NCBI GenBank assembly: GCA_009760855.2
Contig: WPIO01000186.1
Span: forward strand, 248,001 to 312,000
Length of the DNA stretch: 64,000 nt
DNA from: Cristatella mucedo
Lineage: Eukaryota; Bryozoa; Phylactolaemata; Cristatellidae
Direction: 5' to 3'
The notes below the pieces were generated by a model. The model was not told where the DNA came from. It was given only the letters and a program-made list of their open reading frames with translations, and did no database searches. This document shows, piece by piece, positions 1 to 64,000 of this stretch. How positions within the stretch are numbered: the first letter of the stretch is position 1; every line of letters starts with the position of its first letter. Both the position numbers and the translations under genes were made by a program.

Positions 1-350
1 AAGTTATTCTGATTATTATTTGACCGTAGCGCGTAAGAAATTACCTGCCTATGGACATCTAAACGCTTATCGCTTCGGGCTGCTGGGTTTCCCACGCCGG
101 CGGCTGCCTTAGCTTTGCCGGCGGCTATTAACCTGCTTGTTAGTTATGATCGTCAGCAGTTATCGCTTCATCATCGCAGATCAAATGCATTCCTATATAT
201 TAATGTTGTTGCTAAGATTCATGAACTATGCATTAACAAAAGAAAAGCACCCCATAGCCGCCGCGGTGGCCGGAACCGCCAGCTCAGACGCACCTCCTGG
301 AACGGGCTGGAACTGCGAGCTGAGTACCAGCTCGTTCGGTATTCCTAGCA
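1..350. other. unassigned 5' flank of a LINE
   Basis: No gene recognised. Short overlapping open frames occur in all registers without a known motif. The stretch from about 115 to 450 may be the 5' part of the LINE that follows, but no second copy of it is present in the window, so its boundary cannot be placed. Confidence 0.4.
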
Positions 351-3236
351 TTGTCTCGAACCACTCAGCACGCTCCCCCCATATGCGTCACTCTAGATTC
401 CTCAAACTTAGTGGTCATCAAGCCTGTTGTAACCCCATCGGTCAGACTTAGCGCTTGCCTTTGGAATCCTCGCTCAATGTGCAATAAATCTCTAGTAATA
501 AGCGACCTTATTTCTGAAAATGGTATCGACCTGCTCGCCCTAACTGAAACTTGGCTGAAATCGATTAACTGCCCGACAATTAAAGACGCTACTCCATCTG
601 GTTTCTCGTTCTTTCACACCCCTAGATCAATCAAAACTGGAGGTGGAGTTGCTATTGTCGTGCGCTCGAAATTCAACTTCAAGCCATTTGTGGTACCCTC
701 GAAGCAGTCTTTTGAATCAATTGTCCTGGTCTCACCCGAAAACAAGCTACCGATAGTGGTAGTAATTCTATCGCCCACCAGGTACTAAATCCTCCTTTAT
801 CTCGGATTTCTCCGATCTCATTTCGATTTTGTGTGCAAGAAATCGATCCTTCCTCGTTATGGGTGATATCAACGTTCACTTTGATAACTTATCTGACGCT
901 TTCAGCACCAAATTTCGTGCATTGACTGACTGATTGTCTCTTATGGCTCATGTGCATGGCCCTACCCACATCAAGGGTCACACACTCGACCAGATTTTCT
1001 CATACAACTGCACTTTGTCATCACCAATTATTACCAAATCCTGCTTATCTGACCACATGCAGATCTCATTCAATCTACAGTGTGTGCTCACATCCTCCTC
1101 TAAAATAACCTGTGACTCGCGAAACCTCAAGACCCTTGACATCGATGCTGTCCGTGCGAGAATATTTGCTTCACCTCTGCTGCTCAATCCTCCCTCCGAT
1201 CTGTCATCATTGGTAGATAGCTACAACACGACACTAGCTGACACAATCGACGAGTGTGCACCTCTGACAAAGCGCACTGTACGCCCCCACCCAGACGGCC
1301 TATGGTTTACCACGGACATTAAACTAGCCAAGTCTACTAAACGAAAGCTTGAAAAAGCATATAAAAGATCCGGACTAACTGTCCATCGACAGGCATATTA
1401 AGACTACTTTAGGTCGTACCAATCAATCCTAGAAAAGGCCAAGTCTAGCTTCTATAAAAACATTGTTGAATTACAGATGCACAATCCAAAAATGCTGATG
1501 TTGACAATAAACCATCTCCACAACCGGTCCCAGATTAGCTCCTTACCTGATGCTCCGTGTGATGATCTAGCCGATCGCTTCTCTCGATTCTTTATGCAGA
1601 AGATTGACAAGATCAGGGAATCCATCCCTGCGATGACAACCTCCCCACTAAAATGCGTTTCCCCGATTCCCGGCTGCACCTCATTGTCTACATTTAAGCA
1701 GGTCACTAGTGATCTAGTCCTAAAGTTCGTATCTCAATCAAAGAAGACAACAAGTCATTTGGACCCTATCCCCACTGTCCAGCTCCTACGTTTCATTGAT
1801 CTGCTGCTGCCATGCATAAATAACACGATTAATATGTCATTAGCCTTAGGTCATGTCCCAGCACCTTTCAAAAAAGCTGTAGTCAGGCCACTTCTCAAGA
1901 AAGCAACACTAGACCAAGAGAACTTAAGCAACTACCACCCAGTTTCCCTTCTACCATTCCTATCAAAGACACTGGAACGGGTCGTGGCGGACCAGCAGAA
2001 CTCGTATATCGAAACCTCACACCTTGCTAGTAAGTTCCAGTCTGGCTTTAGAGCTAATCACTCCACAGAGTCAGCATTGCTTAGGGTATACAACGACCTA
2101 CTTAGGAATGTAGACATGGGTAGACTGTCTCTGCTTGTTTTGCTTGATCTTTCGGCAGCTTTTGATGCCGTCGATCACAAAGTTCTTCTAGAGCGCCTCT
2201 CATCTCGCCTGGGCATCACTGGCACTGCTCTGCAGTGGTTCAGGTCCTATCTCAGTGGGAGACTCCAGAGTATTGACGTGAATGGACAAAGATCATCTGA
2301 AGTACCTCTGAAATATGGAGTACCTCAGGGCTCAGTGCTAGGTCCGGTTCTTTTCAAGGTTTATACTCTGCCTCTTGCTGATGTGATTGCCAAGCACAAT
2401 GTAGGCTTTCACTTCTATGCAGATGACACTCAGTTGTACCTTTGCTTTGATCCCTCCCAGCCTTCGAGTACCTCAAATTCTCTCAACTCACTAGCTGCAT
2501 GCATTGATGACATCCGCACATGGATGGCAGCAAATTTTCTAAAACTAAACGACGATAAAACTAACTTACTAGTTATGGGCAAACCCAGTGTGATTCAGTG
2601 ATTGGAAAGGCTGACTCTCAAAATTGGCTCTGCCAGCATATCTCCAGTTGAATCAGCTCGAAATCTAGGTGTCATATTCCAAAGCGACCTCTCCTTAGAC
2701 GACCATATCAGCTCCACGGTCAAATCTGCCTATTTTCAGCTTCGTAACATTGCTAAAATTCGGTCTTGTTTAGATAAAGATACCACATCTAAGTTGGTCC
2801 ATGCATTCGTGACATCCCGTCTCGACTTCTGCAACTCACTGCTTACTGGCCTACCAGCATGTGCAATCAGGAGATTTCAGCTGGTGTAAAACTCTGCAGC
2901 TAGGCTTGTCTGTCGTGAGCGTCGCAGTTGCCACATTACTCCACTTCTCGCCGACCTGCACTGGCTACCAGTCAAGCAACGGATTGACTTCAAGTTTTTG
3001 TCGCTCACTTTTAGGTCTCTTCATTCTACGGCTCCAGCCTATCTTTCAGAGATACTACCCCATCAGGCAAAGCATCGTACCACTCGCTTTTCGAATCAAA
3101 CTGCTTACCCATATCTAGCACAAATTTCAAATCCTTACGAAACCGTGCCTTTAGTTCGTATGCTCCCAAAGCCTAGTACTCGCTCCCGGCTTGCGTCACA
3201 ACATCTCCCGGCTCGTCCACATTTAAAAAGAAGCTA
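351..3236 (+). pseudogene. broken endonuclease-reverse transcriptase ORF of LINE family 1
   Basis: The reading frame is broken at several places. There is a frame change near 780-800, followed by in-frame stops at about 929-931, 1399-1401, 2599-2601 and 2887-2889, with further shifts near 2900-3000. Between these points the protein is well conserved. The endonuclease half lies in 351-1401. The reverse transcriptase lies in 1477-2601, a 374-codon open stretch holding the fingers/palm motifs and an intact YADD box. The C-terminal domain follows to about 3236. The copy is therefore inactive as it stands but young enough to be clearly readable. Confidence 0.85.
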
Positions 3237-3505
3237 AAAATGCATCTATTTGTCACTGCATTCAGTGGGTCCCTGTGATTCGTCCTTGATGTGCTTATGC
3301 GTGATGATACTGTGCATGCTTCCACTAACTATACTTGCATGCTGACCCTGTGCATGTAACCCCTAGCCGTGCTATTCTTGTTCTTTATTGAGCGTGCCAC
3401 AACAAACCATTCGATCGTGTACATTTGCAGCAAATGTACAGTGCCTAGAAAGATATTGAGTTTTCTGAGGGTGCTATATCAAGTACATTATTATTATTAT
3501 TATAG
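351..3505 (+). mobile_element. LINE family 1 (L2/CR1-like), nearly complete ORF2 copy with (ATT)n tail
   Basis: This is the longest LINE copy in the window. It runs from an apurinic-type endonuclease domain (about 450-1060; motif ALTETWL near 540) through a reverse transcriptase (about 1850-2480; LDLSAAFDAVDH, GVPQGSVLGP and the catalytic YADDTQLY) to a C-terminal region (LHWLPVKQRIDFK) and a 3' UTR. The UTR ends in the tail AAATGTACAGTGCC ... ATCAAGTAC followed by ATT repeats up to about 3503. ATT-type tails and this domain order are typical of the CR1/L2 group. No first open reading frame is visible, so the copy is probably 5'-truncated. It serves as reference for the other family 1 fragments. 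Confidence 0.9.
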
Positions 3506-4210
3506 CAGAGTGGTGAGAAATCCTTCGATACTGTCAAGGCCATTCTACCTTTGGCAATGTCCAAAAGAGCCTTTCGGTTTAAATTACTACTAGATGACTT
3601 CGCGACATGCCCCGAATTGACAAAATTTAAACAATAAAAAAGCGCACCTCTCACTTCCTGCCTTTGCTTGGTCCGTGGGAATGTCCATTTTGTGTGTGTG
3701 CGTGCAGACACCATGCACGCAATCACTCACCAATTGGCAAACTTCCTGTAATCCGCATTTAAAATTCCTGATAAGAGGTTTAGTTCTCTTTGGGCAGAAA
3801 ATTGTTTACAGTAGTATAATTGTATTGTTGATGATTGTAATAAAGTTTGCGGATAAGAATCTTTTTTTCGCCGAAGGAGTCATTTACCGTAGCCAAGTTT
3901 ATTAGCCATTCGAATCAAAATTATTGCATGACAGTGAATCAACTTTATTCACATGTCGACTGAAACATACTAATGATCGTACCAACCTAATAAAATTGAT
4001 TGCGCTTTGGCATGATTTTTTTTCTGCAGCAAATAGCGATGTCCGTTTCGCGAGGCTGCTACGCCCGAATGTAACTCTATAGGTTTACTTCCGCGCGCCG
4101 CCGTCGCAGTCAGCATTACGGACGTGGCCACGCCCGCAATGCTGTTCAGCCCCAGCCGGACTCACGTCACTCCGCCCGGCCAACGAGCGCGCTGAGTACC
4201 ACTTGATCCA
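3506..4210. other. no gene seen
   Basis: AT-rich unique sequence with no recognisable exon or repeat. The part from 4080 to 4200 is GC-richer. Confidence 0.4.
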
Positions 4211-4490
4211 CACTTGATCCTCCTCGTACGGTCTCATTTTTAGCTTTCAGCTCCTATGGAAGCACCGTTTTTTAATAATAATAATAATAATAATAATTCA
4301 CTTGATAAAGCGCCCTCAGAAAACTTAATCTCTCTCTAGGCGCTTTACATTTGCTGTAAAGTGAAATGCAATTCAATGGTAAGTAAAATAGTACTTTAGT
4401 GCCTGAAAGTGCACACGTATCTCTTGCTCTGTTTCGGAAACTGTTGGGATTATTTCGTTACACTTGATCCTCCTCGTACGGTCTCATTTT
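4211..4490. repeat. 30-bp direct repeat flanking a LINE-tail insertion
   Basis: The 30 bases at 4211-4240 (starting CACTTGATCCTCC) recur exactly at 4461-4490. Both are followed by CAGCTCCT, the first after a 7-base insertion. They bracket a segment containing a minus-strand LINE family 1 tail, so they look like a long target-site duplication or a small segmental duplication. Confidence 0.7.
4268..4400 (-). mobile_element. LINE family 1, tail-only copy
   Basis: Reverse complement of the family 1 3' end: TAATAATAAT repeat, then CACTTGATAAAGCGCCCTC, AGAAAACTTAATCTCT and AGGCGCTTTACATTTGC. Only about 130 bases remain. Confidence 0.8.
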
Positions 4491-4499
4491 CAGCTCCTG

Positions 4500-7005
4500 G
4501 CCCGTATTTGGCTGAATAAACACAAAAGCCGCGTCGTAACTTGCCGTTGATTGTATTTCTTACCAGCCAGCAGACTGCTCTAAATGACAAGGTGGTGCTG
4601 TACAATGAACTATATTGTAATTATTTTTATATCTGTTAAGTTTGTATTAAATCAGTCAGAGTGGAAAAGCTTCGACTTCTATTGTCGTTGCGCCGTTCCT
4701 AGCCGCAATTGCATTTGCTTTTTTTTATGCACTTTTAAGAACTCAGTTATTCGTTACATTAGCTTTCGACGTTGAGTGATTGTGGAAGGCTTGTGGCATT
4801 TTTTCAATGGAGTTACGGAAACCGGCATTCAAGATAGAGCGCTGCAATAGCAAAACTCTAATAGTCAGCCCCTAAACACAAGCGCGAGGTTTCTGAACTG
4901 TTACGCAAAGTTTCCTGAACTATTTGTAGTACAAGTTTTAGCAAAAGTTTTTTGTACACGGACGCAATGATTGAATAGAAGCCATTCGAGACCACGAGAG
5001 AAAACCCGGATGGACTTACAAGCCTTTATGCCTCAATGCGCGCGTTCTTATTCAGGCGGAAAGGCATGAATTCTATTCACAGTCCTGGCCGTCTGGCAAT
5101 CAGGATGGACAGACAGCCTTTCTCTCCTCTCACATTTCAGTTGAACTGGCAATCATAGTGGACAGAAAATTCTTTGTTTCTTATTCTGGCCGGACAGACA
5201 ATAACGGTGGACAGACAAGTCCTGTCTCACTGTTTCTCGCGAATTCTCGCAGACCTTGACGCGGACGCACAGTTTCAGTGTCTCACTGTGTGGCGGGCGC
5301 TGGGTTCGTGGAGCAGACTAAATCGGTCAGATTATGACAGCTCTTGAGGCCACTAGCGACTCTTGAATTATAACTATTACCATGTATGGCATAGTCTTTG
5401 ATTTAGAAGGTGTGAACAAGATATAATGCAGCGATGCTCAGTCGGCCATATCACGGGCTTCGAAACAACTAGTGGTACACACTTTGGGCCGCTGAATTAG
5501 AGCTGCACTCTGCGGCCCGTGCTGTACAGGTGTAACTCTCTGCGGCTATGGAATAGACTGCTCTGCCTCAACGAGGTGTGGCTGCCAAGCGCTCCGCTAC
5601 CGTCTCTGCATATGGATCCGTGCGTGAACGTGCGTGCAATCTGCAACGAATCGTTGGACTCGCTTTGAGGCGCCAGTCCCCCCCCCCCCCCCCCCCAGTA
5701 TCCGTCTCGCGTCCGCAAGGACTAGCACCGCAGAAATTTCTTTTCAGTTGACTTCCGGTCTGCGGGCCTACTGAGAGGAACTTTGAGCTCTTCCAAGAAT
5801 AAATTGAAACGCGAAGCGACTTTGTGAGCGGCCGGAGAGCCTTGATTTGAGCAGCGCGCCGTTGGCTCGCTGCTTCCGGCCGTTCGCGACGAGGCTGCGT
5901 AAGCTGCCAGCCGGGCAGGCAGCTCACTAAGCGCGGCTTCAGGATACAGAAATGGAGGGTGCGGCTTCGTTTGAGGCGCCGTCCGGACGACGTACGGGAG
6001 GCGCTTTTTCAATATGGACGTCTAGAATTTGGAATTTACGATTTCTTGGCAAGGTCTAAAGAGCCCAATGTATCGTCCTTCTTTGGCAGAGTCCGGGCTC
6101 TGTGCGTAAATTTCTTTTCGAAATACGCTAAAGGCTTTAGCCGAAGCAAAGCTTACGCGGCCTGTCGGTAGTGATGGCGTCTTTGACGCGACGCATCTGT
6201 CATCGTCTGTCGCTAGAGGGCTGGCCCTCTATTAGGGTGCTCGAAAGGCCTTTCGCGTGGCATTCCTTTCGAACCTGCAACTCCAGTCGGATCTCTCTTG
6301 GGAGAGATTCACGTTAAAAGAATTTCCAGGAATCTTCTTTTCAAATCAGCTTTGCACGTTTTAAACAGAGCGACTTAGAGGTGCCACGGAGGCGTCACGA
6401 GAGTCGCGCCGCTCGACGTTCTTCACGAAGCCGGCGCTGCGGCAAGCATGTCCAAGGCTCACGGCAGCCAATTACGTACGCTCGTCCTTGGGCGCGAGCT
6501 GCAAAAGCACCATTCGCGGCTTACGCGGGCGTGCCGGCGCACGCCCGCTATTTCGCACGCACGAGAACGCGTGCACGCGCACGTGCGGGTGCACAGAAAA
6601 CCGCCTCGAAGAGCTGTCTCCGGATGCAGCTCTGCGCATGCATCCGTGCGCGCGCGCCGCGCATCGAAGGAGAGATGCTAATTTGACCGTGCTTCTTTTG
6701 CAACTAAATCAGCATGTGTAAAGTGCCAAGACGGAGACTGCGCTCTCTGAGGGTGCTGGGTGGCTCGCACTTTTAGAGTTAATATGTAGGCAATTGTGTA
6801 AATAAACTGTACAGAGAACTTTCGAACTCCACGCCGCTTTCGACGCGCGACGCTCCAAGCTCTCCAAATACGGGTACTTCTGAAACGTTGGAATGCTATA
6901 GTAGGCTGAGTGTGATGGTGATATTGATTCTAATCTCTATAGAGCCATGGTAACCTGGCTTCCAGGAAATAAATCTATAGGAAGCGAATATTTCGAAAAG
7001 TAATA
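4500..7005. other. no gene recognised; C-run and GC-rich patch
   Basis: No exon or mobile element recognised. A run of 19 C lies at 5678-5696. The stretch 6380-6700 is GC-rich and open in three frames on the + strand, giving Arg/Ala-rich translations without a family signature; base composition explains these frames. Promoter or exon content cannot be excluded. Confidence 0.35.
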
Positions 7006-7558
7006 CAGTCGTCCCTCGTTTATAGCGCTTAATCGGCTCCAGACTACTGCGATAATGATTTCCGCGAGGTAGGATTCTTTATTTATACAGCTAATGTTTT
7101 TGTAGTTAGAGCGTAGAAAACCTGTTCACGGCCGTCTTAAAATGGTGCTTAACATTATTAGAGCCCTCCGGCCATGAAATGACGCCTTTTAGTCACCATT
7201 ACATTCGCATTGCCCAATATATTAGACAAAACAAGAGAAAATAACACATATTAGACGATACAAATATCTTATGATTGCTGTACTTTCAATTACACGCACG
7301 CACACATTTCTTGCACGCAACCACTAACCTACGAAAGTAGTGCCACTTATTCGACGATGAAGCGACGAAGATAATGCGATGTACTGCATAGCAAAGAAGA
7401 GCAAGATTACTGCTTTTTTGAAGGCATGACTTCAATAGGAGTCTTCTTTTCACGATCAACTTTTTCAGATAAACTTTTTAATGAACATGCGCGTATTTGA
7501 AAAACCGCAATAGAGTGAAGCCGCAAGAGTCGAAGTGCAAAGTGGCGAGGGACGACAG
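7006..7558 (+). mobile_element. Tigger/pogo-like (Tc1/mariner) non-autonomous DNA transposon
   Basis: The element starts with CAGTCGTCCCTCG next to a TA and ends with the near-inverted GCGAGGGACGACAG, giving 13-base terminal inverted repeats with one mismatch. Subterminal sequences are of the Tigger type (ATAGCGCTTAATCG at the left; CCGCAATAGAGTGAAGCCGC at the right). At about 553 bp with no transposase frame it is non-autonomous. The second copy, inverted, is at 61912-62184. The right-hand TA has decayed. Confidence 0.75.
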
Positions 7559-7689
7559 CGATTAATGCTTTCGAAATATTGGTCTCCGGTCGAGCCAGCA
7601 TGGACCAGCCTCTTAAACTCCGCCCATTGAATGTCTTCTTACTAAAAACCCAGGGATACTTATTTTTGGTCACGCGGTCCAGGAGAGGC

Positions 7690-8400
7690 TCAATTTATTT
7701 CTTCTTACCTACCGAGTCATGGATGACGCCCGGGTCCGATGGCTGCGAATCTCAAACCTGGTTCTCATTTGTCAGACCGTGCGGTCAGACAAGGTGGCTG
7801 GAAGGGTTGCTGTCGTTGTTCGTGAATCGCTTGGCTGTAAAACCTACACCTTTTCGCATGGGCCGTCGTTTCAATTTCCATTCAATCCCCATCCAAGGCT
7901 ATACCTCTCACTCCAAGACTAACTATACCACTCTCTGTGATCTACCGACATCCTTTTGGCCCTCTAAATTTGTTTGTGGAAGAGGTTTTGGACCACATCG
8001 ACATATTATTCGCGCGTTTCGTGCCATTATTTATTGACAGAGACTTTATTAAACTTAATTTTGACGATCACAGGAACGGTTAGGTCCGCTTATGTCATGA
8101 CTTTCTGGAGAACTCCAGCTTCGTCTTAAACTTGTGAGCCGCAATGGCACGCACTAGGTAAGGCGGTTGCTTTTCCACGACCTCGGCCCCGAGGTCCTGG
8201 GTTCAAATCCTGTGGTGGGCGATCCTTTATCGCCGCTGCAAGCGGTGGTGATAGCCGTCAAGGATCTTCTGTCGCTATACAAAAAGAGGCTGTTAAATCA
8301 GCTTGTATTTATTTATTTATAAACTTTAGTCTTGAGACTCATATTGGTGGCCTCATTCTGGATCTCTTTGCGCATGCTTACACTACAGGGATGTTACCAC
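7690..8400 (+). mobile_element. LINE family 2 endonuclease fragment
   Basis: Degenerate endonuclease-domain coding sequence: TESWMTPGSD near 7706, then RSDKVAGRVAVVVRE near 7783, and after an inserted SINE the piece LETHIGGLILDLFAHA at about 8330-8380. Frames are broken. The SINE-A at 8139-8335 splits it. Confidence 0.6.
8139..8335 (+). mobile_element. SINE-A (tRNA-derived), complete copy
   Basis: The head has a pol III A-box-like sequence (GGCACGCACTAGGTAAGGCGG) and a B box (GGTTCAAATCC at about 8199). The body follows with CGCCGCTGCAAGCGGTGGTGATAG, then AAAAAGAGGCTGTTAAATCAGC and a TATTTATTTAT tail. Flanks share TAAACTT. It is inserted in a LINE endonuclease fragment. Confidence 0.85.
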
Positions 8401-8435
8401 GAAGCGTATGGATGGGCCTTATTTACAGCATATAC

Positions 8436-8500
8436 AAAATGCCTGGAAAGAGATTAAGCTATCTGTAGACGCTTTGAAAAGGTACTATTATTACATTAGT
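8436..8500 (+). mobile_element. LINE family 1 tail remnant
   Basis: AAATGCCTGGAAAGAGATTAAG followed by a short ATTATTAC tract matches the family 1 3' tail, diverged. Confidence 0.5.
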
Positions 8501-8589
8501 CAAGTTAGAAAGCTTGAAGTTTACCACTTCAGCCACTAAGTGCATTCAAATCATGTGCAAGATTTGAAGTTTTTGAAATTTATCTGTGA

Positions 8590-8740
8590 TGCAGGTCTTC
8601 TTGATCTGCACCCAGACTCAGCCGACAGTCTCGAAACCGTTACTGGTGCCGAAAATATTTAACTTAGGTGTGCTCTTGACGAGCATGCTCCCGTACGCTC
8701 TGTCTGTGTACAGACTCGTGGAGACATATTTAACATGTTG
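8590..8740 (+). mobile_element. LINE endonuclease-RT linker fragment
   Basis: Translates to pieces such as LHPDSADSLETVTGAENI and LDEHAPVRS, resembling the linker between endonuclease and reverse transcriptase of the LINEs here. Short and diverged. Confidence 0.4.
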
Positions 8741-8744
8741 GCAT

Positions 8745-9022
8745 TATGCATGTCATCTCTAACCATGTGACGCTTGCTGAAATTCTGCATGTTACGTTAA
8801 TAATTTATCACTCTTCCTTCATGTTGTTTATCAAGCATAATACCACTCACCATTCGATCGTATATCGTTTGCAGCATATGCAAAGCGCCTAGAAAGAGAT
8901 TGAGTTCTCTGAGGGCGCTTTATCAAGTGAATTATAATTATTATTATATTACGGCACATTTAAAGTGCCTAGAAAGAGATTAAGTTCTCCGAAGGCATTA
9001 TGCATACGTGTTATTCTCGTTA
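8745..9022 (+). mobile_element. LINE family 1 3' end plus a second tail
   Basis: From about 8745 to 8955 there is a family 1 3' UTR ending AAAGCGCCTAGAAAGAGATT with an ATTATT tail. A second, shorter tail (AAAGTGCCTAGAAAGAGATT) follows at about 8962-9022. Confidence 0.75.
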
Positions 9023-9469
9023 TATTAATCAAGTTTGAAAGCTTGACTAAGAAGACCGCTCCCACCACTTTAGGTCTCATTCGATCCATGTCCAGCGATT
9101 AGGGCCTATCTAGTTCTCTAGTTCTGCCTTTACTCTACTACTGTAATTCAGTTTTGGCTGGTCTGCTGGAAAAAAGCCACTAGGAGTCTGCGGCTTGCGC
9201 TGAATGTGGCTGCGAGGTTTGTTCAGAAATTCCAGTGGCCTAGCCACGTGTCTCCTTGCTGAAGGAGTAGCGATGGCTCCCGGCCGATCAAAGGATTATT
9301 TTAGAGGGCAAAGGTCTTACTCCTACCAGCAAGGCTCACCGAGGCTCTCTGCTTCTTCATACTTATCTGAGCTGCTGCTGCACCAGTTTCAGCCTCTTCT
9401 TTGTGCTCCGAGGTTCTCTTCTCTGAACTATAAATTAGCTGTTCCATTTCTACGCTTAAAGACCATCAG

Positions 9470-9560
9470 TAAGAATAAGAATATTAATAGCACATTTGCT
9501 ATAGCGCCATCGGAGAACTCAATCCATTTCTAGGGACTTTACATTTGCCGCAGGGGATCA
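9470..9560 (-). mobile_element. LINE family 1 tail nested in LINE family 2
   Basis: Contains ATAGCGCCATCGGAGAACTC, AATCCATTTCTAGGGACTTT and ACATTTGCCGCA, the reverse complement of the family 1 tail. Confidence 0.7.
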
Positions 9561-9644
9561 TTGGTGACAAATGCTTTTGCACTGCAGGTCCTAGGCTGTG
9601 TAGCTGGCTTCCACAATTCCGACGCAACGACAGGTACTCTCCTG

Positions 9645-9845
9645 CTGCCCAAAAGAAAATACTAGCTGATTCAACAGCCTCTTTTGTAAAGCGACAGAAG
9701 AGCCTTCATGGCTATCCCCACCGCTCGCGGCGGCAATATAGGATCGCCCGCCGCAGGATTTGAACCCACGACAGTGGGACCGAGGTTGTGAAAAGCAACC
9801 ACCTTACCTAGTGTGCCATCACGGCTCATCTACTCATCTGCCCAC
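9645..9845 (-). mobile_element. SINE-A, minus strand
   Basis: Reads on the minus strand from GAGCCGTGATGGCACACTAG through a B box (complement of GGATTTGAACCC) to GAGGCTGTTGAATCAGC. Nested in LINE family 2. Confidence 0.8.
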
Positions 9846-10504
9846 AATGGCTTATCCTTTTCAGCAGTCCTGCGGTGCAACATCCATGCTACTCTACAGA
9901 CGGAGATACACTACATTCCATCCGGTTCCTAAGGGCTGCAAACTTTGCTTACGACCGCTGACACTGCGCATGCTATCACTAGCCATAATGGAGTAGCCTC
10001 CTACGGTGCATGTCTATGGTGCCTTGAATGAGATTAATTTCATTAAAGGCCACAATACGAGTGTATTTTTATTCCTGTTAATTTAGGCATCGGTTACAAA
10101 TCATCTAATAAGGAGGAGAGTTAAACTCTTTGAGCTGCAGGCGAAAGCTGCACCCGAGCCTTTTCGCTGTCGGAAGTTCAGCGATGCTCTGAATTCTGGG
10201 TGGAGAGCAATGCTGGACGCGCCGCCTAATCCTCCGTCACTGTCGAGCTGACTGCTCTATCTATGGATGCTATCTTAATCTATGGACGCTCTCCATTGCC
10301 TCGTCGCTCCGCCTCTTCGGCACGCCCGCCAGCTGCGCTTTCGCGGGCTTTCGCGAGCTTTTGTCGCCTAGCAGCGGCGGGAAGGACTAGCGCGGCTACG
10401 AGTGCTGCGCTTGCGTCCCAGCGGCATTAGTTGCAGAAGCCGCTACAGCGCGCTCTTAGCGGGCTCCGGATGTGTCGGTCGGGCAGGCCTAGAATGTGCT
10501 ATGA

Positions 10505-10602
10505 CTCTCGAATGACTGCAGCGGGCCTCCATTCTCGCCTCGCCAGTGAACGCACACAGGCGCACACGAAAAAAGGAGCCGAGCGGTCACGTCACTGGCA
10601 TG
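10505..10602 (+). repeat. 98-bp GC-rich repeat unit, copy 1
   Basis: The block GAATGACTGCAGCGGGCCTCC ... GAGCGGTCACGTCACT recurs at 11514-11609 with about 85 percent identity by eye. This copy joins directly to a LINE family 1 3' UTR. Confidence 0.75.
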
Positions 10603-10772
10603 CTGACCCTGTGGATATCACCCCAACCATGTTATTCATGCTTTTTATCAAGCGCGATACCACTCACCGTTCGGTCGCATTTCCTTTGCAGCAAATGTAA
10701 AGCACCTAGAACGAGATTGAGTTCTCTGAGAGCGCTTTATCAAGTGTATTATTATTATTATTATTATTTTTA
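10603..10772 (+). mobile_element. LINE family 1 3' end
   Basis: Starts GCATGCTGACCCTGTGGAT and ends with AAAGCACCTAGAACGAGATTG and a long ATT tract. Confidence 0.8.
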
Positions 10773-10780
10773 TAGAAAAG

Positions 10781-11250
10781 ATGCTACTACCCGATCAGGC
10801 CAAGCATCGTACCACCCGCTTTTCGGAATCCAACAATCTAGAAATACCTCGTACAAACCTTAAATCCTTTGGAGACCGTGCATTTAGTTCGTATGCTCCC
10901 AAAGCGTGGAACGCCCTCCCGACCTGCGTCAGAGCATCCCTGACCTGACCACATTTAAAAGGAACTTAAAAACACCTATTTAGGACAGCATTTAGTGGGT
11001 CCCTGTGATTCGTGCTTGATGTGCTTATGCGTGCTGACACTGTGCATTCTGCCACTAACCACATTTGCATGCTGATCCTGTGCATGTCACCGCTAACCAT
11101 ATCACTCATTTTGTTTGTTTTTCAAGCATGATTTTACTTACCATTCAATTGCCTTTCACTTTGCAGCAAATGTAAAGCGCCTAGAAAGAGATTAAGTTCT
11201 CTGAGGGTGCTTTATCAAGTGCATTATTATTATTATTATTATTATTATTA
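10781..11250 (+). mobile_element. LINE family 1, 5'-truncated 3' fragment
   Basis: C-terminal coding remnant (LLPDQAKHRTTRF-like, KSFGDRAFSSYAPKAWN-like), the complete 3' UTR, and a tail of nine ATT units ending at about 11250. It follows the previous tail almost head to tail. Confidence 0.85.
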
Positions 11251-11513
11251 CTCAATCGTGGACGATAGTGGACAAGTTTAGAAACTACTAGTAGTGCTTG
11301 GTGTCGGGAGGCGAGAATGAAAGTAAAATGCTACTAGCGGCAGACAAGTGACAGCCAATAGGATCGAACGCGACCGCGAGATATAAAGCAACCTGGGCAG
11401 CCGCAGTCGTCACGGCGTCGTGAGATGGCGTTCTGCGCCAAAGGCAACGCTGAACCGCTGCTCTAAGGCAACCGCAGCGGGCGGCTAGCAGCGACCTCTC
11501 GCGGAGAATCTCG

Positions 11514-11609
11514 CCGCCGAATGACTGCGGCGGGCCTCCACTCGCGCCTCCCCAGCGAACGCACATACGCGCACACGAGTGAACGAGCCGAACGGTCACG
11601 TCACTTGAG
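11514..11609 (+). repeat. 98-bp GC-rich repeat unit, copy 2
   Basis: Second copy of the block at 10505-10602, here without a LINE joined to it. Surrounding 11251-11962 is GC-rich sequence in which no gene was recognised. Confidence 0.7.
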
Positions 11610-11962
11610 CTACGAAGCGCCGCCGAGGCTGCTCGGCAAAAGCGGGGGGGGGGTGCGGACGGGGCGGTACTCGGCGACGTTTCGAAGCTCTCCCACTAAG
11701 AGTGCCGTCGCATAGATGGACGTCGCCGCCCAAGAATAGCGGATGGCGCGCGTCGCCCGAAGCCTCGTCTAGCGGCTGCAGAAGTGCTCGATTCAGCCCG
11801 CTCTAAGCCTTTGAACACAATCACCGGTCGGTGGCGACTGAGTCGCACCGTTGGTGTGCCCGCACGACCCTCACTAGTTCGGGTGGCGGCATAACGCGTG
11901 CAATGTGCACAGACCTGACGCTAGCAATACGCCGACTATAATGACTCGGCATTCGATATTTA

Positions 11963-13078
11963 ACAATAATAATAATAATAATAATAATAATGCACTTGAT
12001 AAAGCGCCCTCAGAGAACTTAATCTCTTTCTAAGCGCTTTACATTTGCTGCAAAGGGAAATGCAATTGAATGGTGAGTAAAATTATGCTTGATAAACAAA
12101 CAAAATGAATAACATGGTTAGGGTGACATGCACAGGGTCAGCATGCAAATGTGGTTAGTGGCAGCATGCACAGTGTCAGCAAGCATAAGCACATCAAGCA
12201 CGAATCACAGGGACCCACTAAATGCTGTCCTAAATAGGTAAGTTTTTAAGTTCTTTTTAAAATGTGGTCAGGTCAGGGGATGCTCTGACGCAGGTCGGGA
12301 GGGCGTTCCACGCTTTGGGAGCATACGAACTAAATGCACGGTTTCCAAAGGATTTGAGGTTTGTACGAGGTATTTGTAGACTGTTGGATTCCGAAAAGCG
12401 GTTAGTACGATGCTTGGCCTAATGGGGTAGTATATCTGAGAGATAGGCTGGAGCCAAAGAATGAAGTGACCTAAAAGTGAGCGACAAAACCTTGAAGTCA
12501 ATCCGTTGCTTGACTGGTAGCCAGTGCAGGTCGGCGAGAAGTGCAGTAATGTGGCAACTGCGACCCTCACGACAGACAAGCCTAGCTGCAGAGTTTTGCA
12601 CCAGCTGCAATCGCCTGATCGCACATGCTGGTAGGCCAGTAAGCAGTGAGTTGCAGAAGTCGAGACGGGATGTCACGAATGCATGGACCAACTTGGACAT
12701 GGTATCCTTATCTAAACAAGCCCGAATTTTAGCAACGTTATGAAGCTGAAAATAGGCAGATTTGACTGTGGAGCTGGTATGGTCGTCTAACGAGAGGTCG
12801 CTTTGGAATATGACACCTAGATTTCGAGCTGATTCAACTGGAGATATGCTGGCACGGCCAATTTTGAGTTTCAGCCTTTCCAATTTGTGAATCACACTGT
12901 GTTTGCCCATAACTAGTAAGTTAGTTTTATCATCACTTAGTTTTAGAAAATTTGCTGCCATCCATGTGCGGATGTCATCAATGCATGCAGCAAGTGAGCT
13001 TAGATAATTTGAGGTGCTCGAAGGCTGGGAGGGATCAAAGCAAAGGTACAACTCTTCTGCACGCAGAGCTAACGACAT
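11963..13078 (-). mobile_element. LINE family 1, 5'-truncated, minus strand
   Basis: The (ATT)n tail lies at 11965-11993 and the element reads on the minus strand up to about 13078. There it is truncated just after the YADD region, since LYLCFDPSQPSSTSN is still present. The C-terminal coding region is open for 219 codons (13078-12419) and then shifts frame once into 12624-12268. It is among the best-preserved copies. Confidence 0.9.
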
Positions 13079-13179
13079 CGTCGTACTGGATACGACAGGT
13101 GACTTCCAGCCGACCCGCTAATATGTGTTTCGCTTCTCTTAAGCCTCGGCTTATCGCGGCTTAATCTCTTTAGCGCTCA

Positions 13180-13756
13180 GTTCTAATTCAGCGGCAGAGC
13201 TCCTGGTTCGCAATCGAGGCTCGGCTATCAAGCTCTCGAAGTCCGTAATCGCGGGGCATCGCAGCGCGCGCTCACGGTTCGGAGTTACAAAAACCGCACG
13301 GAAGAGCGCGCGAAGCCGACTCGCGGAAGAGCGCGGTCACCGCCGACAGCGGGCGACGGCGGCTGTCGGGATAGGAGAACGCTTGGGGCAGAGCCGAGAC
13401 TGTCTTGACCCCCCTCCACCCCCACCCCGGCTGATGGACCCGAGCGCTAGACCCGCCCAATGCGACCTCTGTGTAGTAGCGAGAGGTTACAGGCGAGAGA
13501 CCCCGGCGAGCGTACCCGCAGGCGCCATTTCGGCCCGCGCGCCCCAGCGGAAGCGTGGGCGGATATCGCCGCGACGACGCAACGTTGGTAGCGGCAGTAG
13601 CTCGCTCCGAGGTGGGCGTGTGTGTACCTGTACTGGGGGTGTGGGGATCTGCGCGGCTCCCGTTCGCGAGCGTAATTGGACCGCCCACCTGTAAAGGTAG
13701 CCTCTAATAGGTCGCCGTCAGCCGTCAGCCATAGCGCGCGCGGCTATTGAAGAGCA
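13180..13756 (+). promoter_or_regulatory. CpG-rich 5' region of the claudin-like gene
   Basis: GC- and CpG-rich sequence directly upstream of the ATG at 13757, in clear contrast to the AT-richer flanks. No TATA box was found close to the start codon. A CpG-island-type promoter and 5' UTR is an inference from position and composition; the transcription start is not visible. Confidence 0.45.
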
Positions 13757-14024
13757 ATGGCGTCGAGGCGGACGTATATACTTCTGGGCGCCGCTGCCGG
13801 GTCGTATTTCGTCGGCTTCATCCTGTGCATCGTCGGCTACTCAATACCTTGGATGCAGCCCAAGGCCACGTACAACTCGGCCGTCCTGAGCGTCGGGCTC
13901 GTCACGTCGTGCTTCAAGAACTTCAAGTTTCCCCAGTACATCGACCGGGACCAGACTCTATTCGACGGCTGCAGCCGCGTGTACGAGCCGAGGTTCGACC
14001 GCTTGCAAGACTACGTCAACCCAG
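13757..14024 (+). CDS. claudin/PMP22-like tetraspan protein, exon 1
   Basis: Encodes residues 1-89. The start codon is the first ATG of the frame and is followed after five residues by a membrane segment (TM1, about 7-29). The first extracellular loop has the superfamily pattern: W32, G47-L48, C52 and C72, matching the W-GLW-C-C signature of claudins except that the W after GL is V. The loop is long (about 60 residues) and acidic/aromatic. The exon ends CCCAG|GTAAGC at 14024 with one base left over (phase 1), which joins exon 2 in frame. Likely a plasma-membrane junction or claudin-superfamily protein; the exact subfamily is unresolved. Confidence 0.8.
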
Positions 14025-14717
14025 GTAAGCGGCCCGCGTAGCACTTCTGGGCCGACGGCCTGCCAGGCGTCGCCGTCCCCGGTCAGCAGCGCCTCGACCT
14101 CTCGTCCGCCGCAGCGCCTCGCGCGGCCGGTGGCCTATTTAGGCGGACCCCGGCCCGATCTCTCGCCGGCGTCCGACTGCCTGCGGCGGCTGCGTCGGTG
14201 CCGCTTGCCGGCGATTTCTCGCCGGACTCGCCGGCGAGTCTGCGGTGCCGCTCCTCGGCAGGCGTGCATCGCTGTTATGTAACCGCCGACCTCGCTGCTG
14301 GTGCTGCCGCCGCTGTTTGCCTAAGGCGACTCCCCCCCCCCCCCCCCCCCCCCAATAGCCTACTGCTGCTGTCGCTGCTGTGCCACTGCCGCCGCTGCTG
14401 CTGCACATCGGCCGGCCAGCCAGCAGTAGCTATGCGATGCGACCTCCCACCCCTCCCACCACCCCCTCCGTCCCTGCCCCGCCCTGCTCTCACCTGCTGT
14501 GTTCCTCTCCCCCCCAACCCTCCACCACCCGCCAGCCCCCTGCGTTCGTGCGCACCCAGCTGGCTGGAGAGGATGGTATCTGCTGAACGACAGTGCCCTG
14601 CGACTCGGATAACCTCTGCGGCTGCCAAGAAAGAGCCTGGTGTCAGCTGATTCTTAGCTCTGACGTAGCTCTATATTTGGGCTTTAGTTCTCAGCCGTGT
14701 CCAGGGAGATACTACTG

Positions 14718-14775
14718 ATAATAATAATACATTTTTTATAGCGCCCTCGGAGAGCTCAATCTCTTTCTAATAATA
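14718..14775 (-). mobile_element. LINE family 1 tail remnant
   Basis: GATAATAATAATAC followed by TATAGCGCCCTCGGAGAGC and CAATCTCTTTCTA, the reverse complement of the family 1 tail. Confidence 0.65.
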
Positions 14776-15227
14776 TATTTGTCCCAATGAGTTCTTTGAT
14801 TCCTTGATTGGGAGATTCTTTTGCCGAGGCCAGGGGCAGGGTGCAACCGATCGTGGGTCTCGTGGTTTAAGGAGCAAACAGTATCTCGACACGTGACCTT
14901 TGAGCCGAGCTGAAGCTACTAGAATAATCGATTTGTCGCGACAACCATCACGAACTCAGATTTTTCGGTGTCGGTCATTCGTAGCGGTACTAGCTGCTCC
15001 GGCTGAGACTTTCCTTTTACCGTGGACTAAGGACAAGTGTCGCTGCTGCTGCCACCTCGCTGCTGCTGCTGCTGCTGGCGCCTGGCAAAGCCACCAACTT
15101 TAAAGACTACATTTCTTCTGGAGGTTAGTGATATCCTCGATTTTTAGAGACCACCGAGTCTCTCAGGAGCAGAATATCATTCAGGAACCAATTCTTATCG
15201 GCAGAAGAAAAACGGCACACAGAGAGA

Positions 15228-16030
15228 ACAATAATAATAATAATAATAATAATGCATTTGTCCAGCACTCACAGTGAACTTTTAAGGCCCTTTACAAGTC
15301 CTGTAAAAGTTATATGTACACTGTCAGCATGCATAAGCATACAAAGGACAAATCACAAGGACCCAGCAATTGCTGTGAGAAACGTGCGTTTTAGGTTCTT
15401 TTTAATGCCGCTAACTCGGGTAGTGTCATGACGTCAGTCGGGGGGGGGGAGTTCCTGGCTTTGAGACTATACAACTAAAGGCTGAAAGTCTCCAAAGAAT
15501 TTGAGGCCCGAGTTCGAGGAACAGCTGAACAAGAGTCAGAAGATCGGCCGGAAGTACCTCCGCGGGAAGTGACGTGCTTAGTCCGGTGGGAGAGGCAGGT
15601 GGTACGATGCTTAGCCTGGTGGGCGAGTAGATCTGATCGGTAAGCTGGAGCCCGAGAATGAAGGGGACCTAGTACGAGGAGCGAAACCTTGAATTCGCTT
15701 AGCTGCTCGATTGAAAGCCAGTATAGATCGGAGAGAAGCAATAATGCAGCATATTGAAAGCTCACGGCGCTAGAAGGAGAGGCCGCTGCCTGTGACCAGT
15801 GGTGCACACTGAGTGATGCACACTGAGTGATGCACTGAGTGATGCAGGTGAGCCGAACGCAGCTTTCATAGCTGCATTGGAACGATTAAGGTCAGCTAAA
15901 GATCGGCAGAATGCAAGTATATAATTGGATGAGAGGATGTTACTGAGGACAACGAGACTGTATAATTCGTGTAAGATAGCACAAGCTGAGTAGGAGCAAG
16001 GATGGTACGAATTTAGATTTGGAATCACAG
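15228..16030 (-). mobile_element. LINE family 1, 3' fragment, minus strand
   Basis: (ATT)n tail at 15229-15254. Minus-strand translation shows YWLSIEQLSEFKVS and RAPAYRSDLLAHQAKHRTT, the diverged C-terminal region. Contains a short tandem repeat of ACACTGAGTGATGC near 15808-15845. Confidence 0.75.
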
Positions 16031-17482
16031 TATGTCACATTAGTGGAGTACTGAGAATGGCTGTGGCTTCTGATGGACCTCAGTTGTCTTTGAAAATGGC
16101 AGACCTTGCCGGTCTCGAACAGTCGGGGCACAGACCTCCACGTCGTCACGAGGCCGTTCATATTCATAGAGCCAGTATAGCTGCGAATGCCCGACCACGA
16201 CTGTGGTATGACATGCGACCGTCATATTCAGAGGTCGAATTCACTAGTTGCACCGTCGTCGTGCTTCTTTGATAGCGTTAGTCTCTCTCGATGACCGTCT
16301 CTCTAATGCCAGCTATTTAGGCTGTGTTCACTTCTCCTTCGATGCCCACCGATTCCTAGGCAAGGCCGCCTGTGGAACGTGTCGTCAGCGCTTGGTGTGA
16401 TTGGCCGTACTTGGCTATTTGCCGACTGGTACGCGTGTTCGAGACTGAAAATGCATAGAAGCTTGAAAGAACGAGTGAGACTAGTATGGAGCAGAAGAAT
16501 TTGTGTCAGGTATTTCAAGCCACTGTATAGAAGCCACATTCTCGTACACCGTTGTCTCTGGTATCAGTGGAGACGAAACTATAGGTGGCATAGTGTGCTA
16601 TGCAGCAGTGTCCATAGTGCGACACTCTCTAGGCACGATATCGTATCTCTCCTTTGGTCTTTGCTGTAAGTGTACCTTTATCTTGGGATATTGTCTTCGA
16701 GGAATATGAAAAGTAATTCAGATTACTAAAGTTGATCGCAGCGCCAAAGAAGCTGTATCCGTAAGGCTGTGGGGGGGGCATTCCAAATTCGAAAAAAATA
16801 TTTATTTTCCCGATTAATGGACGTCTACTTTACCAAAAATACTGATTCAAAGATGCTTGTAGTTGCTACTGACCAAACCTATACCTCGCCTTTACCGACA
16901 GTCGGAAACTGACAGGAAATAATGTGCCTCTCACAATTCTCTGCTAATCTGCATATTACTTTGGAATTTAAATTAATAATGATAGGTCATTTACATAGCA
17001 CACTTATAGAACTTAATCTATATCCAGGCGCTTGACATGCACGGCGTCAAGCGTGCAAACGCTTGCAAGGATCATGCTTCGACCAGCATGCCAAAGCATG
17101 GAGACATGACCATGAACCACGGACCATACACCATGGAGACACTCTTGGCCATTGGTTGGAAAGACCTGTGGCTAGTAGCATGCTTGAATCATGCTCAGGT
17201 ACGCATGCAAAGGACACCGGAACACACAAAAAGAAGTTCCCTGTGGCGAACAGGTTGGTGATTGGAAAAGAGGTATCTTGAGCTGAGACGTAGAGGATGC
17301 AAGTTCATTGCAGGCAGTGGGTGACCTCGCCCTGCAGGCGCGAGTTCCAGACTTTATAGGCATACGAGCTGAAGAGTCGATATCCGAATGACTTCAATTT
17401 AATCCAACGGGCGGGTGGCAAAATGCTGATGAACAGGTGATGTGAGGGCTTGAGGAGCCAGGAGTTCGAACAGATAAGATAG

Positions 17483-17520
17483 GATAGGAGGTCGAGTAGG
17501 TAGGCTGGTGCAATTGACCT
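17483..17520. repeat. target-site duplication, left copy
   Basis: 38 bases beginning GATAGGAGGTCGAG; 33 of 38 match 18140-18177 (GATAAGAGGTCGGA...). Both are LINE sequence, so the pair is best read as a duplicated target site of the intervening element. Confidence 0.7.
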
Positions 17521-17524
17521 TGTT

Positions 17525-17564
<40 letters not shown>

Positions 17565-17949
17565 ATGACAAGTCGTTGCACTGGTAATCCTGCTCAGTAC
17601 GAGAGGAACAGCAGGCTCAGACATTTGGTTCATGTGCTTGGCTGAAAGGCCAATGGTGCGAAGCTACCATCTGGGGGGATTATGACTGGACGCCCCTAAG
17701 TCAGAATCCCGTCCATAAACGTAACGATACTTTCGGCGCCCTCTCGCAGGGAGGCGACGATATGCGCGGGTCGACCCAGCGGGTGGTGGCAAAGCCGCGG
17801 CGATTCGGATATTGGCGGGCGCGTAGTCGCGTCCCCAATCCGGCACGATAGCAAACCCATGCAGCGTGGAAGGTGCAAAATCATTCATAGATGACCTATG
17901 TCTCGGTCGGGGTGTCGTACTTAGTAGAGCAGCCACCTCACTGTGATCT
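17525..17949 (+). rRNA. 28S rRNA 3' fragment (retroposed, not functional)
   Basis: About 425 bases matching the 3' end of large-subunit rRNA. It starts at GGTTTAGACCGTCGTGAGAC, continues through the sarcin-ricin loop CAGTACGAGAGGAAC (about 17596) and GGTTCATGTGCTTGGCTGAAA, and ends near the 3' terminus (GTAGAGCAGCCACC, CACTGTGATCTT). The rest of the rRNA unit is absent on both sides. It is followed immediately by a SINE-A head. It is a fragment carried in a retroelement, not an rDNA unit. Several differences from conserved positions (for example CATCTGGGGGG for CATCTGTGGG) support a pseudogene. Confidence 0.9.
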
Positions 17950-17950
17950 T

Positions 17951-18139
17951 GGTGAGCCGTGATGGCACACTAGGTAAGGCAGTTGCTTTCGGGACCGAAG
18001 TCGTAGGTTCGATTCCTGCCGTTGGCGATTCTTTATCGCCACTGCAAACGGTGGTGATAGTCGTAAAGGCTCTTCTTTCGCTATACAAAAAGAGGCTGTT
18101 TAATCAGCTAAGATTTATTATTTATTTATTATTTTTATT
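17951..18139 (+). mobile_element. SINE-A fused to the 28S fragment
   Basis: Starts GGTGAGCCGTGATGGCACACTAGG directly after the 28S end. B box GGTTCGATTCC at about 18007, body CCACTGCAAACGGTGGTGATAG, then AAAGAGGCTGTTTAATCAGC and a (TTTATT)n tail. Together with the 28S segment it forms one 619-bp insertion. Confidence 0.85.
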
Positions 18140-18177
18140 GATAAGAGGTCGGATAGGTAGGCTGGTGTGATTGACCT
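18140..18177. repeat. target-site duplication, right copy
   Basis: Matches 17483-17520 at 33 of 38 positions; see the left copy. Confidence 0.7.
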
Positions 18178-18534
18178 GTAAGCCAGGCTTAGGATCTTGA
18201 TGGCCGTGGTGCTGCACCCTTTCGTGGCCAATGAATTTCTAAAGTTGGACCGTCCGGAAGTCTGCGCATGCATGTAACTTGGGATACATGTATCTGTCTG
18301 TATATCAATAACTACACAGAGCCACAAAGACTCGAGTGGGTTGTTAGGCTGGAGCATCTGTGGCATCAGCCAAAAGCTTAAGCATCTTTCGGTGCACAGG
18401 TGGAGGCCAACAAACTTCGTCGGGGCAATGCAGAGTAAGCGTGAACCACGTCAGAGTCGGAAATAATCAGAAATGATTATCGTGAAAGTGTCATATAGCC
18501 GGACGGCTAGACAAGATGAAAGGCCGACGGCTGC

Positions 18535-18650
18535 GTAGAATCCTGCAGTCGGTCGACCCTGCATTGCCAACTGCAAGCGGTAGTGATAACCTATAAGGCT
18601 CTTCTGCCGCTATACAAATGATGCTCTTAAATCAGCTGGCGTTTACCTTT
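18535..18650 (+). mobile_element. SINE-A 3' half
   Basis: CTGCAAGCGGTAGTGATAAC, GGCTCTTCTGCCGCTATAC and TCTTAAATCAGC are present; the A-box region is missing or decayed. Confidence 0.6.
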
Positions 18651-18689
18651 ACATGACGCCAATACGGCTTTAGGTGTCTTGAGCACACG

Positions 18690-18975
18690 CTATCTGCTTG
18701 GGGCCTTTGGATTGTGCCTTAGGAGCCATGCGAGCTGCACTGCAAGAACGTTACTGGCTGCACAGGTCCCAGAGTCTTGTTCAACACCCGAGTCTAGCAA
18801 GAAATGTTCCCAACTCCTGGAACTCACTTCTGATTGGCTATACGACATCCTCTAACTTGACGACGTTTAGAATGAAGCTAGAAACTTGTCTATTTACCAC
18901 AGCGTTTAGTGGGTCCTTATGGTTCGTCCACTGAATGCTTATATGTGCTGACCCTGTGCATACTGCCACTAAACG
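18690..18975 (+). mobile_element. LINE family 1 3' fragment
   Basis: Encodes a diverged ARNVPNSWNSLLIGY and the typical end KLETCLFTTAFSGS, then the 3' UTR start up to GCCACTAAACGC. Its tail is missing; a second copy follows at once. Confidence 0.65.
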
Positions 18976-19720
18976 CTTGTTCAGACAGGAATACTACATC
19001 TAAATCGGTCCATGCAATTGTGACAACTCGTCTTGACTTCTGTAACTCACTGCTTGCTGGTCTACCGGCCTATGCAGTCAGACGCTTACAGGTGGTGCAA
19101 AACTCTGCAGCTAGGCTTGTCCGTCGTGAACGGTGCAGTTCCACATCACACCTCTTCTCGCCGACCTGCACAGGCTTCCAGTCAAGCAATGCATCGACTT
19201 CAAGGTTTTGTCACTCACTTACTCACTTTTAAGGTCCCTTTATTCTTTGGATCCAGCCTACCTATCAGATCTACTCCCCCACCAGGCCAAGCATCATACC
19301 ACCTGCTTTTCGGAAACTAACTGTTTACCTATACCTCATACAAACCTCAAATCCTTTGAAGACCGTGCCTTTAGTTCGTATGCTCCCAAAGCCTGGAACT
19401 CATTCCCGACTTGCATCACGCCATCCCCTGACTTGACCACATTTAAAAAGAAACTGAAAACGCACCTATTTATGACAGTACTTAGTGGGTACCTGTGATT
19501 TGACCTTTATGTGCTTAGGCTTGCTGACACAATACATACTTCCACTAACCCTACTTGCATGCTGACCCTGTGCATGTCACCCCTATGTTATTCGCATTGT
19601 TTATTGAGCATGCTACAACTAACCAGTCGATCGTGTTTCCTTTGCAGTAAATGTGAAGCCCCTAGAAAGAGATTGAGTTCTCTGAGGGTGCTTTATCAAG
19701 TGTGTTATTCTTATCATTAT
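18976..19720 (+). mobile_element. LINE family 1, 5'-truncated 3' fragment
   Basis: Begins in the region encoding SVHAIVTTRLDFCNSLLAGL, continues through LHRLPVKQCIDFKV and SFEDRAFSSYAPKAWNS, then the 3' UTR with CCCCTAGAAAGAGATTGAG and a degenerate TTATT tail at about 19720. Confidence 0.85.
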
Positions 19721-19844
19721 TAGGGGTCAGCAAACAAGTCATCTGTAGGAATTTCTACATGCGCCACATTGCCGAATGGCACTCTTTGCATGCATTCCAG
19801 CATGCCCTCAGGGTTGTGGAAAAGCTTATGCTGCTCCTAAATCT

Positions 19845-20003
19845 TGGGTCGTAGCCCAGGAGGTAAGGTGCTTGCTCTTCACGAACCAGGTCGTGGGTTC
19901 GATTCCTGCAGGAGGCGATCTTTTATTGACCATAGCAAACTGGGCAATAGACGCCGAGTATCGAGGCTCTTCTACCGCTTTATATAAAAGATGATCAGCC
20001 ACC
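19845..20003 (+). mobile_element. SINE-A, diverged copy
   Basis: AGGAGGTAAGGTGCTTGC as A-box region, GGGTTCGATTCCTGC as B box (about 19896), GAGGCTCTTCTACCGC and GATGATCAGCC at the end. Confidence 0.65.
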
Positions 20004-20217
20004 TTTAAAACTCTAATTCAATTTAATCTTCGCAATGCCTGTACTCTGATTTGGCTACTCACACCCTTGCGACCCGGGGGCATCTAAGCCATCAAAGCCA
20101 CCCAGGCAGTCTGTGGCAAGTCTGTGTGGCTTTGTCCTCCGGTGCTCACTGTGTCACCAGCGGTCTTACTCTTCGAGACATGCAGAAAGCTCTCGAGAAT
20201 GCACAGCGGCAAGTCGG

Positions 20218-20385
20218 AAGTGTGTTACAGGCTTTGGGAGCATGCGAACTAAATGCACGCTCTCCAGAGGATTTGAGGTTTGTACGAAGTACGGGTAAAC
20301 AGCTCGATTTCGAAAAGCCGGTGGTACTATGCTTGGCCTGGTGGGGGAGTAGATGATAGGTAGGCTGGGGCCAAAGAATGTAGAC
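20218..20385 (-). mobile_element. LINE family 1 internal fragment
   Basis: Minus-strand translation contains IYSPTRPSIVPPAFRNRAVYP-like sequence (frame-shifted relative to the active frame), as in the C-terminal region of family 1. Confidence 0.6.
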
Positions 20386-20544
20386 GTCAAACGAATGTCA
20401 ACTAAACGACTTGGCTACGTAGACTGTATAGATAACAATCTAGCAACAACGCCAAGCTTGCTCAGTCACTATGAGGCATGTCTGGTTAGGTCTTTTTCTT
20501 AAAGTCCTCTGGCCAGTGCATGCATGGAAATCCAGTAGCCTTAT

Positions 20545-20600
20545 ATGACTTACATGACTTGTATATGACATATATGACTTATATTCCTTATATGACATGT
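20545..20600. repeat. short AT-rich tandem repeat
   Basis: Imperfect repeats of TATATGACTT/TATATGACAT. Confidence 0.6.
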
Positions 20601-21416
20601 AGGAGTGCAGTTAGGGTACTGATACCATTGGAGCTGCGATAATCTATCGGGGCAGTGAAAAGTAGCTTATGGTGCTGTGTTCATTTTCATTGTGTGTTGG
20701 TTGTTTTGACTTTGTGACGGTGCCTACTTTGCAGATTGACATCCCTCGTGTGGAAAGTGGGAAGTGTGGCGGTGGGTAGCATCTGCACGGCTTTGTGTCT
20801 ACCCGTGAGGGTTCTGTCACTCGTGCCTGGCATATCGTCTGCTTGCAGTCGTTTTCCTATCAATTCTGGCTCTTGAGCAGCCATTTTAGAGTGGCTTTGA
20901 CCAAATGCAGGTGATCGAGTGAGGCCTGCCTTCGTTTCTCATGCGGTGCACGAGTGAGGCCTGTCTTCGCTTCTGTCCAACAAGCGCTGCTGTTTTAGGG
21001 GTCACGCCATGAGTAGGCTGCTTGTCAGGACCCATCCGTCTGCCTGTGTGCTTGCCTCCCGTGACAGTGATTTTCAGCCATGCTCGCATGCCAGCACGTT
21101 TGCATGTCGCTTGTAAGACCTTTGTCTTGTTGCCCCTGTGAGATGTCTGCACGTCGTTGCTGTGTCTACAGAGGGGCTGTGTCTGCACTTTAGCAGCAGC
21201 ACTAGCAGCAGCAACGGTGGCAACCAGAGGAAGCCTCGTTCGTGTCACCGGCGGTGGTGGTGGCAGCTGCATTGGCATGCACTGACTCTGCATGCATTCA
21301 TCTGTTTGCGCAGGCATGTTGGTGGCAGTCCTGCATTTTGAACTAAGGCCGTGTCTTTGCTGCAAGAACTTTGACTAAAGTTCGTTTGCTCAGCGGCGAT
21401 GTTGACTTCGTTTTAG

Positions 21417-21611
21417 TCTGGTTCGCGAGGGTGCGACAGATGCACTTTGCATGCATACTCATCCTGTCGTTGAACATCTTACTCATCATCGGCTATGTGG
21501 CAATGTATATCCTGGCCGTGAGGCAGACTCGGAAAAGGGGCCGGCCCACGAGCCCAATCGTGCTCACCAAGGCGGCTTGCAGTTTGTGGTTCGTTTTCGT
21601 CGGTGTTGTCG
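21417..21611 (+). CDS. claudin/PMP22-like tetraspan protein, exon 2
   Basis: Encodes residues 90-154. The acceptor is CTTCGTTTTAG|TC at 21416/21417; its two leading bases complete the phase 1 codon of exon 1. The donor is GTCG|GTAAGT after 21611, again phase 1. The exon holds WFARVRQM, equivalent to the Arg-containing end of the first claudin loop, then TM2 (about 101-123), a basic cytoplasmic turn (RQTRKRGRP) and most of TM3 (about 140-159). Upstream in-frame sequence from 21371 is intronic and should not be included. Confidence 0.8.
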
Positions 21612-22231
21612 GTAAGTTATATAAGACGCAATGCTGCCGCGAAGCTATTCACTAGTCGATGATTGGGAAAATTATGAGCTTTTAATAATGCAGCCGACAA
21701 CATAACATGGACTGTGGCAAAGATTGACGAAGTATAACAAGCAGGTTCAATATATAATAGTCCTAAAGGATCGCTATTGGCTGAGCAAGCTATCATGCAT
21801 AAAAATCTTAACGCTATTGGCTTCTCTTGAGAAACTGGCTGCGATCAGCTGTAGCTGATAAGGTCTTGGAAGAGTTCAATTGGCTTAGGTATATGTGATA
21901 TCCAGCCAATCAGCAATGGTCTGCAGCTTCGATTATTGATCTATTGTCCTGAGTCACCCAGTGCTGTACTGCAGGTCAATGTGAGATCGGTTGGAGTAGT
22001 ATAGGCTAAGTGGCTTTAAAGCAGGTTCTGCCAACAATTTATTCCTGGCAACAATAAAAATTCCCACTCGCTCTGAATCCGTACCTGAGATTGAATCCTC
22101 GGCAATGGGTTTGCACCGGTCATGTGATTACCTACTGGCTCCGCCGCAAGTCCTTGATCTTCGTGCATTCTTATTTCTGTTTACCAATCGATTAACTGGG
22201 AATGTGCAAAAAGACAGGCTGATTGACATTC

Positions 22232-22370
22232 GCATCCCGACCAAGGTCAAGGTGAATGCATTTGATGGCTGAGGTCGTGGGCTCGAGCCCCGAGGCGTAT
22301 GCGAAGCGCCTGAATAGAGATTAAGTTCTCTTGTGGTGCTATATAAGTGAATTATATTTTATTTTATATT
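22232..22370 (+). mobile_element. SINE-B (tRNA-like head, LINE family 1 tail)
   Basis: CCCGACCAAGGTC, then the B-box region GTGGGCTCGAGCCC. The 3' end AAGCGCCTGAATAGAGATTAAG followed by TCTCTTGTGGTGCTATATAA is homologous to the family 1 LINE tail. Confidence 0.8.
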
Positions 22371-22463
22371 AAAATTGCCCGGCTTTCTCGAGGATGTTTT
22401 CCTCAAAGAGCTAGTAAACTTATGTACTTAATCACAAATACCTGCAGAGAATTTCTGTGTATG

Positions 22464-22500
22464 TGCGTGCGTGCATGCATGCATTCATGCATGCATGCTT
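22464..22500. repeat. (GCAT)n microsatellite
   Basis: GTGCGTGCGTGCATGCATGC followed by ATTCATGCATGCATGC. Confidence 0.85.
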
Positions 22501-22799
22501 GTGCTTGCCCGCGGTGCAATTCTGAGTGCATGACAGTTAGGCACGTGCCGGTAGCAGCTGGAGCAGCTGCCGGACAAGTGAGCATCAGAGGGTCGGTCGG
22601 CCGTCTGCCTTCTAACCCTGCCCTCCACCCCTTAACTTTTACTCACAGGCTCAACATCCCGGATTTATGCACATCACTGCCACTAATAACTCGCCCAACC
22701 TACTTTTCCGGGTACTTTTCCATCAGGGCTTTCTACAGCGATTGGAGATGTGTTTGTCCTTTTTTAGTTCTTAATCGATAGCAGTTTATTTAGCCCCGA

Positions 22800-22975
22800 T
22801 GTGGTCTTAGCCTGAGTGCTGAGATGCTCAGACTTCACGTCTGAGAGTGGTCGTGGAATCGAGTCCTGCAGCAATTCTGGATTGCCCATTGCAAGCAGGG
22901 GTATGACAGCGATAGCTGCTAAGGCTCTTCTGCAGCTCATAGATGAAGCTGCTCAATCAGCCTTGACCTTTACTT
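22800..22975 (+). mobile_element. SINE-A-related, diverged
   Basis: GGAATCGAGTCCTGCAGCAA as decayed B box, CCATTGCAAGCAGGGGTATG, GGCTCTTCTGCAGCTC and GCTGCTCAATCAGCC. Confidence 0.55.
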
Positions 22976-23296
22976 TAGTTATACTTCACCTTGGCAGCGG
23001 CACCAGGTGTTTCGAGAGCCGAATTTTTGCTCGATGCCTTTAGTAGCCGACGATGTTACCTGTGGGACTCTGCGCTTTGGCCAGCTGCGCTCAAGGCGGC
23101 ATCAGGATTTGTTCGGCACACTGAAATTCACTGAGATCTGCTACAAATCAACTGCAAGACACTCAAGTAGCAGCTGTATGTTAAGCAGCTTAGAGCCTAT
23201 CTGCTGTGCTGTGCATAGAGCTTGTCCGCTAAGTTTCGCTGCAGTTTGCTGCTTGTTTTCTCGCATTCTCTTGACAAACTGTTGAAAAAAATGATA

Positions 23297-23445
23297 TATA
23301 ATTCATTTGCATAGCGCCCCAAGAGAACTTAATCTCTACTCAAGTGCTTCACATACGCCTCGGGGCTCGAGCCCACGACCTCAGCCAGACCTTGGTCGGG
23401 GCGAGCACCTTAACCGCTAGACCAAACCAGCTCGGCGTTGAAAGC
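23297..23445 (-). mobile_element. SINE-B, well preserved
   Basis: On the minus strand: GAGCTGGTTTGGTCTAGCGG (A-box region), GGTGCTCGCCCCGACCAAGG, GGGCTCGAGCCC (B box), then AGCACTTGAGTAGAGATTAA and GTTCTCTTGGGGCGCTATGC. Best guide to the full SINE-B structure. Confidence 0.85.
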
Positions 23446-23971
23446 CAAGTTCCACCGTACTGCTGCCAGTACAAGCCTTCTGCCACTTCCGGAGCTAAAT
23501 ATCGGCTGGTTGTAATTCAAGTAGCTATTTTGCATTATCTTGCATCGTCTACCGGTTGTATCTGCCAAATTTCGCAGCCGAATCCTTCTTTCGCATTTCC
23601 AAGAAAACGTCTTCGAGGAAGCACTTTATGTGACTGCGTTTTGTGGCGGGAGCTGCCGAGCTGCCCAGTCCGTCTAGAGTTACTGTGACCCTAAAAAGTA
23701 GGGAAATTTGGCCGATCCACTCTGCGTACAGCGCTGTCTGTAATATACGCGATCAGCAGTTGAGCTTCTCGAAGCTGATCTGCCTCATCATTCATATCTC
23801 TGGGTTTACTGAGAAGGAAACCTTTTTCGTTGGCTTAAAAGAGGCCACGACAGGTCGAATCGGAGTCTCTGGAGGAAGGCTGCCAATGTTTCTTGTTCGT
23901 TGGGTCCGCGTAGCCTCGGGCAAAGCTGCAGGCTCTCCTCCGAATGCGGTCCGAAGTCTCTTCAAAAAATA

Positions 23972-24135
23972 CTAGCTTATTTAACAGTCTTTTGGAGAGT
24001 GGCAAAAGAGCCTGTATAGCCATCACTACCACTTGCAGCAGCAATAAATGATCGCCCACAGCAGGATTTGAACCCACGACCTCGGGAGCGATGTCGTGAA
24101 AAGCCTTGCCTGGTGTGCCATCACTGCTCACCGAT
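23972..24135 (-). mobile_element. SINE-A, minus strand
   Basis: Complement of GGTGAGCAGTGATGGCACACC ... GGGTTCAAATCCTGC ... GACTGTTAAATAAGC. Confidence 0.75.
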
Positions 24136-24234
24136 GAAATCTTCTAGAGTTGCCAAAGAGGCCGTCTTACCGGCTCTTCTTTGGCGAAAACGTTGCTTTA
24201 AAAAATCCAGCGTTGCTTTAAAAAAAAGACAATG

Positions 24235-24425
24235 TTATGGAGAAGCAGAGCTACGGTGACCCACTAGGTAAGGCGGTTGAATTTCACGGCCTCGGTCCCT
24301 AGGTCGTGGGTTCGAATCTTGCGGTGAGCGATCATTTATTGCCGCTGCAAGCCGTGTTGATTTCCTCCAAGGCTCTTCTGCCGATAAACAAAAAGAGGCT
24401 GTGAACTGTGCGAGTATTTATTTAT
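24235..24425 (+). mobile_element. SINE-A
   Basis: CACTAGGTAAGGCGGTTGAA, GTGGGTTCGAATCTTGCGGT, CCGCTGCAAGCCGTGTTGA and AAAAAGAGGCTGTGAACTG, then TATTTATTTATT. Confidence 0.8.
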
Positions 24426-24639
24426 TAAAGGAAACCAGGCCATCGGACGTGACTTTGAGTAGTACAGTTAGTGATCGGTCCCCAGTTGGCGAAGCCTAGA
24501 AGAAGTAGTGAAGGCCTATCTATCGTGCGGCCAAATGAGGCCATCGTTCAGCAAGGTAGTTCATCGCTGCTCTAGCATGAGACGGCAGCGAGGCCAAATG
24601 AGCTATTTATCTATTAGGACGAATATTTCCATTCAATAT

Positions 24640-24735
24640 TATTGAATATCTATTGAATATTTATTTTTATTTTTAATACTTATTTGTATTTATTTAATAT
24701 TGAATATTTATTGAATATCTATTGAATCGAATATA
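24640..24735. repeat. AT-rich tandem repeat
   Basis: Repeats of ATTGAATATCTATTGAATAT and TTTATTTTTA, followed by a short C-run at 24741-24750. Confidence 0.7.
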
Positions 24736-26257
24736 TCTCACCCCCCCCCCCTTGTCCTGGGTGAGGCAAAGGGTGAGGTGGGGGGGGCAGGGCGTGTGTG
24801 AGGCAAGACTATAACCGATGCTGCCCCGACAGGTTTCTTGGTCTTTCATACCCCTAGATCAGTAAAAACTGGTGGAGTCGCCATTGTCACCCATTCCACT
24901 CTCAGTTTCACATCGTTTGCAGTCCCCTCGAAGCAGTCTGTCGAATCTACTGTTGTAAGACCCTTTGACAACAAGCTTACAATGATGGTAGTAATGTGTC
25001 GCCCCCCCCCCCCAGGTACCAAGTCCTCACTGTTCTCAGATTTCTCCGATCTCACTTCGATTCTGTGTGCGAGAAATCGATCTTTCCTCGTTATGGGTGA
25101 TTTTAGTATTCATTTTGAAGATACGGGTGCCGAATTTCGGGCACTGTGTTTTTTCTCTTAGGGCTCATGTGCACGACAGCACTCATAATAAGGGTCACAC
25201 TCTCGATGAAATATTCCCGATGAGGGTATATATCCTTGATTATTACAAAGTTCTGCTCATTTTAACATATGCAGATCTCGTTCAGTCTACAGAACCCTCC
25301 TCCGAATCCATAATCATCTGCGATTCTCAAATCTCAAGAACTTTTATATCAATGTTGTCACAGCGAAAATATCATCTTCGCCCATGCTGCTCAATTCCCC
25401 ATCCGACCTGTCACCGTTGGTAGAATGCTACAACACGACACTTGCTGACGTGCTTAACGAGTTTGCACCACTGACTAGGCTAAATGTGTGCTCTCGTCCA
25501 GACGGCCTATGGTTTACCGCAAACATTAAAAGCTAGGTCTTCTAAATGCAAGCTTAAGAAAGCATACGACAGATCAGAACTGACTGTCCATCGTCAGGCA
25601 TACGAAGACTACAGTTGAAAATATCAATTGATTCAAGCAAAGGCCAAGTCAAGCTCTGCAAAAACATTGTTGGAGCACAGATGCACAATCGAAAAAAGCT
25701 TTATGTCCGTCACCTTTATCGCTCCCGGGCTCGGCAATATGTGGTGACCTAGCCAATCGCTTCTCTAGCTTCTTTGTCAGCAAGATAGATAGGTGGACAT
25801 GATCAAAGAGTCAATCAATAAGGTAGCACTATCCACCCTGGACTCCTGTCTCTCAAAAACATCGGCACAGGACTCCTGTTCCTCAATTCTGGGCACTACC
25901 TCAATGTCTGCATTCAAATAGGCCTGGTGTGACCTTATTTTGAAATTCGTAACCCAACCAAAGAAGACTAATTGTCTTGTAGACCCTATTCGATCTGCTG
26001 CTGTCATGTATAACTAACATAATCAATATTTCCTTAGCCTCGGGTCATGCCCCTGCAACTTTCAAGAAAGCTGTTGTTAGGCCACTAATTAAGAAAGCGA
26101 CACTAGACTAAGAGAACTTGGGGAGGTTTCGTTCGGTCTTCCTCCTACCGTTCCTACCAAAGACACTAGAACGAGTTGTGGCAAACCAGCTGAACTTGTA
26201 TATTGAAACCTCAAACCTAGCAAGTAAGTACCAGTCTGGATTTAGAGCTAATCACTG

Positions 26258-26815
26258 CACTGGCTACCAGTCAAGCAACGGATTGACTTCACGGTTTTAT
26301 CGCTCACTTTTAAGTCCCTTCATTCTATGGCTCCAGCATATCTCTCAGATATACTACCCCATCAGGCCAAGCATCGTACCACCCGCTTTTCGGAATCCAA
26401 CAGTCTACAAATACCTCGTACAAACCTTAAGTCCTTTGGAGACCGTGCATTTAGTTCGTATGCTTCCAAAGCCTGGAACTCCCTCTCGACCTGCGTCATA
26501 ACATCCCCTGACATGACCACATTTAAAAGGAACTTAAAAACACCTTTTAAGGACAGCATTTAGTGGGTCCCTGTGATTCGTCCATGATGTGCTTATGCGT
26601 GCTGACACTGTGCATGCTGCCACTAACCACATTTGCATGCTGACCCTGTGCATGTCACCCCTAACCATGTTATTCATTTTGTTTGTTTTTCAAGCATGAT
26701 TTTACTTACCATTCAATTGCCTTTCACTTTGCAGCAAATTTAAAGCGCCTAGAAAGAGGTTAATTCTCTGAGGGTGCTTTATCAAGTGCATTATTATTAT
26801 TATCATTATTTTTAC
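26258..26815 (+). mobile_element. younger 5'-truncated LINE family 1 nested in the older copy
   Basis: Begins TGCACTGGCTACCAGTCAAG (C-terminal coding region), has MAPAYLSDILPHQAKHRTTR and an intact 3' UTR, and ends with ATTATTATTATCATTATTTT. The flanking LINE sequence AATCAC/TCCACAGAGTCC is continuous in the reference copy at about 2056-2072, which proves the nesting. Confidence 0.85.
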
Positions 26816-27112
26816 TCCACAGAGTCCGAAATACTAAATTTGTATAGCGATCTTCACAGGAATGCAGACTTGGGTAAAGTCTCTCTGCTTGTTTTGCTTG
26901 ATCTTTCGGCAGCGATTGATGCAATTGATCACCAAGTCCTTGAGCGCCTCGCATCTCGCCTGGGCATCACCGGCGCTGCACTGCAATGGTTCAGGTCATA
27001 TCTCAGTGGGTGACTCCAGAGTATTGATGTGAACAGACAAAGGTCATCAGAAGAATCACTGAAGTACGGGAGCCTTTGGGCTCTGTGATTGGTCTGCTTC
27101 CTTTCACTGTTT

Positions 27113-27115
<3 letters not shown>

Positions 27116-27200
<85 letters not shown>
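27116..27200. repeat. (CT)n microsatellite inside a LINE RT region
   Basis: 85 bases of pure CT repeat. In the reference LINE the same place reads TATACTCTGCCTCTTGCTGATG, so the tract grew out of a CT-rich coding stretch. Confidence 0.9.
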
Positions 27201-27202
<2 letters not shown>

Positions 27203-28304
27203 GCTGATGTGATCACCAAGCTTAATCTAGGCTTTCACTTCTATACAGATGACAATCAGTTGTACCTTTGCTTTGATCTCACCCAGCCCTCCAGCACGTC
27301 GAATTCTCTTCACACCCTTTCTGAATGTCCTGCTGACATCTGCACATGGATGGCAGCATTCTTTCTCAAAATAAGTGATGATAAAACTAACTTGTTAGTT
27401 ATTGTCATCCCAGTTGACTGAGGAACTGAAAATATTGTCGCTAAAAATCGACTTGCCACCAGCATGTCTCCTGTTGCATCTGCACGTAATCTATGTGTCC
27501 TGTTCCAAAGCAGCCTTTCACTAGACGAGCACATAAGCTCTAAAGTAAGTCTGCCTACCTTTTTCAGCTGCATAACATTGCTAAAATTCGGGCTTGCTTA
27601 GACAAGGAAACTACATCCAAAATGGTCTATGGAATCGTAGCACTCCATCTTGTCTTCTGCAACTCACTGCTTGCTGGTCTACCGGCATATGCAATCAGGC
27701 GCTTAATGTTTGTGCAAAAACTATGCAGCCAGGCTCGTCTATCCTGAGCATCGCCGTTGCCGAATCACGACACTTCTTGCCGACCTGCACTGGCTCACAA
27801 TCAAGCAGCATATCGACTTCAAGGTTCTGTCACTTACGTTTAGCTCCCATCATTCTCTCCTGACTCAATTCGTGTAGCTATACCTCGTACGAATCTCAAA
27901 ACCTTTGGAGACCCTGCCTTTAGTTCATTCACTCTCAATGCCTCAAATTGATTTCCGACTGACGTCACGACGACATCCCTGACATTGTGATATGATAAGA
28001 GTAGCTTAAAAAGCACATGTTTGTTGCAACGTTTAGTGTGTCTTTGTGATTCGTTCTCTGCGTGTGTATACATGCTGACACTGTGCCTGATGTTACTAAT
28101 TATATCTACATGTTGACCCCGTGCATGTCACATCTAACAATGTTATGTTTGATAAAATTGTGAATGTTACCATTAATCATTTGATCGTGCTTTTTATAGC
28201 ATCTGTAAACGTAGAAAGAGATTCAGGTCTCTGAGGTAGCTATACAAAAGTGTTATTATTGTTAAATAATTAAGTGCTTCCCGTGGTACAAAAAATATAT
28301 ATTT

Positions 28305-28395
28305 CATTTGGTAATGCTTTCTATAAAGCATCTGTAAAATGTCTAGAAAGAGATTCAGTTCTCTGAGGGCACTTTACAAATGTATTATTATTATA
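28305..28395 (+). mobile_element. LINE family 1 tail-only copy
   Basis: AAAATGTCTAGAAAGAGATTC followed by TCTCTGAGGGCACTTTAC and an ATTATTATT tract. Confidence 0.75.
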
Positions 28396-28404
28396 TTTTA
28401 TTAT

Positions 28405-28550
28405 TAATATTATTATTATTTATTGAGCGCCTTAAGAGAACTTAATCAATCACCAGCCAGGTGCTTCACATATGCCGAAGGGCTCGAACCATTGAGGACT
28501 TCGGTCGTCAAAGGCGAGTACAGTAACCCATGGCTCGGTGCAACCAATTT
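28405..28550 (-). mobile_element. SINE-B, minus strand
   Basis: Complement contains TGGTTGCACCGAGCC, a decayed B box near 28485, and AAGTTCTCTTAAGGCGCTC at the 3' end. Confidence 0.65.
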
Positions 28551-29234
28551 ATTCTTATTCGAGGATAGAGCAGCCTTTGACACTCGTGTTCAGTTTCGGT
28601 TCCTCGAAGAGCTATCATAATATTTTAGACACGTTTTTACATTAGTTAACCGAGCGGCATGCCAGCACTGCTTCAGACTCACCAAATCAGTGGTGCAAAT
28701 TGTATTTTGGTGTGTCGATAGAGGCTTCGGGTGGCACACCTTGTGCATGGAGCCAGGAAAAGTGTAAAAGATTAAAGTAAGAGTAAAGCTTATGATAGGA
28801 CCTAGGTTAAATAATAAATAGGAATCGGCATTTAAATAGAAAGTTTTTAGAGGGTTTCAAGGCTCTTTTGAGAATATTCTTAATAGTGGTCTTGACTACG
28901 TGGTCTTGACTGCTCGAGGTTGAGATATAGCCTTGCCGAGCGGCTCTCTGCAGGCTGCTTTCTTGCAGCTGCAAGCAACTGCATAAGCTGCCTGTTGAGC
29001 TATGCTTGCTTACCTCATCTCTGCTCATTGGTCCGCAGTCTCTAACAAGCTGCAGTCAAACCTGGTCTCAGCACTGCCCGCATACTACACCAGATGGCTC
29101 CTGTGTGCACGGGTGTCTCCAGCGAACAAGTGCTGCTTTTGGAAGGTGCTTCAGAGCTTTCCTTTAGGGGAGGCGTTCCCTGGGTGGCACTAGTCGTCAG
29201 GCTATGGGGGTGCGGAAAAAAGCTCATATGCGGC

Positions 29235-29412
29235 GAAGCGTCAAAAGAAACTTGGTTAATGAGCTCAAGGGTAAGGTGCTCAATATTCACGATTCGGATC
29301 CTGGGTTCGAGTCCTGCAGTGGGCAATCCGTAATTGCCAACTGCATCCGGTGTGATAGCTGTTTAGGTTCTTTTGCCTCAATATAAATGAGGCTGTTACA
29401 TCAGCCAACCTT
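29235..29412 (+). mobile_element. SINE-A-related copy
   Basis: AGCTCAAGGGTAAGGTGCTC, TGGGTTCGAGTCCTGC (B box, about 29302), CCAACTGCATCCGGTGTGAT and GAGGCTGTTACATCAGCC. It ends about 150 bases before exon 3 of the claudin-like gene. Confidence 0.7.
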
Positions 29413-29557
29413 GTTATTATTAGTATCATTATTTTGCACTGTGCTTGCACTTGTGCTCTCGTAATTCTATTTCGTGTTCAAAACCGCAGCAGTAAAGGAG
29501 CATTGACAGACACAAAGGCAGTCTCCCGATTAGTGCTTCGGGTCTTGTGTTTTCCAG

Positions 29558-30975
29558 CAATCCTTCAGATCGTGGAGCCGTCGGTATTCCACTATAACTA
29601 CGATAAGAACTCCGCCACGTTCTACACCGTCCCCCAAGGCGGCGCACCCTTGTACTACAGCGGCGGCTTCGCTGTCACCATCGTCGCCGCCTTCTTCTGC
29701 ATAGCGTCGACCGTTTTGGGCGGGCTCCTCTTCGTTGGCGTCTGCCGCAAGGCATCGCGAGTGCTGGGCGAGAACTACATCGAGAAAAAGATGGGCGGCA
29801 GCATCGGCGGAGCCGGCGACCTCAGCGCGGCCTCGTTAGCTTACAACCGCCGCGAGGGCGAGCGCCGGGCTGAGGCCGACGGCGCCGATCTCATCGAGAA
29901 GCTCACCGCGCACTCGCAGCAGCAGTCGCCGGCTTTTGTCGATGCGGTCAGCCGTGCGGCGTCGGGCGACTACAGGAGCGGAGAGCCGCCGCGAGCGTCC
30001 TACACCCCGTCCCGATACGCAGCAGCGACCGCCGACGATCAGCGAGGCGGAGGCGGCGACCGGGCGTCGCTGGTCAGCAGCCTGACAGGCTCGCAGCAGC
30101 AGCGTCCGGTGCCGGCGCCGAGGCGCTCGCTATCCAGCAGGTCGCAGGACGGCCTGCACCGGCCGCCGTCCGAGGAGCCAGAGCAGCCCGCATGGCCGCC
30201 GAGCCGCCGCGGTGGCGAGGCCGCCGCCGCGGCTCGGTCGTCGGCCCACGAGCTTCGCCACGGCAGCGATCATTCGGCGACCAAGAGCGGCCGCGAGCGA
30301 GCAGCGATAGAGGTGGCCAGCGAGTACGGCGACGGCGGCGGCGGCAGTAGCCGCAGGCGCTACAGCGCCGGAAGCAGCTATCGTCCGCAGCAGCCGGCTG
30401 CTGCTTCCGCCGCCGTAGCGCGGCCGCCGTCGATCAGCTCCGGCGGCGGCGGCACATCCGGCCCACGGCAGCAGCCTGAAGACTCGCGAAGTGGCGGAAG
30501 TGCGAGGCGACCCGGAGACCTGTCGCTGGGGCAGGGCAGCCTGCCGCTAAGCTCCACTTCGGGCGGAGGCGGCGGCGGAGGCGAAAGCCATCCGACGTCG
30601 CTGACCTCGACCGACATTAGCGTGGCTGCCAGCGTTCATTACGAGTCCAATCCGGCCAGCGGCTACAAGCCCAAGGAGCTGGCCATGCTTCGCTTCATCA
30701 GCGACCGCAGCCAGGCGGCTAACGCTGCCGCGGCGGCCAGGGCCTCGATGGAGCGGAGCAGAAGCAGCGGCGGCGGCAGCAGCAGCAGGGGGTCGGAGAG
30801 AGGGCAGCAGCCTCGGCAATCGACGGGGGCTTCTGGGCCCACGAGTCCCGTCGTACTCAAGAGCCCCGTCGGACCCAAGAGCCCGTCGTCGGCTGCGGCA
30901 GAGGGCGGCCCTCAGCCACCGGCGCTTAGCTCCACGCCCTCGACTAAGAAGAACTCGATCTACGTTTCCTACTGA
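29558..30975 (+). CDS. claudin/PMP22-like tetraspan protein, exon 3 (TM3 end, TM4 and long tail)
   Basis: Encodes residues 155-626. The acceptor is TGTGTTTTCCAG|CA at 29557/29558; its two leading bases complete the exon 2 codon. It finishes TM3, has a second extracellular loop (about 161-188, rich in Tyr), TM4 (about 189-216), then a cytoplasmic tail of about 410 residues. The tail is low in complexity: Ser/Gly/Ala/Arg-rich, with Gly runs, Gln-Gln-Gln, Pro-rich PAPRRSLSSRS and SPVVLKSPVGPKSPSS. It ends KKNSIYVSY before TGA. Ordinary claudins have tails of some 20-60 residues, so this one is exceptional. Codons are strongly G/C-ending, unlike the flanking repeats. Confidence 0.8.
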
Positions 30976-31510
30976 GACGTCCAGACGGCAGTCTGGTCTT
31001 AGGTCAGCGTAAAACCTACGCACTAGCGTCGCAACAATCTCGAGTCATTTGGGGACTTGGGAGTGGGATCGCGAAGACAGAGAAGATGGAGTCACTCTTA
31101 CACTCTTATCCTCTTCTCTTGTGTATTGTTAAAAAAATATCGAGCGCCATGAAGCCTATCTTCCGTTCGGAGGCCATCTTTTCCTGGGCCGAGGTGCTCC
31201 AGGCACCGTCACAGGCGACCTGGATGCCAAGGAAGCCGTACTCAAGTGTTGCGATTAGGCATCGGCAGTCATTTCTTATTCTCTACGTTGTCTTCTTTAT
31301 ACATTCCAGGAGGTCTGTAAATGTGCCTAATCAACATTCCATACGATATCTGACGTATTGCTTGCAAGTTTATTTGTGGATGGTATATTCCTGCCTCTTA
31401 ACGAGCACTTGCTACCGGATCTGGGATCTCTATGCTTCTGTCGCTAGTTCATGCCCTTTCACCTTTCATTGTAGTAACGAATCCTGCGTTCATGGCTTTA
31501 CCTTTCGGTT

Positions 31511-31516
31511 TTTATT
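31511..31516 (-). terminator. possible polyadenylation signal of the GPR158-like gene
   Basis: TTTATT on the + strand, AATAAA on the minus strand, about 385 bases downstream of the stop at 31900. Confidence 0.4.
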
Positions 31517-31536
31517 AAGCGCTGTCTGGGTATGTA

Positions 31537-31542
31537 AATAAA
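31537..31542 (+). terminator. polyadenylation signal of the claudin-like gene
   Basis: AATAAA 560 bases after the stop codon, followed by a GT-rich stretch (ACATGTGTGCAGC). Confidence 0.6.
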
Positions 31543-31899
31543 CATGTGTGCAGCATTTTTAATGTAAAAAGGAAAAATTTTCTGCTAGTGCAATATGCTC
31601 TGGCTAGCTCCTTGATGCTTGCTTGCGTCTCTGACCTTGCCATCAGATCATACTGTCTGACCTTGTCGTCTGAGCTCGTACAGGCTTCTTTTCGAATCTC
31701 TTCCTTTCTTGTCAGGTCACGGCCGCTCGTTCTAAGCGCTAGCACCGTTGTCGACGACGACGGAGAAGGCGCTGGCAGAATCGTTGCGGCAACGCAGGCG
31801 TCTGCTGTGTGGCTGGCAGCCAGCCATCTTTGAGGCTCCTTCGAAGGCAGCACTCAGGCTCGGCATCAGCTCTAGCGCTCGGTGCAGGCGGCCCGAGAG

Positions 31900-32280
31900 C
31901 TAGAGCTGCATATTCGCAGCTCGCTCGTTCTTAGGCGTCCAAGGGTCCTCGCTGGGGCGTCTAGTGCAAGCCACACCGGCCGCCATAGCGGCCGTGACCT
32001 GACCACTCTCGTGAGCCAGTGGCTCCTGCTCGTGGCTACCGCACCAGCCGTACTCGTCATCACAGGCGGCTGTGGTAGCCACCGCCGGCGAAGTCGCGGC
32101 TCCCGCGCAGCCACCGCTGCAGTCGGGCCTGGCCTTGTGGTGGTGCCCCGATCTGGAAATGCGGCTGTAGAGCTGCTTTCGTATCCGGTGATGCTTCTTC
32201 TCGTGTATGTGGGGATTCTCGTAGCGCATCACCTTCACCTTGAGCAGCTGCAGCTGCGTGTAGGCGCGACGAAGCTCTCG
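31900..32280 (-). CDS. GPR158-like: GPR158/GPR179-like class C GPCR, last recognised exon (C-terminal tail)
   Basis: Acceptor CTCTCTTTTTGCAG|CGAG at 32281/32280, phase 0. Encodes RELRRAYTQLQLLKVKVM, then RYENPHIHEKKHHRIRK. This corresponds to the helix after TM7 in GPR158/GPR179 (family pattern DELKKLYAQLEIYK followed by NNPHL and a basic run). The remainder is Ala/Ser/His-rich with no recognised motif and stops at 31900. Vertebrate members have tails of hundreds of residues; here only about 125 codons remain after the acceptor, so either the tail is short or a further unrecognised splice replaces the last part. The helical and basic parts are secure, the extreme C terminus is not. Confidence 0.7.
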   Translation of the reverse strand, partial: RELRRAYTQLQLLKVKVMRYENPHIHEKKHHRIRKQLYSRISRSGHHHKARPDCSGGCAGAATSPAVATTAACDDEYGWCGSHEQEPLAHESGQVTAAMAAGVACTRRPSEDPWTPKNERAANMQL

Positions 32281-32406
32281 CTGCAAAAAGAGAGGCCAGA
32301 CGCCGCCCTGCAATTGGCTGGCTCGTATCGAGAGAGCCGAAGCTTCCCTCAGCGCGCGAGCCCGCCCTCCTTTGGCAGCTGGTTGAACTTGCTCGCGCGA
32401 GCTCAC
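32281..32406 (-). other. 126-bp intron, in-frame and stop-free
   Basis: Donor ATCTGG|GTGAGC and acceptor CTCTTTTTGCAG|CGAG on the minus strand. Removing it gives a gapless match to the family pattern (DPDEIW|RELRRAY). Its length is a multiple of three and it has no stop, so retention would insert 42 residues. Confidence 0.8.
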
Positions 32407-32574
32407 CCAGATTTCGTCGGGATCCATTTCCTTTAGCGAGATGTCGACCACTTCGCTGTCGCCGCCGGCGCCTCGCTGACCGTTCACGTTGGCTCCGTAG
32501 CCCAGCAAGTCGGCGTTGGGGCCTTCTCTGGACCAGGGTGAGCCCTTTCCGGGCGGGCGAAATGCATACCAAAG
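32407..32574 (-). CDS. GPR158-like: GPR158/GPR179-like class C GPCR, exon after TM7
   Basis: 56 codons, phase 0 at both ends. Acceptor CTGCAG|CTTTGG (32575/32574), donor ATCTGG|GTGAGC after 32407. Starts with LWYAFRPPGKG, directly after the VGPK end of TM7, and ends with the conserved acidic EMDPDEIW. It forms the membrane-proximal cytoplasmic segment. The middle (NADLLGYGANVNGQRGAGGD) is Gly-rich and probably flexible. Confidence 0.8.
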
Positions 32575-32924
32575 CTGCAGAGCAGGCAATGCGGGAAAAC
32601 GCGATGACGCCGCCGCCCAGTCGAGGCGCCAGAAGCAGGCGCTGCGTCGAGCGAGACGAGGCCAACTCAAGCGAGTGCCGCGAAGACCGGACGGCCAAAC
32701 TTGACCACCATGCAGCCACTATCTAGTGGTCACAGCCGACAAGCAGGAATTGTTCTACATCCGGGTAGCGAGTGGGTGCACTCTGACCACGTCCGTTTGA
32801 CCGATGCAGAATTGGCATGCCGGGCAGCTTGCTGTTCGGCATTGGCCTTCAGCCTCTGGCGCTGCTTGCCGCAGACATGGTCGAGCAAGTTTCGGCCCTA
32901 GAGCAAGGTTTCACGATCGAGCTC

Positions 32925-33047
32925 GTCAAGTCACCCCGACCACGGTCTGGCCGAGGCCGTGGGCTCCGGTCCCCTGGCATATGCGAAGCACCTGAATAGA
33001 GATTAAGCTCTCTGAGAGCGCTATACAAATGAATTATATTCTATTAA
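32925..33047 (+). mobile_element. SINE-B
   Basis: CCCCGACCACGGTCTGGCCG, GTGGGCTCCGGTCCCC, then AAGCACCTGAATAGAGATTAAG, TCTCTGAGAGCGCTATAC and AAATGAATTATATTC. Confidence 0.8.
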
Positions 33048-33054
33048 GCTTGGA

Positions 33055-33262
33055 GATTCCACGATGTCAGTTGGCTAAGGGTTCCGGGATTTTGGGTGCA
33101 TTAGAACTGAAGGCAGGTCGCCAAAGGATTTGAGCCTCTCCAAGTTATAGCCAAACGAAACGATCGAGATAACCGGGCGGTGCAACGCAAATTCGAAGGT
33201 AAGTAATCCAGATTGCTGCCACTCGATGGGGAGCTAATGTAGGTCAGTGAGCAGCGATGTAA
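33055..33262 (-). mobile_element. LINE family 1 internal fragment
   Basis: Contains TTTGGGTGCATTAGAACTGAAGG-like and GCCAAAGGATTTGAG, the complement of the family 1 C-terminal coding region. Very diverged. Confidence 0.5.
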
Positions 33263-33265
33263 TGA

Positions 33266-33440
33266 ACGGACCGCAATGGCTCACTAGGTAAGGCGGTCGC
33301 TTTTCACGACGACCTAGCTCGTGCGTTCGAATCCTGCGGTGGGCGATCCTTTATTGCCAGCGAAAGCGCTGGTGATTGCGTTTAAGCTTCTTCTGTCGCT
33401 ATACAAAGAGGCTATAAATAAGCAAGTATTTTTATATACC
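33266..33440 (+). mobile_element. SINE-A
   Basis: GACCGCAATGGCTCACTAGG, GTTCGAATCCTGCGGTGGGC, then GCGCTGGTGATTGC and CTATACAAAGAGGCTATAAAT. Confidence 0.8.
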
Positions 33441-33477
33441 AGCTATAACATTCGGGACAGACAAGCCTAGCTGCTTA

Positions 33478-33950
33478 CTCCCAGCTGTTTGACAACACTT
33501 CTCCTCTGCTGCATGGCTTCTGGTTGATCAATAGATAAAGAGCAAAATTCTTACTCTGACCCACACGGCCCGCCTTGACTTGGCTCCTTCATAATTTGTT
33601 CAACTGAAGCACCATTTTCAGCCTCCTCGTGTCATCAGGTCTTCTATAGACAATGCGTTAGCTGTCCAATCCTCCACTGGGAGACCGCTGGCGACAGAAG
33701 CTTTATCTCTGCAGATCCTAGACTGAGTGAACTCACTTCCACAATGCTTACGCAGTGACATCTGCTCTCATGCTGCCGACTGTTGCACATTATTTTCAGC
33801 TATCCTCGGCTGCTGCTTCCATGCTACTCATTTTTTGACTGCACTCGTAACTCAGCTATGCTTCCCATCTTTTGTTTGTTGCGTGAGTCGTAACACCAGT
33901 TAGATTTACTGGCTTTGTTGAATTACAAATGGAGACACATTACATTACAT
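33478..33950 (+). mobile_element. LINE family 2, 3' fragment
   Basis: Diverged C-terminal coding remnant (homologous to 37255-37738) and the family 2 tail: TGAATTACAAATGGAGACAC followed by ATTACATTACAT. Confidence 0.75.
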
Positions 33951-34328
33951 TAGTTGTGCACCATGTATAAGCACCGTATTGCACCGGCTGAAAGACCTGG
34001 ATGGAGAGAGTAAAAAAAGTCTAGATGGATGATGCAACAGTGTAAAATAAGTCTCCTCTGATGTCATTAATTGGTCAAATGCTGTTGCCACCTTATAGCA
34101 GCAACGGGGAGCACGAGCAACCACTGCACTGCATTGTACTGCATTGTATGCCGACTTTGCTGGCTGGAGCTGGAGGGCTTTTTCGGCTTCAGTGACGGTT
34201 GATTAGAGATTCTCGCATTGACCTGGCGTGTGCCTTCAGCATGTCGAGGTGCAGGAATGCACTTACCAAAGGCATAAAAGGGTAGGCCAACATGCACGCA
34301 AGACAGGTGATAAGACTGGCTCACTCAC

Positions 34329-34434
34329 CTTGGGTCCGACAAGGAGCAGCAGCAGCAAGGTGATGGTCATTTGCGTTCGGCAAAAGCTCAGCGTGTACGC
34401 CCATTCTGGCCCCAGATCCAGCAGCACGTGGCGC
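34329..34434 (-). CDS. GPR158-like: GPR158/GPR179-like class C GPCR, TM7 exon
   Basis: 106 bases. Acceptor TGCTGATAG|G (34435/34434) supplies one base to complete a phase 2 codon; donor CCCAAG|GTGAGT after 34329 is phase 0. Encodes the end of TM6/third extracellular loop (RHVLLDLGPEW) and all of TM7 (AYTLSFCRTQMTITLLL...VGPK). This matches the family pattern of a (S/G)xxW before TM7 and a Gly/Ile-Pro-Lys at its end. Confidence 0.85.
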
Positions 34435-34742
34435 CTATCAGCAGATGTAGAGTAAGAAGCCATTACCCAGTACACACAGTGAAACCGTCAATCACAGGCA
34501 ACGCAGAGTGCGACGTTCAACATAGTCTAGACAGCGGGCACGGCAGGTCATAAACGAACTTTCGAATCCTGAGGAGATTTCAAATTCAAGCGAGATTTCA
34601 AATCCTGCTCATGTGGCAATATGTAATTCTAGCCTTGGTGCCAAACTCGGCATCTCGATTTTTTTTTGTCGAAAACGTATCAACCGCTCTTCTGCACAAC
34701 TTCTCTGCAACCCAAACTTGCATCCCATAAAGCTTAGCTAGA

Positions 34743-34972
34743 ACTTTGAGGTCTTGTCACGCACTTCGCTGTGCTTAGGGACTGAGCAACTACCTTCACT
34801 AGCCTTGCCTCGCGTTCGACCCCCTTTATAATCGACCGAGTTGTGCTTCTAACCCTTGAACTTCCAGGTCTTTTCGAACACCTTTGCTGTGATTAGTAAC
34901 TGAACAACTTCATTCTCTAGCCTCCCTTTACGTTCGACCCCTTTTTTCGACTGAGCTGTGCTTCTAACCTTG
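34743..34972. repeat. diverged tandem duplication, two units of about 115 bp
   Basis: Both units share AGGTCTT, then GCTGTG..TTAG..ACTGA(G/A)CAACT, then GTTCGACCCC and GAGTTGTGCTTCTAACC / GAGCTGTGCTTCTAACC. Confidence 0.65.
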
Positions 34973-35815
34973 GACCTGTAACTCTCAAATTAGCCTCAAC
35001 GAGCTTGTTACCTTAAAGAAACGGAGAAGTTTCTAAGCATGAGAAGCATGGACTCGCTGTGCCAACTGAGGTTGCCACATCCTTGACAGGACTGACTACT
35101 AGCAAAGCTAAGCGACAAAACTGTTTATTCTTCAGGGCATTATTCTTTGTCCCTGATAATCTCCCTTGTGTGCTTCCGCAGGCTACGATTTTACGTTTCT
35201 AATCATAAATCAGTTTGTGTACAGTTTTCAGCCTATCGTATTTTCCCAAGAAAATACGATCTACCCGGAAATTAGGCCCGAGCATGATTTTTTCGGATCT
35301 GCGTAATACAAGCAATAAGCCAGAAATGAGCCCAGCTGAGAAGAAACGTGACAATTTTGATTTATTCCTCCTGTCATTTGCATCGAGACATGCACTGATA
35401 GTAAACAAATGGGGCAATCAAGATCGAGCTTAGCACAACTCGCTGGCAAAACGATCAATAAAAACCCTGATATATAGCAAGAGTTTCTTTGAATAATTAA
35501 TTCGTGTACCCTTATAAATATTGATCGTAACAACGCCTCTGATGATCGGCGAGACTAGACGCTGACCTTTGGCACCCAACCTTGGCAAGAACTTGTACCT
35601 GCAGACCTTTAGCACCAAACCTCTCGGTTGTTTCGCGTAGGCCATCGACTTGATGAGTTGGTAATACTCTCAACTTTAGTTTCGCAGATTGTAGATTCAA
35701 ATCGCGATGAAGACACGGTGTATTTTATTTCTTCTGCTAAGATCTCCGGGGTGTTAAGCATTGTAAAAATTCAGCCGAAAGCTCAGTACATTATTTTTTT
35801 AATTGAGCTTATATA

Positions 35816-36505
35816 GAAGGGCGCTTGTCTGCTTTGTGGATTTTACGCAGAAGAGTTTTCTTTGGGACACTCAAATTAGAAGCGGCTTTCGGTACGCATT
35901 TGCTAGCCAACTCACTGCATCTCGCGTAAGAAACAGAAAGTGAGAAGCATAAGCAAAGTCAAGAGATCCGTTGAGGTAGTGAGCATCACGGATATCATGG
36001 TATTAGAAGCTCAATACGGCTGGACAGGATGTCCCTTAGTCATCAGCAGGAGAGTGATTCTCGTCGAAGATCTTTCTGTGACGTGAGTCTCACAGTTTAA
36101 GACGTGCAGAGCAAAAGCTTGTTTCGTCAACTGTCTTAAGGCGACGGAACAGAATAGCTAATTTATTGTCAGTAGGCACGAGGGCACGTGTACACGAGGA
36201 GGCTGAAACTGGTGCAGCAGTTCAGCTACCTATGAAGGAGCTAAGCCGTGTCGGGCCTTGTGGGCTAGCGTAACAACTTTATTCTGTATGCGCTGATCAA
36301 CCGGAAGCCATCAAAGCTCCTCCATCAAAGTTGGACATCAGATGGTTGGACCTAAGGTATTTTCGACCTGGCCTGGCATCAGTATTCCTCATAAGCTGCA
36401 GCGGCCTAGTGGCTTTGTTTCGGTAGGCCAGCCAAATTGAAATTACAATAATCTAGCTGAGACAGAACCAGGTGTCTAGTTAAATTTTTGCAATCCATCT
36501 AGGTA
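35816..36505 (-). mobile_element. LINE family 2, 3' part, minus strand
   Basis: Homologous in the minus direction to 51850-52530: contains the complement of GTGCGAACTGATTTAGAC-type sequence, GGCTTTCGGTACGCATTTGC, CTAAGCCGTGTCGGGCC and the region encoding QLDYCNFNLAGLP. Its 3' end near 35816 lacks a clear ACATT tract. Confidence 0.7.
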
Positions 36506-36511
36506 AGTAAA

Positions 36512-36655
36512 TATACAATTTATTTATATAGGTCCTAAGAGAACCTAATTTCTGTTCAGGCGCTACGCATATGCCACGAGGCTCGAGTCCAGGACCTCAT
36601 TAATCAAATACATTAGGGAGAGCACCTTAATTACTAGGTCAAACCAGCCGGCCTT
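36512..36655 (-). mobile_element. SINE-B, minus strand
   Basis: Complement has GCCGGCTGGTTTGACCTAG, TCCTGGACTCGAGCC and CAGAAATTAGGTTCTCTTAGG. Confidence 0.75.
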
Positions 36656-36657
36656 TA

Positions 36658-36785
36658 CGTGTTATGCTTGATGACATCGCGAATGTTAACTCAAATCATT
36701 TGGTCATGTTTCTTATATGAAGTACCTAGAAATAGATTCATTACTCCGTGGGTGCTACACACATATATTTTATTATTATTGTTAT
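36658..36785 (+). mobile_element. LINE family 1 3' end fragment
   Basis: ATGCTTGATGACATCGCGAATG, AAGTACCTAGAAATAGATTC and an ATTATTATTGTTATC tail. Confidence 0.6.
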
Positions 36786-37254
36786 CACATGGAAACCATC
36801 GCTGCTCCTTTAGTAAAGAAGACCGACGGCTGCACTTCAGGAATTTGCCATTAGCCTAGCAGCCATTTTCATTACCGGCTGCAGAGGCTTAACCACTTTT
36901 CTCAGTCTCATTACAAATGAAATTGCAGTAGTCCGGGCTAGACAGAACCAGGGAGCTTTTTAAATTTTTAGAAATCCACAGTGGTAGATAGTCCTTAATT
37001 TTAGATAAGGGTCGGACGTGAGGCGTAGCAATTAAGGCAGTCTTCTTGATGAAACTTTCTAAATGTAAGCAGTTGTCAAAGACGATATCGAAATCCCGAG
37101 CAATTGGGGCCGGTCGCAGAACAGCATCGCTTATCAGAAGAGCTTCAGTCTTCCACTACAGCAATACACTTGAGGTGAATTTTGAGTAGCGAACACTGTT
37201 GTATCGTCGTTTAGTTTAAGGAAATTTTGCGACATCCATTATCAAGTGTCTGCA
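36786..37254 (-). mobile_element. LINE family 2, middle part, minus strand (left of a nested copy)
   Basis: Complement encodes parts of the C-terminal half of the RT (TAGTTTAAGGAAATTTTGCGACATCC is antisense of the thumb region). Interrupted at 37254/37255 by a plus-strand family 2 copy and continued at 37739. Confidence 0.65.
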
Positions 37255-37738
37255 AGGCTAGCGTTCTTATACTGACCCACAAGGTCCGCCACGGCTTGGC
37301 TCCTTCGTACCTAGCTGAACTGCCGCATCAGTTTCAGCCAGTTCGCACCCTCAGGTCCTGTGTGGACAATAAATTAGCTGTCCCATTCCTCCGCTTAAAG
37401 ACAGTTGGCGACAGAAGCTTTAGCTCTGCAGGTCCTAGACTGTGGAACTCGCTTCCACAATTCTTACGCAACGACAACTACTCTCCTACTGCCGACTACG
37501 GCACATTCTTTTCAGCGGTCCTGAGCTGCTACTTCTATGCTACTCACTACCTCAACTGCTCTCCTGACTCTGCTATGCTTCCCACTTTCTCTTTGTTGCG
37601 TGAGACGAAGTCTGTTGGCTACCGAATGCGTACCGAAAGCACTTAGGCTGTGAGTGCGCTATACAAAACTCTCCTGCGTAACACCCACATGGTCTTTATG
37701 ACTTTGTGGAGCTACTGACGGAGATACATTACATCAAG
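37255..37738 (+). mobile_element. LINE family 2, 5'-truncated copy nested in another family 2 copy
   Basis: Open for 139 codons. Encodes LTHKVRHGLAPSYLAELPHQ, LAVPFLRLKTVGDRSFSSAG and PRLWNSLPQFLRNDNYSP, then a short 3' UTR with GCGCTATACAAAACTC, GGAGATACATTACAT. Best-preserved 3' end of family 2 here. Confidence 0.85.
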
Positions 37739-38515
37739 TTTATCAGTAACTGCAGCAGTTTCCAAGGGTTAAAATGACACATATAGCTGAGTATCGTCAG
37801 CATAAAAGGGATAATAAATTCCATGGGCCCGAATCACTTACCCGAAGATTCACTGTAAAATGCAGAACAACGGACTGAGGTAGGGCCCTTGTGGGACTCG
37901 ATCTGGTGATGAGACCTAAGCCCGAATGACACGGATTGAACACGACCATAAAAATACGATTTGAATCAAGCAAGTGCCTCGCCCCCAGACCGATCGTTGC
38001 TCTCAATCATTCAAGTAGGATATTGCAGTCAATGGTATCAAAGGCAGCTGATAGGTCCAGCAGAACCAGGGTTGTGACAAGTAGGATATTGCGGCCAAGG
38101 GTAACAAAGGCAGCTGATAGATCCAGCAGGACTAGGGTTGTGACATTTTCGTCATCTTTGCTGCATATGATGTCATTTCTTAAACGGATGAGAGCAGTTT
38201 AAATGGAGTGCTGCCGCTTGAACCCTGAGCCTTGAACCCCGGCTGAAACTTTTTTCTTTCTGAGTTTTTAATACTTTCATTGTGTGCTAGCAGCTGCTTA
38301 GCGACAATTTTTTCAAGAATCTTTGACAAAAATCAAGAATTAAAATTGGCCAATATTTTGCAAAGACGTCTGCATCTAATCGAGGCTTATTAAGTATCGT
38401 TCTAATGATAGCCGATTTGAAAGACTTAAGCACAACCCCATTACCAAGAGAAACATTAAAAATCTCTGTTATGGTACCACTACGTTTGTCTTCCAGTGAA
38501 GACCACAAGGGGTTG
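37739..38515 (-). mobile_element. LINE family 2 reverse-transcriptase fragment, minus strand
   Basis: Antisense of YADDTQLY (GAGTATCGTCAGCATAAA at about 37790) and of LLDLSAAFDTIDCNILL (around 38015-38075). The upstream GVVLKSFKSAIIRTILNKP lies at about 38380-38440. A 66-bp tandem duplication covers 38013-38078 and 38079-38144. Confidence 0.8.
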
Positions 38516-38539
38516 GTAAAGGGTCTTGGGGTGAGCTCT

Positions 38540-38598
38540 TTTCACTAAGTTCTCTGAGGGCGCCATATAAATGTGTTATTATTATTACTACTACTACT
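38540..38598 (+). mobile_element. LINE family 1 tail remnant
   Basis: CTAAGTTCTCTGAGGGCGCC, ATATAAATGTG and TTATTATTATTACTACTAC. Confidence 0.6.
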
Positions 38599-38785
38599 CA
38601 TCAATGGCACTCCTCAGTTGCATGTTCACGGCACCAGTGAGCGCGTATCGAGGGTGCTGGCCGACAGCCTCGCATACAAATTTTAAAAGTTTCTCCAGGA
38701 CAAAGAGCAAAAATCTCTCCAGGACAAAGTTAAGCTGCGTCAGTGGACGTCAGCTCGACGTTACCCTGCAGGCAGATAAACTTAC

Positions 38786-38924
38786 CTTGCTATATAGTAG
38801 GCGCCGGAAACGAGGCACTCCACCATAAAAATGGCAGTTACGAACTTCGATTCCCAAAACGGGGACGGCGCCCGCCGTATTCTATACGACATGTAGAGGC
38901 CGCTGGCGACGAGCACCAGTTCCA
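38786..38924 (-). CDS. GPR158-like: GPR158/GPR179-like class C GPCR, TM5-TM6 exon
   Basis: 139 bases, 45 full codons. Acceptor CTGTTGTAG|TG (38925/38924) supplies two bases for a phase 1 codon; donor GCAAG|GTAAGT after 38786 leaves two bases (phase 2). Encodes ELVLVASGLYMSY (TM5), the third intracellular loop RIRRAPSPFWESK and FVTAIFMVECLVSGAYYIA (TM6). The loop matches the family pattern VRTVPSAFHEPRY, and the whole exon aligns to GPR158 without gaps. It is too short to stand out as an open frame. Confidence 0.85.
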
Positions 38925-39129
38925 CTACAACAGACGCCTCACGTGGAGGCGCCAGTTTTCACGCGAGCGCATCGGACGAACGACGCGGAATCGAGGCTCG
39001 AGGGCGGCGGCATCCTGGAGGAGGCTGGCCGCCCTCGGCCACTCGGCGATTGCGCTCTCACATCGAGGCTCTGCCGCTAGGCGGTCGCGCCGCCGCCGCC
39101 GCACTGCGCCGGCGGCGCAGTGCACCTAC
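38925..39129 (-). other. 205-bp intron between TM4 and TM5 exons
   Basis: Donor CTGA|GTAGGT and acceptor TTGTAG|TGG on the minus strand; phase 1 on both sides. GC-rich. Confidence 0.75.
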
Positions 39130-39371
39130 TCAGCGCAGTCACGACGTCCCACGATGAGTGCACGCAGCTTTCGAATGCCCGACCGCCCACCGAGGCGTTG
39201 TGCGACGTGACGATGCTGAGAGCGTTGCTGGACATGTAGCTGATATTGGTCGCCGTCCACGACGCCATGTAAAAAGTCATCGCGCCAAGGACGAGCAGCC
39301 AGTACTTGACGAGGTCCTTGTCCCGGACGTGGACCCGACGGGCTTTCCTCGTGCGGAACTCGGCCAGCACT
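39130..39371 (-). CDS. GPR158-like: GPR158/GPR179-like class C GPCR, ICL2-TM4-ECL2 exon
   Basis: 242 bases, 80 full codons. Acceptor GTTTTCGCAG|A (39372/39371) supplies one base; donor CTGA|GTAGGT after 39130 leaves one. Encodes the second intracellular loop VLAEFRTRKARRVHVRDKD, TM4 (WLLVLGAMTFYMASWTATNI), a long second extracellular loop with an N-glycosylation site (NAS) and the conserved Cys of FESC, which should pair with the Cys before TM3. It ends at the start of TM5 (SSWDVVTAL; family pattern DRWDYMTAV). The upstream in-frame sequence to 39436 is intronic. Confidence 0.85.
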
Positions 39372-39679
39372 CTGCGAAAACGGCCGACGTCGGACTTGAG
39401 CGCTCCAAGTCTTGCAACAACAACCTTCGAGCTCAACGCGCATTACTTCAACGTACGGCTTCACAGTACGTGCAGGAGCACATAGCGAAGCAGTGAGGGC
39501 TTCGCTCGTCGTCGCGCCGCCATTGCGCGCCCTTTATATGCGATACAATACAGCCGTCGTCGACAATGCAACGACTCGCACGTGGAGGCTTCGCTTTTCG
39601 TAACGCCGCCATCGCGAGCCCACGAGCTCCTTCAGAGCCTCGTCGCGAGGAGTCGTGAAAATCGCCCCATCCCTCGCCG

Positions 39680-40045
39680 TGCAATGTAATGTATCTCAGT
39701 CTGTAACTCCACGAAGCCGCTGAGACTAAGTAGGCGTTACGCACGAAAGTGTTCTACGGCGTCCTCAAAGCCGAGGCCGCCTTCAGTACGCATGCGCGAT
39801 TGCCCAAATGCGGCTGGAAAGGATGTGTCGCAGGCGGCAGCAGGAGAATAAATGTCGTTGCCCAAGAATTGCGGAAGTGAGCTCCGCAGCCTCGGACCGG
39901 CAGAGCAAAAGGCTTCTGTCGCTAAAGATCGCAGAAGCGTAGGGATATGAACGGCTAGTGCATTGCGCCCGCAGAAGACCTGAGGGCACGACCGCAGACG
40001 ACTGCAAGGGCTCCAGCAGCTTGGGCATTTGGGTTCGCGAGGCGC
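39680..40045 (-). mobile_element. LINE family 2, 3' fragment, GC-shifted
   Basis: Starts at the tail complement TGTAATGTATCTCAGTCTGT with AACTCCACGAAGCC and follows the family 2 3' region (complement of the LRNDNYSP segment near 39850). Notably G/C-richer than other copies. Confidence 0.65.
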
Positions 40046-40230
40046 AGGATAGGGCGGCGGGTAGGTGCGGCGACGCTTGATTGCGACAGCGGCGCGTCGG
40101 CATTCTGAAGCCGACTCTACAGGAGCGTATCTCTACGGAACACGCGCGGCGGCAGGCAGGCAGGCAGGCACGCGCGGTACGCGGAGCGCGCCGATCGGCT
40201 CCTCTGATTTTCGATGCTTGTCGACGAATG

Positions 40231-40335
40231 CGCTTCACCGTCCACCGCCCCCTCCCAGCTGAGATCGCTTCACCGTCCACCGCCCCCTCCCAGCTGAGAT
40301 CGCTTCACCGTCCACCGCCCCCTCCCAGCTGAGAT
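40231..40335. repeat. 35-bp unit minisatellite, three perfect copies
   Basis: Unit begins CGCTTCACCGTCCACCGCCC and ends CAGCTGAGAT; starts at 40231, 40266 and 40301, with a fourth start at 40336 that diverges after nine bases. Confidence 0.95.
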
Positions 40336-40384
40336 CGCTTCAACCGGCATCCGCCGAGTGAAGGGAAAAAGTCTCTCTTAAATA

Positions 40385-40565
40385 AATAAATCCCAGCTGA
40401 TTAGACGGCCTCTTCTTGTATAGCGAAGGGAGAGCCTTTACGGCCATCACCGCCGCTTTCGGTGGGCGATAAAGAATCGCCCACCGCAGGAGTCGAACGC
40501 ACGACCTCGGGGACCGAGGTCGTGAAAGCAACCGGGTGTGCCATCGCGGCTCACCTCTCTTGGCA
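40385..40565 (-). mobile_element. SINE-A, minus strand
   Basis: Complement: GAGCCGCGATGGCACACCCG, GTTGCTTTCACGACCTCG, TGCGTTCGACTCCTGCGGTG, then AAGAGGCCGTCTAATCAGC and TTTATTTATTTA. Confidence 0.85.
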
Positions 40566-40684
40566 CCGCTGTCAGCCTTGCTCACTTCCGGCGTACTTCG
40601 GCAGAACAGGGCACCTCGGACGGCCAATGCGTATGCTCCGCCCACACCCTGGCGGCACCGAGAGCGCGAGAGCGCACGACTCAC

Positions 40685-40794
40685 TTGTAAGTTTTGATGT
40701 CGAGAGCACCGTACGCGCAGCCGAAGCCGAGCTCCCGCAGCCACGGCCCCAGCAGGCAGCTCCACGCCCTCGGCGGAAAGTACTCGACGAGCAC
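40685..40794 (-). CDS. GPR158-like: GPR158/GPR179-like class C GPCR, ECL1-TM3 exon
   Basis: 110 bases, 36 codons plus two bases. Acceptor CACTCGCTCGCACAG|GTG (40795/40794) is phase 0; donor TTACAA|GTGAGT after 40685 is phase 2. Encodes VLVEYFPPRAWSC, where the Cys is the conserved disulfide partner at the top of TM3. TM3 follows: LLGPWLRELGFGCAYGALDI, then KTY. The family pattern is ILYFEPSTFRC followed by RxLGFxxVYGTxxLKLxR, aligned without gaps. Confidence 0.85.
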
Positions 40795-40910
40795 CTGTGC
40801 GAGCGAGTGTGCGAGCGAAGCTGTTCGAGCGAGCGAGCGTGCGTGCGTTCGTTCGAAGCTGCGTAGACCACCGCTTCGACTCGTGCAGGCAGCCGTTGTG
40901 GCGTGCACAT

Positions 40911-41386
40911 GCTTGAAAAACAAACGAAATGAATAATATGGTTAGGGGTGACATGCACAGGGTCAGCATGCAAATGTGGTTAGTGGCAGCATGCACAGTG
41001 TCAGCACGCACAAGCACATCACGGACGAATCACAGGGACCCACTAAATGCTGTCCTAAATAGGTGTTTTTAAGTTCCTTTTAAATGTGGTCAGGTCAGGG
41101 ATGCTCTGACGCAGGTCGGGAGGGAGTTCCAGGTTTTGGGAGCATATGAACTAAATGCATGGTCCCCAAAGGATTTAAGGTTTGTACGAGGTATTTGTAG
41201 ACTGTTTGATTCTGAAAGCGGGTGGTACGATGCTTGGCCTGATGGGGTAGTAAATCTGAGAGATAGGCTGGAGCCATAGAATGAAGAGACCTAAAAGTGA
41301 GCGACAAAACCATGAAGTCAGTCCGTTGCTTCACTGGTAGCCAGTGCAGGTCGGCGAGAAGTGGAGTAATGTGGCAACTGCGTAGA
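40911..41386 (-). mobile_element. LINE family 1, 3' fragment without tail
   Basis: Starts in the 3' UTR (complement of CATTTCGTTTGTTTTTCAAG) and runs to the region encoding CHITPLLADLHWLPVKQR. The last about 110 bases, with the stem-loop and ATT tail, are missing. Lies 117 bases from the TM3 exon, inside the intron on its 5' side. Confidence 0.85.
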
Positions 41387-42511
41387 AAGACCGTTTTCGT
41401 GCACAATCAATGTGTCCATCGGCATGAAACTGTTCACAAGCTGGCTTCGCATTGGCGTTGCAAAAGCTTAAATGACTGATCCATCTTCAAGAGCACACAT
41501 TTTAGCAGAACGAAAGGATAGGTGCAGTAGCGAGGTGCGAGCTAATATACGGACAGGGTAAATTGGATTAGAAATTAGCATTTATCAGATATAAGCGCTT
41601 TGCATTTTTGCATTTTTTAAGCACTCTAGGTACGTAGCGCTGCGCTTACTTTATCATATGCAAAGTACAAAGCACCCATAAAAGTACGTGAGCAAGTGGA
41701 TACATAATGTACGCTGCAATTCTGACGAGATACCAGATGAAACGCGAATGAAACACGCTGTCGACAAATAGGAATCACCAGTGAACCTAATCTATTCGTA
41801 TTAATCAGAAATTATGCTGATACAATTCAGATGCAGTGGTTAAATGGTAGATTTCGATGTAGTATTATCAGATTTTTCGCCTCCTTCGTTTTCTCTGAGA
41901 GGTTTATCATTGCTGCTCATCCAGAAAGGTATAGAAACTTTGAGAAAGGACAGACCGAATTAATTTTAGCGGTTGTAGTCTTAGAGAGTATGTATCCACA
42001 CAATTAATAATTAGAACTTGTTGAGCAGCAGGCAATTTTCGCTAGCATTCTGAGCATAGTTTGACTTTAACTTTGCCTAAGCCTCGATCTAGATCGAGGC
42101 TTATGCACAGCAGCGTCAACTGCACAGCGAGGCAGTGTTGCACGGATCTTGAGCTCGAATTTCTGCAGCAACCAAATTAATAATCTCTACGCTATAAGTA
42201 TTCCTGGAATAGATTTCAAGATCTTGGACAACCAAGTGCTCGACCTCTGATAGTGGCTACATGACATCGCTTCGCAAAACTTTCGAATCGTTAGAAGAGA
42301 ATCAGCAGTCCGTGACAGCGTCCACGACCGTTTCTGGGAAAGGACCAAGCCGCTTTAATTTTGATGACGAACTCGTCCTTGTTCTCGAATGGCTCATCAC
42401 GTGGGCGACCTTGATTCGCCATTACCTGCCTACGAAAGTTAATCAGACGAAGCAGAAAATGTGCAGTCGGCGATGCAGCGGCCATAAATGCACGGCCTCG
42501 GCTGTTCTTAC
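41387..42511 (-). other. intronic, no repeat recognised
   Basis: Mostly AT-rich single-copy sequence between the TM2 and TM3 exons; no exon or repeat family seen. Confidence 0.5.
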
Positions 42512-42580
42512 ACTGCCATATAATAGTGTCGCACCAACCAGCACCATCTCCAATATGATCCACTTTGCGGTCACGATGAC
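42512..42580 (-). CDS. GPR158-like: GPR158/GPR179-like class C GPCR, TM2 exon
   Basis: A 69-base exon of 23 codons, phase 0 at both ends. Acceptor GTTACGTTGCAG|GTC (42581/42580), donor GGCAGT|GTAAGA after 42512. Encodes VIVTAKWIILEMVLVGATLL then YGS. It aligns without gaps to SIRASGLILLETILFGSLLLYFP of GPR158, keeping the Leu-Glu pair and the Gly in TM2. Confidence 0.85.
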
Positions 42581-42989
42581 CTGCAACGTAACCACTCGGA
42601 TTATTGCAAGATTTTTGTACAACCCCTGTGACGATAGGTAGCAGTGTCGTTTGATGCGCTCGCTGTTACAGAAAGGAGGCTGCCTAACGGGGCGCCTATG
42701 AACGGGCAAGTGACTACGAATATTGGACGTGTCGACCGGGCATGAAAGCCATGAAACAGCCTGCTGTTGATAGGGTACGGCGGCGGAGCGGTTCCGTGCA
42801 CTGTGTTTTTGCTCGTTACTGCCGCCACGATGAAGGAGGCCCTGCACTTTGCGGCAACACGGAAAGTCCGCTGGAAATGTAGCTGGCTTCTTTGCTTGAT
42901 AAAGAATAGCAACGGTAGCGACAAGCTCAGAGGCGAAATGTATCTCCTTCTGTAGCTCTACTGAGCCGTATATTTATGTTAATACGTAA

Positions 42990-43128
42990 TTTTACTTGCA
43001 TGGCGCCCGAAGAGAACTTAATCTCTATACACAGGCTTCACATATGCCACGGGCTCACGCCCACTATCTAGGCCAGACCTTGGTCGGGGCGAGCACATTG
43101 ACCGCTGGGCCAAACCAGCTCGGCATGA
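42990..43128 (-). mobile_element. SINE-B, minus strand
   Basis: Complement: GAGCTGGTTTGGCCCAGCGG, GCTCGCCCCGACCAAGGTCT, CGTGAGCCCGTGGC and TAGAGATTAAGTTCTCTTCGG. Confidence 0.85.
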
Positions 43129-43639
43129 CAACTAAGCACGTGCTACGCTTGAGACTTTTATGTTGAGCACTTAAGGCCTGGGCGGCTTAAGGTGTGCATA
43201 CGGTAGCCAGCCGTCAATCAGTTCAATGAGTTAAGACTTTATTGAGCGGTCATCCGCTGATATTTCCACGTACGTACGGCTTCAAAGCAAAATTTATCAA
43301 GCCGAGCTAATACGGCGACGTTGATTTTGATCCATTCATAATAATCCACTAGTTAATCCAATGCACCAGGCAGTACTTACAGTGTGCAGTTTAATTCCCC
43401 TCAAGCGTAGATTCGTTCAAACAAATATATATGACACACTAATATGTATTCCTTGCCATTCTCTCTCGCCTCTAGAGAGGGAAGGGACGATAAGAAGGAA
43501 GCATGAGAGGGAAAGTGAGACACGTGTACGCGAGACCTGTGTCGAAGCATCTGAACAGCAGAGCGAAGAGAAAAGAGGTAGAGTGAGAGAAAGTAATGAT
43601 AACAACAATAGAAAAAGGCACTATGCATACGCAGTAAAG

Positions 43640-44080
43640 TAAACACATCCATACGGTTAGGGATAGCACTCACGCCGTCAGAATGCATGAGTACACAAAG
43701 TACAATTCGCAAGGATCCAGCAACTGCTACGAAGAACAAGTGCGTTTTAGCCTCTTTGTTATTGTCGTCAAGTCAGGGGATGTCATGATGTAAGTCGGAA
43801 GTGAGTTCCACGCTTTGGGAGCATACGAGCTAAACGCAAGGTCTCTAGAAGATTCAGTGTGGTTCGAGGCACAGTTAATCTGATTATGTGAGAAGAGCAG
43901 GTGCCACGATGCCTGGCCTGGTTTTGAGATTAGTTCTGATAGGTAGGTGGGAGCCAGAGAAGGAAGGTACCTAAAAGTGAGTGACAAAACCTTGAAGCCG
44001 ATACACTGCTTTTTGGGGAGTAGTGTAGTTAGGTGGGAATGGTATAGGGTGACAAATGCGATGCCCACGACACAAATTGA
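43640..44080 (-). mobile_element. LINE family 1, 3' fragment
   Basis: Complement encodes KQCIGFKVLSLTFRYLPSLA and PTYLSELISKPGQASWH, then the start of the 3' UTR. Its tail is missing. Confidence 0.8.
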
Positions 44081-44090
44081 AAGCCAGAGA

Positions 44091-44093
<3 letters not shown>

Positions 44094-44121
<28 letters not shown>

Positions 44122-44122
44122 C
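44094..44122. repeat. (GA)n microsatellite
   Basis: About 28 bases of GA repeat. Confidence 0.85.
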
Positions 44123-44739
44123 TAAAGAGGTAGAGATGTTGACTGATTTGGCTAGCGATTGGTGATGTTGAGTGCTAGTGAAATGTTGACTGATTTGGCT
44201 AGCTAGCTAGTGATCTCAAAAGATAGAGCTACTGTAGGACGTCTGCCGCCGCGAGACTGAGAATCGAATAAAGAATTTCGCCTCAAGCGCGGAGCGATCC
44301 CGAAATCTGTCGTTGACCGATTAAGAAAAAGGATAGAGGTGAATGTGAGGTAAGTAGAGTGGTAGAGCTTGAGAGAGTGTAGAGGGTGATAGAGCCAGAT
44401 ACCAAGTAGTGTGTGACTGTAAGGAATAGAGCGCCATATATATAGCGAGACGTTGGGAGTTGAGGGCGAGCGAGAAAGGCGGCGAGAGCTGCGAAAAGTC
44501 TGATGAAGGAGAGAGAAGAGCTTTCCTTCGAAAAATCCAACGACGGAGATCCCACTGTATTTCAGCCCAACCATCCTGCTTCGGGCAATCACCAGTGTAA
44601 ACAGAAACTATGAGGAATTTTTTACTCTTCGAGACTTTGAGTGTATATGATATAGTGCACAGCCAATGAAAGTAGGGTCAGGCCTATCATAGCCACTTTT
44701 GACATCCTTTTACATTGAACTTAGTCTAGCCATACTCAG

Positions 44740-45240
44740 GTTTATAATGCTTCTCTAGATAAAGAGGCTGTTTCCAAGTCGTTAAAATCGGCCATCGGTT
44801 GATTAATACTTAAAAAGTCTCGGTTCAATTCTACGGTCTTGGCAAACTATCGCCCAATTTCACTCCTTCCTTTTCGTTGAAAGAGTCACTAAGCAGCTCG
44901 TGAAAAACGTTGGTAAGCGTGGGATCTCATTAAAATCTCAGTCGTGATACACACGACACCGCTGCACTGAAACCTCGCTGCCCAGTTTGACAGGCGGCAT
45001 ACTGTTCGCCAACGATAATGGTAACGTCACTGCCCCGGTCGAGCTTGAACCATTAGCAACGTTTGACAGTAGTGATCACGGTATCCTTCTTAAGCGATTG
45101 AGGACAGCAATCGATCTGATAGGTGAGGCACTGTCGTGATTCAAATCCATTTCACTTTGAATTGCTTTTAGTCTCCATTGCGAATGGCCTCCCCGTGAGG
45201 CGGTAATATTGCAAGCCTTACTCAACTGATGGCGCGCGGT
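44740..45240 (+). mobile_element. LINE family 2 RT fragment, very degenerate
   Basis: Shows a NYRPISLLPF-like block (CTATCGCCCAATTTCACTCC at about 44848) and a diverged FDSSDHGILLKRLRTAIDLI block at about 45062-45120. Confidence 0.6.
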
Positions 45241-45724
45241 CCTGCTCGAAGTATTTTAAGACGACAACTTATCGATGTATCACCAAATATTCTTATGCGC
45301 TCGGCTGTGTGGTATGAGGAAGGCGTTGGCCGTGGGTTCGTGCGAAGCTATTCTCTAAACCTGCTTTGCTTAAAAATTTTTAGCAAAACTCCGTTATGGA
45401 AAGACCGGCGCCGTCACAATCTGCCGGCTGAATTAGAAAATCCTTAAGCAACGCCAAAGCTATACTACGGATTGCTCTCGACCCGTGATATTAGCTTTAG
45501 CCTATAATAATAAGAATTTTTATGGTAACATGACAAGTTGTCGCACCCTAAGAGAGCTATTTTCCTTCCGGGATGCTTCACCTAAGCTGAAAAAGAAAGC
45601 AAATAAACTTATTAGGGATCACAACTGCAGTATTCAAAAGTGCATTAAATACCGCTTGCACAGACGAGCATTCGCTTCGAGGAACAGGTTTTGTTTTAGT
45701 TTCACTTCACAAGGCGTCATTTTC

Positions 45725-45988
45725 GAGTATGTCGGAGTGATCGGTGATCGACACGACTTGCAGGCCTTGGGTGCACAAGAACTGAAGGCTGAAGGTCTTC
45801 AAAGGATTTGGTGACGATGCTCAGAGGCACCTCTAAGCGACCTATGCTTCGGATTAGTGCCCCACCCACTTCGAGTTGCAGGCAGACTAGCAAGTATTTT
45901 AGGTGGGCACAGAGGCCGGAGCACAGCAGGAACTTGCAGGACCTTTTAAAGGTGATACTGTGCTTTACGGGAAGCCGTTTTAGCTCGA
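45725..45988 (-). mobile_element. LINE family 1 internal fragment
   Basis: Complement encodes ELKRLPVKHSITFK and a diverged VTKSFEDLQPSVLV; ends at the GA-rich array. Confidence 0.65.
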
Positions 45989-46158
45989 AGAGAGAGAGAC
46001 AGAGAGAGGGAGAGAGAGAGAGAAAGAAAGAGTGAAAGAGAGGGAGAGAGAGCGAGAGAACGAGAGCAAGAGAGAGAGAGAGAGAGAGAGAAAGGGAAAG
46101 AGAGAGAAAGGCAGGAAAGAGAGAGAGGGGAGAGACGGGAGAAAAAGAGAGAAGGGGC

Positions 46159-46195
<37 letters not shown>

Positions 46196-46393
46196 GGAGA
46201 GAGAGGGAACGAGAGAGGGGAGAGAGAGTTAAAGAGAGTGAGAGAGATGAGAGAGGGGGAAAGGAGAGAGATAAAGATGGAGAAAGAGAGAAAAAGAGAG
46301 AGAGATTGAAAGTTAAAGAGAGAGAGAGAGAGATAGATAGAAGTTAGAGAGAGATAGAGTTTAAGAGAGAGAGAGAGAGAGACAGAGAGAGAG
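45989..46393. repeat. GA-rich simple-repeat array
   Basis: About 400 bases of GAGA with interspersed A, G, C and T. Open frames of Ser-Leu or Arg-Glu repeats here are artefacts. Confidence 0.95.
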
Positions 46394-46396
46394 CTT

Positions 46397-46515
46397 CGAT
46401 GTTCGCTCCGACCAAGGTCTGACTGAAGTCGTGGGCTCGAGCCTCGAGGCATATGTGAAGCGCCTGAATAGAGATTAAGTTCTCTTGGGGCGCTATATAA
46501 ATGAATTATATATTA
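46397..46515 (+). mobile_element. SINE-B
   Basis: TCGCTCCGACCAAGGTCTGA, GTGGGCTCGAGCCTCGAGGC, AAGCGCCTGAATAGAGATTAAG, then TCTCTTGGGGCGCTATATAAATG. Confidence 0.9.
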
Positions 46516-46728
46516 CATATACAATAGACAAGCCAAGCTATTGAGCTCTGTAAGATCTGCAACATTCTATTGAGCAGGCAGGAAAAATAGCAAGGTAAAT
46601 TAGGGTTTAAACTATCCGCGTATATTCGTCTCTAAATTCTCTGCAGTAAGACAGCAGCATGATGGAATCGCAGCAAATCAGCGCTCCTTTTCCGGTCAGG
46701 CAAGGAATGCATGGGTGTGGCAGCGCTG

Positions 46729-46790
46729 CCGTCTGCTTTCTGCTTTCTGCTTTCTGCTTTCTGCTTTCTGCCGTCTGCCGTCTGCCGTAC
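46729..46790. repeat. 7-bp (CTTTCTG)n tandem repeat
   Basis: Five CTTTCTG units with flanking CCGTCTG variants. Confidence 0.85.
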
Positions 46791-46958
46791 TGCCCACGTA
46801 ACTATCTTGCCCATTCAATCGTCTTGCTCAAGCCGTCACAGCTGCCTCTCGGGCGTCCGATGACAAGCAGTACAAGTAAATGAAAACCTAGAGCATGCCT
46901 GATTTTACTGTAAAGTCGCAGTAAGAGCATGTCGCTGCTGCCGCCTCGTTGGCATCAC

Positions 46959-47293
46959 CTTGCTGTCGCGTCGAATCATCACGACGACCATGAGAGCCAA
47001 GCAGCTGACGACGCACGTGCAGCTGGTCACGAGCAGAGCCTGTCGAACCGCGCCGTCGCCGTCCTTCAGCATCGGCAGCGAGGCGTTGCTACTGCGTCCG
47101 GCCGAGCATGCTTCTAACAAGAGCCTGCTAGTACTGTTGGCCGAGCCAGAGCCGTCATGGCGGCGATGACTCGTCTCGGTCGTGCTGCCATTCTCTGGGT
47201 CGCAGGCCTCGCAAGACCTGCACGCGCATCTGTGCGAGCCAGCGACGACGCTACTTCCCAGCATGCTCTCACACTGCAACGGACCGTGCGAGG
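46959..47293 (-). CDS. GPR158-like: GPR158/GPR179-like class C GPCR, cysteine-rich stalk and TM1 exon
   Basis: Donor GACAGCAAG|GTGATG after 46959, phase 0. The start is either 47293 (acceptor ATGGCAG|CC, two leading bases) or 47273 (acceptor GTTGCAG|TGT, phase 0). Encodes an EGF-like cysteine end (QCESMLG... GSHRCACR), then CRSCEACD, matching the CxxCxxGCxxC stalk of the family. A Ser/Thr-rich glycosylatable stretch (NGS, NST, NAS) follows, then TM1 (LLVTSCTCVVSCLALMVVVM) and the basic turn IRRDSK. The frame stays open to 47351, but upstream of 47293 it reads into intron. Exons for the rest of the ectodomain and the signal peptide must lie at higher coordinates. Confidence 0.75.
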
Positions 47294-48754
47294 CTGCCAT
47301 TAGTAGTGCCGGCCGGTCGATGGCGGCAAAATCAGTCCAACCTGAGACCAATAGTGCCTAACTACGTACTGCGTAGTGGTCAATAGAAATCTCACTTCAA
47401 TTCGTCATCCGCAACGATTGCATGCGATTGCTGCTATTTTTCAAGCGTATTAAGACTAGCTTATCAAGCCGATGAGAATCAAATTATTGCGAGGATAAAA
47501 TACTGAAAAACAAGGGGACCTTGCCCCGCAATTGGCAAACGCTGCAACACCTGTACTGCTGCCTTCCCGTGATTTGGCTTGACTCCCATTGTTCACCATC
47601 GTGACCCTCCTATGATGGCTTAGGTCGTCGCTTTCCGCTGTTCTCTTACCTAAGACTGCTTAAAGAATGTTCTCATTCGTAGGGTCCTTTGTCGGACGTG
47701 CACGGCTGGGAGCCCGAAGTGCTCAGACCCTACACTGTCTATTCAAATGCTTTTGAGTGAATTGCTCGTACCTTTTTTGATATTGACCAAATGCTGCTAA
47801 AGCTGAACCTAGTACTTTGTTGAAACTGTGACCTATGAACTATAAGCTGCCTGAGGGTCCTGCTGCAGCCCGAACGAAGAGAGTGGCAAAAACCGAGCTA
47901 CATTCTTTCTCTCGTACTTCTACTGCACTGAATGGGTGGAACTTTCTACGCTAAATTTATGCATAAAGCAGTTACCGACAGAAGTAAAATTCTCGTCCTT
48001 TGTATTGTCTTAAATTCTCACCTAAGAGACCAGAGATTGATAGGGAAGTTTGAATCCATGGTGATAGGCAATGGTCGGTCCCTGACTGTTGAGTTAGTGG
48101 CTATCTGAGAGGCTAACTATAATAACTTTGAAATCCAGAGGCAAGAAAAATCATATACGTTGAGTTCATTTCAACAGCTACGTACAGACATGCGTCGCAA
48201 CTGCAGACCAAATAACAGCGCCACGACGCTGGCTTGAATCACGTTGGGCATATGCCGCTAGATCGAATCCTAGGTGTGACCAGATGCTGTGCAAAACATG
48301 GTTTCACTATTATCATTGACAGTTACTATCGAAGGATTGCACCCAAGGGGAGCAATCTATGGCAAATGTTAACAATGGTGAATCTCGAACCGTCAGAAAT
48401 TCTCCTACACCGCAGCCAAAGCCACGGCCACCAAGGGAATCTCGCGGTAGAGCCACGTGACTGCGAGTTTCTTGGAGGCGGTGCTGCTGCTGCTGCTGTT
48501 CATGCGCTGAGGCTGTTTAGTCAATCCCTGGGCAGCCACGGAGCAATCTTCGCAATTAAATGAACTCGATGCACTCGATGCCAGATTCTTTTCTGCAGCT
48601 CGAGCTGCAGCGACAGCTACGCCCTCGCTTGGCTACAAGAAAGGCGTTGCGAAAACCGGGGGAGCTCGCTCGAGATGTTGCCGAGTCTGACTTCCGAGTC
48701 TGACTTCCGAGTCTGACTTCTTTTTATTTTCTCCCTAGTCTGAATTTGATCTAG
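47294..48754. other. no gene or repeat recognised; short tandem repeat
   Basis: A three-fold repeat of CCGAGTCTGACTT lies at 48680-48722 and a CTG run at 48482-48498. A minus-strand open stretch at about 48420-48640 (contains FNCEDCSV) has no clear family match. Confidence 0.4.
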
Positions 48755-50170
48755 CGCTCCCCTCTTTTCACAACCTACCCTCTCTCCCTCTGGCCAATGT
48801 CAAGCACAGAGTCGGCTTTCACGTCTACGTCGATGACAGTCAGCTCTTCTTGTCCGTCCTTCGACCCTTTGAACTAAGCCTCTCTCCTCGTTCGTTAATG
48901 TCCTCGCTGCCGGCAGCTCTGACATTCGCGTTTGCATGGGTGCAACGTCCTGAAGCTTGGCGATGATAATACCAACCTAATGTTTATTGGAAAACCTTGT
49001 GTCGCCCGAAATTTAGAAGACCTAATCTTCAAGATGGCTTCAGCGAGCCCTCGGGTGGCGCCGGCCCGTAATCTAAGCGTACTAATCAAAAGCGACTGGT
49101 GATTGGATGAGCTCATTTCCTCCATTATCAAGTCGGCCTACTTTCACTTATAATAATCATAATAACACACTTGATAAAGCGCCTCGGAGAACTTGATTTC
49201 TTTCTAGGTGCTTTACATTTGGTTCAAAGATAACACGATCGAATTGTTAGCAATATCATGCTCAATGAGCAACAAGAATAACATGGTTAGGGTGACATGC
49301 ACGGGGTCAGCATGTAAATACGTTTAGTGACAGCATGCACAGTGTCAGCACGCATAAGCAGATAAAGAACGAATCATATGAATCTACTAAATGCTGTGCT
49401 AAATAGGTGCTCTTGAGGAACATTGCCAAAAAAATCATGGCAAACTAGATAATAGTACGACATCCTAAGCTAGTCCACACGCTGGTGACACCGCGTCAAG
49501 ATTATTGCAATCCCTTTTATTCAAGTGCCCTCAATCGCTTTAAACTGGAGTGAAACTCGGCGACTCGTCTGGTATACCATCAAACAAGCAGCTGCAACAT
49601 CATAACACTTCCGTTCAACCGTCAGTGGGTCCCTGTCAAATTTTGAATCGATATCAAGATCCTCAGTCTGATTTACAGGTCGGTTGACTCGTTTGCAACA
49701 GCCTAGTGAAGTGTCCGAACTCGTTGCTCGTCCAGTGTCATGGAATCTTCCACCGTGCACTCGTCAGCATCATATTGCCATATCGCCGACCAGCTAAATT
49801 GAAATTAAATCGCACTAAGTTGAAATCCATTACGAACTCGTTCCTAGTCCAGCGTGTATTCGGAGACCTCAGCATCTAGTTATATCGCCGACACTCGCAC
49901 TAAATTGTACTCTATTCTATTTATCACAGCATTTAGTGGGTCCTTTTATTCTTCCTTTATGTGCTTATGCGTGGTGACACTGTGCATGCTGCCACTAACC
50001 ATACTTGCATACGGACCCTGTGCACGTCATCCTTAACCATGTTGCTCTTGCTGTTTATTCAGCATGCTACCACTAACCGTTTGATTCTGCTTCCTTTGCA
50101 GCAAATTTACAGTGCCTAGAAAGAGATTGAGTTCCCTGAGGGCGCTATATTAAATGTACTATCATTATTT
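48755..50170 (+). mobile_element. LINE, degenerate RT and 3' end, with nested minus copy
   Basis: Encodes HRVGFHVYVDDSQLFLS (RT palm, D-D kept) and SDW*LDELISSIIKSAYFHL. It is interrupted at about 49148-49425 and continues to a family 1 3' UTR ending AGTGCCTAGAAAGAGATTGAG near 50165. The 5' part is diverged and may be a different subfamily. Confidence 0.65.
49148..49425 (-). mobile_element. LINE family 1 3' end, nested
   Basis: TAATAATCATAATAACACAC, TTGATAAAGCGCCTCGGAG, AACTTGATTTCTTTCTAGG, then the complement of the 3' UTR to the GTGCTAAATAGGTG point. Confidence 0.8.
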
Positions 50171-50569
50171 TTTATTAAATTGAAATCTTGTTGGTCTTTT
50201 GGAGATCTAGCCAACAGCTCTTTTGCGCCTAAAGTCTGAAATTTACTTTCAGGTATGGTCTCGACTTGCAATGACCTTGCATCTTTTAAGCTGTGATAGT
50301 GGTTTCTAATAATCGGCTCGTACCAAAATAGGCAATGATAGAGCCGCGATAGGAAAATGGGAGGACAGCGTAAGGACAACGATGGGACAATGCACCGTGT
50401 TGAGCGCAGTCTTGGATGCCTCTTTAAGAAGTCTGGGTCTGATGACGATGTAGCCAATTTCATAAATTTCCTCCGAGTCTACACCCGAAATCTTTGAAAG
50501 ACAAGGTCTTCTTGTTTTAGATGGAAACTAAAGTCCTGTCAATCAGACCTAAAACAGATTTATAAGACG

Positions 50570-52545
50570 GAAACCAATTTGAGAGCCTATTCTGAGAGGT
50601 CTCACTTCTCAGATATTAACTGCTCACGTAACAGGTTTTCAGCCTTCTTCACTGAAAGCATCGCCCACATTCATGCCTCCATAAGGCTCCCTCCAACTAA
50701 AGCAATAATTAAGTCGCAACCTGTGACCTTGCTTAGGAGATTTTTCGAGGTTTCTACATGAGATGTGGCTACCTTAATGCTTTCTAAGCAGTATCTGTAA
50801 AGTGTCTAAAAAGAGATTCATATCTCTCAGGGCGCTATAAAGATATATTAATATAACTATTATGACCTTAATAAAGTCTAATAAAAAGACCTTCACTGGC
50901 CGACAGACTTAGCCCGGCCATAACTGAGATCTGTAATGCTTCTCCGGAAAACGGGGTTGTGCCCGAGTCCTTCAAATCGGCCATCGTAGACCGATACTTA
51001 AAGAGCATTGATTAGATCCGGAGGCCCTAGCAAACTATCGTCCAGCCTCCCTTCTTCCTGTTTTGTCAATGATTCTTGTCAATAATTGTCTCTAAGCAGC
51101 TTGTTAAACTTATCGAAAAGAATGAAGTTTCAGAAAAAAACATTCAGTTGGAGTTTGAGTGGCAGCTCCCTGCTGAAACTGCACTCCTCCGAGTAATAAA
51201 CGACATAATAAGCATCAAAGATGACGGGAATATCACAGCCATAGAGCTGCTGGCTCTATCAGCTGCCTTCGACACTAATGATCATGATATCCTACTTGAA
51301 CGATTGAGAACAACGATTGGTTTGGCGTACAAGGCACTGGCTTCATTTAAATCGCGCTCGCCCGATCATGTTCAATCCGTGTCGTGGGGGCTCAGGTCTC
51401 ATCAACCAGACCAGTCAGCTGTGAAGTCCCACAAAGGTCCGTCCTTGATTTGTTGCTGTTCTGCATTTACAATGAACTCTCGGGCACGTAGAATCGGCTA
51501 TCGCTGTTATGTTGACAATACTCTGCTGCACTTGCCATCTTAACCACAAGAATCTGTTATAGCGACTGATAAACTGATTGCTTGCCTTGCAGACACTTGA
51601 TCGTGGACGCCGAAAATTTCCTTAAACTAAACTGCGTCAAACTGTAACTGCTACTCATAGGATTCCCTTAGTCGTGTGGCTAGACTAGAACACTTGGCTC
51701 TTCTGATGGATGATGTTGTTATGCGACAGTACCCGTGCGCTAGGAATTTAAGTGTCGTCTTTACAGCTATCTAAAATCTTGGAAACTTAGTTAGGAAGAT
51801 TGCTTCTACAGCTAGCCATTATGTCTGATCCCTATCTAAAAATAGCGATCGTCTACCACGGTGGCTCGAAAAGCATTCAAATAGCTCCCTGGTTCTGACT
51901 CTACCAAATTATTGCAATTCCAATTTGGCTGAGCTATCGAAAAAAGCCACTAGGTAACTGCAGCTGGTGATTTATATGACTGCAAGGCTGGTTAGAAAAT
52001 CCCATCTATTTTACCATGTGTCTGCTCTGCTTCAGGAGCTTTGATGGTTTCCGGTTGATCCACGGATTCAGAGTAAAGTTCTTTCGCTGCCCCACAATTC
52101 TCGCCACAGCTTTGCTTCTTCATACCTAGCTGAGCACCAGTTCCAGCCGTCTCGTGCCCTCAACTCCACTATGAACATTACATTAGCTGTTCCATTCCTT
52201 CGCTTAAAGACCGTTTCGACGGAAGCCTTTGATCTACAAGTCCTAGACTGCGGAACTCACTCCCACAATTTTTTCGCAACAACCACTTTCCTGCAGCCGA
52301 CTATGGCACATTCTGTCCAGCCATCCTGAGCTGCTACTTCCGTGCTACTCACTACAACTGCTCTCCTGAATGAGGTAAGCCTCTCACTTTTTCTTTGTTG
52401 CTTGAGATGAAGCCTTTTGGCTACCTAATGCGTACCAAAAGCCGCTAAAGCTTTGAGTTCACTATGTAAAACTCGAATGCGTAATACGCACACCGTCTTT
52501 GTATCTATGTGGAGTTACAAATGAAAAAATATGTATGTATATCCG
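50570..52545 (+). mobile_element. LINE family 2, long degenerate copy
   Basis: RT coding remnants: NGVVPESFKSAIVDRYLKS at about 50950, ETALLRVINDIISIKDDG and LSAAFDTNDHDILLERL at about 51175-51305, and a decayed catalytic box (YVDNTLLHL) at about 51510. The 3' part (51850-52540) is homologous to 37255-37738 and ends GGAGTTACAAATG at about 52527. A LINE family 1 tail is nested at about 50775-50870. Confidence 0.8.
50775..50870 (+). mobile_element. LINE family 1 tail nested in family 2
   Basis: ATGCTTTCTAAGCAGTATCTG, AAAGTGTCTAAAAAGAGATTC, TCTCTCAGGGCGCTATAAAG; flanked by AT-rich sequence with TTAAT(A) on both sides. Confidence 0.7.
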
Positions 52546-52760
52546 TCTGTAACTCCACAATACCATAGAGACTATATGGGTGTTATGCATGGGAATTTTG
52601 TATAGCGAACTCACAGATTAAGTGGCTTTCGGTATGCATTCGGTAGCCAACAGACTTCATCTCACGCAACAAAGAGAAAGTGGGAAACATAGCAGAGTCA
52701 GGAGAGCAGTTGGGATAGTGAGCAGCATGGAAGTAGCAGCTCAGGACTATACATACTTGC
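52546..52760 (-). mobile_element. LINE family 2 3' end, inverted tail-to-tail
   Basis: Starts with the complement of the family 2 tail (ATCCGTCTGTAACTCCAC) and follows the 3' region backwards (GGCTTTCGGTATGCATTCGG, AAGAGAAAGTGGGAAACATAGC). Placed directly against the plus copy. Confidence 0.8.
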
Positions 52761-53142
52761 GACCGCCTTAGACATGGGCGATGCTAGGCAACGTGGAAAG
52801 TCTACTATCGTTCTCTCCGGTAAGATTTTGTATCACCAGGTGCGGCACTTGTAGAGGCGTATCACCATTTCACCGACGCACGATGCCACTCGAGATCTCG
52901 AGCGAGCACGCGCCAGGAGATGAAGCAGTTGTCGGAGGCTCCAGCAGTGCCTGAGGGCTCGCTTAATGCTACCACGTGACGCTGCTGCACGTGACTGACT
53001 TTTTGTTAAGTAAAACTGGGACCATAGAAGATAGCTGACAGAACGTGGATGAGTGGGGAATGGATGGGTGGGCGGATGGAAGACGGGGGACTGGTGGTTG
53101 GCACGGGACTAACTATATACAGCCAAAGGCATCTGCAATTTT

Positions 53143-53625
<483 letters not shown>

Positions 53626-54096
53626 GCTCATTTTCTAGTTACCGTTATCTAGTTAGAGTAACCTAGTTGCCATGTCGAAATAACTCCCTGGAGGCGGCGT
53701 GGCTGCTGGCTCAGCGCATGTCAGCGCCGGCGCCGGGATGGTCGGCTGCAGCCAGACTGTCTGTTAATCCAGCATCGGTAGACTGGCACGACGGAGCACC
53801 ACACTTTGATAGCTGACGTTACTCATGCATGCATAAAAGGGCTCAAAATACATCACCAGTATAACAGGTTTGGAATGAATTTGGACACTTCTTTTGCTGA
53901 GCATCGAACTTCGAACCCAATGCAAAGCATTCATGCTGTGGACATGCGAAAGTCCCTGCGTAATGCTGAACGTGGATCCTTGGGCAGTTTTAGCCTAGTT
54001 TAACATAGAATAGAACCAGTGAATGTCTTAGTCCTTGAACTTGCTACTAGCCACGGCAGACACATGCCACGGCAGACACGGACGCCTTGCTATTAC

Positions 54097-54227
54097 AAAG
54101 AGCAGGCCGCCATCAGCTGATATCCAATTGTGTCTGGTGCCGCTGCCGCTGCCGCTGTCACACTGGCTGCGATACAAAGTGTGCCAGCCACGGGAACCTA
54201 ATCCGGCGCCAGGTGGATCGGGCGAGG
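54097..54227 (-). other. candidate ectodomain exon of the GPR158-like gene (weak)
   Basis: Minus-strand stretch with acceptor ATCTCCACCAG|CC (54228/54227) and donor CTCTTT|GTAATA after 54097, 43 codons. It includes GWHTLYRSQCD, a Ser-Gly run and HNWISADGG. The spacing of W, Y, C and W recalls the ectodomain pattern WSxPYLEC...GWL of the family, but the similarity is low and no neighbour exon connects it. Reported only as a lead. Confidence 0.2.
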
Positions 54228-54395
54228 CTGGTGGAGATAATTACTTTACTGCTGGGCAAGCCTCTTTGCTTGTAGGATTGTCCATGGCTCGAGTGTCGCT
54301 CTGCTGTGCAAACCACTGGTGCTGATTGCTATGGGATTAACAAGTTAAAGTATTGCCGACAAAAGCAGGTACACAGTGAGAAACAGACAATAGAG

Positions 54396-57076
<2,681 letters not shown>

Positions 57077-57823
57077 TAGTGATGATAAGCCATGTGCAAA
57101 GGCTTGCTTAACGAGCTATCAATACTATGATCTAATGCTGATATCAAGAACGACTCCGGCCCGGAGTTGCGGGTCTGATTATGCAGCAGCTTACCTGGGT
57201 GACATTTGATAGGAAAGGTGAAAGGCAGACAGCCGGCTTTGCTAGGTGAAAGAGGTCCTTGGCAGGCCGCCAACTGAGTAGTCGATGATGATATGTTTAC
57301 GTAAGCTGTTCGGTCGATTGTGAGACCATTAGGCTCATGGCTGGAGAGGGTATTGAGAGCTTGCTTGGAAGGGAAGCTTTCTAAGCAGCCGCACGGGCAG
57401 CTTCTTCTTCTGCTGCTGCCCCCAGGGCGAAGTGCCCGCAGCTTCAAATGCTGCAAGGCTGCATTCAATTAGGACAGTGTCGGCTGCTGTCCGTGTGCCA
57501 GAGCTGGCGGCGACGCTTTTCTACCCGGTCGCGCACTCTTCATGGAACCGAGAACTCTCCTGTGAGCCTGCTGCCTGTGAATAGCTGCTAATGTACGCCA
57601 GCCTGCCTACTAGCACAGCCCTGGAAATGCCTGCTCGTGCACTGCTAGTCTTTCCTTGGCCCCAGCCACGTACAAGAGCGAGCAAGCACCGCACGAGCAC
57701 ACTCGCTCATGTGCACGTGAGCTGACACGTATACACACATGCGAGGAGCGGGAAAGAACACGTGGGCAAGCACCCACACTAACATACTACTAGCATGCAC
57801 ATGCATTCATGCACACACACATG

Positions 57824-57850
57824 CACACACACACACACACACACACACAC
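57824..57850. repeat. (CA)n microsatellite
   Basis: 27 bases of CA repeat, preceded by CA-rich sequence. Confidence 0.9.
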
Positions 57851-58087
57851 AATAGAGAGCGCATAATGCAGCGTACACGTGCATGCACTTCAAAAAATTT
57901 CCCTCCGTCTGCATCTCTAAAAAAGGACAGATCAACTGGCTCATTCAGCCGCTGATGCACGTGGGCAGAGGAGGGAAAGACACTTGCGTGCATCACGTGC
58001 TGCTGCTGAATATAAAGAATCTCACTTTGAAACGCTCGACCTCGGTCGCGAAGTTCTAGTACCTGCAACGCTGGGCTAAGTGGCTCT

Positions 58088-58215
58088 CTCTCCCCCTCCC
58101 TCCCCCTCTCTCCCTCCCTTCCTCCCTCTCTCCCTCCCTCCCTCCCGTCCTCCCTCCCTCCATCCCTCCCTCCCGTCCTCCCTCCCTCCATCCTTCCCTC
58201 CTTCTCTCTCTCAGG
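58088..58215. repeat. (CCCT)n-rich tract
   Basis: TCCCTCCC repeats with CATC and CGTC variants. Confidence 0.9.
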
Positions 58216-58390
58216 CAGCTTGCTTTTGTTGACTTTATTTTCGCCCCTCAGCTCAAGCTCCTTCCTCATCCGGCATCAACCACAGAGCAACTGTAAAGAG
58301 GCGGTGACCTTTCAGCTTGCAATCGAGAGTTTGCGCATTGAATAAGATCGTAACAAGTTCGGTAAAAATCTCTCCAGCCTTGAGGATTTG

Positions 58391-58760
58391 CTAATAATAA
58401 TAATTATAATAATAATAATAATAATAATTGTGCACTTGATAAAGTGACCTCAGAGAACCCAGTCTCTTTCTAGGCGCTTTACATTTGCTGCAAGGGGAAA
58501 CGCGATTGAATAGTGAGTAATATCATGCTTGAAAAACAGCGTGAATAACATGTTTAAGGATGACGCGCACAGGGTCAGCATGCAAGTGTGGTTAGTGGCA
58601 GCATGCACAGTGTCAGCACGCTTAAGCAAATGATGGACGAATCACAGGGACCCACTAAATGCTGTCCTAAATAGGTGTGTTTTTAAGTTCTTTCTAAATG
58701 TGGTCAAGTCAGGGTATGCTCTCGCACAAGTCTGGAGGGAGTTCCAGCCTTTGGGAGAGC
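58391..58760 (-). mobile_element. LINE family 1, 3' end
   Basis: (ATT)n tail at 58391-58430, AAAGTGACCTCAGAGAACCC, AGTCTCTTTCTAGGCGCTTT, then the 3' UTR to about 58760 (GAGTTCCAGCCTTTGGGAG). Confidence 0.9.
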
Positions 58761-59479
58761 GAATCAGCTGAATTTATTCTGCCATCGATCGACTAACTGT
58801 ACCCTACATACTAGCATACACTGCAGCATTCACCGGTAGCTAGCATGCACTGAGACACAATAGCAGCCCACGCAAGCACATGGGCACTTGAGTACACACA
58901 GAGGCGAACCCAGGAATTTGCGAGGGACGTTAACGATGGCCCATTCTCGGACGGTATAAGGGGTGCACCATGTGGTCCGGCAGGTGCCCGGGGGGGGGGG
59001 GGAATATGCAGTAAGTATACAGATGCCTCTTCACGTGCTCATACTTGAGAGCAGGGTTACCCGATCTTCTGTCTCGTGTGAGCTGACCGAGGACGTTGGC
59101 ATGAAGCTGGGGGACTATAAACAACCGCACCAGATAACTTGTCCAGGAACCTCAGGCAGAAGTCGTGAGAAAACACTTTTGGTCGCCCTTACAGCTTCTT
59201 CAAGCATCTTCTCACTGCGTAAATTAAGGAAGAAACCGATCCGAAGCCTCGAAATAAGGAAGAAATCCGAAGCCTCGAAAGCCCTCAAGACCTCAAGAAT
59301 TGTGAACTCTTCCCACAACTGGATCGATCGGCTGCTTGTGTGCATTTCACAAACACCCCAAACTTTGATTGAACATTAAAACTTACAACCAGCCCTTAAC
59401 GGTTAAAATATACACATATCGTGACAAAGAACTACAGAAGTGCACTTGGTGATTTCGATCTGTCAGATGCCGAATTCTT
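58761..59479. other. no gene recognised
   Basis: A run of 13 G lies at 58990-59002. No repeat family or exon seen. Confidence 0.4.
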
Positions 59480-60298
59480 GCTTGACCTCTCATTAGACGA
59501 TCACATCAGCTTCACAGTCAAGTCTGCCTACTTTTAGCTACATAACATTGCTAAAACTCGGGCTTGTTTAGGCAGGGATGCCACATCTAAAATGGTCCAT
59601 GCATTTGCGACATCCTGTCTTGACTGCTAAACTCGCTGCTTGCTGGTCTACCGCCCAGCGAAGTCAGGTGCTTACATCTAGTGCAAAACTCTGCAGCTAG
59701 ACCTATCTGTCGTGAGCATCGCAGTTGCCACATCACACCACTTCTCGCCGACATGCACTGGCTCCCAGTCAAGCAGCGCATCGACTTCAAGGTTTTGCCA
59801 CTCACTTTTAGATCCCTTTATTCTTTGGCTCCAGCCTACCTATCAGATCTACTCCCCCACCAGGCTAAGCATCGTATCACTCACTTTTCAGAATCTAACT
59901 GTTTGCCCATTCCTTGTACGAATCTCAAATCCTTTGGAGACCGTGCATTTAGTTCGTACGCTCCCAAAGCCTGCACTCACTTCCGACATGCGTCACCTCT
60001 CCTGGCTTATCCACATTTAAAAAGAAACTAAAAGCATGCCTATTTATCATAGAATTTAGTGGGTCCCTCTTATTCTTCATTTACGTGCTTATGCGTGCTG
60101 ACACTGTCCATGCTGCCACTAACCACACTTGTGTGCTGACCCTGTGCACGTCACTCCTAACCGTGTTATTCCTGTTGTTTATTGAGCATGGTACCACGAA
60201 CCATTAGATTGTGCTTCCTTTGTAGCCAATGTAAAGTGCCTAGAAAGAGATTGAGTTCTCAGAGAGCGCCATATCAAAGGCATTATCATTATTATTAT
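59480..60298 (+). mobile_element. LINE family 1, 5'-truncated 3' fragment
   Basis: Starts in the LDLSLDDHIS block, has MHWLPVKQRIDFKVL, LAPAYLSDLLPHQAKHR and SFGDRAFSSYAPKAC, then the 3' UTR with AAAGTGCCTAGAAAGAGATTG and an ATTATTATT tail. Confidence 0.9.
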
Positions 60299-60429
60299 TG
60301 GTCCACAGAAACCACAACGACCCGTGCATTGCCAATGGAATGCAAAGTCGTTGCAGGGAAGATTAAAAGCAGTCTTCGGCCTTCTCGATGATAGCTTGTT
60401 AGAAGCAACAGAAGTTGAAAGACCTCAGC

Positions 60430-60570
60430 CACACTCTGGATCTCAGCCGAGTGCCAGCACTTGTCAACTCAGGTCCTGCTTCGAGTCCTACAGCAGGCAA
60501 TCCTCTGTCGCCCCCTTCAAGCCGGTCGATAGCCTCAGTTGCCATATAAATTAAACTGTTGAATGAGCCG
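60430..60570 (+). mobile_element. SINE-A-related remnant
   Basis: AACTCAGGTCCTGCTTCGAG, TCCTACAGCAGGCAATCC and a 3' end like AAACTGTTGAATGAGCC. Confidence 0.5.
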
Positions 60571-60904
60571 ACCGCTATTTCATTTGCCCAAAGGCACTGT
60601 TTCCTTCAAGTGCGGCAAGGCACTGAGCGATATCGCCCACAAGCACCTGCCCACAAGCACCTGTGGCTGCATGCTCTCGCTCGCACTTCTCTGTCTAGAA
60701 CCCTTGTTTGGGCGGCAGCGAAGGCTCGCTAGAGCACGACGAGAAGTGCGAGCGACAGCATGACACTCAGCAAGCGAAGCACTCCCCGAGCTCTAGCAGA
60801 CGGCACGACCCGTATTTCTGCATTTCCACACATGCACTTAGCTGCTGGGTGGCTCCAACAACAGACGCTGGTTGATTTCGCTGTATCGATCGCGATCGCA
60901 ATGG

Positions 60905-61600
60905 CGAGAACGTATCTCCGTATGTAACTCCACAAGGCCACAAAGACTATTTTAGTGCTACGCAGGAGAGTTTTATATAGCCCACTCACAGCCTAAGGGG
61001 CTTTCGGTACATATTTGGTAGCCAACAGACTCTATCTCACGCTACAAAGAGAAAGTGGGAAGCATAGCAGAGTCAGGAGAGCAGTTGGGGTGGTGAGTAG
61101 CATGAAAGTAGCAGCTCAGGACCGCTGAAAAGGATGAGCCAAAGTCGGCAGTTGGAGAGTATTTGTCGTTGCATAAGATTCGTGGAAGCGAGTTCAACAG
61201 TCTAGGACCAGCAGAGCTAAACCTTCTGTCGCCAACTGTCTTTAAGCGGAGGAATGGAACAGCTAATATATTGTCCATACAGGTCCTAAGGGCACATGCT
61301 GAAATTTGTGTAGCATTTCGGCTAGTTATGGAGGAGCCAAGCCGTGGCGGGCCATGTGGGTCAGCGTAAGAACTTTGCTCTGTATCTATTGATCAACCGG
61401 CAACCATCCTAGCTCTTTTAGCAAAGCAGACACATGGTCAAACCTCTGGGATTTGAAAATTAGCCTTGCAGCCATATTCATAGCCATCTACAGTGGCCTA
61501 ATTGCTTTTTTTGGTAGCCCAGCCAAAAGGGAATTACAATAATCTAGCCGACACAGAACTAAGGAGCTAGTTAAATGTCGGCTTGACTCTATCGTGCTTT
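60905..61600 (-). mobile_element. LINE family 2, 3' part
   Basis: Starts at the tail complement ATCTCCGTATGTAACTCCAC. Complement encodes ILAVPFLRLKTVGDRRFSSA and GPRLLNSLPRILCNDKYSP. It extends up to a VLCRLDYCNSLLAG-like region near 61550. Confidence 0.85.
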
Positions 61601-61911
61601 TTTCCAATATATGCATTAAAAAGTTAATCGATATAGTGAAAATATTACAGCTCGCGCTCGATTGTCTGAGTCAATTATACACCCCTGTATTACAATTAAA
61701 ACTATAGTACATGTGGAGTTTTGGCTACTATATTCGAGCACCCTGCAATCCCTTTAACGCCAGGAGCAGCCTCTCGACCAGTCCTTGTGTCCTTGGGCAA
61801 GAGCTTTGTTTTCACAACTCGGGTGTGGTGAAACCAAGCCAATCAGAGCATGTAATTCGCTGATTGTCCATTCTAGTCTAATTGCTTAATTAAACGTACT
61901 ATAATAATAAT

Positions 61912-62184
61912 AACATGATATTCGTGTCGTTTAATGTATCTTATTTTCTCGTTTTCGTCTAATATATTGGGTAATACAAGTGTAATGGTGACTAAAAGAC
62001 GTGTTAGTTCATGTCCAGAGGGATCTAATAATGTTAAGCACCGTATTTTGAGGGCCGCGAACAGGTTGTATATGCTCTAAGTTAATATTTGATATGTATA
62101 TAAAGAATCCTACTTCAGGGATATTCACTCCCTAATCGAGGTAGAGACCGGAACTGATTAACAACGATAAGCGAGGGACGACCG
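61912..62184 (-). mobile_element. Tigger-like DNA transposon, one end
   Basis: Ends GCGAGGGACGACCG|TA. The inner sequence (TATAAAGAATCCTACTTC, TAATGTTAAGCACC, GTAATGGTGACTAAAAG, TATTTTCTCGTTTTCGTCTAA) is the reverse complement of the left part of the copy at 7006. The other terminal repeat is missing. Confidence 0.75.
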
Positions 62185-62854
62185 TACGACAAACGTGAGT
62201 TTCTGTTCACACATGCTTTGCTTGCTGAACTGTGCACTATTTAGTCCAATCTTGTAGCCGGAGGTTCAAATAGCGGGGGCCTCAATGTCTTCTTATGTGC
62301 TCTCACGCAGCTGGTCAAACTATGATATTTGTGCACTTTTGCATGTTTCTTTCAACACAAAACGTCGCATATCATTAAAGCTTGATTTATGTTTCTCTTG
62401 TAGCGAGTTGTAAAGTGCCTAGATGTAAAGTTGGTTCTCATATGGTACAATACAAACCATTTGTGTATTACTTGTATCACCTTAATAGTAGACAGGGGAA
62501 GAATGCGTGGTCGTTCAGCTGATGTCACCAATCTGGGGATTATTTATAAAATTTCTGGTAAACGCAAAGCCATTCATCATTGAAGACATGATTTGCTACG
62601 CACTGCATCCATTTGTGCAATATATCTGGTGGAAGCAAATCACAACGTTAATTGTCGTTGTCACCAATATAGAACATGTGTATATCATTAAGATAACTAA
62701 ATCTGTTTCTAAATACTTTAAATGTGCAGCAAAGACAGCCTGTCAATTGATTAGTTAGTTATATCATGGAAAATTTAAGCGCACACTAAAGACAATTTAC
62801 ATGGACGAAGCAAATGATGTGATGAGCCGTTGGATTTGTAGCTTTGTTTAAATA
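62185..62854. other. no gene recognised
   Basis: AT-rich. A weak LINE family 1 tail-like sequence (GTAAAGTGCCTAGATGTAAAG) is at about 62409-62430. Confidence 0.4.
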
Positions 62855-63870
62855 GCAATTCAGGTGTTGTCATGACGACGGTGAGTTATAAGTTAGCTAT
62901 AGGCCTTAGGAGCATGCAAACTGCTGGCATGGTATCCAAAGGATTGAGGTTGGTTCGAGGCACAGTTCGATGCCTTGAGAAGACCCCATGATGCGACGTA
63001 GAACAAGATTAAGATTATAGGTTAAGAATTACTTCCTATATATGGGCCGGAGCAAGAGAATAAATGGACCTAAAAGTGAGTGCCGAAACCTCGAAATCGA
63101 TACGCTGCTTGATGGGAAGACCGTTCTAGTTGGTGGGAAAGTGTCGTATTGTGGCAGCTGTGCTCTGAATGACAGCTAAGCCTGCGGCCGATTTCTTCGA
63201 AAAATGGAAACATCCTATTTCGCAGCATGAAGATCTGTGAGTGGTGATTTAAAGATTTCTGGAAAGGATATCACGAATGTAAGGGCCAGCTTGGCTATGG
63301 TATCCTTAATTAAGGAAGTCTGAATTTGTTCAATGCTATGTAACACCTGTGCTTATGCTTATTGACATTGAGCATGCTACTACTTACCATTCAATCATAC
63401 TTCATTTGCAGCATTATTTCATTCATTATTTCATTCATTATTTTCATTCATTTCTTATCATATGTAAATTGCCTAGAAAGGGAGTATATTCTCTGAGGGT
63501 GCTATGCAAGTGTACTATTATTATGATTGGGATTACAGAGTAGGCAGATTATCGGTGAGGCTAATGTAGTCATTTATGAAACGTTATTGTAAATGGTCAT
63601 TGCACACTCAGGTCCGTGCAGAGGCTGCAGATGATTTGCCAAGCCAAGCCAGGGTGGAAGGTTAATCTTTCCCATTTCTGAGTAGCACTAGGTTTTTCCG
63701 CAATTTTCAAACGTCTACACCACTCAGGTGTGAAGGTCGACAATACTTGCTGCAAGGGATTTGAGAGAGTTCGAAGAGCTGGAGGGCATGGAGAGGTAAA
63801 AGCAAAGTGCACGGAGGGGTCAACAACGCAGAGGCGTAGCTGTACTTCTTCTGCAAAAACTGAAAACTTA
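62855..63870 (-). mobile_element. LINE family 1, degenerate 3' half with nested insertion
   Basis: Complement includes the 3' coding region (about 63200-62900) and, after an insertion, a block like VQLRLCVVDPSVHFAF at about 63785-63835, corresponding to TQLYLCFDPS just after the catalytic box. Confidence 0.65.
63347..63527 (+). mobile_element. LINE family 1 3' end nested in the minus copy
   Basis: TGTGCTTATGCTTATTGACATT, a small (TTTCATTCATTA)n expansion, AAATTGCCTAGAAAGGGAG, then GAGGGTGCTATGCAAGTGTAC and TATTATTATG. Confidence 0.75.
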
Positions 63871-63902
63871 TAGTGGACTTAGTGATCGCATCAGTCAAGA
63901 GT

Positions 63903-64000
63903 GAGATTATAATAATAATACATTTGTTATTGCGTCACAAGAGAACTCAATCTCTTTCTAGGCACTTCAAATTTGCCGCAAAGGAAGCGCGATCGAATGG
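63903..64000 (-). mobile_element. LINE family 1 tail, cut by the window end
   Basis: TATAATAATAATACATTTG, GAGAACTCAATCTCTTTCTAGG and GCACTTCAAATTTGCCGC. Confidence 0.8.

Follow-up and report, generated by a model that had tools for sequence, protein, structure and literature searches.

A 28S rRNA segment fused to a tRNA-type SINE within one target-site duplication in the bryozoan Cristatella mucedo

SINE families headed by 28S rRNA are described in the accessible parts of the corresponding papers for mammals (SINE28) and for the budgerigar (MeloSINE), and in both the 3′ portion of 28S serves as the 5′ head (PMC8010984, PMC3576234, PMC4844689, PMC7245038). In Magnaporthe, chimeric retrogenes attributed to template switching by a LINE (WEIRD-MgSINE and MINE) join two unrelated transcripts directly, with the retroelement on the 3′ side; WEIRD-MgSINE is a SINE chimera (PMC2104539, accessible sections). 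Chimeras of 28S rRNA with LINE-1 are reported in the available portion of PMC13174262, where 18 are described, 83% of them in the sense orientation, and the sense ones are attributed either to template switching or to the ligation of RNAs. For PittSINE, the available text of PMC5729268 proposes an origin in which the template was switched, at the 5′ end, from a SINE to a different structural RNA.

Here, we analyzed a 64-kb stretch of C. mucedo DNA (hereafter, the window), in which a 619-bp composite at 17521–18139 consists of a 28S rRNA 3′ segment followed directly, in the same orientation, by a SINE. The composite resembles the Magnaporthe chimeras in its direct fusion of two transcripts with the retroelement 3′, in the single pair of direct repeats around the whole and in drawing its 5′ part from an abundant non-coding RNA, but this part is 28S rRNA and the duplication measures 38 bp, against the 10–20 bp (12 bp for WEIRD-MgSINE) given in the accessible sections of PMC2104539. 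Like the 28S/LINE-1 chimeras of PMC13174262, as far as the available portion describes them, it carries sense 28S 5′ of a retroelement in one insertion, and its 430 nt fall within their range of 50–482 nt; unlike them, the retroelement is a SINE, and the segment comes from the 3′ region of 28S, not from the region most used there.

The comparison with the 28S-headed families is closest in the origin of the head, the 28S 3′ portion. In contrast to SINE28 and MeloSINE as the accessible parts of their papers present them, the composite is represented by one clear locus and has an end-to-end tRNA-type SINE behind the 28S. It also differs from SINE28 in missing the last 32 nt of 28S, which the published SINE28 oligo covers (PMC3576234, accessible part), although reaching the 28S end is not certainly family-defining. 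The composite shares with PittSINE the proposed mode of origin, while the new head of PittSINE, according to the available text of PMC5729268, is a tRNA with promoter components and founded a family. No 28S-tRNA-SINE chimera like the composite was found in the open-licence literature searched, mostly at listing level. On the best reading, the composite is a new example of the known chimeric retrocopies.

The inserted unit and its target

The composite is bounded by direct repeats on the plus strand, the 5′ copy at 17483–17520 and the 3′ copy at 18140–18177. They are identical at 33 of 38 positions, and all five differences are transitions. The repeat score around the whole unit was reached by none of 1000 shuffles; neither the 28S part alone (694/1000 shuffles as good) nor the SINE alone (626/1000) has a flanking repeat of its own. 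We read the 38-bp repeats as the target-site duplication of one insertion. The junction between the two parts is present once in the window in a search allowing up to 3 mismatches, with 0 expected.

The host LINE, in which the 5′ copy of the duplication is located, is read from the minus strand. Peptide matches, which set its limits approximately, place the C-terminal coding part of this LINE at 17341–17482 (minus strand) on one side of the target and an adjoining part of the LINE at 18178–18198 (minus strand) on the other. We take the element to be of CR1/L2 type on the basis of the peptides, the reverse transcriptase and endonuclease domains of another LINE in the window and the 3′ ends of the window LINEs. 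The two flanks were joined without the insert and compared with four LINE peptides from the window. The joined flanks scored above either flank for two of the peptides (36.2 versus 32.7 and 25.8 bits, and 32.7 versus 26.2 and 13.5 bits), brought no gain for a third (26.6 versus 26.9 bits for the right flank) and gave no significant match to the fourth; with this outcome, the target is continuous once the insert is left out.

With the flanks joined, the CR1/L2-type LINE can again be read in antisense, and the unit thus arrived in a single insertion. The repeats are read as a target-site duplication and not as a LINE tandem because the flanks hold different, adjoining LINE parts. The sequence-only reading had placed a 619-bp unit between 38-bp repeats (33/38) in a host LINE and had regarded the fusion as inserted in one event, to be abandoned if the junction was missing elsewhere and the repeats proved to belong to an ordinary LINE tandem. 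The same figures were recovered here, the single duplication around the whole and the restored target uphold the single insertion, and the repeats are not such a tandem.

Two other origins were rejected. The different, adjoining LINE parts in the two flanks speak against a LINE tandem having supplied the 38-bp repeats, and the lack of a duplication of its own around the SINE speaks against its landing alone beside an old 28S pseudogene.

The 38-bp duplication is unusually long for SINE-A, the SINE to which the composite's copy belongs. Among 48 other SINE loci of the genome, a flank match scoring 9 or more was found at five (L013, L024, L026, L035 and L042), these matches being mostly tail-like, simple-repeat or offset. 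For nine other SINE copies in the window, the best shuffle frequencies ranged from 0.08 to 0.90, and none of their candidate duplications was convincing. Either SINE-A usually leaves short or no duplications, or the scan misses them. At L024, a 15-bp AT repeat lies directly at the SINE start and may be a real duplication.

The window also contains a CR1/L2-type LINE at 324–3503, whose endonuclease (PF03372) and reverse transcriptase (PF00078) domains fall in different open stretches and whose 3′ end is (ATT)n-like; many truncated relatives are spread over the window. Long GA-rich simple repeats at 54392–57074, 53144–53612 and 45989–46393 are open in several reading frames, and these open frames are probably not genes. 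A 538-codon open frame at 29359–30975 is GC-rich, with a hydrophobic stretch and a tail rich in Ser, Gly and Ala; it has no Pfam match, carries a decayed SINE-A (29270–29405) at its 5′ edge and is possibly a real last exon.

The two parts of the composite

The 28S rRNA 3′ segment, identified with Rfam and by comparison with an oligo, occupies 17521–17950 on the plus strand and is truncated at its 5′ end. With default filters, the Rfam model LSU_rRNA_eukarya matched 17572–17728 (E 2.8e-30), the sole match at gathering threshold in the whole 64 kb. With relaxed filters on 17400–18250, the match extended over the 28S part as far as the 3′ region (E 6.8e-45), the alignment also stretching slightly into the flank and the SINE. 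Among 116 strongly conserved Rfam positions, taken from blocks chosen as confidently aligned, 11 are changed, in keeping with a decaying copy.

The 3′ limit was set against the SINE28 oligo printed in the accessible part of PMC3576234, used as the reference for the 28S 3′ end. By this published oligo, the homology stops at 17949 (GATCT), 32 nt short of the 28S end, and the remaining 32 nt of 28S match the sequence after 17949 no better than shuffled letters do (664/1000 shuffles as good). Base 17950 (T) can be assigned to neither the 28S nor the SINE side. The fragment had earlier been given as 425 bp of 28S; its identity is borne out, and its length is now 429–430 bp.

Five other 28S remnants in the genome (L002, L003, an inverted piece in L004, L007 and L032) do not stop at GATCT but extend into the 28S end. 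Beyond this end, a similar stretch, recognized by eye, is common to L002, L007 and L032. The stretch is probably the 3′ spacer, and these three loci are probably dispersed rDNA-derived DNA fragments rather than processed copies.

The SINE-A part lies at 17951–18139 on the plus strand, from its head to a T/A-rich tail. It contains a Pol III A-box-like motif at 17963–17974 (plus strand, one mismatch to TRGYNNARYNGG), starting 12 bases after the SINE start, and an exact B box, GGTTCGANNCC, at 18006–18016 (plus strand); we take both reference motifs to be the Pol III consensus. The window holds 11 matches to the SINE consensus built from it, from which the composite's copy is 12.3% diverged over 163 positions. 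This copy runs end to end, yet is missing ~9 nt between the A and B boxes relative to the window consensus. A full SINE-A directly after the 28S had thus been described correctly as to its ends and the missing spacer, but not as to completeness between the boxes.

Seven of the 11 window matches begin at the tRNA-like head, so this SINE exists complete without 28S. Its A and B boxes, its dispersed copies with a common 5′ start and its repetitive tail are those of a tRNA-type SINE. ARAGORN at default settings found no tRNA fold in the window, and with a lowered threshold gave only low-scoring, uninformative folds for the SINE head. RNA folding of the SINE gave an uninformative z of −1.95, and when its tail was compared with the 3′ ends of 13 window LINE copies, no match was convincing. 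Another 3′ fragment of SINE-A lies in the same orientation at 18538–18644, ~400 bp downstream of the composite.

At 23 of 49 loci, the letters CTT immediately precede the SINE start GGTGAGCC, a count biased by a locus list ranked by likeness to the composite's copy, which itself has CTT. The breakpoint is therefore uncertain by ~3 nt: the true SINE start may lie as much as 3 nt further 5′, in which case CT would be common to the SINE and the 28S at the junction. The recurrent CTT either belongs to the SINE as a previously unrecognized 5′ terminus or reflects a preference in target choice.

Further copies and other 28S/SINE contacts

The assembly from which the window comes (572,011,866 bases in 688 contigs) was searched for further copies. 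Querying with 141 nt that had the junction at their centre yielded 40 matches (the best 40 of 1619 candidates), the query being covered in full at the composite alone (255 bits); the next match scored 109 bits, and among the other SINE matches L046 reached furthest into the 28S side, by 19 nt. With the whole unit as query (the best 40 of 4734 candidates), 44 matches were obtained, and each of those at other loci fell within one of the two parts, 28S or SINE, overrunning the junction by no more than a few bases. The 28S and the SINE are thus each found separately elsewhere in the genome. A scan of viral contigs for the junction gave 0 matches, which is uninformative for a cellular genome.

We then looked for 28S within 450 bp upstream of 49 distinct SINE-A loci, drawn from L001–L060 and ranked by likeness to the composite's copy. 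The score was 429 at the composite and 17 at the next locus, and clear 28S was present at one of the 49. As far as it was feasible, the copy-number test therefore gave one full junction (best 40 of 1619 candidates) and one SINE locus of 49 where multiple dispersed copies mark a 28S-headed family, and for this reason the composite is not assigned to such a family.

L046 (G000:C222:8385571-8385666) deserves separate mention. Directly before CTT and GGTGAGCC, 12 of 16 letters there match the 28S end in register; the best of the other 48 loci besides L046 reaches 6 of 16. Under a simple 25% model, loci as good as L046 are expected 0.002 times among 48, 0.06 times among 1619 candidates and 0.18 times among 4734. 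Shuffling the 28S letters gave a match of this level among the 48 loci in 4 of 2000 trials, and in gapped alignment L046 scored 24, while the two loci ranked after it scored 22. No 28S was found further upstream of L046 and no convincing flanking duplication around it (94/500 shuffles as good). L046 may be a selected chance match or a 5′-truncated sister of the composite, and because of it we gave somewhat more weight to a family and somewhat less to a single event.

A low-copy 28S-headed SINE family in the lineage, like SINE28 or MeloSINE, with the composite as one member, is quite improbable in our estimate. Its precedents are the 28S 3′-derived SINE heads published, in the accessible parts of PMC4844689, PMC7245038 and PMC8010984, for mammals and the budgerigar; L046 has its 28S-like stretch of 16 nt just where a 5′-truncated sister would have one, and the searches scored only the best 40 of the 1619 junction candidates and of the 4734 whole-unit candidates. 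However, these best-scoring junction candidates include no second full-length junction, the match at L046 is within chance for the candidates ranked, its duplication is unconvincing, and the SINE promoter lies downstream of a head that itself carries a TTTT run at 17552.

The sequence-only reading had left the choice between a new SINE family and a one-off template switch to a genome-wide search for the junction. That search returned no clear second copy among the best 40 of 1619 candidates, the short 28S-like stretch at L046 being doubtful. A one-off event fits better, and a founder of a new family is judged unlikely, with L046 left as possible.

Contacts of other kinds between 28S and SINE-A do occur. 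A SINE-A match lies within ~1.5 kb of three of the five fetched 28S remnants (L002, L003 and L004), and such neighbours are expected, since the 64-kb window alone holds 11 SINE matches. At L002, a SINE in the same sense begins ~550 bp after the 28S remnant, beyond the 450-bp limit of the upstream scan. At L004 (positions 1501–2055, G000:C37:505407-505961), a 28S remnant is followed by an inverted 28S piece fused directly to an inverted, truncated SINE-A piece. Chance neighbourhood of 28S fragments of different extent and other SINEs had been named in advance as an observation that would count against the fusion; other arrangements do exist near these three remnants, but neither L002 nor L004 shares the junction of the composite.

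These neighbours bear on an origin in two steps, either as two successive insertions or as an rDNA fragment that DNA repair joined in and next to which a SINE inserted afterwards. Dispersed 28S remnants with an apparent 3′ spacer (L002, L007 and L032) and the proximity of SINE-A to three of the five fetched loci would provide the ingredients. At the composite, however, one long repeat bounds both parts and neither has its own, the 28S part is without 3′ spacer, and the SINE begins at its own 5′ end at the junction; we hold two events to be highly improbable.

Origin of the fusion

The order of 28S and then SINE in the same sense, with one duplication around both, is the product expected if target-primed copying of a SINE RNA is followed by a move to 28S RNA. 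The composite is thus probably the result of a single chimeric retrotransposition, with a template switch from SINE RNA to 28S rRNA as the most likely route. Target-primed at a nick within an older copy of a LINE, a LINE reverse transcriptase would have copied a SINE-A RNA through to the SINE 5′ end and moved to a 28S rRNA, entering it 32 nt before its 3′ end. It would then have copied ~430 nt of 28S, and the joining of the cDNA to the target would have duplicated 38 bp. Landing 32 nt inside 28S would need an internal jump or a shortened 28S RNA, which counts against this route.

Fusion might instead have come first, at the level of RNA: a 28S fragment would have been ligated to a SINE RNA, or Pol I would have transcribed through a SINE residing in a 28S gene, and the resulting joint RNA would have undergone retrotransposition once, starting from the SINE tail. 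The product would be the same, a sense fusion with one duplication and the 28S cut inside. RNA ligation is named beside template switching for the sense 28S/LINE-1 chimeras (PMC13174262, available portion), and the fused inverted pieces at L004 indicate that a SINE piece within a 28S remnant does occur. Read-through is opposed by the five other remnants (L002, L003, the inverted piece of L004, L007 and L032), all of which run into the 28S end and none of which has SINE-A at that 28S position, a weak argument as none resembles functional rDNA. Taken together, we consider a prior fusion of RNAs unlikely, though a serious competitor to the template switch.

A bolder scenario would make the composite part of something recurrent. 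It could be a rare low-copy 28S-headed SINE with a complete tRNA-type promoter, with L046 as a 5′-truncated sister and further copies hidden among repeats that are unassembled or unscored; alternatively, a SINE-A resident in a 28S gene could repeatedly seed retrocopies through Pol I transcripts. This we regard as a long shot.

Under the favoured template switch, the 28S head would be an expected dead end; the copy has decayed since its insertion. With the internal Pol III promoter placed 3′ of the junction, transcripts should begin close to the first base of the SINE and leave the head out. A TTTT run acts as a Pol III stop; the one at 17552, within the 28S head, would by its position stop Pol III in the head. 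The downstream promoter and this run together offer a reason why the fusion did not spread.

The composite is a clean case, decayed but readable, of what is regarded as the first step in the acquisition of new 5′ heads by SINEs. Its junction, duplication and target can all be read, and a 28S head beyond the reach of the internal promoter would explain the lack of spread. To our knowledge, few 28S-headed SINE families have been described, which makes failed founders a useful contrast.
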